From Asaia bogorensis (GTDB lineage Bacteria > Pseudomonadota > Alphaproteobacteria > Reyranellales > Reyranellaceae): DNA of 42,988 bases. The DNA lies in the NCBI GenBank assembly GCA_945905835.1, contig CAMDQJ010000018.1, positions 1 to 42,988 on the forward strand. The letters run 5' to 3'. The position numbers and the translations under genes were made by a program. This document shows, piece by piece, positions 1 through 42,988 of this stretch (positions are counted from its first letter, which is position 1; each line of letters begins with the position of its first letter). The notes beneath the pieces were generated by a model. It saw nothing but the letters and a program-made list of their open reading frames with translations, did not search any database and was not told the DNA's origin.

Positions 1-1343
<1,343 letters not shown>

Positions 1344-1445
1344 GCCCGGCAGAATCGACGAAATCGGCCAGCCCGTACAGATAGAAAAGCGGCCGTCACC
1401 CCTCCGCGTCCCTACGAGACGCCCCTCAGGATAAGGTGGCTTTCG

Positions 1446-1973
1446 CTAGAACCGATGAGCGAAGCGGATTTCGATATTGTCCATGCCCGGATTCGGATAG
1501 GCGAGGAAGGCATTGGAGACATGCTCGTAATAGGCCGAGATCCGGGCCGACGGCGAGATCTGCACGCCGATCTCGACCGGCACGTGGAACAGCACGCGTG
1601 AGCCCAGGCCCTTGCGGCCGTTCACGTACTGCAACTCTCCGGTCTAGATGGCGGGACCAAGGCCAAGGCCGAAGAAGAACAATGGACCGCTCCATTCCCA
1701 CTTGGCATCGGCATAGATCAGGCTGGTGCCGTTGTTGGTGGCGAAGGTGCCGCCCAGCGCCGGGCGGATGTCGCCGCCGAGCAGCGGCAACGACGAGCTG
1801 AAGACGAGTTCGGCGTTGAGGCCGATGCCGCATTCGTAGCGGCCGGCGGCGACGATCGGGATGTCGTGGGCTAGCGCGCCGCCGCGCATTTCATAGAGGA
1901 CCCCCTGGGTCAGGGTGGGAACCGGCGCCAGGAGCGCCAGTGCCAGGAATATCGATAAGAGTCGTCGCGCCAT
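1446..1973 (-). pseudogene. PagL-like lipid A 3-O-deacylase interrupted by an in-frame amber codon
   Basis: The first 109 codons give a signal-peptide-like N-terminus (MARRLLSIFLALALLAPVPT) and a beta-strand-rich stretch ending GLGLGPAI, then TAG at 1644-1646. The same frame continues at once with TGELQYVNGRKGLGSRVLFHVPVEIG and ends with YYEHVSNAFLAYPNPGMDNIEIRF. That tail is the PagL/acyloxyacyl hydrolase (PF09411) signature. The H-x-S-N-A motif holds the family's catalytic His and Ser, so the whole active site lies after the stop. PagL proteins are outer-membrane beta-barrels that remove the 3-O acyl chain of lipid A. The frame is otherwise intact to a TGA at 1446. It could be a recent nonsense mutant, a readthrough gene, or a sequence error. 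It lies 102 bp from the recQ start on the same strand. Confidence 0.8.
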
Positions 1974-2082
1974 CGCTGTTCAACGCGGCAGGCGGACAAA
2001 GGCTCCGCGCGCCGAGACAAATCGTACAGCCCGGGTAAAAGCGCCTACGGTCGCCGCGCTTATCAAACAGGAAGGAAGTCCC

Positions 2083-2220
2083 ATGGCCAAAGGCCAAATG
2101 CGCAGCAACAAGGAAAAGAAGAAGCCCAAGCAGGATAAGACCAAGATGGTCTCGAGCTCGCCATTCGCCGCCTCGCACACCAATCCGGGTGCCAAGGCCG
2201 CTGCCAACAAGCGCAAGTAG
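2083..2220 (+). CDS. Small lysine-rich basic protein, 45 aa
   Basis: The product begins MAKGQMRSNKEKKKPKQDKT and ends NPGAKAAANKRK. It is about one-third Lys/Arg, has no hydrophobic segment and no cysteine, so it is probably a cytosolic, disordered, nucleic-acid-associated protein. A strong Shine-Dalgarno GAAGGAAG sits at 2071-2078, which fixes this ATG rather than the upstream in-frame start. I recall small proteins opening MAKGQ(M/L)RSNKE as widespread hypothetical proteins in Proteobacteria, with no function known to me. It is transcribed divergently from the PagL-like gene across about 110 bp that must hold its promoter. Confidence 0.75.
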   Translation: MAKGQMRSNKEKKKPKQDKTKMVSSSPFAASHTNPGAKAAANKRK

Positions 2221-2223
2221 CGC

Positions 2224-4047
2224 TTATCCCAAGGTTACGCGAACGGCGTACGAACCGCCGTCGCGTAACCGGATTTGCACCCGGCCTTCGGCCACCGGCT
2301 GGGGGTCGCCTCCGATCTCCGCAGCGACCACGCCCCGGCTGACGCCGCCGGGATTGAGAACGGCGATCTCGTAGACAGCACCGCGGTAACGCAGCGTCAT
2401 CTCGAAGCCCGGCCAGGCCTTGGGGATGCAGGAATCGATCGCCAGGACATCACCCTGCAGGCGCAGGCCGAGAATGGCTTCTATGCCGGCGCGATAGAGC
2501 CAGCCGGCCGATCCCGTGTACCAGGTCCAGCCACCACGCCCGACATGCGGCGCAACCGAATAGACGTCGGCCGCCACGACATAGGGCTCGACCTTGTAGC
2601 GATGAACGCCGGCGCGGCTGGCCGTATGGTTCACCGGATTGATCAGCGAGAACAGCTCGCCCGCCTTGTCGCCCTGGCCAAGAGCAGCAAATCCCATGAT
2701 CGACCGGGCGGCAGCGTGGGTGTATTGGCCGCCGTTTTCACGAATGCCCGGCGGGTAACCCTTGATGTAGCCGGGATCCAGCGGCGTCTTGTCGAAGGGC
2801 GGCGTGAACAGCGGCGCCAGCCGATCCGCCCGCAGGACGAGCTGGCGGTCCAGCGCCGCCATGGCCTACACCGTGCGCGACGGCTTGCCGGCGCCTGAAA
2901 TCGCCGCCCAGGATTGCGCGATGGAATCGATCCGGCATTCCTCGCTCGTTACGGAGCCGAGCGGCGTACCATCGTCGTAATAGCCACGACGATACCACTC
3001 GCCGTCCCAGCCCTCGCGATCGAGCGCCTTGCGCAACGCCTCGGCATGCTTCTTCCAGGCCTTGGCCCGCGCGGTGTCCTCGCGCGCGGCCGCGATCGGG
3101 ATGAAGGCGGTCAGTGTCGCGTAAAGAAACCAGCCCAGCCAAACGCTCTCGCCGCGGCCGGCCTCGCCGACCCGATTCATGCCGTCGTTCCAGTCGCCAG
3201 TGCCCATCAGGGGCAGGCCGTGGGCGCCGGTGGCGAGGCTGAGATCGAGGCCGCGCGCGCAATGCTCGAACAACGATGCCTGTTCGTCGGCGAGACCCGG
3301 CTCGAAATAATGGTCGTGCTCACCGGGCCGCAGCGCCGGGCCGTCGAGGAACGGCACGCGCTCGTCGAGGATGGCCGCATCGCCCGTGGTCCCGACATAG
3401 TGCGACGTGACGTAAGCGAGCTAGGCCCGAGGACGGCCACATACTCCCGGCCATTGGGCGAGAAGCCGCCCAAGCCGTTGAAGAACTGCAGCGCGCCCAG
3501 TGCGGCGACCGGAGGCGGCGGGGCCTTCGGAATGGCATCGGTCAGCGGCTTGCGCCGCGGCGGCGGCAGCACGCCGCGCGAGGTCTGGATGCGGTCGAGC
3601 TGGTCGCCCAGGCTGCCGCACCGCCCGAGCAAGACGACCCGGGTAAGGGCCAGCAGCAGGGCGCGCGTCTCGGCGGAGATCGGGTCAGTGCGCAACACGA
3701 AGATGCCACCCACCCTCGGCGGCGGGCAGGGACCTCGAGCGCCGGCTGTGCGCCAGGGTTTCCAGCATGGTCTGCAGATCCTGGACGTAGGAGGTGCCGC
3801 GCTCGTCCAGGATGACGAGATCGACCACCAGTCCTTTCAGCCGCCAGTATTCGTGGGCCCGCAGCATCTCGCGGACGATGCCGGAATCTTCGACCTCGTC
3901 GATGCGCGCCAGCGCGATCGGCGCGTCGCCCGAGATGCCCTGCGCCCACAGCACCGGCGGCCCCGCCAGGGCACGACGGATCGTGTCCGACGACGAGCGC
4001 AGTGTCGGATTGGCGTAAAGCACGAAGCCCGCCAGGCGCTGGTAGCC
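2224..4047 (-). pseudogene. ndvB: Remnant of cyclic beta-1,2-glucan synthase (NdvB/ChvB), GH94 end only
   Basis: Reverse-strand fragments in different frames match consecutive pieces of the C-terminal half of NdvB, which makes periplasmic cyclic beta-1,2-glucans and is normally over 2,700 residues. In order: YQRLAGFVLYANPTLRSSSD to SYVQDLQTMLETL (about 4044-3750); a frameshift near 3713-3720; GGIFVLRTDPISAETRALLL to FFNGLGGFSPNGREYVAVLG (to about 3426); a jump that skips several hundred family residues; LAYVTSHYVGTTGDAAILDE, then HGLPLMGTGDWNDGMNRVGE and ECRIDSIAQSWA; and the GH94 C-terminus with LFTPPFDKTPLDPGYIKGYP and GGWTWYTGSAGW to TAA at 2224. Two in-frame TAG codons occur, at 3421-3423 and 2866-2868. 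The membrane glycosyltransferase part is absent. With a truncated 5' end, a frameshift, an internal deletion and two stops, it cannot make a working enzyme. Confidence 0.9.
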
Positions 4048-4050
4048 TCA

Positions 4051-4402
4051 CGCGTGCTCGCCATGCCGACCGACACCAACCCCAAGGGCGATATCTTCGG
4101 CGGCTGGATCATGTCGCTGATGGATATGGCCGGCAAAATGTCGGCGACGACCGTTGCCGACGGACGCGTGGTCACCGTCGCCGTCGACAGCATCGTGTTC
4201 CGCCAGCCCGTCAGGGTCGGCGACGTCGTGTGCTGCTACACCGACATCGTTCGCACCGGCCGGCTCGTCGATCACGCTGTCGATCGAGGTCTGGGCGATG
4301 CGCCAGGGCCAGGGCGAACGCCTCAAGGTCACCGATGCCACGTTCACCTTCGTTGCCGTCGACGACGCCGGCCGACCGCGGGCGTTGCCTTTGGCGGCTT
4401 AG
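4051..4402 (+). pseudogene. YciA-type acyl-CoA thioesterase, 5'-truncated and frameshifted
   Basis: The text RVLAMPTDTNPKGDIFGGWI followed by MSLMDMAGKMSATTVADGRV is the hotdog-fold YciA/BFIT acyl-CoA hydrolase signature, with the catalytic Asp in DTNPKGD. The first conserved Arg lies at 4051, directly against the ndvB remnant, so the usual dozen or so N-terminal residues and any ribosome site are missing. Near 4258-4264 one extra base shifts the frame: DIVRTGR is followed in the +1 frame by SSITLSIEVWAMRQGQGERL and KVTDATFTFVAVDDAGRPRA, to TAG at 4400-4402. The two frames together give a nearly complete family member. ATG at 4063 is within the conserved core and is unlikely to be the original start. 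The 3' end overlaps the convergent SDR stop codon. Confidence 0.85.
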
Positions 4403-5172
4403 TGCTTTGCCGCCTGCCCACCATCCAGCGTCATCACGACGCCGCTGATGTAGCTGGCGCGGTCGGAGGCCAGGAATACCGCGAGGTCGGCCACTTCATC
4501 CGGCTCGGCCGGGCGGCCGAACGGCATGTGCGTGGTGAGCTCGGGCCAGCGGTTTGGATCGCCGAACTTCTGCTGCGCCTGCCCGGTGAGCAAAGTCAGC
4601 ATGCGGTCGGTGCGGGTGGCCGGCGGATTGATGGCGACGACGCGCACGCCGTGCTCGACGCTCCGCGAGCCGACGGCGCGCGTGAAGGCCATGAGACCCG
4701 CATTGCCCATGGTGCCGGCGACATAGTCGTAATTGAAACTCTCGCCCGCCAATCCGATGATGTTGACGATCACGCCCTTCTTGCGGGCATAAAACTTCTC
4801 CAGCATGGCGCGCGTGCAGTTGACGTAGCCGAATACCTTGAGGTCCCACGCCTCGCGCCATTTCGGCTCGGTCATGGTCAGAACGTCGCCGCGCGGGATA
4901 GCGCCGGCGTTGTTGACCAGGATGTCGACACCGGCACAGGCCTCGACCAGCGCGCGCGCCGTGTCGCCGCTGGCGAGGTCGGCAGGGTGGATCTCGACCG
5001 GCACGTTGTGGCGAGCGCGGATCTTTTCCCGCGCCGCTTCGAGAGATTCCTTGGAGCGCGAGGCGATGTGCACGCTGCAGCCTTCGGCCGCGAAGCCCAT
5101 GGCGCAGGCAAAGCCGATGCCGCGGCTGCCGCCGGTGATCAGAACCGACTTACCGGCGAGTTTCATGTCCAT
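4399..5172 (-). CDS. Short-chain dehydrogenase/reductase lacking the usual catalytic lysine
   Basis: A 257-residue SDR. It has the NAD(P)-binding motif TGGSRGIG at residues 13-20, the NNAG strand and the C-terminal VMTLDGGQAA. Starting at ATG 5172 is supported by the Shine-Dalgarno GAAGGGAAG just upstream, and a longer in-frame extension to 5283 is ignored. The catalytic region reads FNYDYVAGTMGNAGLMAFTR. The Tyr is present, but the position four after it, normally Lys in YxxxK, is Thr. The pattern recalls an SDR subgroup with Y-x-x-G-x-x-G-N-A in which this Lys is absent, so its chemistry may differ from ordinary alcohol dehydrogenation. It is downstream of the DUF3859 gene (16 bp gap) and probably co-transcribed with it and the MBL hydrolase. 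Substrate unknown. Confidence 0.88.
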   Translation of the reverse strand: MDMKLAGKSVLITGGSRGIGFACAMGFAAEGCSVHIASRSKESLEAAREKIRARHNVPVEIHPADLASGDTARALVEACAGVDILVNNAGAIPRGDVLTMTEPKWREAWDLKVFGYVNCTRAMLEKFYARKKGVIVNIIGLAGESFNYDYVAGTMGNAGLMAFTRAVGSRSVEHGVRVVAINPPATRTDRMLTLLTGQAQQKFGDPNRWPELTTHMPFGRPAEPDEVADLAVFLASDRASYISGVVMTLDGGQAAKH

Positions 5173-5188
5173 GGTGTTCTTCCCTTCT

Positions 5189-5695
5189 CTATGGCGCGGA
5201 AACGGTGAAGTGGCGGGTGAACATGTTACGCGCCCCCTCCCAGATTTCGATCGTCCACTCGCCTGGGACGATCTCCCAGGCATTGTCGAAGCCGTAGCCG
5301 CGCACGACGCTCTCGCCGATGCGGGCCGGGAACTCGTAGGACGTCTCGAGGTAGGTTTGGTTTTTGGCCAGGTCGCGCGCGCCCGGTGGCGGCAGGCGCC
5401 AGACCTCGCGCAACGAGACGGCTATATTGGCTGGCGCGCCGACGACGCTGAAGCGAATGCCGAACTGCACGCCGAGCTTGCCCGGCACGCGGGCCGCGGC
5501 CGTGTCGAAGACCACGTCGGCAAGCGTGTCGCTGCGCCCCGTGGGCGTGCCCGGCGCTGGCGCCTGGCCGGTGAGCTTGGCCGTGAAGGGACCCGCCTCC
5601 ATCAAGTCGAGACGCTCGACACGGGGTTGCTGGGCGTGCGCCACACCGCTTGCGCCGACGAGCAACAGCCCCAGGGTCGTCCGCCGATGCAACAT
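5189..5695 (-). CDS. DUF3859 family exported protein
   Basis: The product has about 168 residues. It starts with a signal peptide (MLHRRTTLGLLLVGASGVAHA) cleaved after AHA, so it should be periplasmic. The mature part has the DUF3859 layout: a first strand around PRVERLDLMEAGPFTAKL, the middle block GVQFGIRFSVVGAPANI, and a C-terminal beta block RGYGFDNAWEIVPGEWTIEI. No enzymatic function is known for the family. The ATG at 5695 shares its A with the TGA of the upstream MBL gene (TGATG), which points to translational coupling. A GTG one codon earlier is the alternative start. Confidence 0.8.
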   Translation of the reverse strand: MLHRRTTLGLLLVGASGVAHAQQPRVERLDLMEAGPFTAKLTGQAPAPGTPTGRSDTLADVVFDTAAARVPGKLGVQFGIRFSVVGAPANIAVSLREVWRLPPPGARDLAKNQTYLETSYEFPARIGESVVRGYGFDNAWEIVPGEWTIEIWEGARNMFTRHFTVSAP

Positions 5696-6588
5696 CACAG
5701 GCGATACACGCTGTTGCTGGTGGCGCGGCCGTCGTCGGTTTTCACCCGACCGTCCTTCATCATCTGGACGAGGTGCGCCAACATCGACCGGCCGGCGGCG
5801 GCATGCAGATGGATCGGCGTGTCGGCGTAGTTCTTGGCCACCATCTGCGGGATGGTCTGCGGGCCGTCCTTGAGGCGGGCGATGATCTGCGCCTCGCGGC
5901 CCAGGCGATGCTCGATATAGGCGTTCACGAACGGCACGGGATTGCGGATTTCGGCGCCATGCGTCGGGATATAGAGCTCCTCATGGCGCGGCAGCAGCTT
6001 GCGCAGGGACGCGAAATAGTCGGCCATGTTGCCGTCGGGCGGCGAGATCACCGCCGTCGACCAGCCCATGACGTGATCGCCCGAGAGCAGCGCCTTGTCC
6101 TCTTTGACGGCAAAGCACAGATGGTTGGAGATGTGGCCTGGCGTGTAGACCGCCTCGACATTCCAGCCATCGCCCTGCACCACGTCACCGTCATTCAGCT
6201 TGATGTCGGGGGCGAACGAGAAATCGCCCTCCTGCTCGGTCGTCACGCCCTCAGGCGGCTTGGGATGCGGCCCGTAGCTATAGACCTTGGCACCGGTTGC
6301 CTTGGCGAGCGCGGGCGTTGCCGGCACGTGATCGATGTGGGTGTGGGTAACGAGGATATGCGTCACGGTTTCACCGCGCACGGCGCGCAGCACGGCGTCG
6401 ATGTGGTCCTGCTGGTCGGGGCCGGGGTCGACCACCGCCACCTTGCCGTGGCCGATGATATAGGTGCCGGTGCCCTTGAAAGTGAAGGGGCTCGGATTGT
6501 GCGCCACGACCCGGCGGATCAGCGGCGTCACCTCCATTGCCGTGCCGTAGTCGAACTTGAAGTCCTTGATGAAGGGAATGCCGGGCAT
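5695..6588 (-). CDS. MBL-fold metallo-hydrolase, LACTB2-like
   Basis: A 297-residue metallo-beta-lactamase-fold hydrolase. The metal-binding motif THTHIDH is at residues 81-87. Further ligands are in YTPGHISNH and LSGDHVMGW, and the His of PTHGAEI follows. The C-terminal 60 residues, including HLHAAAGRSMLAHLVQMMKD, look like the small winged-helix domain typical of LACTB2 and ribonuclease-like members. The real substrate cannot be read from sequence; candidates are RNA or a small thioester/lactone. It sits just downstream of the beta-propeller gene (10 bp gap) and is coupled to the DUF3859 gene, so the four minus-strand genes 8275-4399 form a likely operon. Confidence 0.9.
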   Translation of the reverse strand: MPGIPFIKDFKFDYGTAMEVTPLIRRVVAHNPSPFTFKGTGTYIIGHGKVAVVDPGPDQQDHIDAVLRAVRGETVTHILVTHTHIDHVPATPALAKATGAKVYSYGPHPKPPEGVTTEQEGDFSFAPDIKLNDGDVVQGDGWNVEAVYTPGHISNHLCFAVKEDKALLSGDHVMGWSTAVISPPDGNMADYFASLRKLLPRHEELYIPTHGAEIRNPVPFVNAYIEHRLGREAQIIARLKDGPQTIPQMVAKNYADTPIHLHAAAGRSMLAHLVQMMKDGRVKTDDGRATSNSVYRL

Positions 6589-6598
6589 GGGCTCGCTT

Positions 6599-8275
6599 TC
6601 AGGGAGGCGTCAGTTTGTAGATCGCGTTGCGCAGATCGGAGCTGACATAGACCGTGCCGGACTTAGCAACGGCGACACCGGTCGGAATCATGGCCGGCGG
6701 GCCGCCGGGATAGGCCGGCAGGTCGATATCGAGGTTGGAGGCGATCACGGTCTTGGTGCCGTTGGCCGGATCGATGGCGACGATGCGCTTCTGGCCGACC
6801 TCGGCCACGTAAATCCTGCCGTCCGGCCCGACAGCGATGCCCTCGGGCCGCGCCAGGCCGTCGGCCACCACCTTGCGTGCACCGGTGCCGACATCGATCT
6901 GGATCACCGCACCCGCGGCGATCTCGGTGATGTAGACGACGTTGCCCGGCCCCTGCGCCATCGCCACGGCGGCGCGCAGGTCCTTGGCGGCGATGCTGCG
7001 CGTCTTGCCGTCGGGCGCGACCTTCACGAGGTTGCCGGTGCCGAGCTCGGCGACATAGATCGCGCCGTCGGCCGCCTCAATGGCATCCATGGGGAGGGCA
7101 AAGTCGCCGAGCGTCGCCACCAGTTTGCCGGTCTTGCGGTCGACCTTCTCGACGGTGTTGGAGAACCAGCTCGTCAGCAGGATGTGCTTGGGTCCGGCCG
7201 AGATATTGATCGGATAGGCGTGGGTGTCGCCATGCACGCGCAGCACGTCGGTGACGGCGCCGCTCTGGCCGTCGATCGTGCGATAGCTGAACACGTCGGC
7301 GACGTGCAGCGTCTCATTGGTGCCGTCGACCGTGACGGCGATGTCGCCGGGAATCGCCAGCTTGCCCTCGACGATGGTGCGCCAGGCGCCGGTATGCTTG
7401 TCGACGAGGTAGATGCCGTTGTCGGTCATCGAGGTGACGAACAGCCGGCCGCGCGAATCGAATGCGAGATTGTCGAGGCCGGGCTTCAGCGAGGCGACCA
7501 GCTTCTTGTTCTTTGACGTGAGGCTGACGCTCCACACCTGGCCGTTGGCGGTGTCGATGACGTAGAGATTGTCGCGGTTCTGCGGATCGATGTTGGCGGC
7601 GGCCGGCGTGGTGAATCCCGAGGCCACTGTTTCGATGCTGCCGTTCTCGAGATTGATCTTCACCACCTCGCCCTTGAACCACAGGGGGCCATAGAGGAAG
7701 CCGTCGTCGCGGTGGATCTCGAAGCCGTTCAGTCCACCCATCTTCTCCGCGACCTTGCGCAGCTCGGCGCGCTGGAACGGCTTGAAGTCCGGCTTGTCGA
7801 CGTTCTTCATATCGATCTCGTAGAGCGCATCGCCCAGAAAGACCTCCGACACGTAGAGACGGCCATCCTTGGTGAAGGCGAGCGAATTGGGGCCCGACAT
7901 GCCGGTGGCAATCTCGATGGTGCGGTTGCCGTTGCCGCGACGGATATAGACCTTGCCGATCAGGAACGACGTCCACGCCATGGTGCCGTCTTCGGCGAAG
8001 GCGATGTCATCGGCCATGCCGATCGGCGGGTCGATGACGCGGTCGACCTCGCCGCTATCGACCTGAACGCGATAGATGGTCTGGCCGACCACTGAGCCGA
8101 CGAAAAGCTGATCGTCCTTGTTGAAGGCAATGCCGTGGACGCCGTGAAACCACGAGCCGGGCACCAGAAGCTGCTGGCGATATTCCTTCGCGACGGGCGG
8201 CGCCGGCGTTTGTGCCAAAGCACTCCCGGCGAGCATCAACGCTGCCAACATTGCCAGAAACCGGCCCAGACTCAT
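6599..8275 (-). CDS. Exported NHL/SMP-30-like beta-propeller protein
   Basis: A 558-residue protein with a signal peptide (MSLGRFLAMLAALMLAGSAL, then AQ), so periplasmic or secreted. The rest is a chain of roughly 40-45-residue repeats of the type GIAFNKDDQLFVGSV, SLAFTKDGRLYVSEV, NLAFDSRGRLFVTSM, GIAVGPDGRIYVAEVG and GVAVAKSGTVYVSSD. These are NHL/SMP-30 propeller blades. There is room for more than one six-bladed propeller, so it may hold two in tandem. Start ATG 8275 is preferred over the upstream ATG at 8296 because it begins the signal peptide. Function is unknown; family members include gluconolactonase-like lactone hydrolases and scaffold proteins. It is the first gene of a probable operon with the MBL hydrolase. 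Confidence 0.85.
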   Translation of the reverse strand: MSLGRFLAMLAALMLAGSALAQTPAPPVAKEYRQQLLVPGSWFHGVHGIAFNKDDQLFVGSVVGQTIYRVQVDSGEVDRVIDPPIGMADDIAFAEDGTMAWTSFLIGKVYIRRGNGNRTIEIATGMSGPNSLAFTKDGRLYVSEVFLGDALYEIDMKNVDKPDFKPFQRAELRKVAEKMGGLNGFEIHRDDGFLYGPLWFKGEVVKINLENGSIETVASGFTTPAAANIDPQNRDNLYVIDTANGQVWSVSLTSKNKKLVASLKPGLDNLAFDSRGRLFVTSMTDNGIYLVDKHTGAWRTIVEGKLAIPGDIAVTVDGTNETLHVADVFSYRTIDGQSGAVTDVLRVHGDTHAYPINISAGPKHILLTSWFSNTVEKVDRKTGKLVATLGDFALPMDAIEAADGAIYVAELGTGNLVKVAPDGKTRSIAAKDLRAAVAMAQGPGNVVYITEIAAGAVIQIDVGTGARKVVADGLARPEGIAVGPDGRIYVAEVGQKRIVAIDPANGTKTVIASNLDIDLPAYPGGPPAMIPTGVAVAKSGTVYVSSDLRNAIYKLTPP

Positions 8276-8328
8276 GCGTTTCCCCGACCCTCTCACAGGG
8301 CGCGGACTCTAGACCGCCGCAACAGCGG

Positions 8329-8342
8329 TGTCATTCCGAGCG
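8329..8342. repeat. Possible decayed half-copy of the 37995-38063 palindrome
   Basis: The 14 bases TGTCATTCCGAGCG match the outer end of the left arm of the palindrome at 37994-38007 (TGTCATCCCGAGCG) with one mismatch. It is in the short divergent spacer between the beta-propeller and racemase genes. No matching right arm follows, so it may be a relic or chance. Confidence 0.3.
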
Positions 8343-8398
8343 CCGGATAGGCTAGGATCGCCTCTACACGGTAAAGTGTATTTCGCAGGAGGAAAGAC

Positions 8399-9547
8399 AT
8401 GGCGGGTCCGCTCTCTGGACTGACGATCGTCGAACTGGCCGGCATCGGTCCCGGTCCGATGTGTTCCATGATGCTGGGCGACATGGGTGCCAACGTGATC
8501 CGCGTCGATCGCACCAAGAGCCATGTCATGGATCGCCTGGCCGATCCCAAGTTCGCCGTGCACAACAGGAGCCGCCGCTCGGTCTCGGTCGACCTGCAGA
8601 AGAAGGAAGGCATCGACGTCGTGCTGCGCCTGATCGACAAGGCCGACGGCATGACCGAGCCGTTCCGGCCGGGCGTCGCCGAGCGCCTGGGCGTCGGCCC
8701 CGATGTCTGCCTCAAGCGCAATCCCAAGCTGGTGTACGGCCGCATGACCGGCTGGGGCCAGGAAGGTCCGCTCGCCAAGGCGGCGGGACACGACATCAAC
8801 TACATCGCGCTGACCGGCGCGCTGCACGCCATCGGCGGCAAGGACAAGCCGATGCCGCCGCTCAACCTCGTCGGCGATTTCGGCGGCGGTGGCATGCTGC
8901 TGGCCTTCGGCATGGTCTGCGGCCTGCTGGAAGCGCAGAAGTCGGGCAAGGGCCAGGTCGTCGACGCCGCGATGGTCGATGGCGCGGCGCTGCTGCTCGG
9001 CGGCATCTACGGCATGGCGGGCGCCGGCCTGTGGAAGAACGAGCGCGAAACCAACATGCTGGACGGCGGCGCGCATTTCTACGGCACCTACGAGACCAGC
9101 GACGGCAAGTTCGTCTCGATCGGCTCGATCGAGCCGCAGTTCTACGACCTGCTGCTCGAGAAGACGGGACTGAAGGGCCAAAACCTGCCGGCGCAGATGG
9201 ATCGCACGATGTGGGGCGACGTCAAGGCCAAGCTCGAGGGCATCTTCAAGACCAAGACGCGCGACGAATGGTGCACCATCATGGAAGGCACCGACATCTG
9301 CTTCGCGCCCGTGCTCACCATGCAGGAAGCCTCGCAGCATCCGCACGCCAAGGCGCGCGGCGCCTATGTCGACGTCTCGGGTTTCCCGCAGCCCGCCGCC
9401 GCACCGCGCTTCTCGCGCACCAAGGAAAGCGTCAAAGGTCCGGCCGCCAAGCGCGGCCAGCACACCGACGAGGTGCTGGAGCAAAGCGGCTTCTCGACCA
9501 AGGAGATCGGCGAGCTCAAGGCCGCCGGCATCGTCGGTCCGCAATAG
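8399..9547 (+). CDS. CaiB/BaiF family alpha-methylacyl-CoA racemase
   Basis: A 382-residue family III CoA-transferase-fold enzyme. The text [18 protein letters not shown] and [20 protein letters not shown] is that of alpha-methylacyl-CoA racemase, not formyl-CoA transferase. His131 and Asp160 fall at the spacing of the catalytic His/Asp pair of the mycobacterial racemase. It would interconvert 2R and 2S methyl-branched acyl-CoAs during degradation of branched or isoprenoid chains. The Shine-Dalgarno is near perfect (AGGAGGAAAG ahead of ATG 8399). TAG at 9545-9547 is followed two bases later by the next gene, so the two are co-transcribed. A general CoA transferase role is the alternative. Confidence 0.88.
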
Positions 9548-9549
9548 GG

Positions 9550-10263
9550 ATGATCCGCGCCTTCGAACTCGCCATCCGCCAGCTCAGCGATCCCAAGCTG
9601 CGCAGCGTCATCTGGCAGTCGCTGCTGCTGTCGATCGTGCTGCAGGCGTTGCTGGCCGTCCTGGCGTGGTGGGCACTGCAGTCCGTGGCGACGTTCAAGT
9701 GGCAGTGGGTCAACGACGCCATTCGCTGGCTGGGCGGCGGCGCCGTCACGGTGCTGGCGCTGATGCTGTTTCCCGCCTGTTTCGGTATCGTGATCTCGAT
9801 CTTCATGGAGAAGATCGCCGACATCGTCGAAGCCAGACACTACCCCACGCTCGGCAAGGCGCGCGGCATCCCGGTATGGGCCGGCATCTGGTCGGGCGTA
9901 CTGTTCCTGCTCACCCTAGTGGCGCTCAACCTGGTGATGCTGCCGTTCTACCTGATTGCGCTGTTCATCGGCGGCCTAGGCGCCGTGCTGTTCTACGGCG
10001 TCAACGGCCTGCTCGCCGGCCGCGAATATTACGAGCAGGTGGCGTTGCGCCGCATGAACCCGAGCGAGGTCAAGGCCTGGCGCAAGACCAATTCCGGCGT
10101 GCTGTGGGCGACCGGCATCGCCATCGTCTTTCTCGGCACCGTGCCGATCCTCAACCTGATCGTGCCGGTGCTCGGTGTGGCGGCCATAGTCCACGTAGCG
10201 CAGACACTCCGGCCGCCCGCCGCGCCCGGCCTGCCCTTTAATCCACCGGCGCGGACGGGCTAA
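9550..10263 (+). CDS. EI24-domain (CysZ-like) integral membrane protein
   Basis: A 237-residue inner-membrane protein with four or more hydrophobic spans, including SVIWQSLLLSIVLQALLAVL, AVTVLALMLFPACFGIVISI, VLFLLTLVALNLVMLPFYLI and GIAIVFLGTVPILNLIVPVL. The opening MIRAFELAIRQLSDPKLRSV, the motif NGLLAGREYYEQVALRRM, and PILNLIVPVLGVAAIVHV are typical of EI24/CysZ-family proteins in alphaproteobacteria. CysZ of enterobacteria takes up sulfate, but most EI24 members have no assigned role and nothing nearby concerns sulfur assimilation. It begins two bases after the racemase stop. Confidence 0.82.
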   Translation: MIRAFELAIRQLSDPKLRSVIWQSLLLSIVLQALLAVLAWWALQSVATFKWQWVNDAIRWLGGGAVTVLALMLFPACFGIVISIFMEKIADIVEARHYPTLGKARGIPVWAGIWSGVLFLLTLVALNLVMLPFYLIALFIGGLGAVLFYGVNGLLAGREYYEQVALRRMNPSEVKAWRKTNSGVLWATGIAIVFLGTVPILNLIVPVLGVAAIVHVAQTLRPPAAPGLPFNPPARTG

Positions 10264-10272
10264 AAGGTCAAG

Positions 10273-10662
10273 ATGATGAAAAGAACGTTCACGCCTGCCG
10301 TGCTGGCCCTGCTGCTGGGCGCCTGCACCACCGAACAGGCGCCGCAATATTCGCTGGCCGGCGGCGAGACGGGCGTCTTCACCTCGCGCAACGCCGGCAC
10401 GCCGATCGCGCTGGAGCGTATCAAGGGCATGAGCGAGCAGGATCTCGTCTCGACCTTCGGTGCGCCCGCCCTCGACCGTAAGGACGAGCCGGCCCGCGTG
10501 CTGCGCTACCAGTCCGATGCCTGCGCCTTGTTCGTCTCGATGTACCGCACCGGCACGGTTTGGCGGGCGCAGTTCGCCGACGCCTACGACACGCATCTGC
10601 GGCCGTTGCCGGTCGATCAATGCGCAGGCTCGGTGTCGGCGCAGAAAAAACGAGCGGCCTGA
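10273..10662 (+). CDS. Small putative lipoprotein, 129 aa
   Basis: The N-terminus MMKRTFTPAVLALLLGACTT is a lipoprotein signal with lipobox LLGAC, so the mature protein would be lipid-anchored at Cys18. The rest, with ALERIKGMSEQDLVSTFGAP and VLRYQSDACALFVSMYRTG, resembles small alphaproteobacterial lipoproteins with a fold reminiscent of SmpA/OmlA (a MSEQDLVSTFGAP helix-turn like the BamE ML..GM(T)xxxV...G.P region). That link is inference. It follows the EI24 gene by 9 bp and ends 6 bp from the convergent dioxygenase stop. No function can be named. Confidence 0.75.
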   Translation: MMKRTFTPAVLALLLGACTTEQAPQYSLAGGETGVFTSRNAGTPIALERIKGMSEQDLVSTFGAPALDRKDEPARVLRYQSDACALFVSMYRTGTVWRAQFADAYDTHLRPLPVDQCAGSVSAQKKRAA

Positions 10663-10668
10663 CGCGGC

Positions 10669-11718
10669 TTATTTGCCGCCGCGATCTTCGCGCCACAGGT
10701 CGAGCTTTTTCTGAACTGGACGGTCTGAAAAAGAGAACAGCACCGCTTCGCTGTTGGCCTTGTGCACGACCTTAGCCCAGCTTGGCACGACGAAATGATC
10801 GCGCTTCTTCCAGCGCATCACCGTGTCACCGACCGTGCTCTCGCCCGAGCCTTCGACCACCGAGAACACCGTGCCGTCGGTACTGCGGTAGGGCGCCGTA
10901 GCGAAGCCCTTAGGCAGGAGCTGCATGAAAGTGCCCATGGTGGCGATGGGCGCGCCGCCGCTCGCAGGGTTCACATAGCGCAGCTTGTAGCCGTGGCAGG
11001 CGTCGGGCAGACCGGCCTTGGCGAGCCCGGCCAAGGCCTCGCGCGTGCGCGAATAGGGATAGTTGAAGATCGGCGAGGTCTGCCGGGCAGGCTTCCAGTC
11101 GACCGGCAGCAGGCCGCTGGCGTATTTGGCATCCGATGTCCCCTCGGGCGCGGTGACGGCCTGCTCGTCATCGGCGCCGTTCTCGGCGAACCCGGCGTTG
11201 AACATCGCCACCATGGGAATGTCGAGGCCGTCCAGCCAGACCATCGGCTTCTTCGAATCGTTGCCGTGATCATGCCAGGTCCAGGTCGGCGTGATGACGA
11301 AATCGCCCTCGCGCATGATGGTGCGCTCGCCGTCGACGGCGGTGTAGGCGCCCTCGCCCTCGACGATGAAGCGCAAGGCCGACTGGGTATGACGGTGGCT
11401 GGGCGCCACCTCGCCCGGCAGGATCAGTTGGAGGCCGGCATAGAGCGACGGCGTGATGCAGGCGCTGCCGCGCATCGCGGGATTTTCCAGGATCAGCACG
11501 CGCCGCACCGCTTCCTTGGCCGTGATCAGAGTGCCGGACTCCATCAGGTATGGCCGCACCGAGTCGTAGTCCCAATGGGCAGCCTGGTATTTCGGCGCGG
11601 GTTGCGGCGGCACGAGCTGATGCAGCGACTCCCAGAGCGGCGCCATCGAGAGGCCGCCGATGCGCTCATAGAAGTCGCGGCGCGCGTTGTTGCCGGTGGT
11701 CGCGGGCTTGCCGCTCAC
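10669..11718 (-). CDS. Gentisate 1,2-dioxygenase-like bicupin
   Basis: About 349 residues forming two cupin domains. The first has the iron-site text SHRHTQSALRFIVEGEGAYT and the later His in TWTWHDHGN, as in gentisate 1,2-dioxygenase and its relatives (1-hydroxy-2-naphthoate and salicylate dioxygenases). The second cupin lies around FSVVEGSGESTVGDTVMRWK. These enzymes use Fe(II) to open the aromatic ring between carboxyl and hydroxyl carbons, giving maleylpyruvate from gentisate. I chose the GTG at 11718, which lies 7 bases after the TGA of the upstream amidotransferase gene and has GGAG about 9 bases before it; it also gives the usual family length. Maleylpyruvate isomerase and fumarylpyruvate hydrolase, normal partners, are not in the window, so the substrate is uncertain. 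Confidence 0.85.
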   Translation of the reverse strand: MSGKPATTGNNARRDFYERIGGLSMAPLWESLHQLVPPQPAPKYQAAHWDYDSVRPYLMESGTLITAKEAVRRVLILENPAMRGSACITPSLYAGLQLILPGEVAPSHRHTQSALRFIVEGEGAYTAVDGERTIMREGDFVITPTWTWHDHGNDSKKPMVWLDGLDIPMVAMFNAGFAENGADDEQAVTAPEGTSDAKYASGLLPVDWKPARQTSPIFNYPYSRTREALAGLAKAGLPDACHGYKLRYVNPASGGAPIATMGTFMQLLPKGFATAPYRSTDGTVFSVVEGSGESTVGDTVMRWKKRDHFVVPSWAKVVHKANSEAVLFSFSDRPVQKKLDLWREDRGGK

Positions 11719-11725
11719 GAGGAAA

Positions 11726-12535
11726 TCACTCCGCCGCGGCACGCATCGGGACGCCGAGCCGCGCCGCCATGCGGGCACGGCAAGCCTCGGCGAAAGCGCC
11801 GAAGACTTTCATCGACACCGGATTCTCCAGTACCCGATGTTCGGGGTGCCACTGCAGCGCCAGCGCAAACCCCGGCGCATCGGGCACGCTGAATGCCTCG
11901 ACCTGGCCGTCGTCGGCGGTCGCCTCGAGCCTGGCACGCACGGCCAGCCGGTCGACGCCCTGGGCATGCAGCGAGTTCACCCGGACGCGGCGCTCGCCCA
12001 GCAAATGATCCAGCAGCCCACCCTCGACGATGTCGACGTCGTGCGCCGGCGCATAGTTGACGTCGGTGTCGGGCGACTTGGGCGAACGATGATCGCGCCG
12101 GCCGCCGACCTCGTGCACGAGCTGGTGGAGTGTGCCGCCCAGCGCCACGTTCACTTCCTGCAGGCCGCGGCAGATCGCAAACAGCGGCACGCCGCGCTCG
12201 ATGGCGCGGCGGATCAGCGGCAAGGTGGTGGCGTCGCGCGCGGCGTCGTGGGCTGTGCCCTCGCGGCTGGGATCGCCGCCGTAGTGATGCGGCTCGACAT
12301 TGGACGGGCTGCCGGTCAGCAGCACGCCGTCGAAGGCATCGAGGATACGATCGAGATCGGCACGCTCATGATCGAGATTGGCGCCTGCCGCCGGAATCAG
12401 CAGCGGCACGGCGCCGACCGCCTGGATCGCAGCCTGCACATACTTGTTGCCCACGGTGTGGTGCCAGCCGCCACGGCCGTTTTCCTTGAAGCAGGCGGAA
12501 ATACCAACAAGCGGACGAAGAGAGGAGGGATGCAT
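11726..12535 (-). CDS. Class I glutamine amidotransferase-like gamma-glutamyl hydrolase (peptidase C26)
   Basis: About 269 residues. The nucleophile motif is VPLFAICRGLQEVNVALGG and the partner His/Glu are in LALQWHPEHRV. The opening RPLVGISACFKENGRGGWHH and the block VLLTGSPSNVEPHHYGG are typical of PuuD-like enzymes, which hydrolyse gamma-glutamyl amides such as gamma-glutamyl-GABA. No synthetase domain is attached. ATG 12535 opens the conserved text; ATG 12571 and 12595 are in-frame alternatives, and none has a strong ribosome site. The dioxygenase gene follows 7 bases later on the same strand, so the two are translated together. Confidence 0.86.
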   Translation of the reverse strand: MHPSSLRPLVGISACFKENGRGGWHHTVGNKYVQAAIQAVGAVPLLIPAAGANLDHERADLDRILDAFDGVLLTGSPSNVEPHHYGGDPSREGTAHDAARDATTLPLIRRAIERGVPLFAICRGLQEVNVALGGTLHQLVHEVGGRRDHRSPKSPDTDVNYAPAHDVDIVEGGLLDHLLGERRVRVNSLHAQGVDRLAVRARLEATADDGQVEAFSVPDAPGFALALQWHPEHRVLENPVSMKVFGAFAEACRARMAARLGVPMRAAAE

Positions 12536-12640
12536 TTTGGGCTGAGGAATGCGAGCAGGGGACACTATCATTACGGGAAGCTGACGCCTTGGCAATCGGC
12601 GCGGCGCCGCAGCCCTGCTGAACTAGCCGCAAAAAGGCCA

Positions 12641-13453
12641 ATGTCGCTTCGCCAGTTCATCCTCAACCTCGGGACGCTGCCGATCAAGGTCGGTTTGCTC
12701 GCCGGCTGGTTTGCCATCCTGATGACCTAGGAACGCCTCCTGCCGGCGTCGCGCAAACCCGAAACCATGACGTTGAGCCCATCCACCCGGATCGGCGGCA
12801 ACATCACCCTCGGCCTGATCAATGCCGGTCTATGGGCCGCCGTCACCTTGCCGCTCACGGCCATCGCCATCGGCCAGGCGACCGAGAAGGGCTTCTTCGA
12901 CTGGCGCGGCACCTGGGCGACGGGCTTTGTCGGCCTGGCGATCGACATCGTGCTGCTCGATTTCGTCGCTTATTTCTGGCATCGCGCCAGCCATGAAGTC
13001 GACCTGCTGTGGCGCTTCCACGAAGTCCATCATCGCGATGAATTTCTCGATGCCACGACAGGAGTGCGGTTTCACTTCGGCGAGGTCATCTTCGGCTCAG
13101 CCTTCCGCGCCATCTTCATTTGCGGTTCCTCGACGCCACTCGAGCACGTCATCATCTTCGACGTGGTGATGATGGTCATGAACTGGTTCGGCCATTCCAA
13201 CCTTCGCCTGCCGGCCTGGTTCGAAAAGACGCTGTCGCTGCTGGTGGTGATGCCGTCGTACCATTGGGTCCATCACAAGGCGACGCAGCCGGAAAGCGAG
13301 CAGAACTACGGCGTGCTGTTCACGATCTGGGACCGAATGTTCGGCACCCGGGCGTTGCGCGACCGGCGCCTCGGCATGCTGCTCGGCGTCCGCCACCAGA
13401 GCGATTTGCCGCTGGGCCACCTGCTGATCATGCCGTTCAAGGAGCGCGAATAG
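12641..13453 (+). pseudogene. Sterol desaturase/fatty acid hydroxylase family gene with an early amber codon
   Basis: Codons 1-29 read MSLRQFILNLGTLPIKVGLL AGWFAILMT (shown in two parts), then TAG at 12728-12730, then ERLLPASRKPETMTLSPSTR in the same frame. Relatives have Trp-Glu-Arg here, so a TGG to TAG change is likely. Downstream, all histidine boxes of the membrane di-iron family are intact: HRASH, HEVHH, GHSNL and HWVHH. Hydrophobic stretches flank them. ATG 12767 could restart translation 37 bases after the stop, but has no Shine-Dalgarno and would drop the first membrane span. The gene is otherwise undamaged to TAG at 13453. Real pseudogene, readthrough gene and sequence error remain possible. 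Confidence 0.82.
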
Positions 13454-13550
13454 CCAAGAACGTCAGTAGTAGCCACGCTTGTGCCGTGCCGCCCTGCGTG
13501 GTACCGCCCGCCGCCGAAACACAGCGCCAGAAACACAGCGAAAGCCAGAC

Positions 13551-14099
13551 ATGACCGATACTCCTCTGCCGCCCGGCGCACCGACCCCGGGCCAGCCCAC
13601 GCCCGGCCCGCAGCCTGGTGTTGCGCCGCTCACCATGCACGGCCAGTACATCAAGGATTTCAGCTTCGAGAATCCGCGCGCGCCGCAGAGCCTGATCGAG
13701 CAGAAGCAGCCGCAGCTCACGCTGAACATCGCCGTCAACATCCGCCAGTTCGATCCACGCACCTTCGAGGTCGCGCTGTCGATCGAGGCCGCCGCGGTCA
13801 CCCCCGAGAAGGAACCGCTGTTCATGCTCGAGCTGGTCTATGCCGGCACGGCGTCTCTCGGCCCGGTGCCGCCGGAAGCGGTCGGACCGCTGCTGATGAT
13901 CGAGACCCCGCGCCTGCTGTTTCCCTTCGCGCGCGCCATCATCGCCAACGCCACGCGCGAGGCGGGCTTCCCGCCGCTCAACGTCGCGCCGGTCGATTTC
14001 GTCACGCTCTATCGCCAGCAGCTCGAGACTCACGGCGGCAAGATCCCCGGCCTGCCCGACGGCGTGCCGCCTCCCACCGGACCGGTCGGCCACGCCTAG
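13551..14099 (+). CDS. secB: Protein-export chaperone SecB
   Basis: A 182-residue SecB, the cytosolic tetrameric chaperone that keeps precursors unfolded and hands them to SecA. The core reads HGQYIKDFSFENPRAPQSL, then the strand NIAVNIRQFDPRTFEVAL, FMLELVYAGTASLG, and the helix PFARAIIANATREAGFPPLN with the conserved NVAPVDFVTLY. The first 25 residues are proline-rich and disordered, as often in alphaproteobacteria. ATG 13551 is preferred because the upstream in-frame extension is low complexity. The stop codon overlaps the dnaQ stop on the other strand, a convergent secB/dnaQ arrangement common in this class. Confidence 0.93.
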   Translation: MTDTPLPPGAPTPGQPTPGPQPGVAPLTMHGQYIKDFSFENPRAPQSLIEQKQPQLTLNIAVNIRQFDPRTFEVALSIEAAAVTPEKEPLFMLELVYAGTASLGPVPPEAVGPLLMIETPRLLFPFARAIIANATREAGFPPLNVAPVDFVTLYRQQLETHGGKIPGLPDGVPPPTGPVGHA

Positions 14100-14785
14100 C
14101 CGGCGGCTTCCTTCAGCCACAGCGGATCGCTGAGCTTCTTCAGGAACTCGGCATGTGCCGCCAGCTCGGCTGCGCTCGGCGGAAACGCCCGCGCCGGCCT
14201 GACGTCGGCACCGGTGGCGCGTCCCGCGGCACCGGACGCCGCGCGCGCGACTTCCGCCGCCAGGCCGAGGTCGCGCTGGCGGCCGCCACTCAGCTCGAGA
14301 TAGACCTCGGCCAGCAATTCAGCGTCCAGAAGTGCGCCATGGCGCGCGCGATGGGCATTGTCGATAGCGAAGCGCTCGCACAGGGCGTCGAGGCTGGCGC
14401 GCTGGCCGGGAAACTTCCGCCGCGCCATCGAAACCGTGTCGACATATTCGTTGGCGATCTTCGGCCGGCCCGCCCGCTCGAGTTCGGCATTGAGGAAGCC
14501 CAGGTCGAACTGGGCATTGTGAATGATCAACCTCGAATCGCCGATGAACGCCAACATCTCCTCGATGCGGTCGGCAAACAGCGGCTTGTCGGACAGAAAT
14601 TCGTCGGTGAGACCGTGCACGTCCATCGCGCCGGTCGGCATGATCATCTCGGGGTTGTAATAGGCCTGGAAGCTCACGCCCGTCGCGACCGTATTCTTCA
14701 GCTCGATGCAGCCGACTTCGACGATGCGGTGGCCGGCCAGCGGATCGAGGCCCGTGGTTTCAGTATCGAGAACGATTTCACGCAT
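14096..14785 (-). CDS. dnaQ: DNA polymerase III epsilon subunit (proofreading exonuclease)
   Basis: A 229-residue 3'-5' exonuclease of the DEDDh type, the proofreader of the replicative polymerase. Exo I is DTETTG at residues 7-12, Exo II is NAQFDLGFLN, and Exo III is HGALLDAELLAEVY with the conserved His and Asp. The C-terminal third (AAELAAHAEFLKKLSDPLWL) is a tail that in this group contacts the alpha subunit. ATG 14785 lies 14 bp after the coaE stop, so dnaQ is the last gene of a minus-strand operon. The DnaQ-CoaE pairing is conserved in alphaproteobacteria. Confidence 0.95.
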   Translation of the reverse strand: MREIVLDTETTGLDPLAGHRIVEVGCIELKNTVATGVSFQAYYNPEMIMPTGAMDVHGLTDEFLSDKPLFADRIEEMLAFIGDSRLIIHNAQFDLGFLNAELERAGRPKIANEYVDTVSMARRKFPGQRASLDALCERFAIDNAHRARHGALLDAELLAEVYLELSGGRQRDLGLAAEVARAASGAAGRATGADVRPARAFPPSAAELAAHAEFLKKLSDPLWLKEAAG

Positions 14786-14799
14786 GCGATTTTTCTAGC

Positions 14800-15462
14800 C
14801 TACTTACGACGCGCGCGCGCCAGCATGCCTGTGAATTTCTCGCGCCACGGATTGGACGGCCAGGCGCGTCCCCGCCGCTTCTTCAGCGTGGCTACAGCCT
14901 TTTCCAGCGCCGTGCGGGTCGGCGCGAGGCCAAGGCCGGTGGGGATAACGATGGAAGCTTTACGTTTCTTTACAGAATCGGGAACCTGCTGGCGCAGGAT
15001 GCCGTCGAGCTTTTCGACGGTCATGCCCGGCCGCGCCATGACGCGGCGGCGCTGCAGAAATCGCGGCGCGCTTACCACCAGGGTGGCGTCGACGCGGCGC
15101 TCGCCCAGCCCCTCGAACAGCAGCGGAATGTCGAGCACGACCAGCGGCGCGCCCCGCAAGGCGGCACGCCTGAGGAACGCGCGCTGGCGCAGGCCGACCA
15201 TGGGATGGACGATCGCCTCGAGCCGGCGCAGCGCTTCCTTGTTGCCAAACACGCGCGCGCCCAGCGCCTGGCGGTCGAGCACGCCGTCCTTCACGACGCC
15301 GGGAAAGGCCGCCTCGATGGCGGGCAAGGCCGGGCCGTTCCTGACCTGCAGGGCATGCACGGCGGCGTCGGCGTCGTAGACCGGCACGCCCATCCGCCGT
15401 AGCATCGCCGCCGCGGTCGACTTGCCCATGCCGATCGAGCCGGTCAATCCAACGACGATCAT
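14800..15462 (-). CDS. coaE: Dephospho-CoA kinase
   Basis: A 220-residue P-loop kinase for the last step of CoA synthesis, phosphorylating the ribose 3'-OH of dephospho-CoA. The Walker A motif is GLTGSIGMGKST at the N-terminus, followed by VPVYDADAAVHAL, the conserved HPMV block, and VVLDIPLLFEG. The C-terminal 25 residues (RRGRAWPSNPWREKFTGMLA) are a basic extension beyond the usual ~200 residues. The ATG immediately follows a second TAG produced by a 15-bp duplication at the TMEM43 gene end. Confidence 0.95.
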   Translation of the reverse strand: MIVVGLTGSIGMGKSTAAAMLRRMGVPVYDADAAVHALQVRNGPALPAIEAAFPGVVKDGVLDRQALGARVFGNKEALRRLEAIVHPMVGLRQRAFLRRAALRGAPLVVLDIPLLFEGLGERRVDATLVVSAPRFLQRRRVMARPGMTVEKLDGILRQQVPDSVKKRKASIVIPTGLGLAPTRTALEKAVATLKKRRGRAWPSNPWREKFTGMLARARRK

Positions 15463-15489
15463 CTAGGCAGCAGCCATCTAGGCAGCAGC
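15460..15489. repeat. 15-bp tandem duplication at the TMEM43-like/coaE gene boundary
   Basis: The unit CATCTAGGCAGCAGC occurs twice in direct succession (15460-15474 and 15475-15489). On the coding strand this reads as the last codons of the upstream gene (Ala-Ala-stop), then ATG-GCT-GCT-GCC-TAG, then the coaE ATG. The duplication adds one extra start codon and a four-codon mini-ORF between the genes. Confidence 0.85.
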
Positions 15490-16614
15490 GACCTTCCGCG
15501 CCGTGCGCCGGCGGGCGAGCCTGACGATGCCGTAGACGACGATGGCGCCGATCACCAGCGCGCCGACCGCAACCACCGGCCGGTACCACAGCCAGGCGAC
15601 AGCGATGATCAGCGGCGCGATCGCCGCGGTGCAAAGCAGGCCGATCAGGCCGGTGCCGGCGCGGATCACGTCCCCCAGGAACGGGATGACATCGCCCAGC
15701 ACGCCAAGCGGTGCCAGGATCAGCCACGTCCACAGGCGGTTGTCGTCCTGCGCCGACTTGAACATCTCTGCCGCCGGCACCTGGCCCGCGGCAATCAACT
15801 CGACCGATCTGCCAGCCTTGGTCGGAAAGGCGTCGAAGGTCGAACCCGACTGGCGGGCCACGACGCTGGCCGGCTGCAGCCGCACCTCGGCGAAGGTGAC
15901 CTTGAAATCGCCGACGGCCGGCTGGTTGGGATCGCGCGCGATATGGAGCACGCCGTCGATCGCCGCCACCGGCTTGTTGATGCGCTTCTGCAGCGCCGCC
16001 GCCTGGTCGTCGCCGGCCGCGAGGGGCTGCTCGCCACCGAAGCCGCGCAGCAGGGTTTCAGGCACAGCAAAGGCGCCGAGCTTGGGCTGCGGCGCCAGCG
16101 TCGAGCGGCCGCGATAGGTCATCTGCGGGTTGCCATGGCCGGAGCGTTCGCGGAACTTGGTCGAGTCGATGGGCTGATCCGACCAGTCGCGCGTGTATTT
16201 GTAGGTCGTGACCTTTTCCTCGGACCCTCCGAGTTTCTTCTTGGTCTCGGTCTCGGATTCTTCCTTCCACTGGTACATCTCGACACGACGGACGATGCGC
16301 AGGCCCGGACTGCGCATGCCGAACTCGGCGTCGATCACCGGGCCCGATGCTGTCAGCGTGCCGACGATATGCACCAGCTTGCCGTCGTTGGCCGGATCGA
16401 CGCGATCCGCCGCCACCGTGTGCACGAGGCCCGCACCCTCATCCAGCGAGCGCGCGGTCTGGATCGCGCGCCCTTCGTTCCAGAACAGCAGCCCGCCCGA
16501 GGCGACGATCAACACGAAGCCGAAGATGACGCCGCCGAACGACTGGCCGATCCGCCCCAGCCAGGAGGTGGACGTGACGTCGCGGACTTCGTCCCGACCT
16601 TCTTCCTCGGCCAT
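15478..16614 (-). CDS. TMEM43 (LUMA) family membrane protein
   Basis: A 378-residue protein with an N-terminal membrane span (FGGVIFGFVLIVASGGLLFW), a long extracytoplasmic domain, and three C-terminal spans, including LWTWLILAPLGVLGDVIPFL, GLLCTAAIAPLIIAVAWLWY and VVAVGALVIGAIVVYGIVRL. The NEGRA motif after the first span and the block HIVGTLTASGPVIDAEFG are the TMEM43 family text, found from bacteria to animals, where it is an inner nuclear membrane/ER protein. No bacterial function is known to me. The gene sits 15 bp after qor and just before coaE, with AGGGA ahead of its ATG. Confidence 0.85.
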   Translation of the reverse strand: MAEEEGRDEVRDVTSTSWLGRIGQSFGGVIFGFVLIVASGGLLFWNEGRAIQTARSLDEGAGLVHTVAADRVDPANDGKLVHIVGTLTASGPVIDAEFGMRSPGLRIVRRVEMYQWKEESETETKKKLGGSEEKVTTYKYTRDWSDQPIDSTKFRERSGHGNPQMTYRGRSTLAPQPKLGAFAVPETLLRGFGGEQPLAAGDDQAAALQKRINKPVAAIDGVLHIARDPNQPAVGDFKVTFAEVRLQPASVVARQSGSTFDAFPTKAGRSVELIAAGQVPAAEMFKSAQDDNRLWTWLILAPLGVLGDVIPFLGDVIRAGTGLIGLLCTAAIAPLIIAVAWLWYRPVVAVGALVIGAIVVYGIVRLARRRTARKVAAA

Positions 16615-16629
16615 CGTTCGTCCCTGTCG

Positions 16630-17607
16630 TTACGGCGTCAGAACCGTCTGGCCCGTGGTCTTGCGGCCTTCGAGATCAATATGCGCCTGGGCGGCTTCGC
16701 CCAGCGGATAGCGCTGGTCGATGGCAATCTTGACCTTGCGGCCGGTGACCATCTTGAACAGCGACTTGGCCGAGGCCTCGAGCGCCGCACGCGTGGCGGT
16801 GTAGGCGCCGAGGCTGGGGCGCGTGAGATAGAGCGAGCCCTTGGCGTTGAGAATGTTGATCGACTGCGCCGGCACGGGGCCCGACGCGTTGCCGAACGAC
16901 ACCAGCAGGCCGCGCGGCTGCAGGCAGTCGAGCGAGGCCGCCCAGGTGTCCTTGCCGACGCCGTCGAACACGGCGGGCACGCCCTTGCCCTTGGTGATCT
17001 TCTTCACCTCGGCCACGACGTCTTCCTTGGTGTAGTCGATCACCCACTTGTAGCCGTTCTTCTTGGCGAGAGCGGCCTTCTCCGGCGACGACACGGTGCC
17101 TATCACCTTGTAGCCGCGCGCCTTGGCCCACTGCCCGAACAACAGGCCGACGCCGCCGGCGGCGGCATGGAACAGGATGGTGTCGCCCTTCTTCAGCCAG
17201 GCCTTGGCGGTGCGGTCGACGAGATACTCGACCGTCATGCCCTTCAGCATGATCGCGGCCGCCTGATCGTCGCTCACGCCCTTGGGGACCTTCACGAGCT
17301 GCTCCGGGCCCATGAGGCGTTCCTGGCAGTAGGCACCCAGCACGCCGCAATAGGCGACGCGGTCGCCCTTCTTGAAGCCCTTCACCCTGGGGCCGACGGC
17401 GGTGATCACACCGGCCGCTTCGCGGCCGACGGCGTTGGGCATCGGCGTCGCATAGAGGCCGCTGCGGGTATAGACGTCGATGAAATTGAGGCCGATGGCG
17501 GTGTGCTTGATCTTGACCTGGCCGGGGCCGGGCTCGCCGACCTCGACGTCCTCGAGCACCATTTTTTCCGGACCGCCGTTCTCACGCATCAGGATGGACT
17601 TGGACAT
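16630..17607 (-). CDS. qor: NADPH:quinone oxidoreductase (zinc-free MDR family)
   Basis: A 325-residue medium-chain reductase. The N-terminal GroES-like domain has HTAIGLNFIDVYTRSGLY and GREAAGVITAVGPRVKGFKK. The nucleotide-binding motif is AAAGGVGLLFGQWAKARGYK, and SSPEKAALAKKNGYKWVIDY follows. There is no Cys/His zinc set, which fits Qor rather than alcohol dehydrogenase. It should reduce quinones or enones with NADPH. The Shine-Dalgarno AGGGGAAAC precedes ATG 17607. It lies between the LLM oxidoreductase gene (27 bp upstream) and the TMEM43 gene. Confidence 0.92.
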   Translation of the reverse strand: MSKSILMRENGGPEKMVLEDVEVGEPGPGQVKIKHTAIGLNFIDVYTRSGLYATPMPNAVGREAAGVITAVGPRVKGFKKGDRVAYCGVLGAYCQERLMGPEQLVKVPKGVSDDQAAAIMLKGMTVEYLVDRTAKAWLKKGDTILFHAAAGGVGLLFGQWAKARGYKVIGTVSSPEKAALAKKNGYKWVIDYTKEDVVAEVKKITKGKGVPAVFDGVGKDTWAASLDCLQPRGLLVSFGNASGPVPAQSINILNAKGSLYLTRPSLGAYTATRAALEASAKSLFKMVTGRKVKIAIDQRYPLGEAAQAHIDLEGRKTTGQTVLTP

Positions 17608-17634
17608 TTCGCGTTTCCCCTCGTCTGGCGTTGA

Positions 17635-18810
17635 TTACTCTGCCGCGGCCTTCTTGGCCTTGGCGTTGGCATACTTGTCGATCTCGGTGGCGACGGCGGC
17701 CTGCGACTGCACCGAAAAGACGTCGCGATTGGCGACCGCGGTGTCGTAGCTCAGGTTGCGCAGATCGTTCGACCGGCGCTGGAAGCGCGGGTGAACGAAG
17801 CGTGCCATCAATTCGTAGGAACGCTGCGTCGCCGGCCAGTCGGCCCAGTTATGCGCCAGCAGCAGCACCGCGCCGAAGCCACCGTTGGAACCCTTCCACA
17901 ACCGCTCGAAGTGGCGGATGCAGTCGTCGGGCGTGCCGATGCAGGCAATGCCTTCCTTGGTCAGGAACTCGGCGGCGTCGGTGATGCCGGGCGGCAGGAT
18001 CGGAAAGGTGGCAACGTCGGTGAAATACTTGGCGAAGCGATCGATGCCGAATTTCACCTCGGCGAAGGCCTGTTCGCGTGTCGGCGCGATATGCGCGAAG
18101 GTGACGATGCGCCACTTCGAGCGGTCCGCCACCTTGCCGTTCTGCCGCGCATTCTCCTCGTAGATGCCCCAGTTGGCGGCGTGGGCCGCGAGCGCATCGT
18201 CCGAGGTGCCGCCGATCGACAGCATGCCGATGCCGTGGCGGCCCGAGGCGATCGCGCCGACCGGCGAGCGGGCACAGGCCACAGCCATCTCCATGCCGGG
18301 CTGGGTGTAGGGCGGCAGCTGGATCTGCGCGGCGCTGAGGTCGAACCAGTCGGTCTTCTTGGTCACCGACCTGCCGGCCATCAGGTCGACGATGACGTCG
18401 AGCGATTCGTTCATGCGGTTGCGCTGGTCGGCGGCCTTGATGCCGATCTTGGCCGCATCGTGCACCAGCGCGCCGGGGCCGACGCCGAACATGGCGCGGC
18501 CGCGCGTCATGTGGTCGAGCTGGGTCATGCGCGAGGCCAGCATGAAGGGGTTGTGATAGGGCAGCGACACCACGCCGGTGCCGAGGCGAATGTGCCTGGT
18601 GCGCTCGGCGGCGGCGGCAATGAACATTTCGGGCGAGGCGATGATCTCGAAGCCGCCGGAATGGTGCTCACCGATCCACGCCTCGTGATAGTTCAGCCGG
18701 TCGAGATGCTGGACCAGTTCCATGTCGCGTTCGATGGCGAGCGTCGGATTCTCGTCGAGCGCATGGAACGGCGCGAGAAAGATACCGGTACGCAGGTAAC
18801 GATCGGTCAT
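17635..18810 (-). CDS. LLM-class flavin-dependent oxidoreductase
   Basis: A 391-residue luciferase-like monooxygenase. The opening DRYLRTGIFLAPFHALDENP and EAWIGEHHSGGFEIIASPEM, then AAAAERTRHIRLGTGVVSLP, RMTQLDHMTRGRAMFGVGPG, form the bacterial-luciferase TIM barrel with its flavin-binding surface. The family uses reduced FMN from a separate reductase to oxygenate small organic substrates; it resembles limonene- or alkanal-monooxygenase annotations, but the substrate cannot be told. GGGAG precedes ATG 18810. Its C-terminal 70 residues (RFVHPRFQRRSNDLRNLSYD onward) extend past the barrel. First gene of the run LLM-qor-TMEM43-coaE-dnaQ. Confidence 0.88.
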   Translation of the reverse strand: MTDRYLRTGIFLAPFHALDENPTLAIERDMELVQHLDRLNYHEAWIGEHHSGGFEIIASPEMFIAAAAERTRHIRLGTGVVSLPYHNPFMLASRMTQLDHMTRGRAMFGVGPGALVHDAAKIGIKAADQRNRMNESLDVIVDLMAGRSVTKKTDWFDLSAAQIQLPPYTQPGMEMAVACARSPVGAIASGRHGIGMLSIGGTSDDALAAHAANWGIYEENARQNGKVADRSKWRIVTFAHIAPTREQAFAEVKFGIDRFAKYFTDVATFPILPPGITDAAEFLTKEGIACIGTPDDCIRHFERLWKGSNGGFGAVLLLAHNWADWPATQRSYELMARFVHPRFQRRSNDLRNLSYDTAVANRDVFSVQSQAAVATEIDKYANAKAKKAAAE

Positions 18811-18896
18811 GAGAGCTCCCGAGATGCGGGCCGGAGTATAAGGCCGGCTTGAACCGGCGCCAGTGGTGCCCGGCGCCAGTGATGCTAAGAAAGGCC

Positions 18897-20039
18897 ATGC
18901 GCCGCCGCTCGCTTCTCGCCACTTCCGCCGCCACCCTGATCGCCGCGCCCGCCGTAACGCGCGCCCAGACGGTGCTGCGCAGCACCAAAGCCACATACCG
19001 GCTGGTGACATTGGCGGGCGGGCTGGTGCAGCCCTGGGGCATGGCCTTCCTGCCAGGTAACGAAGGGGACAGCCGGCTGCTGATCACCGAACGCCCGGGC
19101 CGATTGCGCGTCTATGCCAACGGCCGGCTGGACCCGACGCCGCTCGGCGGCGTGCCCAAGGTCGTGGCCAGCGGCCAAGGCGGCCTTCTGGACATCTGCC
19201 TGCATCCGGATTTCGCCCGCAACCGGGCGCTCTATCTCTCCTACGCCGGCCCCGGCCCTAGCTCCGGTTCTGGCGGTTCGGCCACGACCGTGGCGCGCGC
19301 CGAACTGGCCGACGGCGGCTTGCGGAATGTGACGCCGATCTTCGAGGGATCGCGCACCTCGGGCGGGCTGCATTTCGGATCGCGCATCGCCTTCGACCGC
19401 GCCGGCCTGATGTATGTGACCGCGGGCGAGCGCTATCAGATGAAGCGCGCCCAGGACCTGAAGGATCTCGGCGGCAAGGTCGTGCGCCTCAAGGACGACG
19501 GCACGGTGCCAGCCGACAATCCCTTCGTTGGTCGAACCGATGCGCGGCCGGAAATCTTCACCTGGGGCCATCGCAATCCGCAGGGCCTCGCGATGCATCC
19601 CGAGACCGGCCGCCTGTGGGTGGCCGAGCATGGACCACGCGGCGGCGATGAATTGAACCTCCTGAAGGCCGGCGCGAACTACGGCTGGTCGCTCGCCACC
19701 CATGGCATCGATTACAACGGCTCGATCATCAGCGAGCATAAAAACCTGCCCGGCATGGAAGACCCGGTGCGCTTCTGGGTGCCGTCGATCTCGCCCTGCG
19801 GACTCTGCTTCTACACCGGCGACAAATTCCCCGGCTGGAAGGGCTCGGTGTTCACCGGCGCGCTGTCGAATTTTGCGCTGTTCCGCATCGAACTCGACGG
19901 CGAACGCTGGCGCGGCGAGGAGCGGCTGATCGCGGGCCTGCTGCCCTATATTCGCGACGTGCGTCAGGGCCCGGACGGGCTTATCTATCTGATCACGCAC
20001 ACCGACGAGGGCGGGCTCTACCGTCTCGAACCCGCTTGA
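18897..20039 (+). CDS. PQQ-dependent sugar dehydrogenase (glucose/sorbosone type)
   Basis: A 380-residue exported six-bladed propeller. The N-terminus MRRRSLLATSAATLIAAPAV starts with twin arginines, a Tat-like or Sec signal, with cleavage near AQT. The body has GLVQPWGMAFLPG, LLITERPGRLRVYANGRLDP, QGGLLDICLHPDFARNRALY, HFGSRIAFDRAGLMYVTAGE, RNPQGLAMHPETGRLWVAEH and GGDELNLLKAGANYGWSLAT. These are landmarks of the soluble aldose dehydrogenase (YliI/Asd) family. It would oxidise sugars in the periplasm with PQQ. AAAGG ahead of ATG 18897 decides the start over 18882. The twin-arginine motif lacks a clear Phe-Leu-Lys consensus, so the export route is uncertain. Confidence 0.9.
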   Translation: MRRRSLLATSAATLIAAPAVTRAQTVLRSTKATYRLVTLAGGLVQPWGMAFLPGNEGDSRLLITERPGRLRVYANGRLDPTPLGGVPKVVASGQGGLLDICLHPDFARNRALYLSYAGPGPSSGSGGSATTVARAELADGGLRNVTPIFEGSRTSGGLHFGSRIAFDRAGLMYVTAGERYQMKRAQDLKDLGGKVVRLKDDGTVPADNPFVGRTDARPEIFTWGHRNPQGLAMHPETGRLWVAEHGPRGGDELNLLKAGANYGWSLATHGIDYNGSIISEHKNLPGMEDPVRFWVPSISPCGLCFYTGDKFPGWKGSVFTGALSNFALFRIELDGERWRGEERLIAGLLPYIRDVRQGPDGLIYLITHTDEGGLYRLEPA

Positions 20040-20057
20040 GACCCCTCACCTGAACCG

Positions 20058-20666
20058 ATGCCGCCGCCCCTTATCCTTGCCTCGACCAGCGAATCGCGCT
20101 TTCGCCTTCTCACCGATGCCGGCCTCACCTTCGAGGTCGTGCCGCCGGGCGTCGACGAGGACGAGGTCAAGCGCAGCATGGCGGCCGAACGGTCGCCGCC
20201 GCAGGCCGTGGCCGAAGCGCTGGCCGAGCTCAAGGCCCGCCGCGTTTCGGCACGCCAGGCCGACGCCTTGGTGATCGGCGCCGATTCGACCCTCGCCTGC
20301 AATGGCCGCCTGTTCGACAAGCCGCCGACCTTGGCGGCGGCACGCACGCAGCTGCTGGCGCTGCGCGGCCAGACGCATGAGCTCTTCTCCTCGGTCGTCG
20401 TCGCCCGCAACGGCCAGCGTATCTGGCATTGGGGCGAGCGGGCACGGCTCACCATGCGGCCGTTCAACGAGAGTTTTCTCGACGCCTATCTCGCGCGCTC
20501 CGGCGACAGCGTGACCACGTCGGTCGGCGCCTATCGCCTGGAAAGCTTCGGTGCGCACCTCTTCACCCGGGTCGACGGCGATTACTTCACTATTCTCGGA
20601 CTGCCGTTGCTGCCGCTGCTGTCGTTCCTGTCCAATCACGGCATCGGGCTGGAGAACAAGCCGTGA
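20058..20666 (+). CDS. maf: Maf/YceF-like nucleoside triphosphate pyrophosphatase
   Basis: A 202-residue Maf-fold enzyme that hydrolyses non-canonical or methylated nucleoside triphosphates. Visible motifs are LILASTSESRFRLL, VIGADSTLACNGRLFDKP with the catalytic Asp, LLALRGQTHELFSSVVV, and the C-terminal GAYRLESFGAHLFTRVDGD with YFTILGLPLLPLL. Which of dTTP/UTP or 7-methyl-GTP it prefers cannot be settled by eye. Its TGA overlaps the aroE GTG (GTGA), giving strict coupling, as in the maf-aroE pair of many alphaproteobacteria. Confidence 0.92.
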   Translation: MPPPLILASTSESRFRLLTDAGLTFEVVPPGVDEDEVKRSMAAERSPPQAVAEALAELKARRVSARQADALVIGADSTLACNGRLFDKPPTLAAARTQLLALRGQTHELFSSVVVARNGQRIWHWGERARLTMRPFNESFLDAYLARSGDSVTTSVGAYRLESFGAHLFTRVDGDYFTILGLPLLPLLSFLSNHGIGLENKP

Positions 20667-21553
20667 CGGCATACGACACCCTGCTGGCCGAGGCGCGCGG
20701 CCGTCCCTTCGCCGCCATCGTCGGCTGGCCGGTCGAACATTCGCGTTCTCCGGCGCTGCACGGCTTCTGGCTGAAGCAGCACGGCATCGACGGCCACTAT
20801 GGCCGCCTGCCGGTCGAGCCCAAGCGCGCCGCGCTCGAGGAACTGGTAGCGTTCCTGCGCAAGACGCCCAACGCGCGGGGCTGCAATCTCACCCTGCCGC
20901 ACAAGATCGACATCATGCCGCTCCTTGACCGCATCGATCCCGCCGCCGCGCGCATCGGTGCGGTCAACACCGTGATCAAGCAGGCCGACGGCTCGCTCGA
21001 AGGCCGCAACAGCGACGGTTTCGGCTTCCTTGCCCATCTCAAGGCGAGCGCGCCTGAGTGGCGGGCCGAAGCGGGCCCGGCCGTCGTGCTGGGCGCCGGC
21101 GGCGCTGCCCGTGCGGTCGCGGCAACCCTGATGGATGCCGGCGTGCCCGAGCTGCGTCTCATTAACCGCACGCAGGACAGCGCCATCAAGCTGGGCATCG
21201 CCTTCACGCCGAAGGACGGCCGGCGCATCGCCATCGAGCGCTGGGACGACCGCTCGGAGTCGCTCGACGGCGCAACGCTGCTGGTCAACACCGCGGCGCT
21301 GGGCATGACCGGCAAGCCGCCACTCGAGATCGATCTTGCGAAGCTGCCCAAGGGCGCGGTGGTGAACGACATCGTCTACATCCCGCTCGAAACCAGGCTG
21401 CTCACCGCGGCGCGGGCGCGCGGCCATCGCTGCGTCGATGGTTTGGGCATGTTGCTGCACCAGGGCCGCATGGGCTTCAAGGCGTGGTTCGGCGCCGACG
21501 TTCAGGTGAGTGCCGAGCAGCGCCGCGCTGTGGCGGCGGATCTGGGGGCGTAG
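20663..21553 (+). CDS. aroE: Shikimate dehydrogenase
   Basis: A 296-residue NADPH-dependent enzyme converting 3-dehydroshikimate to shikimate. Substrate-binding Ser residues are in HSRSPALHGFWL, the catalytic Lys in NLTLPHKIDI and the catalytic Asp in NSDGFGF. The nucleotide motif is VVLGAGGAARAVAATLMDAG, with NRT after it. The C-terminal DGLGMLLHQGRMGFKAWFG is diagnostic. The GTG start at 20663 overlaps the maf stop. coaE, normally next, is instead about 5 kb away on the other strand. Confidence 0.95.
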   Translation: MTAYDTLLAEARGRPFAAIVGWPVEHSRSPALHGFWLKQHGIDGHYGRLPVEPKRAALEELVAFLRKTPNARGCNLTLPHKIDIMPLLDRIDPAAARIGAVNTVIKQADGSLEGRNSDGFGFLAHLKASAPEWRAEAGPAVVLGAGGAARAVAATLMDAGVPELRLINRTQDSAIKLGIAFTPKDGRRIAIERWDDRSESLDGATLLVNTAALGMTGKPPLEIDLAKLPKGAVVNDIVYIPLETRLLTAARARGHRCVDGLGMLLHQGRMGFKAWFGADVQVSAEQRRAVAADLGA

Positions 21554-21563
21554 ACACCGTCGA

Positions 21564-21985
21564 ATGGAAAGCGATCCCCCCGAAGGCTTCAAGCCGCTAT
21601 TCCGCACCAGCCCGTTCCTCGACCATAACGGCCCGTCCTTCTACCGCGAGAATAGCGATGGCACTTTCATCGTCGGCTTGCGCATTCGGCCAGGCACGCC
21701 AATGCCCGCGGCTTCGCCCATGGCGGGTTGCTGACGACGCTGGCCGACATCTCGCTGGGCTATCGCACGACGTGCAGCCAGACGCCGTCGCCGATGCTGA
21801 CGACGGCCAGCGTGAAAGCGGATTTCGCCGGCTCGGCGAAGATCGGCGACTGGGTCGAGGCCCATGTCGATGTCCACAAGGTGGGCGGCCGCCTTGCCTT
21901 CGCCAATTGCTACCTGATGGTGGGCGAGGAGAGGATCGTGCACGCCTCGGCCGTATTCGCCCGAACGGGCGACCGGCCGTCATAG
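21564..21985 (+). pseudogene. PaaI-type hotdog thioesterase with a single frameshift
   Basis: Codons from ATG 21564 give MESDPPEGFKPLFRTSPFLD, then ENSDGTFIVGLRIRP. The expected next text, HANARGFAHGGLLTTLADIS, is in another frame from about 21695. One base is missing near 21692-21694. The new frame continues through LGYRTTCSQTPSPMLTTASV and the usual strands to TAG at 21985. HANARGFAHGG holds the PaaI-like active-site region, so the original frame alone would make an inactive peptide ending at 21734. The family hydrolyses acyl- or aryl-CoA esters. It is 10 bp downstream of aroE. A sequencing slip would also explain it. Confidence 0.8.
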
Positions 21986-22016
21986 TTCTTGTCTTTTCTG
22001 AACCGCGCGGGCTCTC

Positions 22017-22034
22017 GCGCTTGATTACAAGCGC
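22017..22034. terminator. Hairpin between convergent thioesterase and rho genes
   Basis: A perfect 7-bp stem GCGCTTG/CAAGCGC with loop ATTA lies in the 78-bp spacer between convergent genes. There is no strong T-run on either strand, so an intrinsic terminator is only plausible. Confidence 0.4.
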
Positions 22035-22045
22035 TGTCGCCCACC

Positions 22046-22063
22046 CGCGCCGGTGACGGCGCG
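22046..22063. terminator. GC-rich hairpin directly after the rho stop codon
   Basis: A perfect 7-bp stem CGCGCCG/CGGCGCG with loop GTGA abuts the rho TAA at 22064-22066. It may end rho transcription or protect the mRNA 3' end. No T-run follows on the minus strand. Confidence 0.45.
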
Positions 22064-23443
<1,380 letters not shown>

Positions 23444-23580
23444 GGCTCTTCAGTCGTTTTGGAAAATGGCGCACGCGCTGGAACGACCGGAACGGCCGAA
23501 ACCTTTGGAGAACTGCGCTGTCACGTACTTGGGTGGGCCCCGTCGATCACCGCCGGGCGGCGGCGCCAGGGACCCGAGGA

Positions 23581-23627
23581 GGCGCCTATTTACAGGCGCC
23601 GTTGGGGGCTGTCAAAGGGTGACAGCC
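23581..23627. promoter_or_regulatory. Two adjacent hairpins in the rho upstream/MFS 3' region
   Basis: GGCGCCT-ATTTAC-AGGCGCC (23581-23600) and GGCTGTCA-AAGGG-TGACAGCC (23607-23627) are perfect inverted repeats of 7 and 8 bp. The second overlaps the MFS stop codon at 23612-23614. Together they may form a terminator for the MFS gene and are about 140-180 bp upstream of the rho start, so a role in the rho leader is also possible. rho leaders are often autoregulated, but I see no specific proof here. Confidence 0.45.
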
Positions 23628-24754
23628 GCCTGTTCTCTTATCTGGCATACGCACTGAAGCGGCGAAGCCGCCAGCAAGAGGCCCGCGACGGCCGGCGCCC
23701 CGGCGGCGGCGAGCGCGCGCGGCACGGCGGCGATGCTGGCGGCGGCGTTGCGTTTTTCCGGCGGCACCAGCAGCACGATCAGGCTGGCGCGCGGCGCCAC
23801 ATCCATCGACGACAGCGCGCTCCTGATGAAGAACAGCGCCATGGCGATTTCGAGGTTCGGCGCGAAGGGCGCCAGCAACAGCACGATGTTGGCCGGCAGA
23901 TGGGTGAACGCCATGGTGTTGATGATGCCGAGCTTGCGCGCCACGGCAGGTGCGGCGAGCTGGGAGAACGCCGCCAGCAGGTTCATCACAAACAGCATCC
24001 GGCTCGCCTCGGCGACCGACAAGCCGAAGCGATCGAACAACCAGATCGCGATCAGCGACTGCAGCAAAAAGCCACCGCCGAAGGCATCGAGGCAGAACAG
24101 CGACGTCAGCACCAGAATCGGTCCGCGGGTTTCCTTAGACAGTGCAGGCTGGCCGTGCGCCGGTGCGCCAAGTGGCCCACGCAACGGCGCCAGCAGGTAA
24201 ATCGCGGTGAGCAAAAGCCCGACGACGACATAGATCAGGAAGGTGAACTTGAGCGCGATACCGAAATCTCCCGGCACGGGTGCCGCTAGGGTGCCGAAGG
24301 CGCCGGCGAGCGTGCCGAACAGCGAGTACCAGGCGAAGACCGCCGTGCGTTTCTCGGGTTTCACCAGATCGGCCAGCCGCGCCTGTTCCATCGGCAGGAA
24401 CAGGCTCACGTCGCCGATCGAGGGGTTTAGCGTGCCGACGACGGCGATCACCACGATCAGCCAGAATGATTCGGCGGCGCTGAAGCTCAGCCCCGTGGCG
24501 ATCATGAGGGCGCAGCCGGCGAGCGCCACGAGGCGCTGCGGCAGGCGGCCGGCGAACAGGCCGACGCCAAGCGTGAGGGCGGCGGAGCCGAGCAGCGTAC
24601 CGGTGGCCACGATGCCGACCTCGACGGCGCCGTAGCCCAGGCTGAAGAGGTAGGCGGGCAGAAGGACGCTGATCAGGCCGTCGGCGAAGGCGCGCAACGC
24701 CCGCGCCAGCAGGAAGAGACCGACCGCCGTGCCGCCATCGGTCCGCTCGGTCAG
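23612..24754 (-). CDS. Major facilitator superfamily transporter (start codon uncertain)
   Basis: About 380 residues with some 11-12 hydrophobic spans, starting with GLFLLARALRAFADGLISVL and VEVGIVATGTLLGSAALTLG, with a central loop EKRTAVFAWYSLFGTLAGAF and a C-terminal repeat AFTHLPANIVLLLAPFAPNL. It is an inner-membrane transporter; the substrate is unknown. No ATG, GTG or TTG lies between the start of the frame's MFS homology and the upstream gene. A CTG at 24754 overlaps the TGA of the rrf2 gene (CTGA), so coupled initiation at a rare CTG is my guess. Its last codons lie in the hairpin at 23607-23627. It is the last gene of the ubiE-to-MFS run. Confidence 0.8.
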   Translation of the reverse strand: MTERTDGGTAVGLFLLARALRAFADGLISVLLPAYLFSLGYGAVEVGIVATGTLLGSAALTLGVGLFAGRLPQRLVALAGCALMIATGLSFSAAESFWLIVVIAVVGTLNPSIGDVSLFLPMEQARLADLVKPEKRTAVFAWYSLFGTLAGAFGTLAAPVPGDFGIALKFTFLIYVVVGLLLTAIYLLAPLRGPLGAPAHGQPALSKETRGPILVLTSLFCLDAFGGGFLLQSLIAIWLFDRFGLSVAEASRMLFVMNLLAAFSQLAAPAVARKLGIINTMAFTHLPANIVLLLAPFAPNLEIAMALFFIRSALSSMDVAPRASLIVLLVPPEKRNAAASIAAVPRALAAAGAPAVAGLLLAASPLQCVCQIREQAAVTL

Positions 24755-25209
24755 GCGTTGAGCTCGCTCTGTCGTACCTTGACCGGCGCGTTCAAGCCCT
24801 TCGAGCGCGCCCGCTCGCAGAGATCCTCGATCGTGATGGTGTCGAGCCGCGACATCATCTCGTCGCGCAAATTCTCCCACATCGGCCACACCACCTCGTG
24901 GGCGAGCGGCGAGCCGACCGAGGGATCGTTGGGTTCGGTCTCTACTTCGAGGTTGCGCACGACACGCACGACCTCGCCGAGGGTTATGCGTCGTCGCTCG
25001 CGGCCGAGGCGGTAGCCGCCGCGCGGGCCGCGCTTGCCGGCAAGGATGCCGGCGCGCACCAGATGTTGCAGAACCTGCTCGAGATAGCGCTTGGGGATAC
25101 GCTGGCGCTCGGTGATGTCGCCGCTGCGCACCGGATTGTCGCCAACATGAAAGGCGACATCGAGCACCGCCTCTATGGCGAACATGGTCTTCTTGCTCAG
25201 CCGAGGCAT
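24751..25209 (-). CDS. Rrf2-family transcriptional regulator without an Fe-S cysteine set
   Basis: A 152-residue winged-helix DNA-binding protein. The opening MPRLSKKTMFAIEAVLDVAF, then RQRIPKRYLEQVLQHLVRAG, and the wing GKRGPRGGYRLGRERRRITL are the Rrf2 domain. IscR and NsrR carry three conserved cysteines for an Fe-S cluster, but here only one Cys (DLCERARSKG) is seen, so it is unlikely to be a cluster sensor. It resembles cysteine-free Rrf2 members of the CymR type. GGAGA precedes ATG 25209. It is 12 bp after dut and overlaps the MFS gene, which it may regulate. Confidence 0.88.
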   Translation of the reverse strand: MPRLSKKTMFAIEAVLDVAFHVGDNPVRSGDITERQRIPKRYLEQVLQHLVRAGILAGKRGPRGGYRLGRERRRITLGEVVRVVRNLEVETEPNDPSVGSPLAHEVVWPMWENLRDEMMSRLDTITIEDLCERARSKGLNAPVKVRQSELNA

Positions 25210-25221
25210 CCGACCGTCTCC

Positions 25222-25704
25222 CTACGGCGATTGCACGGGACCTGTCGCCACGCCGGTGGAGCCGAAGCCACCCGCACCGCGCGCCGTATCGTCCAGCTTG
25301 GCGACCTCCTGCCAGACCGCCCGGGCATGTCGCGCCACCACGAGCTGTGCAATTCGCATGCCGCGCGTGATGGTGAAGGGCTGCTTGCTGAGGTTGACCA
25401 GGATGACGCCGATTTCGCCGCGGTAATCCGCATCGATGGTGCCGGGCGCATTGGCCACGGTAACGCCGTTCTTGGCCGCCAGACCAGAGCGCGGCCGCAC
25501 CTGGGCCTCGAAGCCCGGCGGCAAGGAAATCGATATGCCGGTCGGCACGATCAGGCGCTCGAGCGAGCCGAGCTGCAGATCGCCGGAAATCGCCGCCACC
25601 AGATCGGCGCCAGCAGCGGCGGCGGTGGCGTAGTCGGGCAAGGGCAGATCATGGCCGTGTGGCAGGCGCACGACCTGGATGGCGACACTTTCCGGACCCT
25701 TCAT
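25222..25704 (-). CDS. dut: dUTP diphosphatase
   Basis: A 160-residue trimeric dUTPase that removes dUTP and supplies dUMP for thymidylate. All five motifs are present: [47 protein letters not shown] and the C-terminal [10 protein letters not shown]. The length is typical. The start ATG 25704 follows the coaBC stop by 7 bp and uses GGAG embedded in that stop region. The coaBC-dut pair is a conserved alphaproteobacterial arrangement. Confidence 0.96.
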
Positions 25705-25711
25705 GCGCCGG

Positions 25712-26953
25712 CTACTCCGCGGCCTGCGCCGGCCGCGGCTGACCGAGATGGCCGGCGATGCGTTCGGCCAGCCGAACGGCTACCTGTTCCTTGGCCAGCG
25801 TCGGCCAATCCTCGACGCCCTTGGACGTCACGAGATGCACGGTGTTGCGCTCGCCGCCGAAGGTACCGGTGGCCGGCGAGACGTCGTTGGCGAGAATCCA
25901 GTCGCAGCCTTTCGACTTGAGCTTGGCGGTTGCGTTGACCACGACGTTCTCGGTCTCGGCGGCAAAGCCTATGACCAGTGCCGGACGGCGCGGGCCGCTG
26001 CGCGACAGCGTCGCCAGGATGTCGGGGTTGGCCGCCAGTGCCAGAGCCGGCGGAGCAGCGCCGGGCTTTTTCTTGATCTTGGACTTGGCCGGCTCCGCTG
26101 CCTTCCAGTCGGCGACGGCGGCGGCGAAGATCGCCACGTCGAGCGCGCCGGCCGCGAGGCAGGCCGCCAGCATCTGGTCGGCCGAGTCGACATGGACCGT
26201 TCGCACGCCCGGTGGATCGGCAAGACCGACCGGCCCGCTAACCAACGTGACATCAGCGCCGAGCCGCGCCAGCGCCGTGGCGATGGCGTGGCCCTGCTTG
26301 CCCGAGGAATGGTTGGAGATATAGCGCACCGGATCGAGCGCCTCGCGGGTCGGGCCGCTGGTCACCAGCGCCTTCTTGCCGGCCAATGACTTGAGGGAGG
26401 GGGCCTTGCTGCCCGCAAGCAGGCCCTCGATGGCGGCGACGATTTCCTCCGGCTCCGACATGCGGCCGGGACCGTGCTCGTTGCACGCCATGGCGCCGTC
26501 GTTGGGCCCGATGAAATGCACGCCGCGGCGGCGCAGCGTCTCGACGTTCTCGGCAGTCGCGGCGTGCGTCCACATGCGGACGTTCATCGCCGGCGCTGCC
26601 AGCACGGGTTTGTCGGTGGCGAGCAACACGGTGGCGGCGAGATCGTCGGCCAGGCCGCCGGCCATGCGCGCCAGGATGTTCGCCGTGGCGGGCGCCACGA
26701 CCAAGAGATCGGCATCGCGCGAAAGCTGGATGTGGCCCATCTCGCTTTCGTCGGTCAGCGAGAACATGTCGGAGTAGACACGATCCTCGGTGAGGGCCTG
26801 CAGCGACAGCGGGGTGACGAACTTGGCGCCGGCTTCGGTGAGCACGCAGCGCACCGAAGCACCGCGCTCGCGCAGCCGCCGGATCAGTTCCAGCGACTTG
26901 AAGGCGGCAATGCCGCCCGCGACGATCAGGAGGATACGCTTGCCACTCAACAT
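25712..26953 (-). CDS. coaBC: Bifunctional phosphopantothenoylcysteine decarboxylase/synthetase
   Basis: A 413-residue CoA-synthesis enzyme. The N-terminal CoaC flavoprotein part has [48 protein letters not shown] and the active-site Cys block [14 protein letters not shown]. The C-terminal CoaB synthetase has [38 protein letters not shown] and the [10 protein letters not shown] lysine loop. It joins cysteine to 4'-phosphopantothenate and decarboxylates the product. ATG 26953 begins the homology. It is 13 bp after the TSUP permease gene. The other CoA gene in the window, coaE, is about 10 kb away. Confidence 0.95.
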
Positions 26954-26966
26954 GGCGGGCAGAATA

Positions 26967-27707
26967 TCACAACAATCTGCTGGTGAAAGTGTAGAGGCCC
27001 ATGGCCAGCAGCGCGCCGAACACGGCCAGCCGGAACTGCTCGATCGACAGCCTGAAGCGGATGCGCTGGCCCAGCCACATGCCGGCCAGCGACGGTGCCA
27101 CCGCCGCCAGCGACACCAGGCTGCGCTGGCCGTCGAGCAGGCCGAAGTTGAACAGCGAGGCGGTAAGGACCAGCGAGGTGGCGCAGAGCACGATTCCCAG
27201 GCTTTGCACGACCTCGGAGGGCTTGATATCGAGAGCCTGCAGGTAGGGCACCAGCGGGATGATGGGCACGCCCACCAGGCCTGCGACAAAGCCCGAAACA
27301 GCGCCGATGACCGGCGCCAGCGGCTTTTCCATGTCGGGCGTGACGCGCGGCCGGATGCGCAGCAGCCCCATGCCGCCATAGACGATCAGCACGCCGCCCA
27401 GCACCAGGAACGCCCAGTTCGGCCCTTTCTGGCCGACCTGCCACATGGTGACGTAGAGCACGATCATCAGCGGCACGATCAGCCGCCAATGCCGCTTCAC
27501 GATCGCCTTGAAATGCCCGCCGACCGCCGCCTGCCAGATGTTGCTGACGATGGTCGGGAAGGCGATCAGCGCGATCGCCTCGGGCAGCGGCAGCACGAGG
27601 CTGGTAAGCGCGATCACGATGGTCGGCAGGCCGAGCCCGACCAGCCCCTTGATCGTCCCGGCAAGAAGGAAGACGGCGAGGCCGAAGGCAATCTCGCCAC
27701 CGGTCAC
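26967..27707 (-). CDS. TauE/SafE (TSUP) family sulfite/anion exporter-like permease
   Basis: A 246-residue membrane protein of the TSUP family, with about eight spans. The signature repeats are FGLAVFLLAGTIKGLVGLGL, PTIVSNIWQAAVGG and the second half IGAVSGFVAGLVGVPIIPLV. Members move sulfoacetate, sulfite or other organosulfur anions, but the substrate here is not clear. I start it at GTG 27707, which lies two bases after the ubiB TAG (27709-27711). It interrupts the usual direct ubiB-coaBC junction. Confidence 0.88.
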   Translation of the reverse strand: MTGGEIAFGLAVFLLAGTIKGLVGLGLPTIVIALTSLVLPLPEAIALIAFPTIVSNIWQAAVGGHFKAIVKRHWRLIVPLMIVLYVTMWQVGQKGPNWAFLVLGGVLIVYGGMGLLRIRPRVTPDMEKPLAPVIGAVSGFVAGLVGVPIIPLVPYLQALDIKPSEVVQSLGIVLCATSLVLTASLFNFGLLDGQRSLVSLAAVAPSLAGMWLGQRIRFRLSIEQFRLAVFGALLAMGLYTFTSRLL

Positions 27708-27708
27708 T

Positions 27709-29244
27709 CTAGTGCCACCACGCCGCAAGCGCGGCCAGCAGAGCGATCACGGCCAGGGTCTCGGCGACGCCGATGCGCGGCCAGCTGCGCGATGGAACGG
27801 GCGGCGGCGCGCGCTCGGCGATCTTGCGCTCCCGTTCGGCGATAACGTGCAGGCTGTCGATCAGGCGCGGCAGGCGGCGCAGGCCCTGCACCAGGTCCTC
27901 GGCGGCGCGGCCGATGGTTGCGCGCGGTCCGAAATGGCTGCGCATCCAATCCTCGATCAGGGGCTGGGCCAGTTCCCAGATGTTGACCGTGGGATTGAGC
28001 CGCGTGCCCATGCCCTCGGCCATCAGCATGGTCTTCTGCAGCAGCAGGAGCTGCGGCTGCACCGCCATCTCGAATTGTTCGGTGACGCGCAGCAATTGCG
28101 CCAGCAGGCGCGCGATCGAGATCTGGTGGCTGGGCTTGCCGAAGATCGGCTCGCCGATCGAGCGGCAGGCCTGGGCAAAAATCTCGACGGACTGGTCGGC
28201 CGGCACGTAGCCGGCGCGGAACTGGACCTCGGCCACGGCGCGGTAGTCGCGACGCAGGAAGGAAACCAGCAGCTCGGCGAGATAGCCGCGGGTGTCCTCG
28301 TCGACGCGGCCCATGATGCCGAAATCGACCGGCACGATGCGGCCTTCCGGATCGACGAAGGCGTTGCCGCCATGCATGTCGGCGTGGAAGAAGCCGTCGC
28401 GGAAGACCTGGTAGAAGAACGCCTCGGCGCACTTCTTCATGACGGCGTCGGGATCGTGGCCGGCGGCGACGATGGCGTCGCGGTCGCCGATCGGGATGCC
28501 GACCACGCGCTCAAGCGTCAGCACGCGCCGCGCCGTGCGATCCCAGTCGATGGTGGGGGCGCGATAGCCAGGATCGTCGGCGAAGTTCAGCCCGAGTTCC
28601 TCGGCCGCCGCCGCCTCCATGCGCAGGTCCATCTCGACGCGGACGACGTCGGCGAAGGCGCGCACCGATTCGACGGGTTTCAGGCGGCGAAAGCGCGGCT
28701 GCGTGCGCTCGACCAGCTCGGCCATCCAGTAGAAAAGGTCGAGATCGCGCTCGAAGGCCTGTTCGATGCCGGGACGCAGGATCTTCACCGCGACGTCGCG
28801 GCCGTCGGTCGTCACGGCAAAGTGGACCTGGGCAATCGAAGCCGCCGCCACCGGCACATCGTCAAAGCTCGTAAACAGCTCTTCCAGCGGGCGCTCGAGT
28901 TCGCCGACCATCGTGGCGCGCGCTTCGGCACCGGAGAACGCCGGCAAGTGATCCTGCAGGCGCGTCAGGTCGGCGGCGACGCCTTCGCTCAAGAGATCGG
29001 CGCGGGTCGACAGTGCCTGGCCGAGCTTGATGAAAGAAGGACCCATCTCCTGCAGCGCGGCCGCCAACCTTTCTCCAGGCCGTCGCATGTCGCGGCGCCA
29101 GGCAAAGAGCCGGCCCCATATGCGCGCCCAACCGACCAGCGCCGGCGCCACGCCCAGGATCTCGAGCGGAAACAGCGCGTCATGCCGCGCGAGGCTGATC
29201 GCAAGCCGCAGGAGCCGCCAGGAATTGCGCAGGGCGCGCAGCAT
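27709..29244 (-). CDS. ubiB: Ubiquinone biosynthesis protein UbiB (atypical kinase)
   Basis: A 511-residue ADCK/UbiB-like protein needed for ubiquinone synthesis. The family-specific KxGQ region is FIKLGQALSTRADLL, the alanine-rich nucleotide loop is AAASIAQVH, the conserved Lys is in VAVKILRPG, the catalytic region is FHADMHGGNAFV, and VDFGIMGRVDED follows. Two short C-terminal hydrophobic stretches (VAETLAVIALLAALAAWW) anchor it in the membrane. ATG 29244 has GGAG a few bases upstream. It lies 18 bp after ubiE, the standard ubiE-ubiB pair. Confidence 0.95.
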   Translation of the reverse strand: MLRALRNSWRLLRLAISLARHDALFPLEILGVAPALVGWARIWGRLFAWRRDMRRPGERLAAALQEMGPSFIKLGQALSTRADLLSEGVAADLTRLQDHLPAFSGAEARATMVGELERPLEELFTSFDDVPVAAASIAQVHFAVTTDGRDVAVKILRPGIEQAFERDLDLFYWMAELVERTQPRFRRLKPVESVRAFADVVRVEMDLRMEAAAAEELGLNFADDPGYRAPTIDWDRTARRVLTLERVVGIPIGDRDAIVAAGHDPDAVMKKCAEAFFYQVFRDGFFHADMHGGNAFVDPEGRIVPVDFGIMGRVDEDTRGYLAELLVSFLRRDYRAVAEVQFRAGYVPADQSVEIFAQACRSIGEPIFGKPSHQISIARLLAQLLRVTEQFEMAVQPQLLLLQKTMLMAEGMGTRLNPTVNIWELAQPLIEDWMRSHFGPRATIGRAAEDLVQGLRRLPRLIDSLHVIAERERKIAERAPPPVPSRSWPRIGVAETLAVIALLAALAAWWH

Positions 29245-29262
29245 GTGTGCTCCGTCGCGCCG

Positions 29263-30039
29263 CTAGACGCGCCAGCCGCTGTGCAGCGCCACGACGCCCA
29301 GGGTCATGTCACGCCACGCTACGTTGGCAAGTCCCGACTGGCGCATGCGATCCGCCAGTTCGGGCTGCGGCGGGAACCGCCGGATGCTCTCATGCAGGTA
29401 ACGATAGGACTCGGCGTCCTTGGCGATCAGCCGGCCGAAGAACGGCAGAGCGCGCTCTGAGTAGGCGTCGTAGAGCCTGGCGAGCGGCCGGCTGCTGACG
29501 CGGCTGAACTCCAGGCAGAGGAACCGCCCACCCGGCTTCAGGACGCGAAAGGCCTCGCGCAGCGCCTTGTCGATGTCGGTGACGTTGCGCAGGCCGAAGG
29601 CGATCGTGTAGCCGTCGAACGAACGGTCGGGAAACGGCAAGCTCTCGGCATCGCCGGTGGTCCAGGTGAGGCCCTGCAACAAGCCGCGATCGACGGCGCG
29701 GTCGCGACCGACGTCCAGCATGGCTGGGTTGATGTCGCAGACCGTGACGTCGGGGCGGTCACCTTGGCGCTTAAGGATGCGGAAGGCGATATCGCCCGTT
29801 CCGCCGGCGACATCGAGGAACCGTTCGCCCGGCCGCGGGTTAAGGACATCCACCGCGGTGTCCTTCCACAGACGATGCACGCCCCCCGACATAAGATCGT
29901 TCATCAGGTCGTAGCGCGGCGCCACGCTCGCGAAGACCTGGCGCACCATGCCGGCCTTCTCGACCGCGGGAACGTCGCGGTAGCCGAAGGAGACCTTTTC
30001 GCCTCCCCCGGGCGGGATAGTATCGGGAGCATCGCTCAT
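29263..30039 (-). CDS. ubiE: Ubiquinone/menaquinone methyltransferase UbiE
   Basis: A 258-residue SAM-dependent C-methyltransferase in ubiquinone synthesis. It has the UbiE signature APRYDLMNDLMSGGVHRLWK, SAM motif I LDVAGGTGDIAF, VCDINPAMLDVGRDRA, the GDAESLPFPDRSFDG block and AFGLRNVTDIDKALREAFRV. The C-terminal YRYLHESIRRFPPQPELADR is also diagnostic. ATG 30039 begins MSDAPDTIPPGG and the family text starts shortly after. It is divergent from the dehalogenase-like gene, only 24 bp away, so their promoters overlap. In many relatives mutM lies here instead. Confidence 0.95.
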   Translation of the reverse strand: MSDAPDTIPPGGGEKVSFGYRDVPAVEKAGMVRQVFASVAPRYDLMNDLMSGGVHRLWKDTAVDVLNPRPGERFLDVAGGTGDIAFRILKRQGDRPDVTVCDINPAMLDVGRDRAVDRGLLQGLTWTTGDAESLPFPDRSFDGYTIAFGLRNVTDIDKALREAFRVLKPGGRFLCLEFSRVSSRPLARLYDAYSERALPFFGRLIAKDAESYRYLHESIRRFPPQPELADRMRQSGLANVAWRDMTLGVVALHSGWRV

Positions 30040-30063
30040 GGGGCGCAACTTAGGGGAAACGCC

Positions 30064-30798
30064 ATGCCGCTGAAAGGCCGGGTGATGCTGATCACCAACG
30101 TCGAAAAGTTCGCAGGCCATGCGACAACAGCGGTGGCCTTGGCCCAGGGTGCGACCGTTCTGGCGCACGATCCGGCCTTCGAGGGCCCGACCGCGCGGCA
30201 TGCTTACGAGAACAAGTTCCCCGGCGCCCATGCGCTGTCGGTCGCCGATCCCGCGACGCTGGTCGAGCTGGCGTTGAAGCGCCACGGCCATATCGACGCG
30301 CTGGTCAACAACGACGCTTACCCGGAACTGCGCGCGCCGCTCGGCGAAACCCGCATGGAAGACTACCGTGCAGCGCTGGAAGCCATGGCGGTGGCGCCGC
30401 TGCGCCTCACCCAGTTCGTGGCGCCCGCCATGCGCAAGCGCAAGCACGGCCGCATCGTGTTCGTCTCCTCGGCCGCACCGCTGCGCGGCATCGCCAACTA
30501 CGCGCCCTATGTCTCGGCGCGGGCGGCGGCCAACGGGCTGGTGTCGTCGCTAGCCAAGGAGCTGGGCCGCGACGGCATCACGGTAAACGCCGTCGGCTCG
30601 AACTATGTCGAGAACCCCGACTACTTCCCGCCGGCGCTGCTCGCCAACAAGGAAGCGATGGCCAAGATGACGGCACAGATACCGCTCGGCCGGCTGGGCA
30701 AGCCGGAGGAGCTGGGCGCGGCGGTGTGTTTCCTGTGCTCGGACGGCGCCGGCTTCATCACCGGCCATGTGCTGCCGCATGCAGGCGGCTGGGCGTGA
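30064..30798 (+). CDS. Putative halohydrin (haloalcohol) dehalogenase, SDR-derived
   Basis: A 244-residue protein of SDR shape that lacks the Rossmann TGxxxGxG motif. Instead, residues 11-18 read TNVEKFAG, which fits T-X4-(F/Y)-X-G, the halide-pocket signature of halohydrin dehalogenases. The catalytic set Ser136, Tyr149, Arg153 has exactly the S-X12-Y-X3-R spacing of these enzymes, with Arg replacing the SDR Lys. From memory it is also close to HheC in stretches (TNV..F.G, HD..F, ND, EDYR.A.EA, KRK.G.I.F.SSA.P, SARA, NY). Such enzymes convert halohydrins to epoxides and halide without NAD(P). AGGGGAA precedes ATG 30064. No partner gene for halogenated compounds lies nearby. A related non-catalytic SDR remains possible. 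Confidence 0.8.
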   Translation: MPLKGRVMLITNVEKFAGHATTAVALAQGATVLAHDPAFEGPTARHAYENKFPGAHALSVADPATLVELALKRHGHIDALVNNDAYPELRAPLGETRMEDYRAALEAMAVAPLRLTQFVAPAMRKRKHGRIVFVSSAAPLRGIANYAPYVSARAAANGLVSSLAKELGRDGITVNAVGSNYVENPDYFPPALLANKEAMAKMTAQIPLGRLGKPEELGAAVCFLCSDGAGFITGHVLPHAGGWA

Positions 30799-30838
30799 CG
30801 ACGCGCCGGGGGCGTGCCAGTATTCGCGCATAATCAAA

Positions 30839-30866
30839 GGCCGCGCACGTCGGACGAAGCGCGGCC
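30839..30866. terminator. Inverted repeat after the dehalogenase-like gene
   Basis: GGCCGCGC and GCGCGGCC are perfect 8-bp arms around a 12-base loop, 41 bp after the gene's stop and 76 bp before the permease start. It may end transcription of the dehalogenase or lie in the leader of the ABC operon. No T-run follows. Confidence 0.4.
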
Positions 30867-30870
30867 ACCA

Positions 30871-30941
30871 GGGAGGAAACTGCAAAGCGTCGGCGCCGCC
30901 GACGGCGTTGCTCCTTGGTCGAACGCGTCCGCGGACGTTGT
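30871..30941 (+). promoter_or_regulatory. ABC operon leader with a strong orphan Shine-Dalgarno and a hairpin
   Basis: A very strong ribosome-site sequence GGGAGGAAAC (30871-30880) has no ATG or GTG at the right distance; a CTG overlaps its end. A 7-bp hairpin CGTCGGC-GCC-GCCGACG (30888-30904) follows, and the permease ATG is at 30942, some 60 bases further, with only a weak site of its own. The stretch may be a leader or a lost start. Confidence 0.4.
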
Positions 30942-31880
30942 ATGGGACGACAGATTGTCCATCGTTTGCTGATTTCGTTCCCCGCCTTGCTCGGGGTTCT
31001 CTTCCTTTGCTTCTGCCTCCTGCAGGTCGTGCCGGCCGATCCGGCGATGATCATCGCCGGCCCCGACGCCAAGGCCGAGACCATCGCCGCCATCCGCCTC
31101 GAGCTCGGTCTCGACCGGCCGATTCCCGTGCAGTTCTTCGAATATATCCTGCGCGTGCTGCGCGGCGATCTCGGCCGCTCGATCATCTCCAACAAGCAGG
31201 TGATCGAGGAGCTGGCGCTGACCATCGGCCCAACCGTCGAGCTGATGGTGGGGGCGATGCTGATCGCCGTGCCCAGCGGCCTGGCGCTCGGGACGCTGGC
31301 GGCGGTCAATCGCGGCCGCATCGCCGACCGGCTGATCATGGCGGTCTCGGTCGCCGGCGTGTCCATGCCGGTGTTCTTCATCGGCCTGATCCTGATCCAG
31401 TATGTCGGCTACAAATGGGCCATGCTGCCCTTCACCGGCCGCACCGGCCCGGTGTGGGACGGCGGTCTGCCGAGCCTGATCCTGCCGGCGTCGACGCTGG
31501 GCGCCGTGCTGATCGGCCCGATCGCGCGGCTGACGCGCACGGCGGTGCTGGAAGTGCTGGGCGCCGACTTCGTGCGCACCGCCCGCGCCAAGGGCCTGCG
31601 CGAGACAGTGGTGATCGTCCATCACGCGCTGCGCAACGCCATGATCCCGGTCGTCACCCTGATCGGCCTGCAGGCCGCTTTCCTGCTGGGCGGCGCGGTG
31701 GTCACGGAAACCATGTTCTCGTGGCCGGGTGTCGGCCGGCTGGCCGTCGGCGCCATCGTCTCGAGCGATTTTCCGACGGCGCAGGGCGCCATCATGATCC
31801 TCGCCATCGCCTTCCTGACGATCAACCTGGTAGTCGACGTGCTCTACGTCTATCTCGATCCACGGCTGCAGCGCTCATGA
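30942..31880 (+). CDS. Peptide-type ABC transporter permease, DppB-like
   Basis: A 312-residue inner-membrane permease with about six spans: LLISFPALLGVLFLCFCLLQ first, then the long periplasmic segment with VVPADPAMIIAGPDAKAETI and LGLDRPIPVQFFEYILRVLR, and the core spans. The binding-protein-dependent transport signature near the coupling helix is DFVRTARAKGLRETVVIVHH ALRNAMIPVVTLIG (two parts). ATG 30942 starts MGRQIVHRLL, matching family starts; TTG 30915 is an alternative. It overlaps the next permease gene by ATGA. Confidence 0.9.
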   Translation: MGRQIVHRLLISFPALLGVLFLCFCLLQVVPADPAMIIAGPDAKAETIAAIRLELGLDRPIPVQFFEYILRVLRGDLGRSIISNKQVIEELALTIGPTVELMVGAMLIAVPSGLALGTLAAVNRGRIADRLIMAVSVAGVSMPVFFIGLILIQYVGYKWAMLPFTGRTGPVWDGGLPSLILPASTLGAVLIGPIARLTRTAVLEVLGADFVRTARAKGLRETVVIVHHALRNAMIPVVTLIGLQAAFLLGGAVVTETMFSWPGVGRLAVGAIVSSDFPTAQGAIMILAIAFLTINLVVDVLYVYLDPRLQRS

Positions 31881-32761
31881 GCGTCGAGGTCCTCGAGCCC
31901 ATCGCCGGTGACGCCGAAGCAGGCCCGCTCGGCCGCGCCGGCGTGCTGCGCCGCCTCACCCGCGACAAGGTGGCGGCAACGGCGGCGGTGACGCTCACGC
32001 TCATCGTTCTGGCGGCGATCTTCGCGCCGCTGATCGCGCCCCACGACCCCTATCTCACCGACCTCACCAAAGTGATGCAGCCGCCCAACGAGGTTAACCT
32101 GCTCGGCACTGACAATACCGGCCGCGACATCCTGAGCCGCGTGATCTACGGCACGCGCAACACCCTGATGCTAGGCCTCGTCGGCGTCATCATCGGCGGC
32201 GCCTTCGGCGGCGTGCTCGGCATCCTGGCGGCATTCTATCCCAGACTCGACGGCTGGATCATGCGGCTGGTCGACGTGATGCTGGCCTTCCCGGCCATCC
32301 TGATCGGCCTCGCAGTAGCGGCGATCTTCGGCGCCGGACTCACGGCCGTGGTGATCGCGCTTGTGGTGGCGACAATCCCGGACGTGGCGCGCGTGGCGCG
32401 CGGCGCGGCGGTGGGCGTGATGGGCCAGGAGTTCATGGAAGCCGGTCGCGCCGTCGGCGTCTCCGACTCGACGCTGATCTGGCGCTACCTCACGCTCAAC
32501 TGCATCTCGACCATCTTCGTCTTCCTCACCCTGCGCTTCGGCCAGATCATCCTCATCGGCTCGGCACTGGGCTTTCTCGGCATGGGCGCGCAGCCGCCGA
32601 CCGCCGAGCTCGGCATGATGGCGGCCCAGGGTCGCGACTTCCTTTTCATGGCGCCGCATATCGCGACGATTCCTAGTCTCGCGATCTTCGTGATCGTGCT
32701 GGCCGCCAACCTTCTGGGCGACGCGATGCGCGACGTCCTCGACCCGAGGCTGCAACAATGA
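31877..32761 (+). CDS. Peptide-type ABC transporter permease, DppC-like
   Basis: A 294-residue permease partner. The N-terminal cytoplasmic tail leads to VAATAAVTLTLIVLAAIFAP, then HDPYLTDLTKVMQPPNEVNL LGTDNTGRDILSRVIYGTRN (two parts), a DppC/OppC hallmark, and a six-span core with GQEFMEAGRAVGVSDSTLIW as the ATPase coupling helix. The start ATG overlaps the permease upstream (ATGA), and the stop overlaps the start of the first binding protein (ATGA). This coupling indicates a single polycistronic unit. Confidence 0.9.
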   Translation: MSVEVLEPIAGDAEAGPLGRAGVLRRLTRDKVAATAAVTLTLIVLAAIFAPLIAPHDPYLTDLTKVMQPPNEVNLLGTDNTGRDILSRVIYGTRNTLMLGLVGVIIGGAFGGVLGILAAFYPRLDGWIMRLVDVMLAFPAILIGLAVAAIFGAGLTAVVIALVVATIPDVARVARGAAVGVMGQEFMEAGRAVGVSDSTLIWRYLTLNCISTIFVFLTLRFGQIILIGSALGFLGMGAQPPTAELGMMAAQGRDFLFMAPHIATIPSLAIFVIVLAANLLGDAMRDVLDPRLQQ

Positions 32762-34320
32762 CCAGATCCCTGTTCTATGCCGCGTTCGCGTTGTTTTTCG
32801 CAGTACCAGCCGGTGCGCAGACGCTGAAGATGATGAAGGGCATCGACGCGCCGCATTACGACGCGCAGCGCACGACCTGGGGCCCGACCTCCGACATCGT
32901 CAACATGTTCCAGGACACGCTGGTGGCGCTCGACTGGGACGGCAGGACGCCGATCCCCTATCTCGCCAAGTCGTGGACAGTGAGCGCCGACGGCAAGACC
33001 TACACCTTCAAGCTGCGCGACGACGTGTCGTTCTGCAGCGGCAAGAAGTTCACCGCCGACGATGTGGTCTTCAGCTTCAAGCGCCTGAAGAGTCCCGAGG
33101 TCAAGGGCCCCTATGCCTGGCGCGCCGGCACCATCAAGGAACTGCGCGCGGTCGATCCGTATACCGTCGAGTACGAGCTCACCGAGCCTTATTCGGAGCT
33201 TCTCCTGCAGCTCACCATGTTCACCAACGTCATCCATAACAAGGAGAGCGTCGAGGCGCTGGGCAAGGACTACGGCATCAAGGGCGCCGACGGCACCGGC
33301 CCATGGTGCTTCGAGTCGTGGCAGCCGCGCACACAGATCGTGCTCAAGCGCCACGACGCTTACAAATGGGGGCCCTCGATGTACAAGAATCCGGGCCCGG
33401 TGAAGTTCGAGAAGCTCGTCATCAAGATCGTGCCCGAGGATTCGAGCCGCGTGGCGGCGATGATGGCGGGACAGTTCGACGTCACCCACCAGTTTCCCTC
33501 GCAGTTCATCGCCCAGGCCAAGACCGCGCCGATGCTGACGGTGAACCCGGCGCAACCCAACTTCCAGCTGCTCTATTTCGGCTTCAAGACGACGCGGCCG
33601 ATGGTGGCCGACAAGCGCGTGCGCGAAGCCATGAGCATCGCCATCGATCGCGCGGCCATCGGCAAGGCAATATTGCTGGGCAACGCCGATCCCGCCTTCA
33701 CCATCGTCGATCCGGCGGCTCTCGACCACGACCCCAAGACCGTGGGGCTCGTCAAGGAAGACGCCGAACAGGCGAAGAAGCTGCTCGACGAGGCCGGCTG
33801 GAAGGTGGGCTCCGACGGCATCCGCGAGAAGGACGGCGTCAAGCTCGCCCCCCGGGTCTACTACACGGCGAACGCCAATTCGGCCCGCGTCGCCGAGGCG
33901 ATCCAGGGCTACCTGCGCAAGATCGGCGTGCACTGGCAGCTCCAGCCATGGGACTCGACCATCGCCTCGGTCAAGATGGCCGAGCAGGACTACGAGATCT
34001 GGTCGGTCACCGTGCCCTACCTGTCGGCCGGCGACCTGATGAACATCTACTTCGACTCGGCCAACATCCCGACGCCCAACCGCATGAACTGGAAGGACGC
34101 CGAGACCGACGAATGGCTGAAGCAGGGCCGCGCCGCCCTTACGTCCGAGGACCGCGCCAAGAACTATGCCCTGGTGCAGCAGAAGGCGATGCGCGAGCAC
34201 CTGTGGATGCCGGTGCTCAACATCAACATGGACCAGGTCACCAGCAAGAATCTGAAGGGCATGCGCCCGCACATGATTTACCAGAACACCTTCTACAAAG
34301 GCCTCGACGCGTCATTCTGA
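32758..34320 (+). CDS. ABC transporter substrate-binding protein, family 5 (first copy)
   Basis: A 520-residue exported solute-binding protein of the DppA/OppA class. The signal peptide is MTRSLFYAAFALFFAVPAGA, cleaved before QTLK. The family text includes YLAKSWTVSADGKTYTFKLR and [20 protein letters not shown], then [20 protein letters not shown] and the C-terminal [11 protein letters not shown]. It binds the solute in the periplasm and delivers it to the permease pair. Class members bind peptides, but also opines, glutathione or other compounds, so the ligand is unknown. A near-collinear second copy follows 14 bp later. Confidence 0.92.
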   Translation: MTRSLFYAAFALFFAVPAGAQTLKMMKGIDAPHYDAQRTTWGPTSDIVNMFQDTLVALDWDGRTPIPYLAKSWTVSADGKTYTFKLRDDVSFCSGKKFTADDVVFSFKRLKSPEVKGPYAWRAGTIKELRAVDPYTVEYELTEPYSELLLQLTMFTNVIHNKESVEALGKDYGIKGADGTGPWCFESWQPRTQIVLKRHDAYKWGPSMYKNPGPVKFEKLVIKIVPEDSSRVAAMMAGQFDVTHQFPSQFIAQAKTAPMLTVNPAQPNFQLLYFGFKTTRPMVADKRVREAMSIAIDRAAIGKAILLGNADPAFTIVDPAALDHDPKTVGLVKEDAEQAKKLLDEAGWKVGSDGIREKDGVKLAPRVYYTANANSARVAEAIQGYLRKIGVHWQLQPWDSTIASVKMAEQDYEIWSVTVPYLSAGDLMNIYFDSANIPTPNRMNWKDAETDEWLKQGRAALTSEDRAKNYALVQQKAMREHLWMPVLNINMDQVTSKNLKGMRPHMIYQNTFYKGLDASF

Positions 34321-34334
34321 TAGGGAGAACGACC

Positions 34335-35903
34335 ATGCTTAGAGTACTGGCTAGAACAGTTGTGTTTGGCGCGATGGCGTTGGCGTCGGCTGCGGAAGCA
34401 CAGACGCTGCGCATGATGAAGGCGCTCGACGCGCCGCACTATGACGGCTCGCGCACGACCTGGTCGCCGACCTCCGATATCGTCAACATGTTCCAGGATA
34501 CGCTGGTGGCGATGGACTGGGACGGCAAGACGCCGATCCCCTACCTCGCCAAGTCGTGGACGATGACTCCGGACGGCAAGCTCTACACCTTCAAGCTGCG
34601 CGAGGACGTGTCGTTCTGCAGCGGCAAGAAATTCACCGCCGCCGACGTGGTCTACACCTTCAAGCGGCTGACCAGCGCCGAGCTCAAGGCGCCGCTCGCC
34701 TGGCGCGCCGGCAACCTCAAGGACATCCGCGCCACCGATCCCTACACCATCGAGTACGAGCTGAACGAGCCGTTCTCCGACCTGCTGCTCAACCTCACCA
34801 TGTTCACCACGGCGATCCACAACAAGGAGAGCGTCGAATCGCTCGGCAAGGACTACGGCGTCAAGACGATCGACGGCACCGGTCCGTGGTGCTTCGAGAG
34901 CTGGCAGCCGCGCACCGAGATCGTTCTGAAACGTCACGACGCCTACAAGTGGGGGCCGTCGATGTACCAGAACAAGGGCCCGGTGAAGTTCGAGAAGCTC
35001 TCGATCAAGATCATCCCCGAGGATGCGAGCCGCGTCGCCGCCATGCTGGGCAGCCAGTTCGACGTCACCCACCAGATCCCGCTGGCCTTCATCCAGCAGG
35101 TCAAGTCGGCGCCCAACCTTAACGTCCAGGAGGCGACGCCCAACTTCCAGCTCATGTACTACGGCTACAAGACGACGCGGCCGATGGTGGCCGACAAGCG
35201 TGTGCGCGAGGCGATGAACATCGCCATCAACCGCGCCGAGATCGTCAAGGGCATCATGCTGGGCAATGCCGATCCCGCCTACACCTACATCGATGCCAAG
35301 GCGCTCGACTTCGCCGACTCGACCAAGGGCATCATCAAGGAGGACGCCGAGCGGGCGAAGAAGCTGCTCGACGAGGCCGGCTGGAAGGTCGGCTCCGACG
35401 GCATCCGCGAGAAGGACGGCGTCAAGCTGGCACCACGCGTGCTGTTCACACAGGTCGCCTACTTCCCGCGCGTCTCCGAGGCGATCCAGGGCTACATGCG
35501 CAAGATCGGCATTGACTGGAAGATCACCGGCTACGACAGCACCATCGCCCCGGCCGAGATGGCCAAGCAGGACTACGATTTGTGGACGGTGACGTTCCCC
35601 TACATGTCGGCCGGCGACCTGCTCAACTTCTACTTCGACTCCAAGAACATGCCGACACCCAACCGCATGAACTGGAACGACCCCAAGACCGACGAGTACC
35701 TCAAGATGGGCAAGGCGTCGCTGACCAACGCCGACCGCACTAAGTACTATGCGCTGGCCCAGCAGCGCGTCACCGAGGAGCATCTCTGGATGCCGGTGAT
35801 GAACATCGCGATGTACACCACCAGCCTCAAGAAGCTGAAGGGTGTACGGCCGCACATGCTCTATCAGAACACCTTCTACAAGGGACTGGACTACTCCTTC
35901 TGA
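34335..35903 (+). CDS. ABC transporter substrate-binding protein, family 5 (second copy)
   Basis: A 522-residue paralogue of the preceding gene. The signal peptide is [20 protein letters not shown], cleaved near AEA-QTLR. It matches the first copy without large gaps, including [35 protein letters not shown] and [20 protein letters not shown]. Differences concentrate in the signal, the mid-domain and the region after [15 protein letters not shown]. Two binding proteins in one operon with one permease pair and two ATPases suggest either two ligands or a duplicated dosage. TAGGGAGAA precedes ATG 34335. Its TGA overlaps the ATPase start (TGATG). Confidence 0.92.
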
Positions 35904-36895
35904 TGGACGCGCTGCTCGAGGTCCGCGGTCTCCGCACGCATTTTGACACCGACCGCGGATTGTTCCGCGCCGTCGACGGCATCAGCTTTTCCGTCGGCTG
36001 CGGCAGGACCGTCGGGCTGGTCGGTGAATCAGGCTGCGGCAAGAGCGTGACCTCGCTCTCGATCATGGGCCTGGTCGCCGAGCCCGGCCGGGTCGCGGCC
36101 GAATCCGTGCTGTTCGAGGGCCGCGACGTGCTGGCGCTGTCGGCCGACGAACGCCGCCAACTGCGCGGCGGCAAGATGTCGATGATCTTCCAGGAGCCGA
36201 TGACCTCGCTCAATCCGGTGCACACCATCGGCCAGCAAATCGTCGAAGCGGTCCTTGCCCATACCCAGATGTCGCCGCAGGCCGCCAAGGCGCGCGCCAT
36301 CGAGATGCTGGAGTTGGTGCGCATCCCCTCGGCCGCGGCGCGCTTCGACGACTATCCGCACCGGCTGTCGGGTGGCATGCGCCAGCGCGTCATGATTGCC
36401 ATGGCGCTGTGCTGCGAGCCCGCGCTGCTGATCGCCGACGAGCCGACCACGGCGCTCGACGTCACCATCCAGGCCCAGATCCTCGACCTGCTGCAGGGCC
36501 TGCAGCAGCGGCTCGGCATGGCCGTGCTGATCATCACCCACGATCTTGGCGTCATCGCCGAGGTGGCCGACGAGGTGTTGGTGATGTACGCGGGCCAGAT
36601 CGTCGAAAGCGCCGAGGTCGCCGACCTGTTCGCCGACCCGCAGCACCCCTACACGATCGGCCTTTTGGGCTCGATCCCGCGCCTCGACGCCGACCGCGTG
36701 CGGCTGGCCACCATCGAGGGCACGGTGCCCAGCGCCAACAGCCAGCCCAAGGGCTGCCGCTTTTCGCCGCGCTGCCCCTTCGCCGACCGGCGCTGCCGCG
36801 AGCAGCAGCCACCGCTGCGGGACATCGCGCCCGGCCATCGCGTCGCCTGCTGGAAAGCGCCCGTTGAACTTCAAGACGGCGAGATCGCGGCATGA
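35903..36895 (+). CDS. Peptide-type ABC transporter ATPase, DppD-like
   Basis: A 330-residue cytoplasmic ATPase. Walker A is GESGCGKS at residues 41-48, the Q-loop is [19 protein letters not shown], the signature is [20 protein letters not shown], and Walker B is [20 protein letters not shown] with the H-loop ITHDL. The C-terminal oligopeptide-transport extension has [15 protein letters not shown], a Cys-rich patch seen in DppD-type subunits. The start overlaps the stop of the second binding protein. Pairs with the DppF-like ATPase to form the heterodimer. Confidence 0.94.
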
Positions 36896-37986
36896 GCGAG
36901 CCGCCGGTTCTTCAGGTCCCAGTTCTTGAGGTGAGGGGCCTCGTGAAACATTTCCCGGTGAGCCGCGGCATCATCCGCCGCAAGCTCATCGGTCTGGTGC
37001 GTGCGGTCGAAGACGTAAGCTTCGAGATCGCGCGCGGCGAGACACTGGCGCTGGTGGGCGAATCGGGCTGCGGCAAGTCGACCACGGGTCGCCTCGTGCT
37101 GCGCCTGATGGATCCGACCTCGGGCTCCGTGCGCTTCAAGGGCGAGGAGATAGCCAACCTCGACAAGAATTCCCTGCGGCGCTTGCGCCGGCACATGCAG
37201 ATCATCTTCCAGGACCCCTACGCCTCGCTCAATCCGCGCATGACCGTGGGCGAGATCCTGGCCGAACCGCTGGCGGTGCACGAGATCGGCGACGTGTCCT
37301 CGCGCGAAGCCCGCGTGCGCGAGCTGCTGGAAGTCGTGGGCCTTCTGCCCGAGCATGCACGGCGCTATCCGCATCAATTCTCCGGCGGCCAGCGCCAGAG
37401 GATCGGCATCGCCCGCGCATTGGCGGTCAACCCCGACCTGATCGTCTGCGACGAGCCAGTGTCGGCGCTCGACGTCTCGATCCAGGCGCAGATCGTCAAC
37501 CTGCTGCAGAACCTGCAGCAGCGCTTCGGTCTCTCTTATCTGTTCATCGCCCACGACCTTGCCGTGGTGAAGCACATCAGCGACCGCGTGGCGGTGATGT
37601 ATCTCGGCAAGCTGGTCGAGATCGCCGACAAGAAGACGATCTATGACCGGCCGCTGCATCCCTATACGCAGGCGCTGCTGTCGGCGATTCCCAAGCCCGA
37701 TCCCAGCCTGCGCACCAAGCGCCTCATGCTGGCGGGCGACGTGCCGAGCCCGTTCAATCCGCCGTCGGGCTGCCGCTTCCACACGCGCTGTCCGCACGCC
37801 CAGCCGCGCTGCTCGGCGGAGGAGCCGAAGCTGCGCGACGCCGGCGCCGGCCATCGCGTCGCCTGTCATTTCTTCGAGACGCTACCGGTGCCGACGATCC
37901 TCGCGCGCGCGGGCACCGCGAACGGCAAGTTCAACGAGCGGCTGGCGGCGTTTGAGGCGGCCAAGCGCGAGCAAGCATCGGCTTAA
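36892..37986 (+). CDS. Peptide-type ABC transporter ATPase, DppF-like
   Basis: A 364-residue ATPase. It starts [20 protein letters not shown] and [10 protein letters not shown], typical of DppF/OppF. Walker A is GESGCGKST, the Q-loop [20 protein letters not shown], the signature [20 protein letters not shown], and Walker [21 protein letters not shown]. The C-terminal Cys block is [15 protein letters not shown]. It overlaps the preceding gene by ATGA, ending the operon. A 30-residue tail after [12 protein letters not shown] is less conserved. A long palindrome follows 9 bp after the stop. Confidence 0.94.
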
Positions 37987-37994
37987 GAAAAGCT

Positions 37995-38063
37995 GTCATC
38001 CCGAGCGAAGCGAGGGACCTTTAACGGGCTCTGCTAAAGGTCCCTCGCTGCGCTCGGGATGAC
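37995..38063. repeat. Long intergenic palindrome between convergent dppF-like and nrdB
   Basis: Two 29-base arms (37995-38023 and 38035-38063) pair with one mismatch around an 11-base loop. The left arm starts GTCATCCCGAGCGAAGCGAG and ends GGGACCTTTA (two parts). A stem this long would be a very stable hairpin in either transcript. Sequences of the type GTCATCCCGAGCG-AGCGAGGGACC recur in intergenic gaps of many bacteria as a dispersed palindromic repeat; copy number here is not visible. Its place between two convergent genes suits a bidirectional terminator or mRNA-end stabiliser. Confidence 0.85.
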
Positions 38064-38095
38064 AATCTTGTTGAGGTTCGTGCCGCGCGACGAGC

Positions 38096-39058
38096 CTAGG
38101 CGAACGCCTCTTCCCACGACCCCTTGGTCGAGGCCTTGGAATACTCCGTCGAACGGTTCTCGAAGAAGTTAGTGTGCTCGATGGCGTTCAGCATCTGGTC
38201 CATCCACGGCAGCGGGTTCTTGGCATCGCTGCGATAGATCGGCTGCAGGGTGAGCTGCTGCAGGCGGCGGTCGGCGATGAAGCGGATGTAGCGCTTCACG
38301 TCGGTCGCGGTCATGCCCTCGATGCCGCCCATCTGGAAGGCGAGATCGATGAAGGCGTCCTCGTGGTCGACGATGGTCGAGCAGGCGACGTAAATCTCGC
38401 GCTGCAGGGCCTCGGTCCAGACTTCCGGGTTCTCCTGGATGAAGGTGCGGAACAGGCGAATGATCGAATTGCAGTGCAGCGTCTCGTCGCGCACCGACCA
38501 GGTCACGATCTGGCCCATACCCTTCATCTTGTTGAAGCGCGGGAAGTTCATCAGCATGGCAAACGAGGCGAAGAGCTGCAGGCCTTCGGTGAAGGCGCCG
38601 AACACCGCCAGCGTCTTGGCGATGTCGGCTTTCGAGTCGACGTTGAAGTTCTGCATGTAGTCGTACTTGTCCTTCATCTCCTTGACGGTGAGGAAGACCG
38701 AGTACTCCGTTTCCGGCATGCCGATGGTGTCGAGCAGATGGCTGTAGGCCGCGACATGCACGGTCTCCATCGACGAGAACGCCGCCAGCATCATCTGCAC
38801 TTCGGTGGGTTTGAAGACCCGCGAATAGTGCCGCATGTAGCAGTTGTTCACCTCGACATCGGCTTGCGTGAAGAAGCGAAAAATCTGCGTCAGCAGATTG
38901 CGCTCGCTGTCGGTGAGCTTGTTGCGCCAATCCTTGACGTCGTCGGCCAGCGGCACTTCCTCCGGCAACCAGTGGATGCGCTGCTGCGTCAGCCAGGCAT
39001 CGTAGGCCCACGGATAGTGGAACGGCTTGTAGATCGGCTTGGCGTCGAGCAATGACAT
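38096..39058 (-). CDS. nrdB: Ribonucleotide reductase small subunit (class I, beta)
   Basis: A 320-residue radical-generating subunit. The helix METVHVAAYSHLLDTIG carries the metal ligands Glu and His and the radical Tyr at the E-x2-H-x3-Y spacing of class Ia NrdB. Other ligand-bearing helices are FTQADVEVNNCYMRHYS, FGAFTEGLQLFASFAM and WSVRDETLHCNSIIRLF. The C-terminal tail TKGSWEEAF contacts the large subunit. No ATP-cone is fused to it. It follows nrdA by 34 bp and ends against the palindrome. Confidence 0.95.
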   Translation of the reverse strand: MSLLDAKPIYKPFHYPWAYDAWLTQQRIHWLPEEVPLADDVKDWRNKLTDSERNLLTQIFRFFTQADVEVNNCYMRHYSRVFKPTEVQMMLAAFSSMETVHVAAYSHLLDTIGMPETEYSVFLTVKEMKDKYDYMQNFNVDSKADIAKTLAVFGAFTEGLQLFASFAMLMNFPRFNKMKGMGQIVTWSVRDETLHCNSIIRLFRTFIQENPEVWTEALQREIYVACSTIVDHEDAFIDLAFQMGGIEGMTATDVKRYIRFIADRRLQQLTLQPIYRSDAKNPLPWMDQMLNAIEHTNFFENRSTEYSKASTKGSWEEAFA

Positions 39059-39092
39059 GACTTGACCTAAATTCCTGACGAGACGGCAGCGC

Positions 39093-40967
39093 TTACTGGC
39101 AGCTGAGGCACTCTTCGTAGTTGTTGGATTCGCTTACCGGATTGCCGACGAACGGCAGCGGCGCCGGTCCATCGCCGTCTGTTTTGAACGTGTTGAGCGC
39201 CTGGTCGCCCAACTGGTCGGCCATGGCATCGCCCGAGACGGCCTCGGCGCGCTGGATGCTGAGCGAGCGGCAGTAATAGAGGCTCTTCACGCCGCGCTTC
39301 CACGCCATCATGTGGATCTGGTGCAGGTCGCGCTTGTGCACGTCGGCCGGCAGGAAAATGTTGAGCGACTGGCTCTGGCAGATGTATGGCGTGCGGTCGG
39401 CGGCATGCTCGACCAGCCAGCGCTGGTCGATCTCGAAGGCGGTCTTGAACACCGCCTTCTCATGATCGTCGAGGCAGTCGAGGCCGCGCACCGAGCCCTG
39501 GTCGGTGGTAATCGACGTCCAGGTGTCCTCGTCGTTGCGGCCCTTCTGCTCCAGGAGCTTCTCGAGGTACGGGTTGCGCACCACGAAGGAGCCCGACAGC
39601 GTCTTGTGATTGTAGACGTTGGCCGCCGACGGCTCGATGCCGGGCGAGGCGCCGCCGCAGATGATCGAGATCGAGGCGGTGGGCGCGATCGCCAGCTTGT
39701 TGGAGAAGCGCTCCTCGAAGCCGAAATCGGCGGCATCCGGGCAGGCGCCGCGCTCCTTGGCGAGCGACTTCGAGGCATCGTCGCACTGGCCGCGGATGTG
39801 CTTGAACATCTTCTTGTTCCACACCTTGGCCATCACCGATTCGAGCGGGATGTTGTTCTGCTGCAGGAAGGAGTGGAAGCCCATGATGCCGAGGCCCACC
39901 GAACGCTCGCGCATGGCGGCATAGGTGGCGCGCGCGAAGTCGGTGCCGGCATCGTCGATGAAGGACTGCAGCACGTTGTCGAGGAAGCGCATCACGTCCT
40001 CGATGAAAGTCGGGTGCTCATGCCATTCGAGGTAGGTCTCGACGTTCAGCGAGGAGAGGCAGCACACGGCGGTGCGCTGCTTGCCGTGATGATCGATGCC
40101 GGTCGGCAGCGTGATCTCGCTGCACAGGTTCGAGGTCTTGACCTCGAGGCCGGCGAGCTTGTGATGCTCGGGCATCGCCTTGTTCACGTGGTCGACGAAG
40201 ATCAGGTAGGGCTCGCCGGTCTCGATGCGCGCCGTCAGGATGCGGATCCACAGCGCCCGCGCCGAAACCTTGCGCAGCACGGCGCCGTCCTTCGGGCTGG
40301 TCAGACCCCATTCCTCGTCGTTCTCGACGGCGCGCATGAAGGCGTCGGAGATCAGCAGGCCGTGATGGAGGTTGAGCGCTTTGCGGTTGGGATCGCCGCC
40401 GGTCGGACGGCGGATCTCGATGAATTCCTCGATTTCGGGATGGCTGACCGGGAGATAGACGGCGGCCGAGCCCCGTCGCAGCGAGCCTTGGGAGATCGCG
40501 AGCGTCAGCGAATCCATGACGCGGATGAAGGGCACGACGCCGGAGGTCTTGCCGTTCATGCCGACCTTTTCGCCGATCGAGCGCAGATTGCCCCAGTATG
40601 AGCCGATTCCGCCGCCGCGGGCCGCCAGCCAGACGTTCTCGTTCCACAGCCCGAGGATGCCGTCGAGCGAGTCGGAGGCCTCGTTCAGGAAGCAGGAGAT
40701 CGGCAGGCCGCGCTTGGTCCCGCCATTGGACAGCACGGGCGTCGCCGGCATGAACCAAAGGTTTGAAATATAATCATAAATTCGCTGGGCATGGGCGTCG
40801 TCGTCGGCATAGGCCGAGGCGACGCGGGCGAACATGTCCTGATAGCTTTCGCCGGGAAGGAGATACCGGTCGGAGAGGGTGGCTTTGCCGAAGGCGGTCA
40901 GGCGGGCGTCCCGAGAGGGGTCGGTAACAACACGCGCACCGCTGCGAACCTGAACTACATCAAACAC
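39093..40967 (-). CDS. nrdA: Ribonucleotide reductase large subunit without ATP-cone
   Basis: A 624-residue catalytic subunit. It reduces ribonucleoside diphosphates to deoxy forms. Active-site cysteines are in GLPISCFLNEASDSL, KTSNLCSEITLPTGID (with Glu) and TAVCCLSSLNVETY. The radical-transfer tyrosines are in KSLYYCRSLSIQ, and the shuttle Cys pair is in the C-terminal EECLSCQ. The chain starts directly with the barrel (GTG 40967, preceded by GGGAG), so the ~90-residue N-terminal ATP-cone of E. coli NrdA is absent. The in-frame ATG at 41027 is rejected because its first codons overlap regulatory sites. Confidence 0.95.
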   Translation of the reverse strand: MFDVVQVRSGARVVTDPSRDARLTAFGKATLSDRYLLPGESYQDMFARVASAYADDDAHAQRIYDYISNLWFMPATPVLSNGGTKRGLPISCFLNEASDSLDGILGLWNENVWLAARGGGIGSYWGNLRSIGEKVGMNGKTSGVVPFIRVMDSLTLAISQGSLRRGSAAVYLPVSHPEIEEFIEIRRPTGGDPNRKALNLHHGLLISDAFMRAVENDEEWGLTSPKDGAVLRKVSARALWIRILTARIETGEPYLIFVDHVNKAMPEHHKLAGLEVKTSNLCSEITLPTGIDHHGKQRTAVCCLSSLNVETYLEWHEHPTFIEDVMRFLDNVLQSFIDDAGTDFARATYAAMRERSVGLGIMGFHSFLQQNNIPLESVMAKVWNKKMFKHIRGQCDDASKSLAKERGACPDAADFGFEERFSNKLAIAPTASISIICGGASPGIEPSAANVYNHKTLSGSFVVRNPYLEKLLEQKGRNDEDTWTSITTDQGSVRGLDCLDDHEKAVFKTAFEIDQRWLVEHAADRTPYICQSQSLNIFLPADVHKRDLHQIHMMAWKRGVKSLYYCRSLSIQRAEAVSGDAMADQLGDQALNTFKTDGDGPAPLPFVGNPVSESNNYEECLSCQ

Positions 40968-40999
40968 TTGGCGGCTCCCGTTTTCTTCTTGTCCACATC

Positions 41000-41008
41000 T
41001 GTGGATAA
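41000..41008 (-). promoter_or_regulatory. DnaA box upstream of nrdA
   Basis: The minus strand reads TTATCCACA, a perfect DnaA box, 33 bases upstream of the nrdA GTG. In E. coli the nrdAB promoter is controlled by DnaA, so a similar link between initiation and dNTP supply is plausible. A weaker TTGTCCACA on the plus strand lies at 40989-40997. Confidence 0.6.
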
Positions 41009-41015
41009 AACACAG

Positions 41016-41024
41016 TGTGGAAAA
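41016..41024 (-). promoter_or_regulatory. Second DnaA box upstream of nrdA
   Basis: The minus strand reads TTTTCCACA, which fits TTWTNCACA. It is in the same orientation as the perfect box and 16 bp from it, start to start. Confidence 0.5.
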
Positions 41025-41027
41025 CAC

Positions 41028-41037
41028 CTACATCTAG
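41028..41037. promoter_or_regulatory. Possible NrdR-box core
   Basis: CTACATCTAG fits the core pattern C-W-A-Y-A-T-M-T-W-G of NrdR boxes, but the outer flanks (CAC and GGA) do not match the usual ACA/TGT. NrdR boxes normally come as pairs about three helical turns apart; no clear second box is seen. Confidence 0.3.
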
Positions 41038-41416
41038 GGAGCGGCTACCCCGTCCCCACTATCCATTGATGATACGTCACCTGCCCGCCCTGTCATCGCC
41101 ATTTTTATTCCCCGCGTGTGAATCTCAGGAATGGACGATTAAGACCCTGAGAAATCATGAAAAAATAGGTTTCAAAAATTTACTTTTTTGGCTGCATGCG
41201 CACCTTCGCAACTGCAGCAATTAATGAGAACAAAACGCGCTTTGCCACGGAATCTCTGAGCCCCAGACAGAAAGGCGGCGGATTCGGCTAAATTGCGCCG
41301 GGGCACTGCAAGAAACATTCGCTGCGATGGGCACTTTGGCCGACGCCAAGTGTTCGTCGTCATCCTGTCACATGGCGGCGTACAATCTGGGCTGCACGGA
41401 ACGGGAGAAAACCAGG
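41038..41416. other. Divergent nrdA / glutamate dehydrogenase intergenic region
   Basis: A 379-bp non-coding gap, the longest in the window, between the nrdA regulatory sites and the dehydrogenase start. It includes an unusually AT-rich patch at about 41158-41192 (runs of A and T) that stands out from the GC-rich surroundings. It must carry the promoters of both genes. Short reading frames in it have no sign of being real genes. I do not recognise a riboswitch or small RNA. Confidence 0.6.
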
Positions 41417-42988
41417 ATGGCGATCGCGGCAACGTCGCGCATCTACGGGCTCGACGCGATCTGCGCCGCCGCCGCCGGCCAGTCGGAAAGGCCCGAAGAG
41501 GCCGCGGGCTTCGCCCAGCGCCTATTCGAGCGCGTCGCCGACAAGGATCTGGCCGCCGCCGCCGTCGAGCAGAGCGCCGGCGCGGCCCTCAGCCTGCTGG
41601 CCTTTGCCCGCCGCCGCCTGCCCGGCATCGCCAAGGTGCGCGTCTTCAACCCGACCTTGGCCGACCACGGCTTCGAGAGCCGCCACACCGTGGTGCAGAT
41701 CGTCAACGACGACATGCCCTTCCTCGTCGACTCGGTCGCCAACGAGCTCGGCCGCCGCGAGATCGCCGTCCATTTGCTTGCCCATCCCGTTATGCCGACG
41801 CGTCGCGACCTCGACGGCGATCTGATCGCCTTCGACGTCGATTTCAGCGAGCGGGCGCGGCCGGAATCGATGATGCATCTGGAGATCGACCGCCACGGCT
41901 CGCAGGCATCCGACCGCCATCGGCTCGACGAACTCGCATCAGCGCTGAGTCGCGTGCTGGGCGAAGTGCGGCTGGCGGTCGAGGATTGGCGTCCCATGCG
42001 ACAGGCCTGCCTCGACGCCATCGCCGACCTGGCGCCGGGCTGCGCAGCCGATTTCGCCGAGCACGAGGATTTCCTGCGCTGGCTCGAGGCCAACCATTTC
42101 ACCTTTCTCGGCCATCGCCGCTATCGCTACGTCGACGATCCCAGCCAGCCGGCCGGCCTGCGCTACGAGCTTGTTCCCGGCTCCTCACTCGGCATCCTGA
42201 GGCGCGACGAGGCTCGTCTGTTCGACGGTGGCCTCGGCGGCGGCGAAGCCATGGCCCGCCTGGCGCGCGGACTGCAAAAGGTCATGGTCCTCAAAACCGA
42301 CCGGCGCTCGACGGTCCATCGCAGCGGCATGATGGATTGCATCATCGTGAAGACCCACGATACCGACGGCCGGGTCACCGGCGAGCATCGCCTCGCCGGC
42401 CTGTTCACCTCGGCCGCCTACCACGCCACGGTGCACGACGTGCCGCTGCTGCGCGGCAAGGCCGACGCCATATTGCGCCGCTCGGGCCTCGACCCCGACG
42501 GCCATGACGGCAAGGCGCTGCAGGCCATCCTCGAAGCCTATCCGCGCGACGAGCTGTTCGAGATCGACGAGGACACGCTCTACGAACACGCGCTCGGCAT
42601 CCTGCAATTGCAGGAGCGGCGCCGCGTGGCGCTGTTCGTCCGCCGCGACGTGATCGGCCGATTCGCCTCGTGCCTCGTCTTCGTGCCGCGCCAGCGCTTC
42701 GATGCCGAGCTCAGCGCCAAATTCGCCGCCGTTCTCGAGCGCGCCTGGGGTGCCAAGGTCGCGTCGATTTCCACGAGCAGCGACGATTCCGCGCTGGCCC
42801 GCGGACTCTATACCCTCCAGCTCACCAAGCCCGACGGACCCAAGCCCGACCTTGCCGAAACGGAACGCCTGCTTGCCGAGGCCGCGACCTCGTGGAGCGA
42901 CCGCTTTCGTAGCGCCCTGCAGGCGTCCCGCGGCGAAGCCGAGGGACGCGACGCGGCGCGGCGCTGGCGCGGCTATTTCCCGCCGATC
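41417..42988 (+). CDS. Large NAD-specific glutamate dehydrogenase, N-terminal 524 residues
   Basis: The first third of a very large (~1,600-residue, 180-kDa class) NAD-glutamate dehydrogenase, which converts glutamate to 2-oxoglutarate and ammonia. The visible part is the regulatory N-terminal region: RHTVVQIVNDDMPFLVDSVA, then LLAHPVMPTRRD, HLEIDRHG, the block FLRWLEANHFTFLGHRRYRY, SGMMDCIIVKTHDTDGRVTG EHRLAGLFTS (two parts), and RRRVALFVRRDVIGRFASCL VFVPRQRF (two parts). ATG 41417 starts MAIAATSRIYGLDA with GGGAG about 10 bases ahead. The gene runs off the right edge without interruption. The catalytic domain lies outside. Confidence 0.94.
   Translation, partial: MAIAATSRIYGLDAICAAAAGQSERPEEAAGFAQRLFERVADKDLAAAAVEQSAGAALSLLAFARRRLPGIAKVRVFNPTLADHGFESRHTVVQIVNDDMPFLVDSVANELGRREIAVHLLAHPVMPTRRDLDGDLIAFDVDFSERARPESMMHLEIDRHGSQASDRHRLDELASALSRVLGEVRLAVEDWRPMRQACLDAIADLAPGCAADFAEHEDFLRWLEANHFTFLGHRRYRYVDDPSQPAGLRYELVPGSSLGILRRDEARLFDGGLGGGEAMARLARGLQKVMVLKTDRRSTVHRSGMMDCIIVKTHDTDGRVTGEHRLAGLFTSAAYHATVHDVPLLRGKADAILRRSGLDPDGHDGKALQAILEAYPRDELFEIDEDTLYEHALGILQLQERRRVALFVRRDVIGRFASCLVFVPRQRFDAELSAKFAAVLERAWGAKVASISTSSDDSALARGLYTLQLTKPDGPKPDLAETERLLAEAATSWSDRFRSALQASRGEAEGRDAARRWRGYFPPI

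Follow-up and report, generated by a model that had tools for sequence, protein, structure and literature searches.

A vertically kept gene for a putative halohydrin dehalogenase beside ubiE in Reyranella

The window that we analyzed is a stretch of 42,988 nucleotides, and the gene of interest within it encodes a protein (P0001) that carries the motifs of the halohydrin dehalogenases (HHDHs) within a sequence otherwise resembling a short-chain dehydrogenase (SDR). The features at this locus are the following:

29263 to 30039, minus strand: ubiE, divergent to the HHDH-type gene (Pfam PF01209, E 3e-84)
30052 to 30057, plus strand: ribosome-binding-like AGGGGA preceding the ATG of the HHDH-type gene
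30064 to 30798, plus strand: HHDH-type gene, 244 aa, a single open frame from ATG to TGA
30094 to 30117, plus strand: motif 1, T11-X4-F16-X-G18 (TNVEKFAG), the predicted nucleophile pocket that replaces the SDR glycine motif (pattern scan; aligned to HheC T7, F12 and G14)
30313 to 30315, plus strand: D84, which pairs in the alignment with D80 in both HheC and HheA2
30469 to 30522, plus strand: motif 2, S136-X12-Y149-X3-R153, the predicted catalytic triad (pattern scan; aligned to HheC S132, Y145 and R149)
30598 to 30609, plus strand: S179-N180-Y181-V182, aligned to HheC P175-N176-Y177-L178

On the strand opposite the HHDH-type gene, the corresponding frame is interrupted by a stop. The start codons of the gene and of ubiE, as called in the window, are only 24 bp apart, so at least one promoter of the pair probably lies inside a coding region. 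The leader upstream of the HHDH-type gene (30040-30063) is strongly conserved in the related loci L001-L051, where its consensus is gCAACcTAGAGGAAtcGCCATG. In two loci with a longer gap between ubiE and the HHDH gene (L028 and L042), an inverted repeat can be seen by eye upstream of the HHDH gene. On one side of the window gene lie ubiE, ubiB, coaBC, and dut, and on the other side lie a dipeptide-type ABC transporter and ribonucleotide reductase genes. Within a single operon for a transporter of this type, two tandem genes for family-5 solute-binding proteins occupy positions 32758-35903.

The initial annotation had proposed an HHDH because of a T-X4-(F/Y)-X-G sequence and an S-X12-Y-X3-R spacing, and our pattern scan finds each of these exactly once in the protein, at residues 11-18 and 136-153, respectively. 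Both fingerprints are defined in PMC4989007 (section 5) and in PMC11976700, which also mentions variants at the Thr position of motif 1. The scan finds no G-X3-G-X-G in the protein, which thus lacks the glycine-rich T-G-X3-G-X-G of SDRs, and it lacks their catalytic Ser-Tyr-Lys as well, with Arg153 in place of the Lys. As controls we fetched nine SDRs from the same genome. The SDR glycine motif is found by regular expression in eight of them and S-X10-14-Y-X3-K in seven, and the column aligned with Arg153 holds Lys in eight, the exception (L180) having Arg but neither the Ser nor the Tyr. Neither HHDH motif occurs in any of the nine, and we conclude that the motif match in P0001 is not due to chance. 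Both motifs are also present in all 52 of the closely related loci L001-L052.

For a comparison of residues, we aligned the protein with HheC, HheA2, and ten SDR rows, and HheB and 7B73 were read as well. Four columns part P0001 from the SDR rows, namely F16 (where SDRs usually have Gly), D84 (Ala in 10/10 SDR rows), R153 (Lys in 9/10), and N180 (Gly in 9/10 and Ser in one), and at these four positions jointly the protein departs from the SDR letters and agrees with HheC and HheA2. D84 and N180 are common to P0001, HheC, and HheA2 but not to HheB; at the D84 column HheB has Phe and 7B73 has Leu. HheC (1PWX) and HheA2 (1ZMO) are 36-37% identical to P0001 and share with it the triad and motif 1 along with the equivalents of D84 and N180. 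FabG-type SDRs have the same fold, superfamily, and active-site Ser and Tyr as P0001, whereas their glycine motif, their Ala and Gly at the D84 and N180 columns, and their catalytic Lys are all replaced in it. T11, G18, S136, and Y149 were dropped as discriminators between HHDHs and SDRs because SDRs mostly have the same letters there. An invariant NYVENPDY stretch (alignment A1) was likewise set aside as evidence, as it is one of the search peptides that retrieved those loci. In the alignment, the putative halide-pocket residues of motif 1 and N180-Y181 agree with HheC, and S179 and V182 differ; the equivalent HheC residues 175-178 form part of the halide site. On the substrate side, several residues are unlike those of HheC: HheC P84, F86, W139, P175, and L178 correspond to E88, R90, I143, S179, and V182 of P0001.

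We next consider where databases, structure, and phylogeny place the protein. As the initial annotation had anticipated of automatic labelling, general family models return an SDR: Pfam gives adh_short_C2 (E 5e-39), and the NCBIfam matches are generic SDR models, none of them reaching its cut-off among the best 25 of 196. The type of enzyme thus goes unnamed by the general family models that score best. The AlphaFold2 model has a mean pLDDT of 85.7, falling below 50 in the loop at 184-187, and a fold search with this model puts 6A41 first, followed by FabG, HheA, and HheC at similar scores. Since these three score alike, the predicted fold by itself would say only that the protein has an SDR fold, and we rejected fold comparison as an HHDH discriminator. 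A sequence search of the PDB also gives 6A41 as the best match (E 8e-139), next to which come forms of HheC and HheA (3e-43 to 3e-38), and the top true SDR is at 7e-30.

The initial annotation had named a tree with SDRs as a check, and we built a maximum-likelihood tree of 60 rows, 50 of them HHDH-type (including HheA2, HheB, HheC, 7B73, and 8XXB, with HheG left out) and 10 of them SDRs, three of which are on long branches. The HHDH-type rows, P0001 among them, are split from the SDRs with support of 100/100, and the split is seen in 100% of 200 bootstrap trees. 7B73 and 8XXB were deposited as SDRs, yet they carry HHDH motifs and fall on the HHDH side. The group of P0001 is separate from that of HheB and 7B73 (100/100), and the branches that link the Reyranella, HheA3-like, HheA2-like, and HheC rows mostly have weak support. 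An ordinary NAD(P)-dependent SDR whose glycine motif has drifted would be in keeping with the Pfam and NCBIfam matches and with a predicted fold that fits FabG about as well as HheA, but it is very improbable given that four discriminating positions have changed jointly, that the tree sets the protein apart from the SDRs, and that no NCBIfam model reaches its cut-off among the best 25 of 196. The motifs, the two further columns shared with HheC and HheA2, and the tree together back the identity first proposed, and we judge from sequence, with a probability of roughly 0.83, that P0001 is a cofactor-free halohydrin dehalogenase of an A/C-like group.

The enzyme had also been described as new, and this does not hold, as a solved structure is 85% identical to it and the order carries the gene throughout. 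The structure, 6A41 (entitled 'Dehalogenation enzyme' in the PDB and released on 2019-06-19), is identical to P0001 at 208 of 244 residues (85.2%), has equal length, and carries the same motifs. In the tree it is sister to the protein of Reyranella sp. L025 (100/86), to which it is identical at 238 of 244 positions, and we infer that its source is a Reyranella-like species other than that of the window. A literature search gave no paper on 6A41 among the matches listed, where '6A41' occurred only in a wheat paper; the matches listed likewise held no paper on the P0001 protein and, for Reyranella together with dehalogenase, none titled on HHDHs. The type of molecule is thus already known from 6A41, and the core status of the gene in Reyranella, with its probable housekeeping role, is the interesting part.

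To describe this status, we counted matches at E 1e-45 across the order: of 76 genomes, that of the window among them, 67 have one. Judged by its nearest named relatives, the window itself is from Reyranella. The match is partial in three of the 67 (G004, G030, and G055) and another (G063) has a second, partial match; wherever the gene is complete, there is one full copy per genome. Among the nine genomes with no match, a contig end falls inside the gene in two (G028 and G040, where the first codons are readable) and inside ubiE in a third (G060), five (G032, G033, G056, G057, and G064) are also without a ubiE match at E 1e-50, and the last (G074) is from a genus where the gene sits elsewhere. 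Most of the nine missing cases are assembly gaps.

The HHDH gene is divergent to ubiE in 52/52 of the loci L001-L052, which are 77-90% identical to the window gene, and the gap between the aligned parts of the two genes is 22 to 213 bases and lies within 100 in 49 of them. At 62-70% identity, ubiE was not found beside the HHDH gene in any of eight loci (L053-L059 and L061), one of which, L059, is labelled Reyranella sp. but sits at the match position of G073, whose code is that of a different genus. The suggestion that relatives have mutM next to ubiE is borne out by all three mutM loci that we took from other orders, where the two genes are side by side, and in another genus of the family (L135) mutM is ~1.2 kb from ubiE. 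In Reyranella, ubiE is absent from the short flanks of mutM in 7/7 loci, and in the window's genome mutM is elsewhere, on contig C9. With mutM adjoining ubiE in relatives and the HHDH gene adjoining it in Reyranella, the HHDH gene occupies the place of mutM.

We then asked how strongly the gene is constrained, using 42 loci in which HHDH, UbiE, and UbiB are all covered to at least 90%. Compared with the window's proteins, HHDH averages 87.2% identity, UbiB 83.6%, and UbiE 80.3%, and HHDH exceeds UbiE in 42/42 loci and UbiB in 40/42. The median pairwise dN/dS (Nei-Gojobori, five genes, 378 to 600 pairs per gene) is 0.080 for HHDH, 0.104 for DppB, 0.158 for DppC, 0.164 for UbiB, and 0.185 for UbiE. 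The amino acids of DppB are more conserved than those of HHDH (mean pairwise identity 0.927 vs 0.906), so HHDH is not unique in its constraint. The Reyranella gene has been kept vertically under strong purifying selection, and we take the low dN/dS and the pattern of identities to mean that it is in constant use. A non-catalytic relic or structural protein finds a parallel in degenerate HHDH-like copies elsewhere in the class (the tandem pairs of family f92), but with the low dN/dS and with both motifs intact in 52/52 loci we give this explanation very little credence.

Enrichment cultures on man-made haloalcohols were the source of the earliest known enzymes of types HheA to HheC (PMC4989007, section 5), which would suit a recently acquired catabolic gene for such compounds, as would the existence of one plasmid with a module of this kind. 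That plasmid is the sole one among 72,556 plasmid records with a match at E 1e-30, and its gene, an annotated haloalcohol dehalogenase of Microbacterium sp. J1-1, is 35% identical to P0001, so we rejected the idea of plasmid copies of the Reyranella lineage. The Microbacterium gene lies directly behind an epoxide hydrolase gene and before glpK, with a transposase gene nearby, whereas P0001 is encoded divergently from ubiE. By its neighbors, the P0001 gene is chromosomal. HheC and HheA2 are enzymes of enrichment isolates (PMC4989007). HheC further differs in a C-terminal extension that reaches the neighboring active site (PMC4989007, section 4), for which P0001 is too short. A recent catabolic acquisition is also at odds with the order-wide presence in one full copy where complete, with the fixed place beside ubiE, and with the stepwise branching of Reyranella, L052, L054 with L057, L056, and L061, which fits the kinship of the genomes as given by their codes rather than by a species tree. 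The evidence argues against a recent xenobiotic gene, which we hold to be highly unlikely, and for a steady function; and since its neighbor is nearly constant in the Reyranella genomes examined, the enzyme probably has a routine job there.

What this job might be can be approached from HheC, for which Ser-Tyr-Arg and the halide pocket have been described (PMC4989007, section 4). By homology with HheC, Ser136 would hold the hydroxyl of the substrate and Tyr149, activated by Arg153, would accept its proton, whereupon the substrate oxygen would attack the adjacent carbon and the halide would depart into a pocket formed partly by motif 1, at the site where SDRs bind NAD(P). By the same analogy the reaction would be reversible, and other small anions could open the epoxide. 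The best reading of the sequence is that the Reyranella gene encodes a vertically kept haloalcohol-to-epoxide enzyme, probably in steady use on a haloalcohol or epoxide that Reyranella often meets.

A different possibility is that the HHDH fold and active site are retained for a natural reaction that involves no halogen, such as one that opens or closes an endogenous epoxide with a different anion, and that dehalogenation is a side activity. Order-wide presence and strong constraint would agree with this, as would the place beside ubiE, the lack of linked degradation genes among those scanned, and the substrate-side positions unlike HheC; the group is also not known to grow on organohalides. 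PMC11536340 terms the natural function of HHDHs assumed and PMC11976700 holds that its test compounds are probably not the natural substrates of HheC, both of which would favor a halogen-free reaction. PMC6434027 gives haloalcohol dehalogenation as the natural function. Against a halogen-free reaction, P0001 agrees with HheC in motif 1, in the triad, and at N180-Y181, and the genome holds an epoxide hydrolase homologue, as in the degradative module of the plasmid. We regard a halogen-free reaction as a real but rather unlikely alternative to the haloalcohol-to-epoxide reading.

The initial annotation had noted that no dehalogenation partner lies nearby. This stands for the window, where a scan of 30 ORFs, of which several lack any Pfam match, turned up no linked dehalogenation, epoxide, or degradation gene; it is incomplete for the genome, which has an unlinked homologue of the epoxide hydrolase from the Microbacterium plasmid module (in the order epoxide hydrolase, haloalcohol dehalogenase, glpK):

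G000, contig C171, 3096 to 4289: EHN-type epoxide hydrolase homologue (L198; Pfam EHN; 46% identical to the module enzyme), on a contig other than that of the HHDH gene

Such a homologue is present in 6/6 genomes tested, including the window's own. Across the 386 class genomes, with a threshold of E 1e-60, 27 of the 40 that are HHDH-positive have it vs 64 of the 346 that are HHDH-negative, an odds ratio of 9.2 that is uncorrected for kinship or, directly, for genome size, compared with 24/40 vs 116/346 (odds ratio 3.0) for a control gene, the glucose/sorbosone dehydrogenase of the window at E 1e-50; stratified by the control gene, the HHDH-hydrolase odds ratio is 8.9. The hydrolase is below threshold in 13 of the 40 HHDH-positive genomes, among them all four of family f41 and all three of f33. 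As kinship and genome size are outside the model, the co-occurrence is a suggestive sign of a partner, and by it the unlinked EHN-type epoxide hydrolase would be the likeliest next step after the haloalcohol-to-epoxide reaction. Common neighbors were rejected as a clue to the substrate, as over 21 locus groups only HHDH itself recurs in more than three. Outside the genus, a scan of ten neighboring ORFs gave either no family or unrelated ones, among them phosphofructokinase, alanine racemase-like, AMP ligase, sulfotransferase, Sir2, and SDR.

Beyond the order, a class-wide draw gives a match at E 1e-45 in 40 of 386 genomes and 23 of 275 genera. By family, the counts are 7/8 in f39, 18/20 in f41, and 23/32 in f11, from which it follows that HHDH can be near-universal within families. 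Family f11 includes Parvibaculum lavamentivorans DS-1 (G483), whose single match at E 1e-45 is an HHDH-type protein (L184) with both motifs and 109 of 241 residues identical to P0001 (45.2%); as the characterised HheA3 comes from this strain (PMC4989007), L184 is probably HheA3. In the tree, HheA2 is grouped with family f33 at 100/98 and HheC is nested among alphaproteobacterial genes with support of only 92/75, each on a long branch. From this nesting, the counts in f41 and f39, the 67/76 genomes of the order, and a constraint above that of ubiE, we tentatively suggest, at somewhat less than even odds, that the A/C-like HHDHs began as vertically inherited housekeeping enzymes with a natural haloalcohol or epoxide substrate and are still so in several alphaproteobacterial lineages, the industrially used enzymes from plasmids and enrichment cultures being captured copies. 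HHDHs serve as catalysts in industry, and PMC11536340 describes their natural role as assumed; a core gene with a fixed place and constraint above ubiE makes Reyranella a clean system for finding that role.

The relatives also vary in motif 1. In Vineibacter and its kin (L056, L058, and L059) Ser replaces the Thr, and in three of four fetched f39 loci (L160, L162, and L163) and in L063 the motif is T-X4-W-X-G, outside the published F/Y fingerprint, so a search by the strict motifs overlooks such relatives. Among the 37 HHDH-like rows of L138-L172, motif 2 is present in 35 and strict motif 1 in 30 (29 by script, plus L141, whose motif lies behind a mis-set start); the remaining seven have Ser (one), Asn (one), or Trp (three) in motif 1 or are two degenerate f92 copies. 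In family f92, L155 and L156 (genomes G267 and G165) each hold a tandem HHDH-like pair, in which one gene has an intact Ser-Tyr-Arg triad and its partner has S-X12-Y-X3-Q and a motif 1 with no aromatic residue, and such a pair could be a heteromer or an enzyme with a pseudoenzyme partner.
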